Source: Bordetella parapertussis
GTDB taxonomy: Bacteria; Pseudomonadota; Gammaproteobacteria; Burkholderiales; SG8-41
Length of the DNA: 48,192 nucleotides
Assembly (NCBI GenBank): GCA_945864585.1
Contig: CAMBCF010000026.1
Span: forward strand, 1-48,192
Reading direction: 5' to 3'
The stretch's first letter is position 1, and each line of letters starts with the position of its first letter. Below, piece after piece: positions 1 to 48,192 of this stretch. The notes beneath the pieces are model-generated. The model made no database searches, was not told where the DNA came from, and worked only from the letters and a program-made list of their open reading frames with translations. The position numbers and the translations under genes were made by a program.

Positions 1-130
1 CCTCACGACGGATATGCATCTCGCCGCGCTGGCGGTAAGTCACGACGCCGTGCTCGTCTCGTGCGACACCGATTTCGCGCGATTCCGGGAGTTGCGTTGG
101 GAAAATCCGCTGGTGTCGAGGGCTAGATGA
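1..130 (+). CDS. VapC-like PIN-domain toxin, C-terminal end (partial)
   Basis: The reading frame is open from the window edge and ends in TGA at 128-130. The 42 visible codons include TDMHLAALAVSHDAVLVSCD and then TDFARF and LRWENP. This matches the end of PIN-domain ribonucleases of VapBC toxin-antitoxin pairs, where the conserved D of the TDFxRF motif helps bind the catalytic metal. The start and the antitoxin gene lie outside the window. The last 8 bases overlap the end of the convergent phnE gene. The family call rests on this short tail only. Confidence 0.72.
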   Translation, partial: LTTDMHLAALAVSHDAVLVSCDTDFARFRELRWENPLVSRAR

Positions 131-944
131 TTTTCTTGCGGATATAAGTCACTGCCACCTCGGCGGCGATCACCACGCCGAGTATCGCCAGCAGCATCAG
201 CGCCACCCGATTCCACTGAAACAGATTCAGCGCCGAATCGATGGCCATGCCTATGCCGCCGGCCCCAACCAAGCCCAGCACCGCGGATTCACGCACGCTG
301 ATGTCCCAGCGGAACAGTGCAATGCCCCAGAACGCCGGCTCGACCTGCGGCCAGTAGCCCTTGATGAATACGCTGGCCCAGGGTGCGCCGCAGCTGCGCA
401 AGGCTTCAATCGGTCCCGGCCGCACCTCCTCCAGAGCCTCGCTGAACAGCTTGCCGACAAACCCGATGGAACGAAAGGCTATGGCCGTGGTGCCGGCCAG
501 CGCACCGGGACCGAAGATGGCCACGAACAGCAGCGCCCACACCAGTGAATTGACCGAGCGCGAGGACACCAGCAGCAGCTTGGCAAAATAATTGAGTCCG
601 GCGTTGGCCGTCACATTGTTGGCTGCCAGCAGACCCAGTGGCAACGCCATGCCAATCGCGAGTATCGTGCCCAGTGTCGCAATATGCAGGGTTTCGATCA
701 GCGCCTCATGCACACCCTTGGGGTAATATTGCCATTCGATCGGCCACATGCGCCGGAACAGATCAGCAACCTGCTCCGGCGCGTCATAGAGAAATTCGGG
801 GATGATCTGCACCGTGCGCAGAGAAACCAGGCAGGCAAACACGATGCCGAAATAAAGCGCGTAGCGCGCCAGCCGTTGGCGCCGCGTGTAGCGCTGCCAC
901 TCCTGCCGCAAGCTGGTGCCGGGGGTGGCTATGGGTACGTTCAC
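123..944 (-). CDS. phnE: Phosphonate/phosphite ABC transporter permease PhnE (second copy)
   Basis: Inner-membrane permease of a phosphonate-type ABC importer, 273 aa. It has several hydrophobic segments and the EAA-type cytoplasmic loop that docks the ATPase at about residues 169-187 (EALEEVRPGPIEALRSCGA), followed by the VGAGGIGMAI motif typical of PhnE. Its start overlaps the end of the preceding phnE by 4 bases, so the two permeases are translationally coupled and probably form a heterodimer. It is the last gene of phnD-phnC-phnE-phnE. No C-P lyase or phosphite dehydrogenase gene is visible, so the substrate cannot be fixed. Confidence 0.93.
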   Translation of the reverse strand: MNVPIATPGTSLRQEWQRYTRRQRLARYALYFGIVFACLVSLRTVQIIPEFLYDAPEQVADLFRRMWPIEWQYYPKGVHEALIETLHIATLGTILAIGMALPLGLLAANNVTANAGLNYFAKLLLVSSRSVNSLVWALLFVAIFGPGALAGTTAIAFRSIGFVGKLFSEALEEVRPGPIEALRSCGAPWASVFIKGYWPQVEPAFWGIALFRWDISVRESAVLGLVGAGGIGMAIDSALNLFQWNRVALMLLAILGVVIAAEVAVTYIRKKII

Positions 945-1741
945 TGATAGAGCTTCTTGATCTGATTTTGCAGTATTTCACTGACCATGATGACCGCAAT
1001 GATCGCCAGCAAAATAGTCAACAGAAAGTCAAAATCAAAACGCTGGAACGCCGCAAACATGGTGCCTCCGATGCCACCCGCGCCAACGATGCCGACCATG
1101 GTCGAATTGCGCAGATTGGAATCGACCTGGTAGGTGGCAAAGCCGACAAAGCGCGTCAGCACCTGCGGCAACACGCCATAGGCGATAACGCTGAAGAAAG
1201 GCGCGCCGGTCGCTCGGATGGCCTCGACCTGCTTGAGCGAAATCTCCTCAATCGCTTCGGCAAACAGCTTGCCGATGAATCCGACGGAGGCCACCGTCAG
1301 CGCCAGTATGCCTGCCAGCGCACCGAAACCCACGGCCTTGACGAAGATGATGGCAATAATGACCTGATGGAACGAGCGGCACAGCGCGATGCACAGGCGC
1401 ACTGGCCAGCTCACCCAGGCGGGCATCAGATTGCGCGCCGCCAGCAGGCCTATGGGCAGCGACAGCATGATGCCCAGTGCTGAGGCGATGATCGCCATCT
1501 CGATGGATTCGTATAGCCCCTTGGCCAGCAGTTGCAGTTTGGGCGCAGCAGTATCAGGCGGGATCATGCGCCCGATGAAACGTATACCGTTTTCAATACC
1601 CAGGAGAAAACGCTCCCAGGTCACATCCAGTATGGAGGCCGCGTAGAACGAATAAGCGATCAAAGCCAGCCACGCGATCCGCACCGGCCAGTTGGGCAGG
1701 AAAGCCGGAGGATAAGTCTGCGCGGGCTGCATTGCGCTCAT
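941..1741 (-). CDS. phnE: Phosphonate/phosphite ABC transporter permease PhnE (first copy)
   Basis: Inner-membrane permease, 266 aa, paralogous to the next gene. It carries the EAA loop at about residues 162-180 (EAIEEISLKQVEAIRATGA) and the VGAGGIGG motif near the C-terminus. It lies 92 bases downstream of phnC. That gap contains a 6-bp inverted repeat (1766-1771 with 1789-1794, loop 17) but no convincing terminator. Two consecutive phnE genes are a common arrangement in phosphonate and phosphite importers, where each supplies one half of the membrane channel. Confidence 0.93.
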   Translation of the reverse strand: MSAMQPAQTYPPAFLPNWPVRIAWLALIAYSFYAASILDVTWERFLLGIENGIRFIGRMIPPDTAAPKLQLLAKGLYESIEMAIIASALGIMLSLPIGLLAARNLMPAWVSWPVRLCIALCRSFHQVIIAIIFVKAVGFGALAGILALTVASVGFIGKLFAEAIEEISLKQVEAIRATGAPFFSVIAYGVLPQVLTRFVGFATYQVDSNLRNSTMVGIVGAGGIGGTMFAAFQRFDFDFLLTILLAIIAVIMVSEILQNQIKKLYQ

Positions 1742-1833
1742 CTGCGTCGCACAAAAAGCAGCATTACCCGCCCCTGGTTCGTGACGGTGCGGGTGCTGGC
1801 GCGTTGTATTTTTTCGGCCGGATCACGGTGTCC

Positions 1834-2622
1834 TTACTCCTGCCAATTCTCGCCGCCATAAATCTGATTCAGATGATCGTCGGTCAACCCTTCGGGAGCG
1901 CCGTTGTAGACGATAGCGCCGCCGGCCATGCCTATCACATGACTGGCGAAACGTTTCGCCAATGGTACGTTGTGGATATTGACGATAACCGGGATATGCC
2001 GGGTTTCCGTAATGTTCACCAGCAATTCCATGATTTCCACCGAGGTCTTGGGATCTAGTGATGAGGTCGGCTCATCTGCCAGCAGAATATCGGGTTGCTG
2101 CATGACCGCCCGTGCAATGCCGACGCGCTGGCGCTGTCCGCCGGATAACGAATCGGCGCGCTGGTTAGCGAGTTGGGTCAGACCCACGGTGTCGAGCAGA
2201 TCCCAGGCCATGGCGATGTCCCGCGGCGGGTAGCGGCGCAGAAAAGCCTGCCATGACCGTAGATAGCCCAACCGCCCCGACAGCACATTTTCCATCACGG
2301 TCAGCCGTTCGACCAGATTGAATTCCTGAAACACCATGCCTATGCGCCGGCGGTGCTCACGCAGCGCTCGGTGGGACAGCAGAAGCAAATCGGCGCCATG
2401 GAACAGTATTTCACCGGCAGTCGGCTCGACCAACCGGTTAATACAGCGGATCAACGTCGATTTTCCAGTGCCGGACGGGCCTATCACCGCGGTAATGCCG
2501 CGATCGGGGAAGGCAACGGAAATACCGCGCAGCACCGGAATGCCGCGGCGGTATTCCTTGGTCAGTCCGCGTACCTCGATGGTCGGCGGCGCAGTTGCGG
2601 CGGGTGGCGCGGTTGCGCCCAT
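1834..2622 (-). CDS. phnC: Phosphonate/phosphite ABC transporter ATP-binding protein PhnC
   Basis: Cytoplasmic ATPase of the importer, 262 aa. Visible motifs in order: Walker A GPSGTGKS (residues 48-55), Q-loop in MVFQEFN, signature LSGGQRQR (159-166), Walker B ILLADEP (179-185) and the H-loop in VNIHNV. The ATG shares one base with the phnD stop codon (TAATG), a tight translational coupling. The N-terminal 13 residues are an Ala/Pro-rich extension before the ABC fold. Confidence 0.94.
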
Positions 2623-3701
2623 TATTTCTTCTTGGCTTCGGCGGCCTTTTTGCGTGCAGCTTCATCGCGCGCCGATTCCTTCTCGTAGGCCGCGCGATTA
2701 AACGGGGTGCCGGTACCGTCGGCAATCCTGCGCACCACCTCCCAGTCCTTCTGGTAAGTGATCGGGAAAAACCGGTCAGCACCACCAAAGGTCTTCTTCA
2801 TGTCTTCCGGAAACCGATAATCATAGAAACACTTGGTCAAGGTCCTGACCAGATCCGGATGCAGGTCATGCGCATAGGCAAACGATGAAGTCGGGAATAC
2901 CGGGCTCTTGTAGATAATGCGGAAATCGTCAGCTTTGACTTCTCCGCGCGTCGCCATCCGCGTAAATACGTCGGAGGCCACGGGTGCAGCGTCGTAGTCA
3001 CCCGACTCAACGCCCTTGACGGATTGGCCATGGCCGCCGGAGAACAGTACTTTGTAATCCTTCTCCGGTGTCAGCCCTTCTGGCGGAAACAACACTTGCG
3101 GTGCAAGGTGTCCGGAATTGGACGATGGTGAGGTGTGTGCAACCTTCTTGCCGTTGAGATCGGTTAACTTCTGAAAAGGGCTGGTTCTCTTGACCAGCAT
3201 CAGCAGGTTATAGCCCTGGAAATCCTTCTCGTAACCTTTGACGGCAAACGGCACCGCGCCCGCCAGATTGACTGCGAATCCGGTCGGGCCGGTGGAAAAA
3301 CCGCCCACATGCAAGCGGCCTGCGCGCATCGCTTCAATCTGAGCGGCATTGGAATTCACAGCGTAATAGACGACGCGCTTGCCGGTGCATTTGCCCAGGT
3401 GATCCAGAAAAGGCTTGAACGCGTTTTCATAAACGGCGGGGTCTTCCACCGGCGTGTAGGTAAACACCAGCGTACTCGGATTTTTCAGGCGCTTGGTATC
3501 TTTGGGCGTATCCGCCACCAGATCTTTGTTCTCGTCACAATACAACGCATCAAGATCGCCGCGATGGGCACAATCGGTCTGCGCGTAGACCGCTGGTGCG
3601 GCAAAACCGAACGTCAGCATGGCGATGAAATAGGCGATGACACGCGCAACCGTGGGGCGCGCGTGTGGCAGCGTGGAAAAAAGCGTTGTGGGTGCGGTCA
3701 T
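2622..3701 (-). CDS. phnD: Phosphonate/phosphite-type periplasmic binding protein PhnD
   Basis: Periplasmic solute-binding protein that delivers the ligand to PhnE, 359 aa from the ATG at 3701. I chose this start because a Sec signal peptide follows (hydrophobic core [20 protein letters not shown], residues about 21-40) and a GAGG-like ribosome site lies upstream. A TTG at 3737 is in frame but less likely. The body shows PhnD-family features: FTYTPVEDP near the mature N-terminus, and [10 protein letters not shown] in the region where the family binds the phosphorus group. The C-terminus is Lys/Ala/Glu-rich. First gene of the operon. The ligand could be phosphonate, phosphite or phosphate. Confidence 0.9.
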
Positions 3702-4073
3702 GAGATAAAGCCTCGCGAAAATAGTACAAAAATTCAAACCATCGCCGGTAGAGGGTGTGCGGCAAGCACTCTACTTAGCGCAGCATAGGTGGTCAAGAAC
3801 AACATGGCTGCTTGAGTGGATGCCCAACCCAGTGGTTAGCGTGCGCACACTTTGATGCAAAATAAAATCAGATAACTAGTGTAGCCCTCTGTTTTTACTA
3901 CACATTTTTTACGTGTTGTAATAGCGCATCAAGGGTGAAAAATATGTACCTTGCCCGTGCACGGCAGATTCGGTATCTTTGGCCCCCTGCTGACCGCTGG
4001 TCACGCACCCGCCAAGCGATAGCGCCTGGCGGCCTTCCCCGGAAAGCCGCCTGACGATTGAACTTAGCGGCAG
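3702..4073. other. Non-coding gap upstream of phnD
   Basis: This gap separates the phnD start from the end of the histone-like gene (both minus strand). It must hold the phn promoter, but I see no clear Pho box or sigma-70 pair. Two inverted repeats are visible. One is 6 bp (GTGTAG 3879-3884 with CTACAC 3898-3903) in an AT-rich stretch, a possible operator. The other is a GC-rich hairpin at 4028-4051 (GGCGGC with GCCGCC, inner TTCC/GGAA) just downstream of the histone-like gene, without a following T-run. Neither is firm. Confidence 0.4.
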
Positions 4074-4433
4074 CTACGGCTTACTGGCCATGGGAAATGG
4101 CCAGGCACCGGGCACGGCGACTGGTGTGGGCGCTGCGAGCGTTATAACTGTTGTAGCGGATATCGCTGCTGGTTGTTGCGCCGGGCGGCCTTGGGAAGCA
4201 GGTTTAGCTGTTTTTTTCTTTGCTGCTTTTCTTATAGCCGGCTTTTTAGCCGGCTTTTTTTTGCCTGCGGTTTTCCGTGCTGGCGTTTTTACAGTCTTTT
4301 TTGCCGGTGCCTTACGGGCGGCGGTTTTGCGAGCGGCTTTCGCCAGCGGCTTTCTCCGGCGCGCTGCGGTTTTGCCTGCTGCTTTTTTGCGGATGGGTTT
4401 TTTATTGCCCGCCTTTTTCGCTGCTTTTGCCAT
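4074..4433 (-). CDS. Lysine/alanine-rich histone H1-like DNA-binding protein
   Basis: Predicted 119-aa, strongly basic protein. The ATG at 4433 is chosen because a GGAGGAT ribosome site precedes it and MAKAAKKAGNKK is a typical family start; the frame extends 14 codons upstream. The central part is a low-complexity array of KKxA, KxPA and RKxA units (AAGKTAARRRKPL, KKPAKKPAIRKA). Such eukaryotic H1-like proteins (AlgP/Hc1-like) bind DNA non-specifically and affect nucleoid structure. The last 35 residues are not basic (AAISATTVITLAAPTP, then PFPMASKP). Low complexity makes orthology uncertain. Confidence 0.75.
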   Translation of the reverse strand: MAKAAKKAGNKKPIRKKAAGKTAARRRKPLAKAARKTAARKAPAKKTVKTPARKTAGKKKPAKKPAIRKAAKKKTAKPASQGRPAQQPAAISATTVITLAAPTPVAVPGAWPFPMASKP

Positions 4434-4484
4434 GCGATCCTCCGTCGTCTGCGTTGCGGTTTGTCGGCGCCGCACCCGTGAGCG

Positions 4485-4823
4485 CTAGTGCAATGGTGCG
4501 CCGTTCTGGCTTGCGAGGTTGCGGTAGAGCATATCCGCGTCCAGATGCACGCCGCCTTCCCATATCACGTCTTGAGAAAGGGGATCGACCACTACCTTGA
4601 AAAAGGCGTTTTCATCCACCTGTGCGCCGTACGCCGTGGTCGCCATCAAGTCACCCAGATAGACGCGGCCTTCGACGCCATCGTCAAATTTGAGCCACAG
4701 CATGTAGTCGCGTTCCGCGCGCAACTCGGTCACAGTGCGCTGCCCCGCCCGGCGGCTGCGGCTACGATAGCGCCAGTTCTTCAGACTATAGGCCACAATG
4801 TGCAGCGCCGTGTTGCGCAGCAT
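4485..4823 (-). CDS. DUF2442 domain protein
   Basis: Small cytosolic protein, 112 aa from the ATG at 4823. The DUF2442 pattern is clear from about residue 31: VTELRAERDYMLWLKFDDG, then EGRVYLGDL, FFKVVVD and IWEGGVHLDADMLYRN. The first 30 residues are Arg-rich and do not match the domain, so the true start may be internal (a GTG at residue 31 is possible). DUF2442 proteins are often near toxin-antitoxin genes but have no established activity. It lies 52 bases upstream of the histone-like gene. Confidence 0.72.
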   Translation of the reverse strand: MLRNTALHIVAYSLKNWRYRSRSRRAGQRTVTELRAERDYMLWLKFDDGVEGRVYLGDLMATTAYGAQVDENAFFKVVVDPLSQDVIWEGGVHLDADMLYRNLASQNGAPLH

Positions 4824-4919
4824 GGGCGGTGTTCGGCAACAACACCCGCACCACGGCAGCGACGCCCCGCCGCACCCGGTGCGGCGCGTGTCGCCGCCAG
4901 TAGCCTGCGGTGAGGAAAT

Positions 4920-6077
4920 TTAATCCCAGCTGAGTGCTCCACCCGTTTGATATTCAGTGACGCGGGTTTCGAAAAAGTTTTTCTCTTTTTTCAGATCGAT
5001 CATCTCCGCCATCCACGGAAACGGGTTGGTGGCGCCCTCGAACATCGGGTCAAGACCGATTTGCTGCGCACGGCGGTTGGCGATGAAGCGCAGATACTCC
5101 TTGAACATCGCGGCATTCAGACCGAGCACGCCGCGCGGCATGGTGTCTTCGGCATAGCGGTATTCAAGCTCCACGCCCTGTTTGAACAGTTCGCGGATTT
5201 CTTCGCGGAATTCGGTGGTCCACAGATGCGGATTTTCCAGTTTGATGGTGTTGATGACGTCAATGCCGAAATTACAGTGCATCGATTCATCGCGCAGGAT
5301 GTACTGATACTGCTCGGCGGCGCCGGTCATTTTATTCTGCCGGCCCAGAGCCAGAATCTGCGTAAAACCGACGTAGAAGAACAGCCCTTCCATCAGGCAC
5401 GCGAACACGATCAGGCTCCTGAGCAGCGCCTGATCCGCCTGCGGAGTGCCGGTTTTGAACAAGGGATTGGTCAGCGTATCGATGAACGGGATCAGAAATT
5501 CGTCCTTGGCGCGGATCGACGCAATCTCATGATAGGCGTTGAATACCTCGCCCTCGTTCAGCCCCAGGCTCTCGACGATGTACTGATAGGCGTGCGTGTG
5601 TATTGCCTCTTCAAAGGCCTGACGCAGCAGGTACTGACGGCATTCCGGCGCCGTGATATGGCGATAGGTGCCGAGCACGATATTGTTCGCGGCCAGCGAA
5701 TCTGCGGTGACAAAAAACCCCAGATTGCGCATCACCAGACGGCGCTCGTCGTCGGTCAGCCCATTGGGGTTTTTCCACAACTCAATGTCGCGGCTCATCT
5801 GGATTTCCTGCGGCATCCAGTGATTGGCGCACGCCGAAAGATATTTGTCCCATGCCCATTTGTATTTGAAGGGCACCAATTGGTTGACGTCGGTCTGGCC
5901 GTTGATGATGCGCTTGTCCGCGATATTGACACGGCGCAGCTGCGCCGCCTCTGCGAGCTTGGCCGCCGCTATGGGTTGAATAGGCTGCATCGGTTGGGTT
6001 TGCAGCTGCGGACGCACGCCATCCGGCACCGCCGGTTGCAGGCCCGGCGCAATGGCGTCTTCAAAGTGCAACATCAT
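4920..6077 (-). CDS. nrdB: Ribonucleotide reductase class Ia, beta subunit NrdB
   Basis: 385 aa. Supplies the tyrosyl radical for reducing ribonucleotides to deoxyribonucleotides, working with NrdA. The diiron ligands fit the E. coli spacing: D126, E157, H160 (in FEEAIHTH), then E230, E264 and H267 (RDESMHCNF). The radical tyrosine is Y164, four residues after H160. The C-terminal tail that docks to NrdA is present ([10 protein letters not shown]). The first 45 residues are a Pro/Gln-rich extension. It follows nrdA by 18 bases, so they are co-transcribed. Confidence 0.97.
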
Positions 6078-6095
6078 GAGTCTCCTTTATTCGCA

Positions 6096-8990
6096 TTATT
6101 GGCATGCTTCGCACTCCGGATCGTTTATGGCGCAAAACTTCGCATCCGTCGCTGGCGTCTCGGCCACCCCGCCATCGGCGGTCACCGCGTTTAACTGCCC
6201 AGCGCGCCCGGTGGATTTTTCCGCCGAGGTAGCGCCCAGCGTACGCAGGTAGTAGGTGGTTTTCAAGCCGCGCAGCCACGCGAGCTTATACGTCTCGTCG
6301 AGCTTCTTGCCCGAAGCGCCCGCCATGTAGATATTCAGCGATTGCGACTGATCCACCCATTTTTGACGCCGCGCCGCGCACTCGACCAGCCACTGGGGCT
6401 CGATTTCGAACGCGGTGGCGTAAAGGCCGCGCACATCGGGCGGAATTCGGTCGATCTTCGCCAGCGAGCCGTCGAAATACTTAAGATCGGCGATCATCAC
6501 CTCATCCCACAGATTGAGCTTCTTGAGATCACGCACCAGGAACTCGTTCACCACCGTGAATTCGCCCGACAGATTCGATTTCACGTAGAGATTCTGATAG
6601 GTCGGCTCTATGCACTGCGACAAGCCGGTGATGTTGGCGATGGTGGCGGTGGGCGCGATGGCAACGCAATTTGAGTTACGCATGCCCACTTGCTTGATGC
6701 GCTTGCGCAATTGCTCCCAGTCGAGCGTGGCCGAGGTGTCGTATTCCACATAGCCGCCGCGTTCATCGGCGAGCAGTTTCAAGGTGTCCTGCGGCAGTAT
6801 GCCGCGCTCCCACAATGAACCTTTGAAGGTGGAGTACGGCCCGCGCTCCTCGGCAAGATCGACGGATGCCTGATAGGCGGTGTAGCACACCTGCTCCATC
6901 GAGCGGTCCGCAAATGCCACCGCCGCCTGCGACCCATACGGAATGCGCAGCAGGTGCAAGCAATCCTGAAAGCCCATGATGCCGAGCCCCACCGGTCGGT
7001 GCTTGAAGTTGGAGTTGCGCGCCTTATTGACCGAGTAAAAATTCAGATCGATCACGTTATCCAGCATGCGCATGGCGATCCCCACAGTGCGCTTTAACTT
7101 CTCCATGTCGAGCCGGCCGCTTGCCAGATCCAGATGCGCGGGCATATTCACCGAACCCAGGTTACACACGGCAATTTCATCGGGGCCGGTGTTGAGCGTG
7201 ATTTCGGTGCACAGATTCGAGCTGTGAATGACGCCGACGTGTTGTTGCGGCGAGCGCAGGTTGCACGGATCCTTGAAGGTGATCCACGGATGCCCGGTCT
7301 CGAACAGCATGGTGAGCATTTTGCGCCACAGTTGCGCCGCGGGCAGCTTCTTGTAGAGTTTCATTTCGCCGCGCGCGCAACGGGCCTCATACTCGATATA
7401 GGCTTGCTCAAAGGCCTTGCCGTATTTCTCATGCAAATCCGTCACATCCGAAGGTGAAAACAAGGTCCACTCGCCGCCTTCCATCACCCGCTTCATGAAC
7501 AGGTCGGGAATCCAGTTCGAGGTATTCATGTCATGCGTGCGGCGGCGGTCATCGCCGGTGTTTTTACGCAACTCAAGAAATTCTTCGATGTCGAGGTGCC
7601 AGGTCTCAAGATACGAGCACACCGCACCCTTGCGTTTGCCGCCCTGATTGACGGCCACCGCGGTGTCGTTCACCACCTTGAGGAACGGCACCACGCCCTG
7701 CGACTTGCCATTGGTGCCTTTGATGTACGCGCCCAGCGCGCGCACCGGCGTCCAGTCGTTGCCAATGCCGCCGGCGTACTTTTGCAGCATGGCGTTTTCT
7801 TTGATCGCCTCGTAGATGCCGTCGAGGTCGTCCGCCACAGTGGTGAGGTAGCAACTCGCCAATTGCGAGCGCCGCGTGCCGGAGTTGAACAGCGTCGGCG
7901 TGGAGCTCATGAAATCAAACGACGACAGCACGTTGTAGAACTCGATGGCGCGCGCCTCGCGCCGGCCTTCGGGCTCGTTCAGCGCGAGGCCCATCGCCAC
8001 ACGCATGTAGAAAATTTGCGGCAGTTCGATACGCTGACCCTGAATGTGCAGGAAATAACGATCGTACAAAATCTGCAGCCCGAGGTAGGTGAATTTCAGG
8101 TCGCGGCTGGCGTCCAGCGCCGCGCCCAGCGCTTTCAGGTCATAGGCGCCCAGACGCTCATCCAGCAACTCCGCGGCGACGCCTTTTTTGATGAACGCCG
8201 GCAGATAGTCGGCATACAGCGTTTTCATGTCGGACTGCGTGGCCTCCACGCCCAGCGTTTCCATGCGCAGCGTGTGCAGCAACAGGCGCGCGCTGACATA
8301 GGTGTAGCTCGGATCCTGTTCGATCAAAGCGCGCGCCGCCAGTATCAGCGAGCGGCGCACTTCTTCCATCGGCACGCCATCGTACAAATCGCGCTGCATG
8401 CCTTCCATGACCGCGGGCGCATTGACTTCACGGCCGAGGCCTTCGCACGCGCTGGTGACCAGTGCGCTGATGCGCGCGACATCGAGCGGGCGTGAAACGC
8501 CGTTCTCGGTAACGTTAATGCCCGGCTTAGCCTCGGCACCGGGCATAGCGGCGCTCGCGGCCTGCTGCGCCTCGCGCTGCCGTGCGCGCTCCTTGGCGCG
8601 CTCTTCGCGATACAGCACATACGAACGCGCCGTGTGATGCTCGCCCCCGCGCATCAGCGCGAGTTCGACTTGATCCTGGATGTCTTCGATATGCAGCGTG
8701 CCGCCCGACGGCTGACGGCGCATCAGTGCATGGACCACGTTCTCGGTAAGCTGCGCCACCTGTTCGCGCACGCGTGCCGAGGCGGCGCCGTGGCCACCGT
8801 TAACCGCTATAAACGCCTTGGTCATGGCAATGGCGATCTTGGGCGGTTCAAAGCCGACCACCGCGCCATTGCGCCGGATCACCTTGTATTGCGCATAGGC
8901 CGCCTCTCGTTCAAACGTAGCCTCCGTGACGGAAAAAGTCGAAACGGAAACAGGCTGTATGGTTGCGCTTGCCAGATTCACGGATAGCAT
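6096..8990 (-). CDS. nrdA: Ribonucleotide reductase class Ia, alpha subunit NrdA
   Basis: Catalytic subunit, 964 aa. It begins with two successive ATP-cone domains (about residues 36-135 and 165-250), longer than the E. coli enzyme (one cone, about 761 aa), so allosteric control of overall activity may be more complex. Active-site features: the SNLCTEI motif with Asn, the thiyl-radical Cys (about residue 594) and Glu; the redox cysteines in ASCYLTT and IAVCNLG; and a C-terminal Cys pair, C960 and C963 (CEAC), for reduction by thioredoxin. An AGAGG ribosome site precedes the ATG. The upstream gap carries NrdR-type boxes. Confidence 0.97.
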   Translation of the reverse strand: MLSVNLASATIQPVSVSTFSVTEATFEREAAYAQYKVIRRNGAVVGFEPPKIAIAMTKAFIAVNGGHGAASARVREQVAQLTENVVHALMRRQPSGGTLHIEDIQDQVELALMRGGEHHTARSYVLYREERAKERARQREAQQAASAAMPGAEAKPGINVTENGVSRPLDVARISALVTSACEGLGREVNAPAVMEGMQRDLYDGVPMEEVRRSLILAARALIEQDPSYTYVSARLLLHTLRMETLGVEATQSDMKTLYADYLPAFIKKGVAAELLDERLGAYDLKALGAALDASRDLKFTYLGLQILYDRYFLHIQGQRIELPQIFYMRVAMGLALNEPEGRREARAIEFYNVLSSFDFMSSTPTLFNSGTRRSQLASCYLTTVADDLDGIYEAIKENAMLQKYAGGIGNDWTPVRALGAYIKGTNGKSQGVVPFLKVVNDTAVAVNQGGKRKGAVCSYLETWHLDIEEFLELRKNTGDDRRRTHDMNTSNWIPDLFMKRVMEGGEWTLFSPSDVTDLHEKYGKAFEQAYIEYEARCARGEMKLYKKLPAAQLWRKMLTMLFETGHPWITFKDPCNLRSPQQHVGVIHSSNLCTEITLNTGPDEIAVCNLGSVNMPAHLDLASGRLDMEKLKRTVGIAMRMLDNVIDLNFYSVNKARNSNFKHRPVGLGIMGFQDCLHLLRIPYGSQAAVAFADRSMEQVCYTAYQASVDLAEERGPYSTFKGSLWERGILPQDTLKLLADERGGYVEYDTSATLDWEQLRKRIKQVGMRNSNCVAIAPTATIANITGLSQCIEPTYQNLYVKSNLSGEFTVVNEFLVRDLKKLNLWDEVMIADLKYFDGSLAKIDRIPPDVRGLYATAFEIEPQWLVECAARRQKWVDQSQSLNIYMAGASGKKLDETYKLAWLRGLKTTYYLRTLGATSAEKSTGRAGQLNAVTADGGVAETPATDAKFCAINDPECEACQ

Positions 8991-9170
8991 GGGTGACCTC
9001 TTGATAGTTATAGGTTTTTTTTAGTAAAAACGCGTTCGATTGCACGCTCCTTCATACACCCGCTTGCTTTCGAAACACACCGCCCTCCCGGATTGTCACC
9101 ACGTTGCGGCAATCACGACCCGTACTCGCAATGACCGCCCGCCCTTTGACGACTACTCCGCTACACCTGA

Positions 9171-9217
9171 CCACTATATGTTGTGGTTCAAACCGGATCC
9201 ACAACGAATTCTAGTGT
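9171..9217 (-). promoter_or_regulatory. Tandem NrdR boxes upstream of nrdAB
   Basis: Two 16-bp elements resemble the NrdR consensus ACACTATATATAGTGT. One is CCACTATATGTTGTGG at 9171-9186 (12 of 16 matches). The other is CAACGAATTCTAGTGT at 9202-9217 (10 of 16). Their starts are 31 bp apart, about three helical turns, which is the spacing known for paired NrdR boxes. NrdR represses ribonucleotide reductase operons according to ATP/dATP levels. The nrdR gene itself is not in the window. Confidence 0.78.
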
Positions 9218-9236
9218 CGAGGTTTTGAGAACGCAA
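9202..9236 (-). promoter_or_regulatory. nrdA promoter (sigma-70 type)
   Basis: On the minus strand, -35 TTGCGT (9236-9231) and -10 TAGAAT (9213-9208) are separated by exactly 17 bases. The -10 element sits inside the upstream NrdR-type box, which is the expected geometry for repression. The predicted start near 9201 gives an nrdA leader of about 210 nt. Confidence 0.65.
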
Positions 9237-9457
9237 CTGGTTTTTACACTTTTCTGAAAAGCTCTTGAAAAACAGCAAGAACCAGCGCTAAGCATCGGAT
9301 TCATTGCGTAAAAATTGTGCAACAAGCCGGCGATGAAAACGCTCCAAAACGGTGCGCCACCTACTTTTCACGAGAAAACCAAATAAAATCAAAACCATAG
9401 GCGCAGCGCACAACGGCGGGCTGCCGGCTACTATCATTAACCTATTGATTTTATGTT

Positions 9458-9985
9458 TTAATTTATCCTTGACCAGTCAAAAGACGGTCCTGGATCGGTT
9501 TTGCGCCCCGCTGCGATTTCGGCGTGACCCACAACACCGGTAATCGGGTAGTGCGCCCGCAAGGTGGTGATGAGCTCGCGCAAGCGCTCATACTGCGCGT
9601 CCTCAAACGCAATATCGTCGGCGCCCTCAAGCTCTATGCCCAGAGAAAAATCATTGCAGCGCTCGCGCACGCGCCAGTGCGAGACGCCGGCGTGCCAGGC
9701 GCGCATCGCGCACGGCACAAACTGAATCAGCTCACCGTCGCGCCGTATCAAAAAATGCGCCGACACCCGCAATGGCGCGATGGCCGCATAGTAAGGATGC
9801 GCATCGCCCTGCAGGCGATTAAGAAATAGATCGATGATGCCCGGCCCGCCAAACTCGCGCGGCGGCAGGCTGATGTTATGCACCACGATCAGCTCGATCA
9901 GCGCGCCGGCGGGCCGCGCATCGCAATTGGGCGAGGCCACGTAGCGCACGCCTTCGATGAGGCCCTCGTCGGTCAATCGCACCAT
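9458..9985 (-). CDS. ampD: 1,6-anhydro-N-acetylmuramyl-L-alanine amidase AmpD
   Basis: Cytosolic zinc amidase of peptidoglycan recycling, 175 aa. It removes the peptide from anhydro-MurNAc muropeptides and so also limits AmpR-type beta-lactamase induction. Zinc ligands are visible at H36 (VVHN), H154 (GHAEIA) and D164 (KTDPG), close to the positions known for the Citrobacter enzyme. There is no signal peptide, which separates it from periplasmic AmiD. It is the last gene of the pilS-pilR-ampD run, 12 bases after pilR. Confidence 0.95.
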   Translation of the reverse strand: MVRLTDEGLIEGVRYVASPNCDARPAGALIELIVVHNISLPPREFGGPGIIDLFLNRLQGDAHPYYAAIAPLRVSAHFLIRRDGELIQFVPCAMRAWHAGVSHWRVRERCNDFSLGIELEGADDIAFEDAQYERLRELITTLRAHYPITGVVGHAEIAAGRKTDPGPSFDWSRIN

Positions 9986-9997
9986 GACTTGCGCACG

Positions 9998-11356
9998 TTA
10001 CCGCTTCGCGTCGAGCTCGTCTTTGATGCCCAGACGCTCCATGCGATAGCGCAAAGCGCGAAAACTCACGCCGAGTACCCTGGCCGCCGCAGTACGGTTG
10101 TAGTGCGTCTTTTCGAGCGCATCCAGTATCGCCTGGCGTTCGATCTTTTCCAGGCGTTCTGGCAGCGGCAGCCCGGATACGTCGAGCAACGCCTCCCGCT
10201 TTGGCGAAAGCCGTAGTTCCTCCAGCTGAATCTCGTCGCCTCTGGTGAGCGCCAGAGCGCGCTCTAAAATGTTCTCCAATTCGCGCACGTTCCCTGGAAA
10301 ATCGTAGGCCTCCAATGCCTTGATCGCCGCGAGTGATAGCCGTGGCGCAGCCACGCCCCGCGGCTCCACCTGCCGCTTCAGTATTGCGCCAGCCAACAAT
10401 GCAATATCTTCACGCATCTCGCGCAATGCGGGCATGCGCAATTCTATGACGTTGAGACGGTAGTACAGGTCCTGCCGGAATAAGCCGTTTTCCACTTCAT
10501 CGGACAGAGTGCGGTGGGTGGCGCTGATCAGGCGCACATCAACGTTTTCCTCGGCGGTAGAACCGACTTTGCGCACTTTTTTCTCCTGGATCGCGCGCAG
10601 CAGCTTAACCTGCATCGGCAGCGGCAAATCAGCCACCTCGTCAAGGAACAAGGTGCCTCCGCGCGCGGCCTGAAAAAATCCATCGCGGTCAGCGTCAGCA
10701 CCGGTGAACGCCCCCTTCTTGTAGCCAAAAAACTCTGATTCCATCAGGTTTTCCGGTATCGCGCCGCAATTCACCGGCACAAACGGCGCCGCCTGGCGTG
10801 AACCCTTATCGTGTATCAGGCGCGCGGCCAGTTCCTTGCCGCTGCCCGATTCGCCCGAAACATGGATCGGCGCCTGGCTGCGCGCAAGCTTGTCGATCAT
10901 GATTCGCGCCTGCAGCATCAAGGGTGAATGCCCCACCAGTAGCGGACCTTCGTTCACCGCAACGCCCTGCGGCTGGCGCGGCAGCGGCGGCAGATCCAGC
11001 GCCGATTGTATCAACGCGCGCAACTGCTCCAGCGATACCGGCTTGGCGAGGTAATCAAACGCGCCTGCCTTTAACGCCGCCACCGCGTTTTCCGTGCTGC
11101 CGTGTGCTGTGATCACCGCCACCGGCGTGTGCGGATGATGCTGTGCGACATACTCGAGCATAGTCAAGCCATCGCCATCCGGCAGGCGCATGTCGGTCAG
11201 GCACAGGTCATAGTGGTTGGCCGCGAGCAGCGCCAGCGCTTCTTCACGCGTGGCAGCGCCATGCGACTCGACCCCCATGCGTGTCAGCGTCATGCCGAGT
11301 AGTTCACGGATATCCGCCTCATCGTCCACCACCAGCACATGACTTTTTGCGTTCAT
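9998..11356 (-). CDS. pilR: Sigma-54-dependent response regulator PilR
   Basis: 452 aa. Domains in order: receiver (residues 5-115, phosphoacceptor D55 in LTDMRLPD); AAA+ domain with Walker A GESGSGKE, the sigma-54 contact loop GAFTGA and Walker B GGTLFLDEV; C-terminal Fis-type helix-turn-helix (NRTAAARVLGVSFRALRYRM). In type IV pilus systems PilR activates the pilin gene. Here no pilin gene lies nearby, so targets are outside the window. Its start overlaps the sensor gene by 4 bases (ATGA). NtrC-family relatives are the alternative, but pairing with a PilS-like sensor supports PilR. Confidence 0.9.
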   Translation of the reverse strand: MNAKSHVLVVDDEADIRELLGMTLTRMGVESHGAATREEALALLAANHYDLCLTDMRLPDGDGLTMLEYVAQHHPHTPVAVITAHGSTENAVAALKAGAFDYLAKPVSLEQLRALIQSALDLPPLPRQPQGVAVNEGPLLVGHSPLMLQARIMIDKLARSQAPIHVSGESGSGKELAARLIHDKGSRQAAPFVPVNCGAIPENLMESEFFGYKKGAFTGADADRDGFFQAARGGTLFLDEVADLPLPMQVKLLRAIQEKKVRKVGSTAEENVDVRLISATHRTLSDEVENGLFRQDLYYRLNVIELRMPALREMREDIALLAGAILKRQVEPRGVAAPRLSLAAIKALEAYDFPGNVRELENILERALALTRGDEIQLEELRLSPKREALLDVSGLPLPERLEKIERQAILDALEKTHYNRTAAARVLGVSFRALRYRMERLGIKDELDAKR

Positions 11357-12975
11357 TCACCCGCCCAGCACGTTAATGTGAATTGCGCGCCTGCGCTACG
11401 CGCCACATAGTCCAGAGTGGCGCCATTCGCTGCGCACATTTCCCGCGCAATATATAAACCAAGACCTGTCCCGCCCGCCGCATGGCTGACAAAGGGCTCG
11501 AACAACCCGCTGCGCACGGGCGGCGGCACGCCGGCGCCATCATCAATGACATCCAATTTTACAACACGGCCGCCGCGCACCCGGTGGGCATCGATCCGCA
11601 CGCTGCCTGGCTGGCCGCGGCAATGGCGCAAGGCGTTACGGCACAGGTTCCACAGGATCTGGTTCAGATGCATTCTGTCGAACAGCACCTTCAGGCCGCT
11701 GTCGGTGCGCACCGAAAATACTGCAGGATCAACATTTTCGGTTTCGGTGATTTGCGCGACGAACTGGCGCACAAATTCATCCACGCCAAAGGTCTCCAGC
11801 AGCGCCGTTTGACCGCGATTCAGGCTCAACACATCATTTACCATGCGGTTCAGGCGCTGCGTATTGTCATGAATAATGCCCAACAGCCGCCGCATGCCGG
11901 GCGCGCTTTCAGGCTCTTCCTGCAGCAACTGCGCGGCGTGGCTGATCGACCCCAGCGGATTGCGGATTTCATGCGCTATGTTGGTGGTCAGGCGCCCAAT
12001 CGCCGCCAGCTTCATTTGCTGCGCCTGTTCGCGCGCGCGCGTAAGGTCCTCGAGAAAGATCACCGTACCCGCTTCGGGGTGCGCGCCCACCGGCACAAAG
12101 CGCAGTCCATGACCTTCATCCATCGACGCCGCATAACCTTGTGACACGCCTGCAGTGCCGGCGTGCCAGCGCGCGAGATGCGCCGCCAGCCCCGGCGCAT
12201 AGTCCGCGAGCGTCACATTTTTCCGCCCGCCGTATGCGCCGAGGAACGCCGCCGCCTGCGTATTCACCTGACGCACCACACCCTCGCCATCGACCACCAC
12301 CACGCCGTCGGGCATGTCCTGTATCACCAGGCGGTTCACTTCGGACAGATTCGCCACGTCAATCTCGCCCTGCGCGGTGATTTCCTTATTCATTTGCGTC
12401 AAACGCGCCAGGGTGTGGCCCACCAGCGCGGTGGCGAAGTACCCCATCGAAAGAAATCCCACCTGAATAAACTGCGCCGCGCTCTCCTGAAAAACCAGCA
12501 CCTCGTAAGCGTGTTCGAGCAGTACGGCAATACTCGCCAGCGCGGCATAAAACAGCGTCAGACGGCCGCGGCTGATCAGCCCCGCACCCGCCAACGTAGC
12601 GAGCAACAGCAGCCCTATGCCGCTGGTCACACCACGGCTGGCATAGATGAGTATGGTGAGAAAACCGATATCCGCCCCCACCTGGATGGCAATTTGCGTA
12701 TTAAACCGCCAGCGCGTGCTGATCCCCGCTACGCAAAAAATCCCAAACAGCAAATAGGTGATGGTTACCCGTATGAACAAGCTGCGATCGTAAGCACCCA
12801 ACTGCGATGAACTCTCGCTGAATATCACACCGCCGAGCAGCACCAGCGCAATAATGATCCGGTAGACATTGAAAAAATGCAGCGAGCGCCAGTGCGATTC
12901 GGAGTATCCGTCAACCACAGTGTCGCCGGGCGCGACTGGCGCCTGCCGCAATTGACTCTGCGCAAGCGCATTCAT
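11353..12975 (-). CDS. pilS: Sensor histidine kinase PilS
   Basis: 540 aa. The N-terminal part has about six membrane segments (residues 30-190), as in PilS. A PAS-like domain follows (about 210-310), then the phosphoacceptor H-box NIAHEIRNPLGSISH and the HATPase domain with N-box (LWNLCRNALRH), G1 (DVIDDGAGVP) and G2 (GGTGLGLYIA) motifs. It is the cognate kinase of the overlapping pilR. The first gene of the run is the small PP0621-type gene 6 bases upstream. Confidence 0.9.
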   Translation of the reverse strand: MNALAQSQLRQAPVAPGDTVVDGYSESHWRSLHFFNVYRIIIALVLLGGVIFSESSSQLGAYDRSLFIRVTITYLLFGIFCVAGISTRWRFNTQIAIQVGADIGFLTILIYASRGVTSGIGLLLLATLAGAGLISRGRLTLFYAALASIAVLLEHAYEVLVFQESAAQFIQVGFLSMGYFATALVGHTLARLTQMNKEITAQGEIDVANLSEVNRLVIQDMPDGVVVVDGEGVVRQVNTQAAAFLGAYGGRKNVTLADYAPGLAAHLARWHAGTAGVSQGYAASMDEGHGLRFVPVGAHPEAGTVIFLEDLTRAREQAQQMKLAAIGRLTTNIAHEIRNPLGSISHAAQLLQEEPESAPGMRRLLGIIHDNTQRLNRMVNDVLSLNRGQTALLETFGVDEFVRQFVAQITETENVDPAVFSVRTDSGLKVLFDRMHLNQILWNLCRNALRHCRGQPGSVRIDAHRVRGGRVVKLDVIDDGAGVPPPVRSGLFEPFVSHAAGGTGLGLYIAREMCAANGATLDYVARSAGAQFTLTCWAGE

Positions 12976-12981
12976 CCGCGT

Positions 12982-13212
12982 TCAGCTTCCGGGGTCATGA
13001 CTGCGTTGATGATCCGCGCAGCAATAAATTTGTCCACGCACCGTAAGGCTTTCGCCGCGCGGCAGATGAATGCCGCATTGCGCGCAACGCACCATGTCCT
13101 GGTCTGGCGCGGACTTGTCTTTGCGCGCGGCAAGGTTCCTGCGGCGCAGACTCGAACGGATGATCCAGTAAACGATCAAAACACCCGCTAGTAACAATAG
13201 ATATTTGCCCAT
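12982..13212 (-). CDS. PP0621-family small membrane protein
   Basis: 76 aa from the ATG at 13212 (MGKYLLLLAG); the frame is open further upstream but without family similarity. One N-terminal transmembrane helix (residues 3-18) is followed by Arg/Lys-rich sequence and a C-terminal cysteine cluster, CAQCGIHLPRGES and then YCCADH, which looks like a small zinc ribbon. This family commonly sits just upstream of pilS in Betaproteobacteria and pseudomonads. Its function is not established; the ends are nearly joined to pilS, so they are probably co-transcribed. Confidence 0.82.
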   Translation of the reverse strand: MGKYLLLLAGVLIVYWIIRSSLRRRNLAARKDKSAPDQDMVRCAQCGIHLPRGESLTVRGQIYCCADHQRSHDPGS

Positions 13213-13423
13213 GACGGCAGCGCCCTGCGAAAGAGACCGGGTAAGTCTGCCGTAATCCTTGGCAGCCGTCGAGTTCGACGCACCGTTTGGAACACGGCAG
13301 CCGCGCCGCAGGCCGCCGCCTGCCATGGTGGTGTGCCCAGAGCGCGAATTTTACGTTTTTTCGCGAACCGGCGGAAAACGCCGTCGCAGCCGCCCCGTAA
13401 ACGGCACGAGGAAAAGAAAATAT

Positions 13424-13500
13424 TGGTCGGGGTGAGAGGGTTCGAACCTCCGACTCCTGCGTCCCGAACGCAGTACTCTACCAGGCTGAGCTACACCCCG
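13424..13500 (-). tRNA. tRNA-Pro (anticodon CGG)
   Basis: The 77 nt fold as a full cloverleaf: acceptor CGGGGTG (from 13500) pairs with CACCCCG, the anticodon stem CTGCG/CGCAG carries the loop TTCGGGA (anticodon CGG), and the T-arm contains GGTTCGAACC. The discriminator is A and the CCA end is encoded (13426-13424). Confidence 0.96.
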
Positions 13501-13523
13501 ATTTGAAACTCTGGAACAACATC

Positions 13524-14492
13524 TCAGTAGGTCCGCGTTACCGCAAAGTCGGTTAATTGTAGCAGAAATTCGCGCTGCTGACTGAGGGCCAGCCCCTGCA
13601 ACTCGCGACTGGCGAGGTACGCTTCCGCACGCGCGCATGCGCGCGCATAGTCCAGCGCGCCGGTTTCCCGTATCGCCTCCAGCACCGCCGGCAGCTCGTG
13701 CAGACCACCGGCTTCGATGGCGCGGCGCACCGCGTCCACTTGCGCCGGGGAACCGTGGCGCATCGCATGAATCAGCGGCAAAGTGGGCTTTCCTTCGGCC
13801 AGGTCATCGCCTACGTTTTTACCAATAAGCGCATGGTCGCCGCTGTAATCGAGCACGTCGTCAATCAACTGAAACGCCGTGCCCAGATGCGCTCCATAAC
13901 GTGCCATAGCGTCCTCCGCCGCTTTGTCCGCCCCGCCCAGCAAGGCGCCGATGCGCGTTGCCGCCTCAAAAAGTTTTGCGGTCTTACAACGGATAACCTG
14001 AAAATAACCGGCCTCGTCGATGTCGGGATTGCGGCAACTCATCAGCTGCAAAACCTCGCCCTCGGCGATAATGTTGGTGGCCTCCGCCAATACTTCGAGA
14101 ACGCGCTTATTGCCCGCCTCAACCATCATCTGAAAGGCGCGGGAGTAGACAAAATCGCCGACCAGCACGCTGGCGGCATTGCCAAACAATGCATTCGCTG
14201 TGGGACGGCCGCGGCGCAAGTTGGATTCATCCACCACGTCGTCGTGCAACAAGGTTGCGGTATGAATAAACTCAATCACCGCGGCGAGTTGATGGTGCAG
14301 CGTGCCCTGATAGCTGTGAGCGCCGGCTGACAGCACCACCAGCGCGGGCCGCAGTCGCTTGCCGCCACCGCCGATGATGTACTCCGCCACCTGCCCGATC
14401 AAGGCAACGCTGGAATTCAAACGGGAACGTATAATGCGATCTATCGCCTGCATATCCGCAGCAATAAACTCGCGGATGGCTTCTATGGACAC
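13524..14492 (-). CDS. ispB: Octaprenyl diphosphate synthase IspB
   Basis: Long-chain trans-prenyltransferase, 322 aa from the GTG at 14492, close to E. coli IspB (323 aa). It builds the side chain of ubiquinone. The first Asp-rich motif is LLHDDVVDESNLRRG and the second is LIDDVLDYSG followed by GKNVGDDLAEGK, both of which bind magnesium and diphosphate. The frame extends 30 codons upstream to a TTG, but that part has no family similarity; the ribosome site at the GTG is weak, so the start is not certain. Divergent from rplU. Confidence 0.93.
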   Translation of the reverse strand: MSIEAIREFIAADMQAIDRIIRSRLNSSVALIGQVAEYIIGGGGKRLRPALVVLSAGAHSYQGTLHHQLAAVIEFIHTATLLHDDVVDESNLRRGRPTANALFGNAASVLVGDFVYSRAFQMMVEAGNKRVLEVLAEATNIIAEGEVLQLMSCRNPDIDEAGYFQVIRCKTAKLFEAATRIGALLGGADKAAEDAMARYGAHLGTAFQLIDDVLDYSGDHALIGKNVGDDLAEGKPTLPLIHAMRHGSPAQVDAVRRAIEAGGLHELPAVLEAIRETGALDYARACARAEAYLASRELQGLALSQQREFLLQLTDFAVTRTY

Positions 14493-14633
14493 TATCGGAG
14501 ACCGCGAAAAATACTGATGATACCGTATCCGCACTGCAGATTGTCGGGCGGTCCGCAACGTTTGCCGCAGCTGGCATCCCAAACCTTATTACAATACAAC
14601 TACTTGCGCACATGGCCCTCGAATTCAATGTCT

Positions 14634-14662
14634 TTGACATCGAGCGTGTTTTTTCGTAGACT
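14634..14662 (+). promoter_or_regulatory. rplU-rpmA promoter (sigma-70)
   Basis: A perfect -35 TTGACA (14634-14639), a 17-base spacer and a -10 TAGACT (14657-14662). It points at rplU, with a predicted start near 14669 and a leader of about 100 nt before the rplU ATG. Confidence 0.75.
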
Positions 14663-14766
14663 ACCCGGCTTTCCAAGTTGCTGGTGCGGTGCGGCAGGCG
14701 AGTGTGTAAGGGATTGAAAAAGTGCACTCAGTCTGCGCGCGCAACGGAGCCAAATCGGGGTTTATC

Positions 14767-15078
14767 ATGTACGCAGTCATAAAAACAGGCGGCAAGCAGT
14801 ATCGCGTTAGTGGCGGGCAAAAAGTCAAGGTAGAACAACTACTTGCAGACGTAGGCGCCGAGATTACGCTTGACCAGGTGCTGGCGATTGGCGAGGGCGA
14901 AGCGGTAAAACTGGGTAAGCCACTGGTGGCGGGCGCCACGGTTACCGCCAAGGTACTGGCGCATGGCCGCGGCGACAAAGTGCATATTTTCAAGCTGCGC
15001 CGCCGCAAGCACTATCGCAAGCAGCAAGGTCACCGTCAGAATTACACCGAGCTGGAAATTGTCGGAATTAACGGATAA
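14767..15078 (+). CDS. rplU: 50S ribosomal protein L21
   Basis: 103 aa, the normal length. The ATG at 14767 is chosen because [14 protein letters not shown] is the canonical start; the frame is open 15 codons further upstream. It shows the L21 C-terminal pattern [19 protein letters not shown] in which basic residues contact 23S rRNA. It is followed by rpmA after 15 bases. Confidence 0.97.
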
Positions 15079-15093
15079 TCGGCAGGAACGAAT

Positions 15094-15351
15094 ATGGCAC
15101 ACAAAAAAGCAGGTGGCAGTTCACGTAACGGGCGCGATTCAGAGTCAAAGCGCTTGGGCGTCAAGGCATTCGGCGGCGAACTGATACCTGCGGGCAGCAT
15201 CATCGTGCGCCAGCGTGGCACGCGCATGCACGCCGGTGACAACGTCGGCATGGGCCGCGATCACACGCTGTTCGCGAAAGTCACCGGTCGTGTTGATTTC
15301 GCAAAAAAAGGGCCGCAAAACCACATGTTTGTCAGCGTGCTCGCGGCCTGA
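15094..15351 (+). CDS. rpmA: 50S ribosomal protein L27
   Basis: 85 aa. It starts [20 protein letters not shown], the flexible N-terminal tail that reaches the peptidyl-transferase centre, and contains GNxV-type motifs such as [14 protein letters not shown]. Co-transcribed with rplU and followed by a strong terminator. Confidence 0.97.
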
Positions 15352-15373
15352 TCAAACTCACGCGCCGGCAACC

Positions 15374-15401
15374 AGCCCTGTCGCCGACAGGGCTTTTTTT
15401 T
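15374..15401 (+). terminator. Intrinsic terminator of rplU-rpmA
   Basis: A perfect 9-bp stem (AGCCCTGTC with GACAGGGCT) with a GCC loop is followed by eight T residues. It lies 23 bases after the rpmA stop. Confidence 0.93.
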
Positions 15402-15443
15402 ACTGCACGGAAAATGCGGCTGCGGTAAGCTGATACTGCCATC

Positions 15444-16508
15444 ATGAAATTCATCGACGAATCCGTCATAGAGGTGCACGCCGGGAAAGGCGGCGATGGT
15501 GTTGCCAGCTTTCGACGCGAGAAATTCATGCCTTTTGGCGGCCCTGATGGCGGCGACGGCGGACGCGGCGGCAGCATCTGCGCCATTGCCGACCGCAACA
15601 TCAACACCTTGATCGACTACCGATACGCGCGCATCCATCGCGCAAAAAACGGCACCAAAGGCCGTGGCGCGGATTGTTACGGGCGCGGCGCTGACGACAT
15701 CGTTCTTCGCATGCCGGTGGGCACGATCATTACCGACGCCGAAACCGGCGAACAACTGGCCGACCTCAATCGCCATCAGCAGCGCGCGCTGATCGCCCAA
15801 GGCGGCAAAGGCGGCATCGGCAATCTGCATTTCAAATCCAGCACTAACCGCACACCGCGCCAGTTCACGCGCGGCGATCCGGGCGCAACCCGCACGCTGC
15901 GGCTTGAACTCAAGGTACTGGCGGATGTGGGCCTGCTCGGCATGCCCAACGCCGGTAAATCGACATTGATACGCGCGGTGTCAGCCGCCAAGCCGAAGGT
16001 TGCCGACTATCCGTTCACCACGCTGCATCCGAATCTGGGTGTGGTGCGCGCCAACATGAACCGCAGTTTTGTGATTGCCGATATTCCCGGATTGATCGAG
16101 GGCGCAGCCGAAGGCGCGGGCCTTGGTCACCAGTTCCTGCGCCACCTTGCGCGCACGCGGCTGCTGTTGCACCTGATCGATATTGCGCCCCCCGGCGAAG
16201 ACGCCGATCCGGTAAAAGACGCCCGTGCCATCATCACGGAATTGCGCAAGTATGACGAAGCGCTCTACAAAAAACCACGCTGGCTGATCCTCAACAAAGC
16301 GGATTTGCTGGATGACGCTGCGCGCGACAAGCTCACCAAAAGCATCGTGCGGCGCCTGCGCTGGAAGGGCAGCGTATTTGTTATTTCGGCGATTTCCGGC
16401 GCCGGCTGCGCTGAATTGGTGCAGGCGATTATGGGATATCTCGACAGCCTGCCGCGCACGGCTGAATCCGCCCTCGCCGCTGAAGAAGCACTGACTGACA
16501 CGGTCTGA
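15444..16508 (+). CDS. obgE: GTPase ObgE/CgtA
   Basis: Ribosome-associated GTPase, 354 aa, involved in 50S subunit assembly and stress control. The glycine-rich Obg fold fills residues 1-159 ([16 protein letters not shown] is its hallmark start region), followed by the G domain with G1 GMPNAGKST, switch region TTLHPNLG, G3 DIPGLIEGA and G4 NKAD. The acidic C-terminal tail seen in E. coli is short here. It lies between the rpmA terminator and proB. Confidence 0.97.
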
Positions 16509-16514
16509 ATCGCC

Positions 16515-17633
16515 ATGACCTCGCCGCTAAAACACGCCCGGCGTTTTGTGGTCAAGGTCGGTTCGAGCCTGGTCACCAATCAGGGCCAGGGTCTCGATCA
16601 CGCCGCGCTCGCACGCTGGGCGGCGCAGATCGCGCAACTGCGAAAAATGAATCGTGAAGTGGTGCTGGTTTCCAGCGGCGCCATCGCCGAAGGCATGCAG
16701 CGGCTGGGCTGGAGCAAACGCCCGCACGCAGTCAATGAACTGCAAGCCGCCGCCGCGGTTGGGCAAATGGGTCTGGCGCAGGCATACGAGTCGTGCTTCC
16801 GGCAGCATGGCCTGCTCACCTCGCAGATTTTGCTCACGCATGACGATCTTTCCGACCGTAAACGTTATCTGAATGCGCGTTCGGCATTGCGCACCCTGCT
16901 CGCGCTGGGGGTAATTCCGGTGATCAACGAAAACGACACCGTCGCCACCGATGAAATCAGGGTCGGCGACAATGACACCCTGGGGGCGCTGGTCACCAAC
17001 CTGATCGAAGCGGATGTGATGGTGATCCTCACCGATCAGGCCGGACTATTCAGCGCCGATCCGCGCCAGCATCCCGAGGCCACGCTGATTACCGAGGCTG
17101 ACGCCAGCGACCCGGCACTGGAAAAAATGGCCGGTGGCGCGGGCAGTGCCATCGGTTTGGGCGGCATGCTGACCAAAATTACCGCCGCGCAGCGCGCAGC
17201 GCGCGGTGGCGCGCATACGCTGATCGCATCCGGGCGTGAACCCGATGTACTAGTACGGCTGGCCCAGGGCGAACGCATCGGCTCGTTGTTGCTGGCGAAA
17301 TCGGCCACGCTCGCTGCGCGCAAGCAATGGCTGGCTGACCATTTGCAATTGCGTGGCCGGCTGATGCTGGATGCCGGCGCGGTCAAGGCTTTACTGTCCG
17401 GCGGCAAGAGCCTGTTGCCGATCGGGGTCTACGACCTGTCCGGCGAATTCGAGCGCGGCGAGGTGGTGAGCTGTCACGATGAATCCAACCGCGAAATTGC
17501 GCGCGGGCTCATCAATTACAGTGCAGCGGAAACGCGGCGCATCTTGCGCACACCGTCGAGTGAAATCGAGGCCAAACTCGGTTACGTTGGTGAAGCCGAA
17601 CTCATACACCGCGACGATCTGGTGCTGGTGTAA
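16515..17633 (+). CDS. proB: Glutamate 5-kinase ProB
   Basis: First enzyme of proline synthesis (glutamate + ATP to glutamyl 5-phosphate), 372 aa. The amino-acid kinase domain (residues 8-260) shows [23 protein letters not shown] and GGMLTKI. A C-terminal PUA domain (about 278-372) is present, as in long ProB forms that respond to proline. It starts 6 bases after the obgE stop, so it is likely in one operon. proA is not adjacent. Confidence 0.97.
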
Positions 17634-17662
17634 TCCGCGAGCCGCCAGCGCTCACGGCGAAA

Positions 17663-18214
17663 TTAGTCCACGGAATGTTTGGCGCCGCTCTTCAGCGTCG
17701 CAATGATCTGCTTCACAGACGCCGTGTCCTTGCGGCTGGGTGTGGTGCAGAAGTAATCCCGAAACAACACGTAGTGATGCCCGTTTACGACGCGCGGCTC
17801 GATCTCACGCCAGCCGGCATTGCGTGCACGTGACCACTGCGCATTGGGGTGGCCAAACGCATAAACACGCAATTGCCGTGAATCACAGCGTAAACCCTCA
17901 AACGACACGTTGGTGGCGCCGCCGCTGGTTTTGATCACCACGGTGTAACGAACAACACCATCGTCGCCCACCGAAAGGGAGGCGGTATCAATAAAAAAAC
18001 TGTTGGCGGTATTTGCGCCGATATCAAACTTGAGCCAGTTCTCGGGCTTGGGATACGGCGGCAATTTCATTTGCAGCTCTTCCCATGGTTTTTTTTCCTG
18101 CTCGAGCTCGTAGTCCCAATCTTTCCATTGGGCCGAGGCGCACAGCGCCATCAGCAGCCCGCAAACCAATGCCTGCCACTGAAACACCATCAGTCGAGGC
18201 GTAAAATTTCTCAT
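17663..18214 (-). CDS. CNP1-like family protein
   Basis: 183 aa with an N-terminal Sec signal (hydrophobic stretch ALVCGLLMALCASA, residues 15-28), so probably periplasmic or surface. The mature part begins with WKDWDYELEQEKKPWEELQ and contains RVYAFGHPNAQWSRARNAGW, typical of the CNP1-like family found mainly in Betaproteobacteria. Function unknown. It is convergent with proB and close downstream of the DUF3501 gene. Confidence 0.85.
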   Translation of the reverse strand: MRNFTPRLMVFQWQALVCGLLMALCASAQWKDWDYELEQEKKPWEELQMKLPPYPKPENWLKFDIGANTANSFFIDTASLSVGDDGVVRYTVVIKTSGGATNVSFEGLRCDSRQLRVYAFGHPNAQWSRARNAGWREIEPRVVNGHHYVLFRDYFCTTPSRKDTASVKQIIATLKSGAKHSVD

Positions 18215-18226
18215 AAAAACAATAGC

Positions 18227-18811
18227 TTACGATAAATCCTGCAGCAGCGTTGCATACACCGGCGGCGCCAGCGGATCGACCGACGCGCGATAGTTCGGAT
18301 GATCCACACCCAGCGCCAGGGGCGCGCCGCTATGCAAAGCCTGCTTCATCGGGTGGTCAAATTCAAAACGCAGGAAGTGTACCGCGGAGGTTTTTTCAGC
18401 GGTCGAGCGCTGCAAATCTTCATCGGCGATCGCATACACCGGCGCACAACCGGCAACGCGTACCCACACCCGATCCTCGATACCGATGAGCCTGGCCAAC
18501 ATACGGCTGCGCTCCTCGACGTCCGGGTATTCGATCATCATCGTCGCCTTCCAGTTGCTGCCGCCGGGAATCATCGGATTGTAGGCTTCAAGTTCATCCT
18601 GGATGCCCGCTTCCTCGAAGATTTTTTCCACCCGCAACATTTCCTGAATCTGGTAACGCATGGTGAGCTCGTCTTCGAAAATCAGCGTGACGTTTTCACC
18701 CAGTGCTACTGTTCGCGTCAGCTTATGCTGGATAACTTGGGCCCGAAACTCGACGCGCGCTTTGGCGTATGCTTCAAGGGTCAGCAGCGTGTCGCGGGTA
18801 ATTTTGGGCAT
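18227..18811 (-). CDS. DUF3501 family protein
   Basis: 194 aa, soluble. Family features are MPKITRDTLLTLEAYAKAR at the start, LIFEDELTMRYQIQEMLR in the middle and HFLRFEFD near the C-terminus. DUF3501 has no assigned activity, but it regularly travels with rubrerythrin and a CCG-domain iron-sulfur protein, as here, suggesting a role in redox defence. It starts 11 bases after the end of the iron-sulfur gene. Confidence 0.9.
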   Translation of the reverse strand: MPKITRDTLLTLEAYAKARVEFRAQVIQHKLTRTVALGENVTLIFEDELTMRYQIQEMLRVEKIFEEAGIQDELEAYNPMIPGGSNWKATMMIEYPDVEERSRMLARLIGIEDRVWVRVAGCAPVYAIADEDLQRSTAEKTSAVHFLRFEFDHPMKQALHSGAPLALGVDHPNYRASVDPLAPPVYATLLQDLS

Positions 18812-18822
18812 TGGTTTTCGTT

Positions 18823-20169
18823 TTAAAGGCCGTAGGCAATACGCAATAACGTTAGCGGATGCTGCTTTTGCGCCTTGGCGTCGCTGTCACTTTCATTTAT
18901 CCCCTGCTGAATGTGGCGCCCGGCAATCGCACAATCGGAGCTGATGTAATCCGGCTGCGCTTCAGCCATGAGCCTGAACACCGGGCGGCCGATCTTCATC
19001 GAATTTTCATAGTACTCGCTTTTTACCCCCCAGGTGCCATCGTGGCCCGCGCAGCGTTCCACCGTCGTGACCTGGGTGCCCGGAATCTTCTCCAGCAGCT
19101 CGCGCGTTTTTTGCCCGATGTTCTGCACGCGCAAATGACACGGGATGTGGTACGACACCTTGCCCAGCGGTTTCTTGAAATCGGTTTTCAGCAACCCGTC
19201 TTTCTGCCGCAGCACGAAATACTCGAAGGGGTCATACATCGCCCCGGCCACCGCTTTCACATCGGCGTCGTCGGGGAACATCAACGGCAGTTCCTGCTTG
19301 AACATCAATGCGCACGATGGCACTGCAGCCAGTATCGCATAACCTTCGCGCGCGAGTTTCGCCAGCACCGGAATGTTGATCGCCTTGTTACGTGCGACCG
19401 CCTCAAGATCGCCCAGTTCCAGCTTTGGCATGCCGCAGCAGACTTCTTTGTTCACCAGCATCGCGGGGATTTCATTGTGCGCCAGAATTTTCAGCAAATC
19501 GTGGCCGATGCCCGGCTCGTTGTAATTGATGTAACAGGTTGCATAGAGGGCAACTTTTCCCGGTGACTGTTTTCCATCCGCTACCGTAAACGTAGCGTCG
19601 GCACGCGCCGTGGCACGGAATTTTGCGCTGTCGTATTCGGGTAGTACGCGATCTTTGTGCACACCCAGCACGCTGTCCAAGAGACTGCGCGCCGCGCTGT
19701 TCTTGTTGGCTGCGTTGACCACCTGCACCACCACCGGAATCGATGCGAGCCGGCCCAGCGCATCGGTGCTCGACAGCAGTTTGTCGCGAAAACCCACCTC
19801 GCCTTTGCGAAACTTGATCGCCTTCGCACGCAGCATCAGATGCGGAAAATCGACGTTCCACTCATGCGGCGGCACGTACGGACATTTCGTCATGTAGCAC
19901 ATGTCGCAGAGGTAGCATTGATCGACAACCTTGCCGAAATCCGCTTTCGCCACGCCATCGACTTCCAATGTCGCGGCTGCGTCGATCAGATCGAACAACG
20001 TGGGAAACGCCGTGCACAAACTCAAGCAGCGGCGGCAGGTGTGGCAAATGTCGAACACCCGCTCAAGCTCCTTGTTGAGCGACGCTTCCTCGTAAAACGC
20101 CTGCGACTTCCAGTCGAGCGGATGACGGGTGGGCTTTTCCAGGCTGCCTTCTTTGACGCTGATGGCCAT
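18823..20169 (-). CDS. GlpC/HdrB-like iron-sulfur protein (CCG domains)
   Basis: 448 aa from the ATG at 20169 (MAISVKEG). Two [4Fe-4S] motifs sit near the N-terminus (CHTCRRCLSLC, CYLCDMCYMTKCP), followed by two cysteine-rich CCG-type domains (VCCGMPKLELG; and PCHLR with ERCAGHDGTWG) like those of GlpC, heterodisulfide reductase HdrB and LutA. There are no membrane segments. It probably passes electrons, perhaps to or from the rubrerythrin encoded just upstream; the real partner is unknown. The usual CCG in the second domain reads CAG. A heptamer repeat array lies 6 bases upstream of the start codon. Confidence 0.9.
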   Translation of the reverse strand: MAISVKEGSLEKPTRHPLDWKSQAFYEEASLNKELERVFDICHTCRRCLSLCTAFPTLFDLIDAAATLEVDGVAKADFGKVVDQCYLCDMCYMTKCPYVPPHEWNVDFPHLMLRAKAIKFRKGEVGFRDKLLSSTDALGRLASIPVVVQVVNAANKNSAARSLLDSVLGVHKDRVLPEYDSAKFRATARADATFTVADGKQSPGKVALYATCYINYNEPGIGHDLLKILAHNEIPAMLVNKEVCCGMPKLELGDLEAVARNKAINIPVLAKLAREGYAILAAVPSCALMFKQELPLMFPDDADVKAVAGAMYDPFEYFVLRQKDGLLKTDFKKPLGKVSYHIPCHLRVQNIGQKTRELLEKIPGTQVTTVERCAGHDGTWGVKSEYYENSMKIGRPVFRLMAEAQPDYISSDCAIAGRHIQQGINESDSDAKAQKQHPLTLLRIAYGL

Positions 20170-20175
20170 TTGTGC

Positions 20176-20239
20176 GTGAGGCGTGAGGCGTGAAGAGAAA
20201 AAACGAGGGGTGGCAAACGCCTCACCCCTCACGCTTCAC
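20176..20239. repeat. Heptamer inverted-repeat array (copy 1)
   Basis: The left arm has three head-to-tail heptamers, GTGAGGC, GTGAGGC, GTGAAGA (20176-20196). The right arm has the inverted units GCCTCAC, CCCTCAC, GCTTCAC (20219-20239). The arms could pair as a hairpin with a loop of about 22 nt. It fills the gap between the rubrerythrin stop and the start of the CCG protein gene. Related arrays occur at 37700-37802 and 41460-41575. Confidence 0.85.
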
Positions 20240-20245
20240 GGGTTT

Positions 20246-20665
20246 CTAGTCGGTCAGTGCATCCAATGCTTTCTGGAAACGATTGGCGTGCGAGCGCTCG
20301 GCTTTGGCCAGAGTCTCGAACCAGTCAGCGATTTCGCCAAAGCCTTCGTCACGCGCGGCTTTCGCCATGCCCGGGTACATATCGGTGTACTCGTGCGTCT
20401 CACCGGCAACTGCGGCTTTCAGATTGTTGCGCGAGCTGCCGATGGGCAGATCGGTCACCGGATCACCAATCGCTTCCATGTGCTCCAGATGACCGTGCGC
20501 GTGGCCGGTTTCGCCCTCGGCTGTGGAACGGAACAGCGCGGCGACATCGTTCTGGCCTTCCACGTCGGCTTTCATTGCGAAGTAGAGGTAACGGCGGTTG
20601 GCTTGCGATTCGCCGGCGAAGGCGGCTTTTAGATTGCCGTGGGTTTTGGAGCCTTTGAGTTGCAT
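20246..20665 (-). CDS. Rubrerythrin (ferritin-like domain only)
   Basis: 139 aa diiron protein. Iron ligands appear in the expected pairs: [31 protein letters not shown] (ExxH), [15 protein letters not shown] and ERSHANRF. The C-terminal rubredoxin domain of classical rubrerythrin is missing, as in short family members. Such proteins reduce hydrogen peroxide, so an outside electron donor is needed; the neighbouring iron-sulfur protein is a candidate. An AAGGAGA ribosome site precedes the ATG. Confidence 0.92.
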
Positions 20666-20835
20666 AACAATCTCCTTTAAAAACGATTTTCAGAAAATTC
20701 TTCGGTCACATAACCGGATGAATGTGAAATAGTTGGTAGCAAAAAATTACAAGACAGCACCTGCTGCGAAACATGAGCCTAATGTAAAAGGCTGAGGGTT
20801 ATTTGTCAAACTGGCGTTGCCCCATTGCCATGGCG

Positions 20836-21390
20836 TCAGCCGCGCTTCCCCAGTGCCTCGTGAGGTCCGCCCTCTGCGCCGGCATTGTGCGCGCGGCGCT
20901 GTGACAGTGCGTTTGACCGGCATTCCAAGAAACGCACCAACTCCGCCAGCGCCTTATGATAAACGTCACGCTTGAACTCGACCACGGCTTCGGTCGGCAC
21001 CCAGTATTCGTTCCAGCGCCAGGCATCGAACTCGGGCTTTTCCGTGGCGCGTAAACACACGTCGTTATCGCGCCCCACCAGCCGCAGCAAAAACCAGATT
21101 TGTTTTTGTCCGCGATAATTGCCGCGCCACTCGCGGCGTATCCAGCGGTCAGGCACTTCATAGCGCAGCCATTCGCGCGTGCGGCCAAGTATTCTGACAT
21201 GTTGCTCACGCAGCCCGATTTCTTCATGCAGTTCACGATACATGGCGGCCTCCGGCGATTCACCCGGATGGATGCCGCCCTGCGGAAACTGCCAGGAGTG
21301 CTCGCGCACCCGTTTACCCCAAAAAACCTCGTTCTTCGAATTGCAAAGAATGATGCCTACATTGGGGCGGTACCCATCGCGGTCTATCAC
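20836..21390 (-). CDS. rppH: RNA pyrophosphohydrolase RppH
   Basis: Nudix hydrolase, 184 aa, that removes pyrophosphate from the 5' end of mRNA and starts decay. The GTG at 21390 gives the canonical start (M)[14 protein letters not shown] with a GGGG ribosome site 8 bases away; the GTG at 21396 is too close to it. The Nudix box is [20 protein letters not shown] with IGL after it. The C-terminal 25 residues are low-complexity and variable. Confidence 0.94.
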
Positions 21391-21466
21391 GATCACGACC
21401 CCACATTGTCTTCAGTTGCGTTGATTCTTCCACAAATCGCAGGCAATGGAAAGCACGGGCAAAGGC

Positions 21467-22255
21467 TTATATCAGCAGGTGTTTTTCGTCGTGCCGGTTC
21501 ATCTTGCGCAAACCCTCGACAAAGCGCAGGAACCCCAACCCGTAAGCCGGTTCCAGTGCGGTCGCACGCTGTTCAAGCGCCGTCCACTCCCGGTTGCCGG
21601 GCGTGCTGCGAAAGCCGAACACAATCACATTGCCGGGCTTCTCGGCGGGCAAACACAGCGTGCCTTCCGGGAACGCCTGCTCGATGCGTTTCAAAGTCTC
21701 ATTAAACGCGCGATCGCCGCCCCACAAATTTACCACCAGCATGCCGCGTTTATTCAGACGCTCGCGACAATCCTGGTAAAACGCAACGCTCGCCAACGCC
21801 GCGACCAGCGACGCGCCGTCGTAGCCATCGACCATGATCAGATCGGCGCACACCTCGCGCCGCGCCACAAACTCCGCGCCATCCCCTAGTATCACCTCAA
21901 AACGCTGGTCATCCGGCGGCACGTCAAAATAGCGCCGCGCCACGGTTAACACGCGCTCGCTTACCTCAATCACCCGCACCCGGCTCCACGGCATGCGGTG
22001 ATATACAAACTTCGCCACTGACCCGCCGCCGAGGCCGATCATCAGCACCGCTAGCGGCTTGTCGTTAAACAGCAGGAAGCCCATCATGCTGCGCGTGTAG
22101 GATAGTTCCAGTTCATTGGGCGCGGCGATGCGCATGGCGCTTTGCACGGTGTCGCTGCCGATATGCAGCGCGCGTACGCCGAATTTCTCGCTGATGTACA
22201 CCGTCTCGGCGTCTTGCGCCGGTTTTCTGATGCGCCAACTACCCAGCATGTCCAT
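21467..22255 (-). CDS. Spermidine synthase-like methyltransferase-fold protein
   Basis: 262 aa from the ATG at 22255. The frame is open far upstream, but that part lies over proS and has no family similarity. The SAM-binding-fold motif [11 protein letters not shown] is followed by [18 protein letters not shown] and a DGYDG motif where polyamine aminopropyltransferases have their active site. The family includes many SpeE-like proteins without proven polyamine activity. Divergent from proS, 69 bases apart. Confidence 0.85.
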
Positions 22256-22324
22256 GATTTTCTGATTTTCCCGGAATCTTTTCCACGTCCGGTAGAATAC
22301 GTTTTTTTTCGTCACTTGGCAGCC

Positions 22325-24037
22325 ATGCGCGTCTCGAAATTTTTTATCTCCACGCTGAAAGAAGCGCCGTCCGAGGCCGAAGTCATCAGCCACCAGCTGA
22401 TGTTGCGCGCGGGCCTGATCAAACGACTCACCAGCGGCGTATACACCTGGATGCCGCTGGGCCTGCGCGTGCTGCGCAAAGTTGAAACCATTATTCGCGA
22501 AGAAATGAACCGCAGCGGCGCGATTGAACTGTTGATGCCCGCCGTGCAACCGGCAGAACTGTGGATCGAATCGCAGCGTTGGGAACAATATGGCCCTGAA
22601 CTGCTGCGCATCAAAGACCGCCACAACCGCGATTTTTGTTTCGGCCCCACGCACGAGGAAGTCATCAGCGACATCGTGCGCCGCGAAGTCAAAAGCTATC
22701 GTCAGTTGCCGCTGAATTTCTACCAGATTCAGACCAAATTCCGCGACGAGATCCGCCCGCGTTTCGGCGTCATGCGCGGACGCGAGTTTGTGATGAAAGA
22801 CGCGTATTCATTTCATGCGAGCTATGAGGATTTGCAGACCACCTACCGCGAAATGTATGACTGCTATACACGCATCTTCACACGCCTCGGGCTTAAATTT
22901 CGCGCAGTCGCGGCCGACCCTGGCGCCATCGGCGGCACCGGCTCACATGAGTTTCATGTACTCGCCGATTCCGGCGAAGACGCTATCGCCTACTGCCCGG
23001 ATTCCGATTACGCCGCAAACGTTGAATTGGCCGAAGCCGTTGCACCGGCGACGCCGCGCCCAGCCGCCGGACAGCCGCTGACCAGGATCCACACGCCCGC
23101 TATAAAAACCATCGCGGCGTTGTGCGAATTCATCAACCTGCCGTCGCAAAAAACCGTGAAAGCCGTGGTTGTCGATGGCGCGGATGGCAACCCCGTGCTG
23201 CTGCTGCTGCGCGGCGATCATGAATTGAATCTCGTCAAAGCCGGAAAACTTTCGCAATTAAAACAACCGGTTACATTTGCATCGCCCGAAGCCATACAGA
23301 GCGCGTTCGGCGCTGACCCGGGTTCGCTGGGGCCTGTGGGTTGCACAGGGCTGGTCATCGCCGACCGCAGCGTCGCTGCAATGGCGGACTTTGTAATCGG
23401 GGCTAACCAGACCGATCACCATTACACCGGCGCCAACATCGCACGCGACTTTGCAGAACCGCTGGTCGCCGACCTGCGCAACGTCGTCAGCGGCGACGCC
23501 AGCCCCGATGGCAAAGGCAAACTGGCATTGTGTCGCGGCATCGAAGTCGGGCATATTTTCCAGCTGCGCACCAAGTATTCCAAAGCGCTTAACCTGGCCT
23601 TTCTCGACGAGGGCGGCAAGTCACAGATCATGGAAATGGGTTGCTACGGCATCGGCGCCACACGCGCGGTGGCCGCTGCGATTGAACAAAATCACGATGA
23701 ACGTGGCGTTATTTTTCCGCCCAGCATCGCGCCGTTCGATATCGCTATCGTGCCCATCGGCATGAAAAAAAGCGTGCAGGTCAAACAGGCGGTGGAAAAA
23801 CTGTATGCCGATTTAACCCAGGCCGGTCTTGAAGTATTGCTGGACGATCGTGACGAACGCCCCGGTGTAATGTTCGCGGAAATTGAATTGATCGGTATTC
23901 CGCAGCGCATAGTGGTGGGCGAGCGCGGCCTTAAAACGGGGCACGTGGAATACCAGCGCCGCACCGCTAAAGAGGCTACCGCCGTGGCTTGGAACGAAAT
24001 AATAAGTCATGTAAAATCATATACATGCGAGACCTGA
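22325..24037 (+). CDS. proS: Prolyl-tRNA synthetase (bacterial type)
   Basis: 570 aa, class II synthetase. The ATG at 22325 gives the canonical [19 protein letters not shown]. Motif 2 ([17 protein letters not shown]) and motif 3 (GCYGIGATR) are visible. Between them is the YbaK-like editing domain (about residues 225-405, with [10 protein letters not shown]) that hydrolyses mischarged Ala-tRNA-Pro. The C-terminal anticodon-binding domain is complete. The last 13 bases overlap the next gene. Confidence 0.97.
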
Positions 24038-24648
24038 TCCGGACAGTATGCTTAGTCATGTCACTGCTCGCCTGGAGCCAGGCGCGCAGCGGCAACCAAC
24101 TCTACGAACCCATGTCCGACAGCGTGCGCGCCGCGCTGCACAAAGCCGTTTCCGATCAAACCGCGCCGTTTTTGGCATTCTCCACCACCGGCGAAGCGCG
24201 CGCGTGGCTGGGCGCCATGTCCGGCAAACTCGATCGGCGCATGGGGGACCGCGCCCTGCGCGAAGAGTTTCTCATCACCGTGCATTACGAGGCGAAGCGC
24301 GCGGGGCTGGACCCGCAAATGGTGCTGGGGCTGATACAGGTTGAAAGCGCGTTTCGAAAATACGCGGTGTCATCCGCCGGCGCGCGCGGGCTAATGCAGG
24401 TGATGCCGTTCTGGACCAAAGTCATCGGCGGCAGCGACGACAATCTGTTTCATTTGCGCACCAACCTGCGCTTTGGCTGCGTGATTTTGCGCCACTACAT
24501 TGATATTGAAAAAGGTGATCTGTTCCGCGCCCTCGGCCGCTACAACGGCAGCCTTGGGCGGCCGGAATATCCGAACATGGTGCTGGCGGCCTGGAAACAG
24601 TGGGAATTTACGCCGGCGGCTGCGGGCGTGGTGAAGACGGGGAATTGA
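24025..24648 (+). CDS. Lytic transglycosylase, SLT domain
   Basis: 207 aa. The ATG at 24025 is followed by a signal peptide ([16 protein letters not shown]). The SLT fold has the catalytic Glu in [19 protein letters not shown], then [10 protein letters not shown] and the GRYNGSLG motif near the end. It cleaves the glycan strand of peptidoglycan to give anhydro-MurNAc ends. It overlaps proS by 13 bases, so translation is probably coupled. Confidence 0.93.
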
Positions 24649-24652
24649 TTAC

Positions 24653-25894
24653 CTAAGCCTGCGCCACCACCGGCTTCTCCTGCGCCACCTCCGACTCAAA
24701 CAAATTCGCCACAGACATCTCCGCGCCATTGACGATACGAGCGCCAAAAGCGCGCGCCAGCGATACCAGTTCGGGCTGCTCTTCGGGCCCAGGCACCGGT
24801 AACGCCGGATCAAACACGAACAGTTTGTAAACATCCGCCACCGCGATGGTGGCCGGATTGCGATGCAGCACCCAGCCTGACGGTAAGGCGCGATTGACCC
24901 ATGCGGCGCGCTGCATGGTTTCGAGCAGGGTTTCAATGCGCTCGTAGCGTAGGTGCAGATTGCCGTGGAGCTGCGGCACGGTCACCACCTCGCCGCGCTG
25001 CTGCGCCTGCCACAACGCCTTCAACACCTGCAGCGCATAGACAAAATTGCTGCCGGGCGCGAGTCGCCCCTGCACCGACTGCTGGCGCCATTCCGGCAAC
25101 GCCGCCACCACCACCGCGCCCAGCAGCACCACCAGCCATGACATATAGAGCCACACCAAAAACACCGGCACCGCCGCAAACGCGCCATACACCAGTTTGT
25201 AGGTCGGGAAATTCGTGATATAAAAACCGAATCCCTGTTTGGTCAGCTCGAACACCACGCCGGCCAGAATGCCGCCGGTCAGCGCATCACGGATTCTTAC
25301 TGTGCGGTTGGGCATGGCGAAATACAGCAACGCCAGCGCCATCGAAGTCAGCGCCATCGCAGAAAATTTGATCAGCGTCAAATTGGCGTACGGTATGCCC
25401 TTGGTCCACCCCGCCGACGCGCTCATCAGCCACGAACTCAGCGACAGGCTGGCGCCCATCAGCAATGGCCCCACGGTAATCAGCGCCCAGTAAATCAGCA
25501 CGCGTTGCAACAGGGGGCGAGGACGCCGTACGCGCCAAATGACATTGAACGCGTCGTCGATGGTCAGCAGCAGCATGAGGGCTGTTACCGCCAGAAACAC
25601 GATACCGACTGCGGTTAACTTTGCCGCGTTATCAATAAACTGATCGGCGTATTTTCCGATGATCTCCGCCGACTCCGGCACCATGTTGTCGAAAATAAAT
25701 TCTTCGATGACCGCGGACATGCCTTGAAACACCGGAAACGCCGTCATCAGCGACAACGCCACGGTGATAATAGGCACCAGCGACAGCAGCGTGGTAAAAG
25801 TCAGGCTCGACGCCGTTTGTAGGCCGTGATCTTCCTGAAAGCGCCGGTACACCACGCGCACCAGTTCTGCCAGTCTTGAAAGCAGTTTGGGCAA
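24653..25894 (-). CDS. YihY/BrkB-family inner membrane protein
   Basis: 413 aa. The N-terminal 290 residues hold six hydrophobic segments and the family signature LQTASSLTFTTLLSLVPI near residue 25; TGGILAGVVFEL and YGAFAAVPVFLVWLYMSWL follow. The C-terminal 120 residues are soluble and resemble the extra domain of longer Betaproteobacterial members. Once labelled RNase BN, but that activity belongs to another gene. The role is unknown. Convergent with the transglycosylase and divergent from wrbA, 43 bases apart. Confidence 0.92.
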   Translation of the reverse strand: MPKLLSRLAELVRVVYRRFQEDHGLQTASSLTFTTLLSLVPIITVALSLMTAFPVFQGMSAVIEEFIFDNMVPESAEIIGKYADQFIDNAAKLTAVGIVFLAVTALMLLLTIDDAFNVIWRVRRPRPLLQRVLIYWALITVGPLLMGASLSLSSWLMSASAGWTKGIPYANLTLIKFSAMALTSMALALLYFAMPNRTVRIRDALTGGILAGVVFELTKQGFGFYITNFPTYKLVYGAFAAVPVFLVWLYMSWLVVLLGAVVVAALPEWRQQSVQGRLAPGSNFVYALQVLKALWQAQQRGEVVTVPQLHGNLHLRYERIETLLETMQRAAWVNRALPSGWVLHRNPATIAVADVYKLFVFDPALPVPGPEEQPELVSLARAFGARIVNGAEMSVANLFESEVAQEKPVVAQA

Positions 25895-25931
25895 AGTATT
25901 CGTCCGTTCGCATGAATCCGTGTGGCTATAA

Positions 25932-26534
<603 letters not shown>

Positions 26535-26698
26535 GCCCGGCAACTTGCATCAACGGCGGCTGGACACCATGGATAGCTTGGCCAAATGACACTACGGTTA
26601 AGTTCGCTGGGCGGAGCACTGTTGACCGTACGGCGCCAACTGCCGCGCCGAAAATGATAGGCTAAGCTGCATTAATCTCGAACCTTTGGAGTTGCCCC

Positions 26699-27778
26699 AT
26701 GGAGTTTGGCGTCAGCGTTGGTCATATCTTGGCTATTGATTTCGCGCAGCATGGCGAACGGCTCGGCTTCACGCGCTGCTGGGTCACCGATAGCCCGCTG
26801 CTGCGCTCGAACCTGTTCGCAACGATGGCGGCGGTGGCGCTGCAGACCCGCAGCATCCAGATCGGCGCTGGGGTGGCCGTATGCGGGATGCGGCTCGCGC
26901 CCGAAGCGGCCAACGGTGTGGCAACCGTCAACGCGCTGGCCCCCGGCCGCACCTTCGCCATTTTCGGCGCGGGCAATACGGCCATGCGCATGCTGGGGCT
27001 GCGCCCAACCGGCGCCAGGGCGCTGCGGGAATATGTGCGCATTGTGCGCGCCCTTGTGCATGGCGAAGAGGTCGCCTATGCACCGGGTGCGCCCGGCGCA
27101 GCGGGTGGTGAAGCGCACCCAGTACGCTTCACTTCGCTTGAGCAGAACCACGTCCGGCTCGAGCCTCCCCCGCCCATACACGTGGCCGCGAACGGACCAC
27201 TGGCGCAGGCGGTGGCCGGCGAGGTGGCTGATGGGCTGTGCACCACGTTCCCGCGCGGCGGCACCTTCGCCGAAGCCATGGCCAACGTGCGGCACGGCGC
27301 TGCACGGGCCGGGCGCACACTGCCTGCCGATTTTCATACCGCGGCCATGGTCAACATGCTGATGCTGGAGCCGGGCGAGTTGCTCACATCGTCGCGCGTG
27401 ATCAGCGAGATCGGTCCAGCGGTGATGACCAACTTCCATTACCTGGTGGATTGGGTGCGCGAGACAGGCAAGGAACCGCCGCCTTACGTGCGCTCCGTAT
27501 GGAACGAATACGCCGAGTTTCGCCGCACCCGTGCCGCGAGTGACGCACACCTGACCATGCATGCGAGCCATTACGCCGCCATAGATCCCGAAGAGGTGCG
27601 CTTTATCACACCCGAGATCGTGCGCGCATTTTGCATCGTCGGCGAGCCGCCCGAACTGGTGGAGCAGTTGCGGCAACTTGAGCGACAGGGGTTGAAGCAG
27701 ATTACCTTCCATCCGCCATTCGAGCGGCGCTACGAGGTGATGGAGCGGTTTTCGAGGCTGGTCATGGCAAAGATGTAG
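26699..27778 (+). CDS. Luciferase-like (LLM class) flavin-dependent oxidoreductase
   Basis: 359 aa, TIM-barrel flavoprotein related to bacterial luciferase and F420-dependent reductases. Support: MEFGVSVGHI at the start, HGERLGFTRCWVTDSPL, IGAGVAVCGMR, VNALAPGRTFAIFGAGN and PIHVAANGP. The substrate and the flavin (FMN or F420) cannot be told from sequence. It starts 164 bases after wrbA and ends 3 bases before the DUF2069 gene, so it interrupts a wrbA-DUF2069 neighbourhood I know from other Betaproteobacteria. Confidence 0.88.
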   Translation: MEFGVSVGHILAIDFAQHGERLGFTRCWVTDSPLLRSNLFATMAAVALQTRSIQIGAGVAVCGMRLAPEAANGVATVNALAPGRTFAIFGAGNTAMRMLGLRPTGARALREYVRIVRALVHGEEVAYAPGAPGAAGGEAHPVRFTSLEQNHVRLEPPPPIHVAANGPLAQAVAGEVADGLCTTFPRGGTFAEAMANVRHGAARAGRTLPADFHTAAMVNMLMLEPGELLTSSRVISEIGPAVMTNFHYLVDWVRETGKEPPPYVRSVWNEYAEFRRTRAASDAHLTMHASHYAAIDPEEVRFITPEIVRAFCIVGEPPELVEQLRQLERQGLKQITFHPPFERRYEVMERFSRLVMAKM

Positions 27779-27781
27779 AGT

Positions 27782-28126
27782 GTGCGCACCCTAAACGCTA
27801 TCACCAGCGCCAGTCTCATCGCCTTGATCGCACTGTGTGTGGCGTGGGAATTGTGGCTCGCGCCGCAGCGCGCGGGCGGCTCGTGGCTGGTGCTGAAAGC
27901 ACTGCCACTACTGATACCGCTGTTCGGCATTTTGCGCGGCAAGGTCTACACCCATCGCTGGATGACCTTGCTCATCATCGTCTACTTCGTTGAAGGCGTG
28001 GTGCGCGCCTGCACCGACAAAGGCCTGTCGGCACAACTCGCGGGTGTAGAAATTGCGCTGTCCGTGGTGCTTTTCACCAGCGCAATTCTTTACGTTCGGC
28101 GAGCCGGCAAGATCCTTGAACCCTGA
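27782..28126 (+). CDS. DUF2069 small membrane protein
   Basis: 114 aa, GTG start 3 bases after the previous stop. Four predicted membrane helices (about residues 8-24, 38-50, 57-74 and 90-106). Family traits are WELWLAPQRAGGSWLVLKALPL and YFVEGVVRA. Usually found next to wrbA; function unknown. It converges on leuA with only 8 bases between the ends. Confidence 0.9.
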   Translation: MRTLNAITSASLIALIALCVAWELWLAPQRAGGSWLVLKALPLLIPLFGILRGKVYTHRWMTLLIIVYFVEGVVRACTDKGLSAQLAGVEIALSVVLFTSAILYVRRAGKILEP

Positions 28127-28134
28127 AAAAATAC

Positions 28135-29679
28135 TTACCCCACCTGCGGATTCAGCCGTTGGCGCTTCGAGTCGAGCTTGTTCAGGGCATTGATATAAGC
28201 CTTGACCGACGCCACCACAATGTCGGTATCCGCGCCCTGGCCATTGACGATACGGCCCTCCTTCGACAGCCGCACCGTCACTTCCCCCTGTGAGTCGGTG
28301 CCGCTGGTGATGTTGTTCACCGAATACAGCAGCAGCGACGCGCCGCTGTTGGCTACCGATTCCACCGCCTTAAACGCGGCGTCCACCGGACCGCTACCCT
28401 GCGCTTCGCAGGTGCGCTCTTTGCCGGCCTCGGCGATCACGATTTTTGCGTACGGCGGTTCGCCCGTTTCGGAGTGCGCGGTCAGCGACACCAGCCGCCA
28501 GTGCTGATTCTCGACATGCTCGATTTCTTCTTCGGTAATCAACGCCTGCAGGTCTTCGTCCAGAATCTCGCGCTTTTTGTCGGCGAGATCCTTGAAGCGT
28601 TTGAACGCCGCGTTGAGCAACTCTTCGGATTCAAGCTGGATGCCCAGCTCGAGCAGGCGTGACTTGAATGCGCTGCGGCCGGAAAGTTTGCCCAGGGTCA
28701 ATCGATTGGTGATCCAGCCCACCGATTGCGCGCTCATGATTTCGTAGGTCTCGCGATGCTTCAACACGCCATCCTGATGGATGCCGGATTCATGCGCAAA
28801 CGCGTTGGCGCCGACCACCGCTTTGTTGGGCTGCACCGGGTAACCGGTAATGCCCGACACCAGCTTCGATGCCGGCACAATTTGCGTGGCGTCGATGCCG
28901 GTGTCGCAGGTAAAAATATCCTGCCGTGTGCGCACCGCCATCACGATTTCTTCCAGCGAGGCATTGCCCGCGCGCTCGCCCAGCCCGTTGATCGTGCATT
29001 CGACCTGGCGCGCGCCGTTCATCACGGCGGCAAGCGAGTTGGCAACCGCGAGCCCCAGGTCGTTATGGCAATGCACCGACCACACGGCTTTGTCGGAATT
29101 CGGAATACGCTCGCGCAGGGTTTTGATCAAGCCGCCGAATTGCTCCGGCAAAGTGTAGCCCACAGTATCGGGCACATTGATGGTGGTCGCGCCTGCCTTG
29201 ATCGCCTGCTCGATGATACGGCACAAAAAATCGATATCCGAGCGGCCCGCGTCTTCCGGTGAAAACTCGATGTTGTCGGTGTAGGCGCTGGCCCATCGAA
29301 TGGAACGCACCGCCTGATCGACCACCTGTGTCGGCTCCATGCGCAGCTTTTTTTCCATGTGTATGGGCGAGGTGGCGATAAAGGTGTGCAGCCGCGGCGA
29401 CCGTGCCACGCGCACCGCTTCGCCGCAGCGGCGCACGTCTTGCTCGTTGGCGCGCGCGAGGCCGCAAATAGTGCTGTCCTTGATCGCGCGGGCCACCGCT
29501 TGCACCGCTTCGAAATCGCCGTCACTCGACGCGGGAAAGCCCGCTTCGATCACATCCACGTGCATGCGCTCCAGTTGGCGCGCAATGCGTAACTTCTCTT
29601 CCTTGGACATCGACGCGCCGGGGCTTTGTTCGCCGTCGCGCATGGTGGTGTCAAATACGATGAGTTTCTCTTTGGCCAT
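28135..29679 (-). CDS. leuA: 2-isopropylmalate synthase LeuA
   Basis: First committed enzyme of leucine synthesis, 514 aa. It condenses acetyl-CoA with 2-oxoisovalerate. The TIM barrel starts at [16 protein letters not shown]; the metal-binding HxH is in [16 protein letters not shown]; and [16 protein letters not shown] follows. The C-terminal regulatory domain (about residues 390-510) that senses leucine is complete. A GGAGAA ribosome site precedes the ATG. Upstream on the same strand lies a leucine-rich leader peptide. Confidence 0.96.
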
Positions 29680-29697
29680 GATGTTCTCCGTTGCTGC

Positions 29698-29738
29698 TTT
29701 TGCCTTGAACGCTTTGAACGTCTAGCGCCAAGGCAAAA
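29698..29738 (-). promoter_or_regulatory. Hairpin in the leuA leader
   Basis: A perfect 10-bp stem, TTTTGCCTTG (29738-29729 on the minus strand) with CAAGGCAAAA (29707-29698), with an inner CGCT/AGCG pairing. It lies between the leader peptide and leuA, close to the leuA ribosome site. It uses part of the T6 run (29740-29735) that follows a weaker 5-bp hairpin (29765-29769 with 29751-29755), so the two structures might compete. There is no textbook terminator. Confidence 0.5.
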
Positions 29739-29796
29739 AATACTGGATTCCTGGCACTGTGGGCGCCAGACCGGATACTGCCAATGGGGGATAAGT

Positions 29797-29892
29797 TTAG
29801 TTTGCGCTTGCGCGCAGCAGCAGGCCGGCCAGCAGAAGGCTGGTCGAAAGTAGCAGTTCTAACACTGCGAGGGCCTGTGATGAATAACTCAT
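29797..29892 (-). CDS. Leucine-rich leader peptide upstream of leuA
   Basis: A 31-codon frame from the ATG at 29892 to TAA. The product has 11 leucines in 31 residues, including LELLL, LLL and a second LLL, read by CTC, TTA, CTG, CTA and CTT codons. It lies 117 bases before leuA on the same strand. This is the layout of an attenuation leader (E. coli leuL is the known example, 28 aa), in which ribosome stalling at Leu codons controls leuA. No ribosome site is seen. The promoter places the transcript start within a base or two of the ATG, so it may be leaderless. Translation is not proven. Confidence 0.68.
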   Translation of the reverse strand: MSYSSQALAVLELLLSTSLLLAGLLLRASAN

Positions 29893-29900
29893 AGCGACGA

Positions 29901-29929
29901 AATATAAAGACTTTTTCCCGGTAGCGCAA
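29901..29929 (-). promoter_or_regulatory. Promoter of the leu leader and leuA
   Basis: Minus strand: -35 TTGCGC (29929-29924), 17-base spacer, -10 TATATT (29906-29901). The ATG of the leader peptide begins 9 bases after the -10 element, so transcription should start at or next to the ATG. Confidence 0.65.
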
Positions 29930-30016
29930 GTTTAGGCCATCGCGCGACTATTGTGTATAGCGGCAGGCGGCTTCGGCGATAATAGCGATTCGCGCAATTT
30001 TCAGGATTTAGCGTTC

Positions 30017-31126
30017 ATGGTGAACAAGAAGGTAGCGATACCCCCTTCCCTCACCCTCGGTCCCTCCCCTGGAGTGGGAGGGAAGACAAAACCCGTCGCG
30101 ACTCGCTTAACCTACCGCGACGCCGGGGTGGACATCGATGCCGGCGATCACTTGGTCGAAAACATCAAGCCCTTCGCCAGGCGCACCCTGCGCCCCGGCG
30201 TGTTGGCGGGCATCGGCGGCTTTGGCGCGCTGTTTCGCGTGCCGCGCGGCTATAAAGAGCCGGTGCTGGTTGCCGGCACTGACGGCGTGGGCACCAAACT
30301 CAAACTCGCGTTTGAATTGAAGCGCCACGATACCGTCGGCATCGATCTGGTGGCGATGAGTGTGAACGATATTCTGACGCTAGGTGCGGAACCGCTGTTT
30401 TTTCTGGATTACTACGCCTGTGGCAAGCTGGACGTGAAATCAGCCACGCAAGTGGTCAAGGGCATCGCGGCCGGTTGTGAACAAGCGGGCTGCGCGCTGA
30501 TCGGCGGCGAGACCGCGGAGATGCCGGGCATGTATGCGGCGGGCGAATACGATCTGGCGGGTTTTGCCGTAGGCGTGGTGGAAAAATCCAAAATCATTGA
30601 TGGAAAAAGCATTAAGTCCGGCGACGTGATTCTGGGACTGGCAAGCAACGGCGCGCATTCCAACGGCTACTCGCTGATCCGCAAGATCATCAGCACCAAG
30701 CGCACTAATTTATCGAGCAAGCTGGGCCGCCGGCCGCTGAAAGATTTAATCCTCGCGCCCACGCGCATTTACGTGAAACCGGTACTGGCGCTGGCCAAAA
30801 GAGTGCGCCTGAAGGGCCTGGCGCACATCACTGGCGGCGGGCTGGTAGAAAATATTCCGCGCGTGTTGTCTGCGGGATTGTGCGCACGTATCGACAAAAG
30901 CGCGTGGCCGATGCCGCCGTTGTTTACCTGGCTGCAACAGCAAGGCAACGTGGATGACAACGAAATGCATCGCGTATTCAATTGCGGCATCGGCATGATC
31001 ATCGTGGTCGATGCGCGCGATGCCGCCAGGGCGCAGGCGCTGCTCACGCGCGCCGGCGAACGCGTGTGGCGCATCGGCGACGTGGTGCGCCGCGCACGGG
31101 GTGCGCCGCAAACGGTTGTGCTGTAA
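30017..31126 (+). CDS. purM: Phosphoribosylformylglycinamidine cyclo-ligase PurM
   Basis: AIR synthetase of purine synthesis, 369 aa from the ATG at 30017. The conserved start of the family, [14 protein letters not shown], begins only at about residue 31. Upstream are about 20 extra residues ([16 protein letters not shown]) encoded by an inserted repeat. Later motifs are [44 protein letters not shown] and THxxGGG-like [11 protein letters not shown]. The catalytic part looks complete. Its stop is directly followed by the purN ATG (TAAATG). Confidence 0.94.
30042..30086 (+). repeat. Interspersed repeat read in frame within the purM 5' end
   Basis: A C-rich tract (CCTTCCCTCACCCTCGG) leads into an 8-bp hairpin, TCCCTCCC (30061-30068) with GGGAGGGA (30076-30083), loop CTGGAGT. 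It resembles the short CCCTCACCC...GGGAGGG hairpin repeats scattered in many proteobacterial genomes, which typically translate as [10 protein letters not shown]. Here it is in frame with purM and adds residues between the start codon and the conserved domain. Confidence 0.75.
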
Positions 31127-31768
31127 ATGAAGCGTATCGTCATCCTGATCTCGGGCCGCGGCTCTAATATGGAGGCGATCCTGAATGCGCGCCTGCCGCT
31201 GCAGATTGCGGCGGTGATCAGTAATCAACCCACCGCCAGGGGACTCGCTACTGCGCAAAGCCACAATATGCCCACCGCCGTCGTGCCGCACAGCGCGTTC
31301 GCCAGCCGCAGCGCATTTGACAGCGCGCTCGCGGCTGAAATCGACCGCCATCAACCCGATTTAATTGTGCTGGCAGGCTTCATGCGCGTGTTAACCGAAG
31401 CATTCGTCACACGTTATTCAGGACGTATGATCAACATTCACCCTTCTCTGTTGCCGTCCTTCCCCGGCCTGCATACGCACCAGCGCGCGCTCGAAGCTGG
31501 CGTGCGCGTACACGGTTGCACCGTGCATTTTGTAACGCCGGGTGTGGACAGCGGGCCGATCATCATGCAGGCGGCGGTACCGGTACTCGCAGCGGACGAT
31601 GAGGACACGCTCGCCGCACGCGTGCTGGCCGAAGAACACCGCATTTATCCGCAGGCGATCCACTGGATTTGCGAGGGTCGCGTGAAACTCGACGACGACA
31701 GCATCGTGGTCTACGACGGGGTTGCACCGGCACGTGGTGCGCTGATTTCGCCTGCACTGAGCGATTAA
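31127..31768 (+). CDS. purN: Phosphoribosylglycinamide formyltransferase PurN
   Basis: 213 aa, transfers a formyl group from 10-formyl-THF to GAR in purine synthesis. It starts MKRIVILISGRGSNMEAIL (phosphate-binding GRGSN). The catalytic triad is visible as N103 and H105 in MINIHPSLLPSFPG and D141 in VTPGVDSGPII. It immediately follows purM, so the two are coupled. Confidence 0.96.
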   Translation: MKRIVILISGRGSNMEAILNARLPLQIAAVISNQPTARGLATAQSHNMPTAVVPHSAFASRSAFDSALAAEIDRHQPDLIVLAGFMRVLTEAFVTRYSGRMINIHPSLLPSFPGLHTHQRALEAGVRVHGCTVHFVTPGVDSGPIIMQAAVPVLAADDEDTLAARVLAEEHRIYPQAIHWICEGRVKLDDDSIVVYDGVAPARGALISPALSD

Positions 31769-31778
31769 TCGTAACGTT

Positions 31779-31982
31779 ATGATTTTAAACAATAATTTAT
31801 CAAACGGTCTGCGCCCGCAGCGCTTTGAAGGCCGCCAATCGGGCAAATCGATGTCGGCGGATTTCGATTGGGCCAGCAGCAAACTGACGCTGATTCACGA
31901 CGGCCTCAATCATGCGCTGGAACTGCCGCCGGGCGCGCAGGATCGGCTGTCGGTCATGTATCAACTGGAAATCACGCCGTGA
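31779..31982 (+). pseudogene. Remnant of a DUF3108 gene
   Basis: A 67-codon frame whose product (GLRPQRFEGRQSGKS, ADFDWASSK, LPPGAQDRLSVMYQLEITP) matches only the middle of the intact DUF3108 protein next to it (about its residues 211-273: GLLPHSFTSKVVVSGKS, AQFDWNKST, LPAGAQDLLSFMYQLSLAP). Both the N-terminal and C-terminal parts are missing. The TGA overlaps the GTG start of the intact gene (GTGA), so ribosomes may still pass from one to the other. Most likely a decayed tandem paralogue. Confidence 0.75.
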
Positions 31983-33070
31983 CTTACTGGCGTACCCGGG
32001 CGCGTGCCACGCCGCTACTGGCGGCACTGCTGTTGTCGGTGCTGGCGCACGCCATCACGCTGTCGGGCGACTGGCTGCGCCTGCCGCAAGCAGCGGCTGA
32101 TCCGCCGCGGTTGCTGGCGCGGCTCGAACCCGCGCCGCTGACGCCCGCTGCCCAGCAACCGCCGGTCACGCGAGCGCCGCGCGTGATGCCTGCGCGCGTG
32201 GCGCCCGTGGCAGCGGCGCCTGTCACTCTGGTTTCGGATGTGCCCGCGCCATGGTCATTGCCCGCCGCCGCCGCTGAACCCGCAGTGGAGGCGGAAGCGC
32301 CGTTAGTCATTGCGCCGCCGGAGCCTCCCGCGCCAACCGCACCTGAACCGGTGGTGGTCGCCATGGCCGCACCCACCACCTACACGCCCGAACCCGCGAT
32401 CATTAAAACGCTGCCGCGACGCGGTCGCATCACCTACAGCCTCAATTATTATTTGAGCAACATGCCCACCACCGTCGGCCGCACCGTGCAAACCTGGGAG
32501 GCGATGGACAACACCTACAAACTTGAAAGCCTGTCGCAAACCGTGGGGCTTGCACGGTTGACGCGTTTCGGGCCGCGCACTTATCACAGCAGCGGGATAG
32601 TCACCGAGCGTGGGTTGCTGCCGCATAGTTTTACCTCAAAAGTGGTGGTCAGCGGCAAGTCCGATGATTCGGCCGCGCAGTTTGACTGGAACAAAAGCAC
32701 GCTGCAATTTGGCCGCACCGCCGATCAAAAAAACGCCGCGCTGCCCGCGGGCGCGCAGGATTTGTTGAGTTTCATGTATCAACTGTCGCTAGCGCCCCCG
32801 CCGCGCGGACGACTGCAAATCCCCGTCACCAGCGGCATCTACTTTGAGAATTATGATCTCGAGGTGTTCGAAGAGGAGACCATCGAAACACCGTTGGGCA
32901 ACGTGCGCGCGTTACCGGTAAAACAAGTGCGGCGCGCGGGCAGTGAAAGCATCGAGGTATGGCTCGGCGCCGATTATCATTTCCTGCCGCTGCGCATTCG
33001 ATTCATCGGGCGCGACGGCACGCCGGGCGGCGAACAAGTGGTTACGGAGATAAGCTTCGGTGAAAAGTAG
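31979..33070 (+). CDS. DUF3108 domain protein
   Basis: 363 aa from the GTG at 31979. A single N-terminal hydrophobic segment (TPLLAALLLSVLAHAITL, residues 11-28) is followed by a Pro/Ala-rich linker to about residue 140, then the DUF3108 beta-rich domain (RGRITYSLNYYLSN onward; SRLTRFGPRTYHS-like; YDLEVFEEETIETPLGNVRA). This suggests a membrane-anchored periplasmic protein. The function is unknown; DUF3108 genes often follow purN in Betaproteobacteria. Confidence 0.87.
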   Translation: MTYWRTRARATPLLAALLLSVLAHAITLSGDWLRLPQAAADPPRLLARLEPAPLTPAAQQPPVTRAPRVMPARVAPVAAAPVTLVSDVPAPWSLPAAAAEPAVEAEAPLVIAPPEPPAPTAPEPVVVAMAAPTTYTPEPAIIKTLPRRGRITYSLNYYLSNMPTTVGRTVQTWEAMDNTYKLESLSQTVGLARLTRFGPRTYHSSGIVTERGLLPHSFTSKVVVSGKSDDSAAQFDWNKSTLQFGRTADQKNAALPAGAQDLLSFMYQLSLAPPPRGRLQIPVTSGIYFENYDLEVFEEETIETPLGNVRALPVKQVRRAGSESIEVWLGADYHFLPLRIRFIGRDGTPGGEQVVTEISFGEK

Positions 33071-33079
33071 CCGCAGCGG

Positions 33080-34351
33080 ATGCGCATTCCATTGAAAATA
33101 ACCGCCGCGCCGTTTGAACATGCTGTCGCAGCACTCGTCGCCGTGTTGCGATTTGATTTTCCCGCGGATGCAATACTCAGCCGCTACTTTCGCGAGCATC
33201 GCGAACTCGGCCCGGCCGATCGCGCTTTCGTTGCAGAAGCGGTGTTTGGCGTGCTGCGCAAAAAGCGACTGCTGGATCATGTTACTGGTGATGGCAAAGC
33301 ACGCGCGTTGTTGTTCGCCTGGCTTACCCGCGTGCAAGGCATGAACACGCGCGAACTCGAACCGATTTTGCGGCGCAGTGACGCCGAAATTGTCGCTGCA
33401 ATCAAAGCCGCAGGTAGTGACCAGCTAACGCTGGCGCAGCAAGCCGAACTGCCGGACTGGGTAGTGGAAAAACTCAAAACCCAGTGCCTGGATGCAGAAA
33501 TTTCAGCATTGGGCAAAAGCCTCAGCGAGCCTGCGCCACTCGATTTGAGAGTCAACACACTGCGTGCAAAGCGCGATGATGTCATGGCCAAACTCACCGC
33601 CGATGGCCTCGCCGCAACGCCCACGCCGTACGCGCCGAACGGCCTGCGCCTAGACGGGCGTCCGTCGATCAACCGGCATCCGCTGTTTGTCGACGGCACG
33701 CTTGAAGTGCAGGACGAAGGCAGCCAGGTGCTGTGCAGCCTGTTAGCACCCACGCGGCACGATCTGGTGATCGATTTTTGCGCCGGCGCGGGCGGCAAAA
33801 CTTTAGCGCTGGGCGCGCTCATGCACAATCGCGGACGGCTCTATGCATTTGATGTATCCGCCGCGCGGCTCAAGAAACTGCAACCGCGGCTCGCGCGCTC
33901 GGGACTGTCGAATGTGCATCCGCAAACGCTGGCCAGCGAAAACGATATCCGCGTCAAACGGCTGGCGGGCAAGGCCGACCGTGTGCTGATCGACGCGCCG
34001 TGCAGCGGTCTTGGCACGCTGCGCCGCAATCCGGATTTGAAATGGCGTCAGTCGCCGCAAAGTGTGGCAGAACTCGCGCACAAACAGGCGGCGATACTGC
34101 GCGCCGCAGCAGCGATGGTGAAGCCCGGCGGTCGCGTGCTCTACGCCACCTGCAGCCTGCTGCGTGATGAAAACGAAGCGATAGTTGAAGCGTTTCTCGC
34201 GAACAACCCGGCCTTTAAACTGGTGGATTGCGACAGCGTATTCGCGCAACTACACATTGCTTTGCGCACCGGCAAATACCTGCGCCTCACACCACACCAG
34301 CATGGCACGGATGGATTTTTTGGGGCAGTGCTAGAATCTTCAACACACTAG
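33080..34351 (+). CDS. RsmB/NOL1-NOP2-Sun family RNA cytosine-C5 methyltransferase
   Basis: 423 aa. An N-terminal NusB-like or RsmB-type helical region (residues 1-150) precedes the SAM methyltransferase domain: DFCAGAGGKTLALGA (SAM binding), YAFDVSAARLKKL, and the two conserved cysteines of m5C enzymes, DAPCSGLGTLRRNPD (attack/release motif IV) and YATCSLLRDENE (motif VI). Likely an rRNA modifier acting on 16S rRNA; the exact site is not deducible. It starts 9 bases after the DUF3108 gene. Confidence 0.9.
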   Translation: MRIPLKITAAPFEHAVAALVAVLRFDFPADAILSRYFREHRELGPADRAFVAEAVFGVLRKKRLLDHVTGDGKARALLFAWLTRVQGMNTRELEPILRRSDAEIVAAIKAAGSDQLTLAQQAELPDWVVEKLKTQCLDAEISALGKSLSEPAPLDLRVNTLRAKRDDVMAKLTADGLAATPTPYAPNGLRLDGRPSINRHPLFVDGTLEVQDEGSQVLCSLLAPTRHDLVIDFCAGAGGKTLALGALMHNRGRLYAFDVSAARLKKLQPRLARSGLSNVHPQTLASENDIRVKRLAGKADRVLIDAPCSGLGTLRRNPDLKWRQSPQSVAELAHKQAAILRAAAAMVKPGGRVLYATCSLLRDENEAIVEAFLANNPAFKLVDCDSVFAQLHIALRTGKYLRLTPHQHGTDGFFGAVLESSTH

Positions 34352-34366
34352 CCTGCAACCACCGCC

Positions 34367-35042
34367 ATGCTCAGCACGCCCCCGCTGCCCAATTTGCTAA
34401 CCCAACTTTGGGCTGATCTGCACGATGCTGTATTTCTGTGGCAGGCTGCGGCCGCGGTAGCGAGTCTCTTGCTGGCGTGGCTTGCGGGCAAGCTCTTGCG
34501 GCTGCGTATTGCGTCGATCGAAAATTCGCCCGCCCTGGGGCGCGACATGCTGGCTACAATTCAGTTTCCAGCGATCGCTGTGGTGTTGGTGCTGATTGTG
34601 CGCGCCACCATGGGCGGCATGACCTTGATCTTGCTCGATTTGATGGTGGCGCTGCTCACCGCCGCGATCATCATTCGTCTCACGGTGGTGATGCTGCGCC
34701 AGGTGTTCGCACCCAGCGGCTGGCGCGACACGCTGATACGCACCATCGCCACCGTGGTGTGGATCGGCTTTGCGCTTGATGAAAAATGCCGCCGCGCGCC
34801 AACCGCGCATTCTCAAACAGCCCGCGCCCACAGCGCTGCTCGCGCGCTTTGCGGATAACGGCGTGGATCTTGAATTGGGCTTTTGGGTGGACGATCCGCA
34901 GGCCGGTACGCTCAGGCTGCGATCCGACCTGCAATTGGATATCTGGCGTGCGTTCCGGCAGCATCAGATCAAAATTCCGTATCCGCAGCGTGTAGTACGG
35001 CTGGCGACGGCGCCTGCTGGCGTAGCAAAAACATCCGAATAA
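34367..35042 (+). pseudogene. Mechanosensitive channel MscS family, internally deleted and frameshifted
   Basis: The first frame (34367 to about 34780) encodes an MscS-like N-terminal membrane region with hydrophobic stretches and ends at VVWIGFAL. A different frame (from about 34779 to 35042) encodes the typical C-terminal end of the family: RILKQPAPTALLARFADNG, LELGFWVDDPQAGTL and IPYPQRVVRL. About 200 residues that form the pore helix and beta domain are missing between them. The first frame stops at 34858 after out-of-frame sequence. A single deletion near 34780 with a frame change explains all of this. No working channel can be made. Confidence 0.85.
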
Positions 35043-35178
35043 ATCAAAAATAGTGAATTAAATCGATAACTTAATTGATTTCATCCCTACCGCGCACGGA
35101 GAGCGAAAAAGCGCTATCCGCCCTACTTGAACTTCGGTAGACTTCGCCCGATATACTAGGTTGTAAACGAGGAGCGTT

Positions 35179-36342
35179 ATGTACACTGGATTGCTCGACC
35201 TGCCTTGGTGGGGTTATGTGCTGGCCACACTGGGATTGACCCACATTACCATCGCGGCGGTGACAATTTATCTGCACCGGCATTCGGCGCATCGCGCGCT
35301 GGATTTGCATCCGATCGTCAGTCATTTCTTCCGCTTCTGGCTGTGGTGCAGCACGGGCATGACCACCAAAGCGTGGACCTCTATCCATCGCAAGCATCAC
35401 GCCAAAGTGGAAACTGTCGAAGACCCGCATAGCCCGCAGATTTTCGGCATCCGCAAATTGTTGCTGCAAGGCGCGGAGCTTTATCGTGTCGAAGGCCGCA
35501 ACAAAGAAACGCTGGAACACTACGGTCACGGCACGCCCGATGACTGGCTGGAAAACCACGTCTACGGCGTACACGACCGTATCGGCATCGGCTCCATGCT
35601 GGTGGTGGATGCCATTGTGTTCGGCCCCATCGGCATCACCATCTGGGCGGTGCAAATGATGTGGATCCCGTTTCTCGCCGCGGGCGTCATCAACGGCATC
35701 GGTCACTTCTGGGGCTATCGCAATTTTCAGTCCGAGGACGCCAGCACCAACGTCGTGCCGTGGGGCATATTGATCGGCGGCGAGGAACTGCACAATAACC
35801 ACCACGCCTACGCTACTTCCGCGAAGCTCTCCAACCGCTGGTATGAGTTCGACATCGGCTGGATGTATATACGCATACTGGAGACACTGGGTCTGGCGAC
35901 GGTGAAGAAAATTGCGCCGAAGATCCGGCTGGATGTCGCGAAAACGCGATGCGATTTCGACACGCTGCAAGCGGTGATTACGCATCGCTACGATGTGGTG
36001 ACGCGCTATGCACGCTCACTGCGCGACACCTGCGCCACCGAGATGCAGGCGCTCAAGGCGCGCGCGGTCAGCGTGGATGGGGCAAGGCTCAAGCGCTGGC
36101 TCAACATCGACGCCACCGCACTGCCGGAAAAAGAACGCGCGGAACGCGCACAGGTCATCAGCCACAGCAAAGTGCTGTCCACGGTGTACACCATGCGCGA
36201 CGAACTCGCGGGGGTGTGGCAACGCTCCACCTCCAGCAAAGAGCAGCTGGTCAGCAAGCTCGAAGACTGGTGTCATCGCGCCGAAAACAGCGGCATCGCG
36301 CCGCTGCGGGATTTCTCGAAGCAGCTGCGTTGTTACGGCTGA
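35179..36342 (+). CDS. Fatty acid (acyl-CoA type) desaturase
   Basis: 387 aa integral-membrane diiron enzyme. The three histidine boxes are HRHSAHR (residues 33-39), HRKHHA (about 70) and HNNHHAY (about 213), between hydrophobic segments, as in delta-9 desaturases. The catalytic core ends near residue 275. The last 110 residues are a charged helical extension (STVYTMRDELAGVWQRSTS; LEDWCHRAENSGIAPLRDF) not part of the desaturase fold. A GAGGAG ribosome site precedes the ATG. A TATACT at 35152-35157 with TTGAAC at 35127-35132 (19-base spacer) is a weak promoter candidate. Confidence 0.93.
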   Translation: MYTGLLDLPWWGYVLATLGLTHITIAAVTIYLHRHSAHRALDLHPIVSHFFRFWLWCSTGMTTKAWTSIHRKHHAKVETVEDPHSPQIFGIRKLLLQGAELYRVEGRNKETLEHYGHGTPDDWLENHVYGVHDRIGIGSMLVVDAIVFGPIGITIWAVQMMWIPFLAAGVINGIGHFWGYRNFQSEDASTNVVPWGILIGGEELHNNHHAYATSAKLSNRWYEFDIGWMYIRILETLGLATVKKIAPKIRLDVAKTRCDFDTLQAVITHRYDVVTRYARSLRDTCATEMQALKARAVSVDGARLKRWLNIDATALPEKERAERAQVISHSKVLSTVYTMRDELAGVWQRSTSSKEQLVSKLEDWCHRAENSGIAPLRDFSKQLRCYG

Positions 36343-36415
36343 AGGGCGGTGGGGAGTTGCGCGTTCCGAGTCGAGAATAACAGCGGGCGGGAGGGTTATC
36401 CCTAACACCAAACAT

Positions 36416-36443
36416 AAAAAAACCCGCTTCGCGGGTTTTTTTT
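36416..36443. terminator. Bidirectional intrinsic terminator (desaturase / rpmG)
   Basis: Stem CCCGC/GCGGG (36423-36427 with 36431-36435, TTC loop) flanked by an A-run on the left and nine T residues on the right. The A/T tracts extend the stem. It can end transcription from both sides and touches the rpmG stop codon at 36443. Confidence 0.9.
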
Positions 36444-36598
36444 TATTTGATCTTCGCTTCCTTGTAAGACACGTGTTTGCGCGCGACAGGGTCAAACTTT
36501 TTGATTTCCATCTTTTCCGGCTGGGTACGCTTATTCTTGGTGGTAGTGTAAAAATGGCCGGTGCCGGCTGTCGATTCGAGTTTGATTTTTTCACGCAT
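36443..36598 (-). CDS. rpmG: 50S ribosomal protein L33
   Basis: 51 aa, from [20 protein letters not shown] to EMKKFDP-like [20 protein letters not shown]. This is the zinc-free form of L33 (no CxxC pairs). It follows rpmB after 26 bases in the usual rpmB-rpmG operon. Confidence 0.97.
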
Positions 36599-36624
36599 GA
36601 TGTCGTCTCCGCTTCGTTTCGAGA

Positions 36625-36861
36625 TTAGACCGCTACGCCGCGGCCACGCAAATCAGCCAGCACCACGTCGATGCCGTTCTTGTCGATGGTGCGCAGGCCG
36701 GCTTGAGAAACCCGCAGGCGGATCCAGCGGTTCTCGCTTTCCACCCAGAAACGGCGGTGATGCAGATTCGGCAGGAAGCGCCGCTTGGTTTTATTGTTGG
36801 CGTGGGAGACGTTGTTCCCCACCATCGGCTTCTTGCCGGTGACCTGACATACGCGTGACAT
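36625..36861 (-). CDS. rpmB: 50S ribosomal protein L28
   Basis: 78 aa, standard length. It starts [20 protein letters not shown] and contains [17 protein letters not shown]. It is the first gene of the rpmB-rpmG operon. Confidence 0.97.
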
Positions 36862-36911
36862 GTTGATACCCCGAGAACCTGGAAAGGTGTAATGAGCTGT
36901 AAAGGGGGCGA

Positions 36912-36941
36912 ATTCTACACGAAATCAGTGGGTTCCCTCAA
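36912..36941 (-). promoter_or_regulatory. rpmB-rpmG promoter (sigma-70)
   Basis: Minus strand: -35 TTGAGG (36941-36936), 18-base spacer, -10 TAGAAT (36917-36912), about 50 bases upstream of the rpmB ATG. Confidence 0.65.
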
Positions 36942-36996
36942 GGATTTGACTGGACTTAGCGCCTTTTTCCACCGAATGAACGGTTCCGATAGCAAA

Positions 36997-37024
36997 TAAC
37001 TATTTGTTTTAAAACAAATAGTTA
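36997..37024. repeat. Perfect 28-bp AT-rich palindrome at the radC stop
   Basis: TAACTATTTGTTTT (36997-37010) is followed at once by its exact complement AAAACAAATAGTTA (37011-37024). The last three bases are the radC stop codon. With 4 G or C in 28 bp it stands out from the GC-rich surroundings. It may act as the radC terminator, though the stem lacks GC pairs. Confidence 0.8.
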
Positions 37025-37696
37025 CAGCAAGCCTCGTTCTGCGAACGATAGCGTGCTGTCCGCGCCCACCACAAAATGATCCAGCACACTCACGTCCACC
37101 AGCGCCAAAGCGCGCTTTAAAGTCGCGGTCAGCGTCTCATCAGCGCGGCTGGGTTCGCATACGCCCGACGGATGATTATGCGCAAATATGACCGCTGCCG
37201 CGTTGTGGTGCAGCGCGCGTTTGACCACTTCGCGCGGATACACGCTGGTCTGCGTGAGCGTGCCGCTGAACAGATCATCCACCGCCAGCACACGGTTTTG
37301 CGCGTCGAGAAACACGCCGACGAATACCTCATGCGGGCGATTGTGCAGTCGCAGCCGCAGGTAATCGCGCACCGCCTTCGGAGCATTGAGTGCAACGCCC
37401 TGCTTTAGTTTTTCACCCAGCGCGCGCTGCGCCATTTCGAGCACTGCCTGCAGCTGCACATACTTCGCCGCACCCAACCCGTGAATATTGCAGAAAGTCG
37501 TTTGATCCGCGCCGCACAAGGCCGTCAGCGAGCCAAATTCTGTGAGCATGTCGCGCGCCAGATCAACTGCGGATTTTCCAACAACGCCAGTGCGCAAAAA
37601 TATCGCCACCAATTCCGCATCGGAAAGCGCCGCCGCGCCCTTCTTAAGCAGCTTTTCGCGCGGACGTTCGTCGGCGGGCCAGTCGGTGATGGACAT
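37022..37696 (-). CDS. radC: RadC/JAB-domain protein (UPF0758)
   Basis: 224 aa. It starts [17 protein letters not shown], the canonical opening. A helix-hairpin-helix region (about residues 60-85, [15 protein letters not shown]) precedes the MPN/JAB metal-binding domain with HNHPSG and a downstream Asp (SRADETLT). Despite its name a repair role is doubtful. The ATG is 4 bases from a tandem GGTGAAA heptamer array, and no ribosome site is seen on the minus strand. Confidence 0.93.
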
Positions 37697-37699
37697 CGG

Positions 37700-37802
37700 G
37701 GTGAAGGGTGAAAGGTGAAAGGTGAAAGGTGAAAGGTGAACAACGGCTCAGGATAAGTACGGTTTACCGGTTACGGCTTACGCTTCACTCGTCACATTTC
37801 AC
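37700..37802. repeat. Heptamer inverted-repeat array (copy 2)
   Basis: Six direct heptamers, GGTGAAG, four GGTGAAA and GGTGAAC (37700-37741), a 19-base spacer, then six heptamers in the opposite sense (37761-37802: GGTTTAC, CGGTTAC, GGCTTAC, GCTTCAC, TCGTCAC, ATTTCAC). It fills most of the gap between the radC start and coaBC. Four identical tandem units make slippage plausible. Confidence 0.85.
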
Positions 37803-37846
37803 CGCAGTACGTTACACTCACCTCTGATTCGCGCAAAGAGCGCTAT

Positions 37847-39052
37847 ATGACTGATATTACGAGCAAAAAAGTTGTTTTAGGTGTCACAGGCGGGGTTGCA
37901 GCCTACAAGGCCGCCGAGCTCGTGCGCCGCCTGGGCGAGCATGGCATCGACGTGCATGTCGTGATGACGCAGGCCGCTTGCGGCTTCATCACGCCCGCAA
38001 CGATGCAGGCGCTTTCGGGCAATCCGGTCTACACGGATATGTGGGATGCGCGCATCAACAACAGCATGGCGCACATTGAACTATCACGCGACAAAGCGAC
38101 CATCGTCATTGCACCCGCCACCGCTGATTTCATGGCCAAGCTCGCGCAGGGGCACGCGGACGATTTGCTATCGACGCTATGCCTCGCACGCGACTGCGCA
38201 CTGCTGGTGGCGCCCGCGATGAACCGCCAGATGTGGGAGCATCCCGCCACGCGACGCAACGTGGCGCAGCTTGAAAAAGACGGCGTAACAGTGCTCGGCC
38301 CCGCCAGCGGCGACCAGGCGTGCGGCGAAACCGGCGCCGGCCGTATGCTTGAAGCGCAAGAGATCGCCGATGCAGTAGCCGCGTTCCTCGCGCCAAAAAC
38401 GCTTGCGGGCGTGCGCGTGCTGATGACCGCCGGTCCCACCTTCGAACCCATAGACGCGGTGCGCGGCATCACCAATCGCAGTTCCGGCAAAATGGGTTAC
38501 GCCATCGCGCGCGCAGCCATGGGGGCCGGCGCAAAAGTCACCCTGGTTTCGGGGCCGTCCAGCCAGCCCCTGCCCGCAGGCGCATCCGTAACACACGTGC
38601 AAAGCGCGGCGGAAATGTTCGATGCGGTGAAACGCAACGCCAAAGACGCGGATATTTTTATCGGTGTCGCAGCCGTGGCGGACTACCGTGTGGACAAACC
38701 GCGCGAGCACAAGATCAAAAAAACCGACAAGTCGCAGCTCGCGCTGAAACTCGTGCCCAACGCGGACATACTCGGTTGGATCGCGGCGCAACCGAAGCCG
38801 CCCTTCACCGTGGGCTTCGCCGCCGAAAGCCAGAACCTCGAAACCTACGCCGACGAAAAACGCCGCCGCAAAAAAGTGAACCTGATCGTCGCCAATCTCG
38901 CGCAAAGCGCTATCGGCGCTGATGACAACGAGGTGATGCTGCTGGACGACAGCGGCACCCACAAACTGGCGCGCGCGCCTAAGGACGTTGTGGCAAAAGA
39001 AATCGTGGCGCGTATCGCAAACTTGTATAAGGCCGGGAAGAAGCAGCGTTAA
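37847..39052 (+). CDS. coaBC: Bifunctional phosphopantothenoylcysteine decarboxylase/synthetase CoaBC (Dfp)
   Basis: 401 aa, two steps of coenzyme A synthesis. The flavin-dependent decarboxylase CoaC (residues 1-185) shows VLGVTGGVAAYKAAEL, the active-site His region MAHIELSR, and PAMNRQMWEHPATRRN. The CTP-dependent synthetase CoaB (190-401) shows TAGPTFEPIDAVRGITNRSSG and the KIKK-type motif. Complete. An AAAGAG ribosome site is near the ATG. Confidence 0.96.
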   Translation: MTDITSKKVVLGVTGGVAAYKAAELVRRLGEHGIDVHVVMTQAACGFITPATMQALSGNPVYTDMWDARINNSMAHIELSRDKATIVIAPATADFMAKLAQGHADDLLSTLCLARDCALLVAPAMNRQMWEHPATRRNVAQLEKDGVTVLGPASGDQACGETGAGRMLEAQEIADAVAAFLAPKTLAGVRVLMTAGPTFEPIDAVRGITNRSSGKMGYAIARAAMGAGAKVTLVSGPSSQPLPAGASVTHVQSAAEMFDAVKRNAKDADIFIGVAAVADYRVDKPREHKIKKTDKSQLALKLVPNADILGWIAAQPKPPFTVGFAAESQNLETYADEKRRRKKVNLIVANLAQSAIGADDNEVMLLDDSGTHKLARAPKDVVAKEIVARIANLYKAGKKQR

Positions 39053-39126
39053 TCCGAAATTTCCAGCTACAGGTGTACTGCGAATCGTGAAACTACATCA
39101 AGTTTGCGCCTAACCCAAATATTGCC

Positions 39127-39306
39127 TCACGATGTAATCCGCTCCTGTAGTGCCTCCTGCGCCAGCGTATTGATGCTCTTGCCCTGCGCTTGCGCGGCAA
39201 TGGCTAGCTTTTCGTGCAACTCCGGTAAAATACGCAGGTTGAATTTGCCGGAGTAGTTACGCCGTGGTTCTATGCCTTTCTCCTTGCAGACCTCAAGGAA
39301 AACCTG
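39127..39306 (-). pseudogene. Remnant of a HicB-family antitoxin gene
   Basis: An open stretch without a usable start encodes [20 protein letters not shown] and then NLRILPELHEKLAIAAQ, AQGKSINTLAQEAL. This is the C-terminal half of HicB-type antitoxins (the ribbon-helix-helix region). A stop codon at 39307-39309 lies just upstream in frame, and the N-terminal half is absent because the dut start lies there. No HicA toxin gene is visible. The dut ribosome-binding region is within the remnant. Confidence 0.78.
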
Positions 39307-39313
39307 TCATCCC

Positions 39314-39763
39314 ATGAAAAAAATCGATGTAAAAATCCTCGACCCGCGCCTGCGCGATCAGTTGCCGCAATACGCCACACCCGGCTCCGCCGGTCTCGAC
39401 CTGCGCGCCTGCGTAGCCACACCGCTGACGCTGAATCCCGGACAATGCGAGCTGATTCCTGCAGGTATCGCCATACACATCGCTGATCCGGGCTACGCCG
39501 CAGTAATCCTGCCGCGCTCCGGCCTCGGTCACAAACACGGCATCGTGCTCGGCAATCTGGTGGGCCTGATCGATTCCGATTATCAGGGGCAGTTGTTTGT
39601 CTCTACCTGGAATCGCGGCAACGCGCCGTTTGTCATTCATCCGCTGGAGCGGCTGGCGCAACTGGTGGTGATACCGGTGATGCAGGTTGAATTCAACGTG
39701 GTCGACGAATTCGGCACCTCGGATCGCGGCGCGGGCGGGTTTGGCAGTACGGGGAAAGCCTAA
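39314..39763 (+). CDS. dut: Deoxyuridine 5'-triphosphate nucleotidohydrolase
   Basis: 149 aa trimeric dUTPase; converts dUTP to dUMP and keeps uracil out of DNA. The ATG at 39314 gives the usual [13 protein letters not shown]. All five motifs are seen: [37 protein letters not shown] and [10 protein letters not shown]. It overlaps the convergent phosphatase-kinase gene by 3 bases at the stops. Confidence 0.97.
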
Positions 39764-41448
39764 CGCACCAGCAGGATGTAAATCAGCAGCAGGTTGATGA
39801 CGACGGAAATCAGCGCGATCGCCTGCCACAGCGCCGCCGGGCGCTGCGCGAGCGGCATGCGCGGCGGCGCGGATACGGGTTGTGTTTCACCACGTTCCAG
39901 TGCAAGCAACATTTCTTCCGCCGTCTCGAAGCGTTGCTTCTGATCGCGCGCCACCGCGCGCAGCAACACATTTTCCAGCCACTGCGGAATATCGGGCCGG
40001 TAGCGCGTGGGCGGCGTGGGGTCGGCGAAACGCGGATGCTGAAACGGCTCGATTTCGCCGTACGGATATTTGCGCGTGAGCAGATGGTACAAACTCACGC
40101 CTGCCGCGTAAATATCACTTTGTGCGGTGGCCTTTGCATTTTCAAACAGCTCCGGCGCCATATAGCTGGGCGTGCCGGGATTGCCCTGCAATTCGGGGTA
40201 GGGCACGCCCGCAGCCAGCGCCACACCCATGTCGAGCACACGCAGTTCATCACTGTCGTCGCACAACAGATTGGCGGGCTTGATGTCGCGATGAATGATC
40301 GACAAGCGATGCAGCGCGCCCAGCGCTCGCAAAATCTGCGCACCGATACGCGCCACATCCGCCGCGGCAAAATGCTTGCCGCTATCGAGATGTTGCTGCA
40401 GTGTGGCGCCGCTGTGGAACGTCATCACGTAATACAGATGGTGGCGCGCTGACGTTGCAATCGGCACCACCTGCGGAAAATGCCGCGACACCAGCCGCTT
40501 GGCGAGCCATTCCTCGCCGAGCAGGCCTTCGCAACTCGGGCGGTCATAGGCAAACGCGGTTTGCAGCGTTTTCAGCGCGCATACCTGCCCTGAGGCGGAA
40601 CGCACTTTGTAGAGCAAGGTCGCGCGCGACTCATGAATCAGGCTCAACACCTCGAAGCCATCGATCACGCCACCGGGTTTCAGGCGCGGCGGCACCGGCA
40701 GGCGCACATACGCGCTCAACATATCGCGCCAGCCCTCTGCCGCCACCGCGTCGATGCGCGCCACCAATGCGGTTGCGTTGTCGGCGCTGCCCGCTTCCAG
40801 TGCGCTATCGACCACGGCATCAGCCGCGCGCTGCGGGTCTTCGTGCAACAGCATCAATTCGTGGATGCGCTTGTTACCCAGCGCTTCCCACACGCCGTCT
40901 GTGCAAATGAGAAAGCGATCTTTAGCCAGCAGATCGCCATCGGCGTAATCGACCATCAAATGCTGATCGAGGCCCACCGCGCGCTTTAACACGTGGCGCA
41001 TATCGGGGCGATCCCACACATGATCCTGCGTGAGCAGCGTCATTTCGTGGTTGCGCAAGCGATAAATGCGCGTGTCACCCACATGCCCAATGGTGTAACG
41101 ATTGCCGCGCAACACCAGCAGACTCAAGGTGGTCGCCATGCCGGCGCGGTTTTTGTCCACCGCACCCTGCCCCATCATCCAGCGGTTGATGGCTGATAAC
41201 ACGCGATCCACCGCCTGCGGCACTTCCCAGGTTTCGGGCGTGGCGTAGTAATCCGCGAGCAGGCCACGCACCGTGTACTCGGCAGCTTCACGTCCCGCGC
41301 CTTCGCCGGAGACGCCATCGGCCACCGCCAGCAGCGCGCCGCGCGCGGCGAGCTCGTCCGCGCCGGGTGTGACCAGACCGCAAAAATCTTCGTTGCGCTC
41401 GCGCTTGCCGGTGCGGGTGGCGTGGCCTACGGCGAATTCGAGGGGCAT
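39760..41448 (-). CDS. Bifunctional PP2C-type phosphatase / Ser-Thr protein kinase
   Basis: 562 aa from the ATG at 41448. The N-terminal PP2C domain (about residues 1-240) has intact metal ligands: [35 protein letters not shown] and GSADNATAL. The kinase domain (about 265-520) has the ATP Lys in CALKTL, catalytic loop [13 protein letters not shown] instead of DFG, and the APE motif, but no clear Gly-rich loop. One transmembrane helix ends the protein ([15 protein letters not shown]), so both domains face the cytoplasm. Such fusions occur in bacterial nitrate assimilation clusters; here it is downstream of narK. The substrate is unknown. Confidence 0.9.
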
Positions 41449-41459
41449 GGTTGTATGGC

Positions 41460-41575
41460 GTGAGGCGTGAAGCGTGAGGGGTGGTGGCGTTAGGTGATGA
41501 TGCGCTCGTGCGTCAAGTAAGCGCAATAAGGCCGGATGACCGCCGACGCCTCACCCCTCACCCCTTACGCCTCAC
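41460..41575. repeat. Heptamer inverted-repeat array (copy 3)
   Basis: Left arm GTGAGGC, GTGAAGC, GTGAGGG (41460-41480, then a degenerate GTGGTGG); right arm GCCTCAC, CCCTCAC, CCCTTAC, GCCTCAC (41548-41575). About 60 bases of unique sequence lie between. It fills the gap between the narK stop and the phosphatase-kinase start (11 bases away). Confidence 0.82.
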
Positions 41576-41579
41576 GAAT

Positions 41580-42791
41580 TCAAACCTTCGCCGCCGTCAA
41601 ATGCGCCGCGCCCCAGGTCGTGCGCCAGCGGTTTTTCACCGCGGTCAATCCGCTCAGTGCAACTATTGCCAGCCCCGCAAATATCAACAGTCCGGTCTGA
41701 TAGCTGCCGGACAATTGCTTGGAATAACCCAGCGACGAGGCCAGATAAAACCCGCCGATGCCCCCCGCCATGCCCACCAGCCCGGTCATCACGCCGATCT
41801 CCTTGCGAAAGCGCTGCGGCACCAGTTGAAACACCGCGCCGTTACCCATACCCAGCGCGAGCATGGCGCACACGAACAATACCAGCGCCATCCATGCCTC
41901 GCGCATGCCGAAACTTACCAGCGCGAGAAACCCCGCCGCCAGCACATACATCAGCGACAGTGATTTGATGCCGCCGATGCGATCCGCCACCATGCCACCC
42001 ACTGGACGCACCAGCGAACCCGCGAACACGCAGGCCGCCGTGAGATAACCGGCAACCACCGGCGACAACCCATACTGGTCATTAAAATATATTGTCAACG
42101 ACGATGCCAGCCCGACGAATCCGCCAAAGGTCACGCTGTAGAAAAACATGAACCACCACGCGTCTTTGTCGCGCAGCACTTTCAGGTACTCGGTGAGCGG
42201 CTTGGCGGGCGGGCATTCGGGGCTGTCCTTGGCGAGCCACATATAAATCACCAGCACCACCATCAGCGGAATCGCCGCGAGGCCGAACACATTGCCCCAA
42301 CCATAAGCGACCGCAAGACCCGGCGCCAGCAGCGCCGCGAACACGGTACCCGAATTACCTGCTCCCGCAATGCCCAGCGCCGTACCTTGATGCTCGGGCG
42401 GATACCAGCGCGAGGCGAGCGGCAGGGCCACTGCAAACGAAGCCCCCGCCATACCCAGCGCCAGCCCCAGCACCAGCACCTGCGTGTAGCTGTGGATGCC
42501 AAAATACCATGCCAGCAGCAACGCCACGATCACGATCACCTGACCAATCAGTCCGGTCATTTTTGGTTTCAAATGATCCGCCAGGATGCCCATCACCAGA
42601 CGCAGCAACGCGCCCGCGAGCACCGGTGTGGCCACCATCAGACCTTTCTGCGCAGCGGTCAGATTCAGGTCTTGCGCGATCTGCACCGCCAGCGGCCCCA
42701 GCAGCACCCACACCATGAAGCTCAGATCAAATTACAAAAACGCCGCGAACAGCGTAGGCGTGTGGCCGGCTTTCAGGAACGATGCTTTCAT
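41580..42791 (-). pseudogene. narK: Nitrate/nitrite MFS transporter (NarK/NasA type), stop at codon 20
   Basis: Major-facilitator nitrate transporter with 12 predicted helices. Read from the ATG at 42791 the protein starts MKASFLKAGHTPTLFAAFL, then TAA (42734-42732), then FDLSFMVWVLLGPLAV. The stop replaces a codon that is usually Tyr in this family, so one base change suffices. The rest is uninterrupted and carries nitrate-transporter motifs (GAGNSGTVFAALLAPG, GNGAVFQLVPQRFRKE, Arg in GALLRLVMG). Restart at Met26 (42716) would remove half of the first helix. A base-calling error is the alternative explanation. It follows nirD by 36 bases. Confidence 0.85.
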
Positions 42792-42827
42792 TTCATTCTC
42801 GAATACAATGTAGTAATTGTTTTTTCA

Positions 42828-43190
42828 CTAAATATTAATATTCACCAACACCGTGTCGCCATCAACGCTCGCAGGAAACACAGCAACGCGCACATCTGCA
42901 TCTTCGAGACACTGACCGCTGACAAGATTGAAGTGTTGCTTGTACACGGGTGAAGCGACCACCAGCTCGCCCTTCAAATCACCGACAATGCCGCGCGACA
43001 GCACGTTCGCGCGCGAGAACGGGTCGCGATTGTCGATGGCGTAAACGCTATCGCCGCCATCACCCGTCAGGCGGAACACCGCAACCTGGCGCCCGCCCAC
43101 CAGCGCGCACACGCCGGTGTCGGGTACGATGTCGCTGAGTTTGCACACCGCGACCCACTCGCTAATTGCAATGTTCGGACGCGCACTCAT
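42828..43190 (-). CDS. nirD: Nitrite reductase (NADH) small subunit NirD
   Basis: 120 aa, Rieske-like fold partner of NirB in the cytosolic reduction of nitrite to ammonia. It shows VCALVGGRQVAVFRL, YAIDNRDPFSRANVLSRGIV and SPVYKQHFNLVSGQCLED. Like other NirD proteins it lacks the Cys/His ligands of a true Rieske cluster. Its start overlaps the end of nirB by 4 bases. Confidence 0.94.
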   Translation of the reverse strand: MSARPNIAISEWVAVCKLSDIVPDTGVCALVGGRQVAVFRLTGDGGDSVYAIDNRDPFSRANVLSRGIVGDLKGELVVASPVYKQHFNLVSGQCLEDADVRVAVFPASVDGDTVLVNINI

Positions 43191-45745
43191 ACCACGGCCT
43201 CCGCCTCGCGTTGATCCCGTTCCTCCGCGCGCGCCGGCCGTATCTGCCCGCGTTCGGCGACGAACACCACGTTGCTGTCCGGCTGGTCGCTATTGACGAA
43301 GTGGTGGAAGCGTTTGAGCGTCTGCGGATCGTTGATCGCCTTCTTCCATTCGCACTCGTAGGTATCGACAAACTGTTGCATGTCGGCTTCGAGTTCAGCG
43401 CCGAGGCCCAGCGAATCCTCGCACACCACCTTGCGCACATAATCGATGCCGCCCTCGAGGTTGTCGAGCCAGGTCGCGGTGCGTTGCAGCCGGTCGCCGG
43501 TGCGGATGTAGAACATCAAAAAGCGGTCGATGTATTTGATGAGGGTGGCATCGTCGATGTCTTTCACCAGCAAATCGGCGTGGCGCGGCTTGATACCGCC
43601 GTTACCGCACACGTAGAGGTTCCAGCCCTTTTCGGTGGCGATGATGCCGACGTCCTTGCCCTGCGCTTCCGCGCATTCGCGGGTGCAGCCCGACACCGCC
43701 ATCTTCAGCTTGTGCGGCGAACGCAGCCCGCGGTAGCGGTTCTCGATGTTGATCGCCATCGACACCGAGTCCTGCACGCCGTAACGGCACCAGGTACTGC
43801 CCACGCAGGACTTCACCGTGCGCAGCGCCTTGCCATAGGCGTGACCGGATTCGAAGCCCGCGTCCACCAGCTCCCGCCAAATCACTGGCAGTTGCTCCAC
43901 GCGCGCGCCGAACAGATCGATGCGCTGGGCGCCGGTAATCTTGGTGTAAAGGCCGAATTTTTTCGCCACCGCGCCCAGCACAATCAGCTTGTCTGGGCTA
44001 ATCTCGCCGCCCGGCACGCGCGGCACGATGGAATAGGTGCCGTCCTTCTGCAGATTGGCGAGGTAGTGATCATTGGTGTCCTGCAACGGCGCATGTTTGG
44101 GCTTCAGGATATATTCGTTCCAGCACGCGGCCAGTATCGATGCAACCGCCGGCTTGCAGATATCGCAGCCGCGCCCCTGGCCGTGCTTGGATATGATCTG
44201 GTCGAAGGTTTTCAGGCCGCCGACGCGTGTGAGATGAAACAACTTCTGGCGTGTATACAGGAAGTGCTCGCACAAATAGTTTTTAACATCCACGCCCTGC
44301 TTCTTGAGTTCGCTGTCGAGGATTTGCTTCACCAGCGGCCCGCAGCCGCCGCAACTGGTGGCCGCTTTGGTGTTCTTCTTCAACGCGCCAAGGCTGGTCG
44401 CCCCCGCAGCGACGGCACAGCACAGCGCGCCCTTAGACACACTGTTGCAGGAACAAATCAAAGCCGAGTCCGGCAGTGCAGCTACACCCATGCCTTTACT
44501 CGCACCGCCTTCGCGCGCGGGCAGAATGAGGTCTTCGGGATGCTCAGGCAAGGCAATCGCGTTCAACGTCAATTGCAGCAGGCTGCCGTAGTCGTCGGCC
44601 TCGCCCACCAGCACCGCGCCCAGCAAACGCTTGCGGTCACCCGACACCACCAGCTTCTTGTAAATGCCCGAAGCCTCGTCGGTGTACACATAGTTCAACG
44701 CATCCGGCGCAACACCATGCGCATCGCCGATGGATGCCACATCCACCCCCAGCAGCTTTAACTTGGTGCTCATGTCGGCGCCGGGAAAGCGTGCATCCTT
44801 CTCACCGGTGAGATGGCGCGCCGTGACTTCCGCCATCTGATAGCCGGGCGCGACCAGGCCATACAGGCGCCCGCTCCACAGCGCGCACTCGCCCAGCGCA
44901 TAGATGTCTGCGTCGTTGGTCTGGCAATGGTCGTTGACCGCGATGCCGCCGCGCTCGCCGATGGTAAGCCCGGCCGCTTTCGCAAGCTGATCACGCGGGC
45001 GGATACCGGCGGAGAACACGATGAGGTCGGTTTCCAGCGCGCTGCCGTCGGCGAACAGCAATTTGTGCCGGCATTCATCGCCCTTGACGATTTCTTTCGT
45101 TTGCTTGGAGGTATGCACCGCAACACCCAGCGCTTCGATCTTGTGGCGCAGCAGCCTTCCACCCGAATCGTCGAGCTGCACCGCCATCAGCCGCGAGGCG
45201 AACTCCACCACATGCGTTTTGAGGCCCAGATCGTGCAGCGCCTTGGCGGCTTCCAGTCCGAGCAGACCGCCGCCGATCACCGTGCCGACTTTAGCCGTAG
45301 CGGCAGCGATGCGTATCGCTTCCAGATCCTCGATTGCGCGGTAGACAAAGCAATCCTGCCATTCGGTGCCGGCGACTTTCGGCACGAAGGGGTAGGAGCC
45401 GGTGGCCAGCACCAGCTTGTCGTAGGGCAACTCGTGACCGCGTGCCGAGCGCACCACTTTGCGCGTGCGGTCGATGGCGACCGCCTTGTCGCCGAGCCGC
45501 AGCGCGATACCGTGCTGCTCGAAAAATCCCTCAGGCACCAGGTTCAGATCGGCGGCGGATTTCCCGGAAAAAAAACTGGTCAGTTGCACGCGGTCGTAAG
45601 CCGGGCGCTGCTCCGCGCAAAACACGGTCACCTCAGCCCGGCGGCCTTCGCCTTCCAGGCGGCTCACCAATTGCTCCAGGAAGCGCTGGCCGATCATGCC
45701 GTTGCCGATGACGACGATTTTTTCGGTTTTCATGGCGGGGCTCAT
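43187..45745 (-). CDS. nirB: Nitrite reductase (NADH) large subunit NirB
   Basis: 852 aa. The FAD/NAD(P)-binding module (about residues 5-300) starts IVVIGNGMIGQRFLEQL. A BFD-type [2Fe-2S] domain follows (about 425-480: CSCNSVSKGALC, then CGGC). The C-terminal sulfite/nitrite reductase part holds the [4Fe-4S]-siroheme ligands, CVGSTWC and SGCTRECAE. It uses NADH to reduce nitrite by six electrons to ammonia. A GAGGTG ribosome site supports the ATG at 45745; Met5 is an alternative. It has its own sigma-54 promoter. Confidence 0.96.
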   Translation of the reverse strand: MSPAMKTEKIVVIGNGMIGQRFLEQLVSRLEGEGRRAEVTVFCAEQRPAYDRVQLTSFFSGKSAADLNLVPEGFFEQHGIALRLGDKAVAIDRTRKVVRSARGHELPYDKLVLATGSYPFVPKVAGTEWQDCFVYRAIEDLEAIRIAAATAKVGTVIGGGLLGLEAAKALHDLGLKTHVVEFASRLMAVQLDDSGGRLLRHKIEALGVAVHTSKQTKEIVKGDECRHKLLFADGSALETDLIVFSAGIRPRDQLAKAAGLTIGERGGIAVNDHCQTNDADIYALGECALWSGRLYGLVAPGYQMAEVTARHLTGEKDARFPGADMSTKLKLLGVDVASIGDAHGVAPDALNYVYTDEASGIYKKLVVSGDRKRLLGAVLVGEADDYGSLLQLTLNAIALPEHPEDLILPAREGGASKGMGVAALPDSALICSCNSVSKGALCCAVAAGATSLGALKKNTKAATSCGGCGPLVKQILDSELKKQGVDVKNYLCEHFLYTRQKLFHLTRVGGLKTFDQIISKHGQGRGCDICKPAVASILAACWNEYILKPKHAPLQDTNDHYLANLQKDGTYSIVPRVPGGEISPDKLIVLGAVAKKFGLYTKITGAQRIDLFGARVEQLPVIWRELVDAGFESGHAYGKALRTVKSCVGSTWCRYGVQDSVSMAINIENRYRGLRSPHKLKMAVSGCTRECAEAQGKDVGIIATEKGWNLYVCGNGGIKPRHADLLVKDIDDATLIKYIDRFLMFYIRTGDRLQRTATWLDNLEGGIDYVRKVVCEDSLGLGAELEADMQQFVDTYECEWKKAINDPQTLKRFHHFVNSDQPDSNVVFVAERGQIRPARAEERDQREAEAVV

Positions 45746-45857
45746 GCGGCACCTCGCGCGGCTGTTCCAGCGCTGCTGTTACCATCACCAAAAAAGCGTA
45801 ACCTGTTCATTTTATTGACCTTTTATAATCCATGCACAAGCGTCTGTAATAGCTATA

Positions 45858-45872
45858 GCAATTACGGTGCCA
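45858..45872 (-). promoter_or_regulatory. Sigma-54 promoter of nirB
   Basis: Minus strand TGGCACCGTAATTGC, followed by T: a near-perfect match to TGGCACG-N4-TTGCW with GG and GC separated by exactly 10 bases. The predicted start is near 45846, giving a leader of about 100 nt. Confidence 0.85.
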
Positions 45873-45926
45873 GTATCCACAAACAGGAGCTACGCCCTAG
45901 AGAGCACTGGAAATGGGTTGTTGCGG

Positions 45927-45943
45927 CGCACCATAGGGGTGCA
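45927..45943 (-). promoter_or_regulatory. NtrC-type activator site upstream of nirB
   Basis: Minus strand TGCACC-N5-GGTGCG matches 11 of 12 defined positions of the NtrC consensus TGCACC-N5-GGTGCA. Its centre is about 89 bases upstream of the predicted nirB start, suitable for an enhancer site. Confidence 0.75.
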
Positions 45944-46053
45944 ATACGGCAGCGTTGCGCACTGCAAATGCGCGGCATGGCGCAGTTTTTCGGCACGCGC
46001 CGGTTTGGCGAAAATCAGCGCACTTTTATGATGAAGCGCTCGTGCGCGCTCAT

Positions 46054-46656
46054 TCAAGCCGCAGCCTTGAACTGCTTCTGATAGAGAAACTCCAGCACGC
46101 GCGCGCGCAAGTGGATGTAGCGCGCGTTGGCGGCGAGCGCAAGGCGCTCGCGCGGCCGCGGCAGGCCCACGTCCAGCACTTCGCCGATGATCGGCGCCGC
46201 CATGTCAGACAGAAACTTGAATCGTCCGACGATGAAGCCGAGCGGTATGCCCACCAGCGCCGCGAGGCCAAAACCGATGCCGACGCGTTTTAACGACGAC
46301 AGCACATTCCAGCCTATGCCCTGATCGTTAGGGCCTTTCTGATAAAACGGATCGGAAAAAATGTTGACGGCCGCGGCCCACACCGCCGCGGGACCGGGGA
46401 TGCTCCCGCTCATTTTGGCGACAGCCGCCCAGATCAACGCAAAAAGCACCAGGCCGAGCAAGTAGGCAACAACCTCGCGTATCCACTCGGGCGCCTGCAG
46501 GCGGCGTTGGCGGGCAGCCGGGGCGGCAGCGGGACGGATCGCGGCTCGCGCCGCGCTCTCGGTGAGTGCCGGCGCGGCCGGGGGTGACACACCACCGACC
46601 AGCGGCGCAGGGGTTGCCGCCAGCACAACTCTCGTTACGATCGCAAGCGAACTCAT
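46054..46656 (-). pseudogene. nrtB: Truncated nitrate ABC permease NrtB fused to an NrtD-like tail
   Basis: The 200-aa frame begins with an Ala/Pro-rich stretch and then NrtB sequence: IPGPAAVWAAAVNIFSDPF, GIGWNVLSSLKRVGIGFGLA and IPLGFIVGRFKFLSDMAAPI (to about residue 157). The next 40 residues are not permease. They read EVLDVGLPRPRERLALAAN, then RYIHLRARVLEFLYQKQ, which resembles the C-terminal end of the ATPase NrtD/NrtC. The junction is near 46180-46188. The second half of the permease, including the EAA loop, and most of the ATPase are missing, so the frame is best read as the product of a deletion of roughly 1.1-1.2 kb. The remaining protein cannot form a working channel. Confidence 0.82.
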
Positions 46657-46683
46657 GAGGTGATCTCCGTTGTAATTCTGAAA

Positions 46684-47979
46684 TCAGGCCATCTTGATTT
46701 TGAAGTTTCCAGCGTAGCGCTTGGGGTCCCTGCCGTCCCACACCACGCCGTCAATCATCTTTGCCGTGCGCATCGGATCTTTGGGCAGCGCTGTTTTGGT
46801 TGCCGCCGCAGCATCCTTGTAGACGTCGATGCGGTTGACCTGTTTGGCGACCGCCAGATAATCGGGGTCGGTTTTGAGCAGGCCCCAGCGGCGATGCTGC
46901 GTCATGAACCACATGCCATCGGATAAATACGGAAAATTGACATAGCCGTCGTTGTGAAACTTCATATGGTCCTTGTCGTCCCAGGTCTTGCCGATGCCGT
47001 TGTCGTAGCGGCCGAGCATGCGCGCGACGATCACATCCTTGTCGGTATTGACATAGGCGCGGTCGGCGATAATGTCGGCGGCCTTCTGCCGGTTGGACAG
47101 CGAGGCGTCGATCCACTTGCCGGCTTCGATGATGGCCGCCGTCATGGCGCGCGCGGTGTTCGGGTGCTTCTGCACGAATGCCGCGGTACAGCCCAGCGTT
47201 TTTTCCGGGTGGTCTTTCCAGATCTCCTGCGTGGTGTTGGCGGTGAAGCCGATCTTGTCGACGATGGCGCGGTTGTTCCACGGCTCGCCGACGCAGAAAC
47301 CATCCATGTTGCCGACGCGCATGTTCGCCACCATCTGCGGCGGCGGCACGGTGATGGTCTTCACGTCCTTGAACGGATCGATGCCATGGGCCGCCAGCCA
47401 GTAGTAGAGCCACATCGCATGCGTGCCGGTGGGAAAGGTATGCGCAAAGGTGTAATCCCCTTTTTCCTTATCGATCAGCGCCTTGAGACTCGTGCCGTCT
47501 TTCACGCCTTTGTCGTAGAGTTTGCGCGACAGCGTGATGGCCTGCCCGTTATGGTTGAGGGCCATCAGCACCGCCATGTCTTTCTTCGGCCCGCTGATGC
47601 CCAGTTGCAGGCCATAGATGAGGCCGTAGAGCACATGCGCGGCGTCGATCTCGCCATTGACAAGCTTGTCACGTACGCCGGCCCACGACGCTTCTTTGGT
47701 AGGTATGATCTTGATGCCGAACTTCTCGTCGAACTTCATCACCGAGGCGATCACCACCGATGCGCAATCGGTAAGCGGAATGAAGCCGATCTTGACTTCC
47801 TTCTTCTCGGGCGCATCCGAACCCGCAACCCATGCCGCCGCGCGCACTGCCGGGTGAATCAGACTCAGGATTCCCGCCGCGCCGGCTTGCTTTATAAATT
47901 TTCGGCGCGCGCCGCTTAACCGAGGTTGTTGCGCATTTGCCGGTGCGATAAGCGTATTGCGAGTGATGTTATGGTCCAT
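46684..47979 (-). CDS. nrtA: Nitrate ABC transporter substrate-binding protein NrtA
   Basis: 431 aa from the ATG at 47979, preceded by a GGAG ribosome site; the longer frame upstream has no family similarity. A twin-arginine signal RRKFIKQAGAAG (residues 25-36) suggests Tat export. The mature part is typical of NrtA/CmpA: VKIGFIPLTDCASVVIAS, DAAHVLYGLIYGLQLG, YTFAHTFPTGTHAMWLYYWL, GFCVGEPWNNRAI. It appears complete, but its permease partner downstream is broken and no ATPase is left, so it cannot work with these genes alone. Confidence 0.94.
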   Translation of the reverse strand: MDHNITRNTLIAPANAQQPRLSGARRKFIKQAGAAGILSLIHPAVRAAAWVAGSDAPEKKEVKIGFIPLTDCASVVIASVMKFDEKFGIKIIPTKEASWAGVRDKLVNGEIDAAHVLYGLIYGLQLGISGPKKDMAVLMALNHNGQAITLSRKLYDKGVKDGTSLKALIDKEKGDYTFAHTFPTGTHAMWLYYWLAAHGIDPFKDVKTITVPPPQMVANMRVGNMDGFCVGEPWNNRAIVDKIGFTANTTQEIWKDHPEKTLGCTAAFVQKHPNTARAMTAAIIEAGKWIDASLSNRQKAADIIADRAYVNTDKDVIVARMLGRYDNGIGKTWDDKDHMKFHNDGYVNFPYLSDGMWFMTQHRRWGLLKTDPDYLAVAKQVNRIDVYKDAAAATKTALPKDPMRTAKMIDGVVWDGRDPKRYAGNFKIKMA

Positions 47980-48008
47980 GCTGGTCTCCGCCTCAGTGTT
48001 GTCTGCAC

Positions 48009-48037
48009 AAAATAAAAAGGGCGCTCGACCGCAGCGC
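48009..48037 (-). terminator. Intrinsic terminator in the nrtA leader
   Basis: On the minus strand GCGCT-GCGGTCG-AGCGC (48037-48021) is followed by CC and then TTTTTATTTT (48018-48009). It lies between the nrtA promoter and its start codon, so it would stop transcription before nrtA unless it is overcome. Confidence 0.75.
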
Positions 48038-48057
48038 GCAAACAACGCACTGCAGTT

Positions 48058-48097
48058 GAACACCCTTGTTCTTGAACAGACCGCCGTTGGCCTGCTC
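48058..48097 (-). ncRNA. ANTAR-target two-hairpin element in the nrtA leader
   Basis: P1: 9-bp stem GAGCAGGCC/GGTCTGTTC (48097-48089 with 48082-48074, two G-U pairs) closing the hexaloop AACGGC. After 2 bases, P2: GAAC/GTTC (48071-48068 with 48061-48058) closing the hexaloop AAGGGT. Both loops have A at position 1 and G at position 4, the signature of RNAs bound by ANTAR antiterminators such as NasR and NasT. The terminator follows about 20 bases later. P2 is only 4 bp. Confidence 0.78.
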
Positions 48098-48111
48098 CCG
48101 CTACAGCTACC

Positions 48112-48126
48112 GCAATCGGCGTGCCA
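48112..48126 (-). promoter_or_regulatory. Sigma-54 promoter of nrtA
   Basis: Minus strand TGGCACGCCGATTGC, a full match to TGGCACG-N4-TTGC with 10 bases between GG and GC. The predicted start is near 48100, just before hairpin P1. The activator sites would lie beyond the window edge. The same bases form a 9-bp inverted repeat (48114-48135). Confidence 0.85.
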
Positions 48127-48192
48127 ACGCCGATTCATGTAAGCTTACTTTTACATAACCATCTGTTTTTATTTACCTATTTGTATATGCAT

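Follow-up and report, generated by a model that had tools for sequence, protein, structure and literature searches.

Several described leaders offer points of comparison for the regulation of leuA. The leu leader of Escherichia coli encodes a peptide of 28 amino acids, four of which are leucine (PMC6123439), and in the LEU element of Actinobacteria the leucine codons pair with the Shine-Dalgarno (SD) site of leuA, forming a pseudoknot (Seliverstov 2005, PMC1262725). Leaderless attenuator peptides are attributed, in PMC4046766 and its reference 42, to Corynebacterium ilvB and, presumably, to leuA and trpE, and Sinorhizobium trpL also encodes a leaderless attenuator peptide (PMC7298713). The attenuator of C. 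glutamicum ilvBNC has three hairpins (PMC11857589). A further set of leader ORFs (tnaC, mgtL, speFL and mdtU) is Rho-dependent, with the position of the ribosome thought to control Rho (PMC7815308).

No description of a betaproteobacterial leuA leader of such a kind was found in the open-access literature. The 2004 attenuator survey of proteobacteria by Vitreschak and colleagues reportedly dealt mainly with gamma- and alphaproteobacteria. Here we analyse the region upstream of leuA in a contig deposited as Bordetella parapertussis (CAMBCF010000026.1), the window being the whole stretch of 48,192 nucleotides that was analysed, and compare it with the corresponding regions of related genomes.

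A leucine-rich frame at the predicted transcript start upstream of leuA

The frame preceding leuA in the window (Table 1) encodes MSYSSQALAVLELLLSTSLLLAGLLLRASAN. The first-pass annotation had reported a 31-codon frame with 11 leucine codons of several kinds, and this is confirmed, the codons being of five kinds (CTG, CTT, CTC, CTA and TTA). The promoter that it had described, with TTGCGC and TATATT elements separated by a 17-nt spacer, likewise agrees with the coordinates: eight bases lie between the -10 element and the leader ATG, which begins at the ninth, and the leader stop codon is located 117 nt upstream of the leuA ATG (29679). A strict promoter scan did not pass this promoter, which is too unlike TTGACA; the support for it is comparative.

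By the usual promoter geometry, the predicted mRNA would carry 0-3 nt 5' of the leader ATG. The distance between promoter and ATG therefore places the latter no more than about 3 nt from the predicted transcript start, pointing to a leaderless leader peptide. Since 0-3 nt leave no room for an SD site, the leader transcript contains none (8 nt from -10 to ATG), provided that transcription does begin from this promoter.

Table 1. Features of the leuA leader region and their positions in the window.
Feature	Position	Strand	Support
-35 element TTGCGC	29924..29929	-	TTGY-N18..20-TATATT in 92/159 leuA upstream regions, reverse strand 0
-10 element TATATT; predicted transcript start 29892-29895	29901..29906	-	-10-to-ATG gap of 6-10 nt in 90/92 relatives
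Leaderless leucine leader-peptide ORF (predicted)	29797..29892	-	31 codons, 11 Leu; frame of 25-38 codons in 89/90
Helix P 5' strand CAGGCC, long-range, partner 29821-29826	29872..29877	-	Own-versus-swapped pairing, t = -4.2
Hairpin H0 CCAGC-CTTCT-GCTGG, just 5' of the Leu codon run	29829..29843	-	Stabler than shuffled in 90% of 92; arms covary, t = -4.3; double changes
Helix P 3' strand GGCCTG, overlaps Leu codons	29821..29826	-	Own-versus-swapped pairing
Key Leu codon run CTG CTG CTG, last Leu codon abuts H1	29815..29823	-	In-frame Leu codon abutting H1 in 92/92
Hairpin H1 TGCGC-GCAA-GCGCA, directly after the Leu codons	29803..29816	-	Fold <= -4 kcal/mol in 92/92
Unstructured tract rich in C and free of G, possible landing site for Rho	29783..29796	-	Composition across 92 leaders
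Hairpin H2 CTGGCGC-CCACA-GTGCCAG, not directly followed by a U-tract	29751..29769	-	Arms covary, t = -8.5
Hairpin of the first-pass annotation	29698..29738	-	Genus alignment: restricted to the nearest relative, L003
leuA, 2-isopropylmalate synthase (type I)	28135..29679	-	NCBIfam NF002087 899.5 bits, TIGR00973 709.4 bits

Comparative analysis of the promoter and the leader frame

leuA loci were collected from relatives, yielding 159 distinct upstream regions. Selection was made on the promoter first, as TTGY-N18..20-TATATT between -260 and -130, and neither the ATG nor the frame was used in the selection. The promoter was present in 92 of the 159 regions and in none on the opposite strand; an ATG followed 6-10 nt past the -10 element in 90 of these 92, and in 89 of the 90 it opened a frame of 25-38 codons, a length reached in only 8% and 10% of cases when the two alternative frames were read. 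Leader lengths vary between species, changing in whole codons only, and leucine accounts for 25% of the residues in the promoter-selected set, with all six leucine codons in use and synonymous ones mixed. As in leucine-type attenuators, a short Leu-rich ORF is thus found upstream of a biosynthetic gene, with 89 of 90 frames maintained and leuA downstream.

The alignment of leuA upstream regions in relatives shows that the promoter, the ATG position, the frame, the Leu codons and the hairpins are kept in many Burkholderiales families, the opposite of the missing conservation of frame or Leu codons that the first-pass annotation had named as a refutation, and this comparative evidence supports the leaderless leucine attenuation leader that the first-pass annotation had put forward as a candidate. 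An absence of regulation, with a conserved promoter region followed by a chance ORF, is hardly credible, being contradicted by the conservation of frame, Leu codons and hairpins across families and by lengths that shift by whole codons.

The leader peptide itself presents a dN/dS (pN/pS) of 0.73-1.07 in most groups and of 0.39 in Gallionellaceae-like (Gallionella-type) relatives. Weak constraint on the peptide is as expected if the frame and the Leu codons are of more importance than the peptide sequence. These mild values fit a cis-acting leader of that type; alone, they are no proof of translation.

Conserved RNA structure of the leader

A set of 92 leaders with a Leu/Arg-type C-terminus, anchored on the YTGCSC motif, was aligned at hairpin H1. 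The leaders share a common plan, consisting of hairpin H0, a linker of Leu codons, H1, an unstructured tract and hairpin H2, with H0 located about 30 nt upstream and H2 about 50 nt downstream of H1. Comparison of arm pairing within species with pairing of arms swapped between species yielded t values of -4.3 for H0, -4.2 for the long-range helix P and -8.5 for H2, and of 0.4 for the negative control. A compensatory version of helix P (CAGACC/GGTCTG) occurs in locus L012. For H1, which varies little, covariation is for this reason weak, the exceptions being versions that are shifted or extend past the stop.

A Leu codon abuts H1 in frame in 92 of the 92 selected leaders (CTG in 90, TTG in two), the identity of this codon being partly built in by the selection (Leu/Arg-type C-terminus, YTGCSC anchor) and its in-frame placement not; candidate regulatory Leu codons are hence found immediately before a hairpin, as in known attenuators. 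The stop codon lies 12, 18, 21 or 24 nt from H1, four spacings in all, and in L020, L118, L122, L124 and L166 the hairpin extends past it. Since the abutment holds in all 92 leaders while the distance to the stop varies, it is the Leu codon, and not the stop, that is fixed against H1.

The leader C-terminus often reads LLLRxAR, a recurrence that is mostly a by-product of H1, given that this hairpin can run past the stop codon. This C-terminus could be taken as a sign that activity resides in the peptide or in a short leader RNA, whether exerted in trans or through an arrest peptide, with the Leu codons being incidental; stability is conceivable for leader transcripts that end at H2, and the peTrpL and rnTrpL products of S. 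meliloti do work in trans (PMC7298713). We deem this quite improbable, however, because the peptide is weakly constrained and its C-terminal residues follow from H1, with five leaders ending in ..LLLRR* or ..LLLRP* and H1 lying past their stop. A conserved functional peptide was rejected as a candidate on these same grounds, weak constraint and a C-terminus explained by H1.

Downstream of the frame, structure is absent at +10..+40 from H1. The core of this tract (+26..+31 from H1) contains 0% G and 58% C across the 92 leaders, and their longest G-free run has a median of 22 nt, versus 10.8 expected. A C-rich, G-poor and unstructured tract is therefore associated with the upstream ORF, as in Rho-dependent leaders, and a rho gene is present in the genome of the window.

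Terminator candidates and alternative modes of control

The first-pass annotation had also pointed to a strong hairpin following the frame, with a terminator that was not textbook. The hairpin exists (Table 1), but it is not the conserved one, being found only in the nearest relative; the conserved hairpins are H0, H1 and H2. The remark on the terminator was right, as an intrinsic terminator scan of 29600-30050 found none. The 29698-29738 hairpin was rejected as a terminator, since it is not conserved and a T-run is missing behind it, and H2 was rejected as an intrinsic terminator, since a U-tract is missing in most species. Antiterminator pairing of the linker, H0 or H1 with H2 was rejected for want of a coevolution signal, and own-versus-swapped tests found no alternative pairing of H1 with H2 or with the SD site. 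The leader hence presents no intrinsic terminator with a mutually exclusive antiterminator of the kind expected in leucine-type attenuators.

These results bear on classical leucine attenuation, in which stalling would decide between an antiterminator and a terminator of the intrinsic type, formed by H2 or by the 29698-29738 hairpin. A Leu-rich leader before leuA, the conservation of H2 and a T-run about 9 nt behind it in the genus of the window all agree with such a mechanism. Nevertheless, a T-run of at least 4 within 12 nt of H2 is seen in only 6 of 50 leaders and H2 is A/T-rich in Nitrosomonas, which, together with the outcome of the terminator scan, makes H2 unlikely to be a classical terminator; pairing to H2 does not coevolve in H0, the linker or H1, and the other hairpin lacks conservation. 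We consequently view the classical mechanism as unlikely.

Control could also be exerted on translation, with leader stalling opening or closing the leuA ribosome-binding site, as proposed for speFL/mdtU-like leaders or for the actinobacterial LEU element. The short leaders of Nitrosomonas and Gallionella-type relatives, in which the leuA start is nearby, would be compatible with this mode of control. It is nonetheless improbable, as the spacing between H2 and the start of leuA ranges from 13 to 73 nt, the pairing of the C-rich tract with the SD site stands at -6.73 for own and -7.23 for swapped partners, and that of the linker with the SD site is no better within species (own-versus-swapped t = -1.2). 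Masking of the SD site, whether through the C-rich tract or the Leu linker, was discarded as a candidate, the coevolution signal being missing.

Distribution of the leader across genomes

A covariance model (R1) of the H0-Leu-H1 segment was searched over 300 genomes of the order, returning matches in 83 genomes at E <= 1e-6, from more than 20 families. The best 30 matches in these 300 genomes are all located upstream of leuA, with 24 preceding type I genes and six preceding distant leuA-like genes (about 30% identical); the one gene typed among these six, at L187, is a type II leuA (NF002991 807 bits, TIGR00970 743 bits). Matches without the exact TATATT present TATAGT or a similar element at the same spacing. 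In a class sample of 229 genomes, two matches outside the order were obtained at E <= 1e-6, both from one family. In one of them, L206, a leuA-like gene is preceded by a Leu ORF of the leaderless type; the L205 match, with leuA not nearby, is probably due to chance, as are, probably, the weak matches (scores under about 30 bits) that the leader model gives in GC-rich genomes.

The same leader was observed before distant leuA-like genes in other families (L177, L183, L187, L191, L201 and L204). This suggests either that the gene was replaced while the regulatory element stayed in place or that the leader was transferred. In most loci pssA lies upstream of leuA, and a divergent purM is found beside leuA in eight loci of the genus of the window (L001-L004, L010, L011, L014 and L017), including the window itself (29680-31126). 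The leader has remained in front of leuA despite the replacement of pssA by purM as the upstream neighbour. Sequence conservation across these genomes supports the promoter-ATG spacing, the frame, the Leu codons at H1, hairpins H0, H1 and H2, the tract free of G, the absence of a U-tract and the association with two types of leuA.

Two further observations were made in the genome of the window. Within purM (29951-31126, plus strand), the N-terminal stretch at 30027-30074 matches a short dispersed repeat present at about a dozen other sites in the genome, so that the true start of purM may lie downstream of the repeat. Upstream of ilvB (L212, on C3), a 17-codon frame encoding MRPFWAYLLLGLRLPCN overlaps the predicted ilvB start codon; it lacks a leaderless appearance and may serve the ilv operon as a coupled leader.

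Proposed mechanism and comparison with known systems

The explanation that we favour, and regard as probable overall, is a cis-acting leucine attenuator of leuA, in which stalling at Leu codons would control transcription, probably via Rho and not through an intrinsic terminator. Its leucine-attenuator component is very likely, and for the Rho step we see roughly even chances. From the conserved arrangement we infer translation of the frame, stalling, a response to leucine and Rho as the terminating factor. Transcription would start no more than about 3 nt from the leader ATG, and the ribosome would initiate on a bare 5' end, without an SD site. Under a shortage of charged Leu-tRNA, the ribosome would stall at the CTG CTG CTG run abutting H1, keeping this hairpin open, and by excluding Rho it would allow leuA to be transcribed. 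With plentiful leucine, the ribosome would reach the stop codon and depart, H1 would close and the G-free, C-rich single strand would be exposed, whereupon Rho could load on it and end transcription before or early in leuA. H2 might function as an RNA polymerase pause, or as a barrier that protects the 3' end of a short leader RNA or limits its trimming. More tentatively, these leaders may represent an order-wide set of betaproteobacterial leucine attenuators combining a leaderless peptide with Rho-dependent termination, associated with two distant types of leuA and possibly generating a stable leader RNA that ends at H2.

If this explanation is true, leucine synthesis in a large betaproteobacterial group, including Nitrosomonas and relatives of Gallionella, would be under the control of an apparently undescribed leader family. 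This family would provide a natural, conserved system that couples leaderless initiation to attenuation, and one in which the amino-acid starvation signal is read by Rho, not by a U-tract hairpin. The analysis also delivers a covariance model and defined codon and hairpin mutants for testing.

Among known systems, enterobacterial leuL (Rfam Leu_leader) resembles the present leader in having a short Leu-rich ORF before leuA, stem-loops after it and a presumed sensing of charged tRNA. The present leader differs from leuL in lacking an SD site, in having its ORF at the predicted transcript start and in its G-free, C-rich tract, and a U-tract terminator or antiterminator was not found in it. The Leu_leader covariance model returned no match to the present leader at the gathering score or at E <= 5, and no other Rfam family matches it. 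With the LEU element of Actinobacteria it shares an ORF with Leu codons before leuA and the lack of an obvious terminator, and it is set apart from this element by the pairing test, in which pairing of its linker with the SD site is unsupported.

In the Corynebacterium ilvB and Sinorhizobium trpL leaders the transcript opens with the ATG, an arrangement that is predicted here, and the codons are likewise specific for the relevant amino acid. They are, however, actinobacterial or alphaproteobacterial and have structures of their own, with no sequence seen in common. Similarity to tnaC, mgtL, speFL and mdtU lies in an upstream ORF beside a C-rich, G-poor, unstructured tract without an intrinsic terminator. 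Those leaders are gammaproteobacterial and sense free Trp, Mg/Pro, ornithine and spermidine, whereas the leader described here would read Leu codons and would do so from a leaderless transcript.
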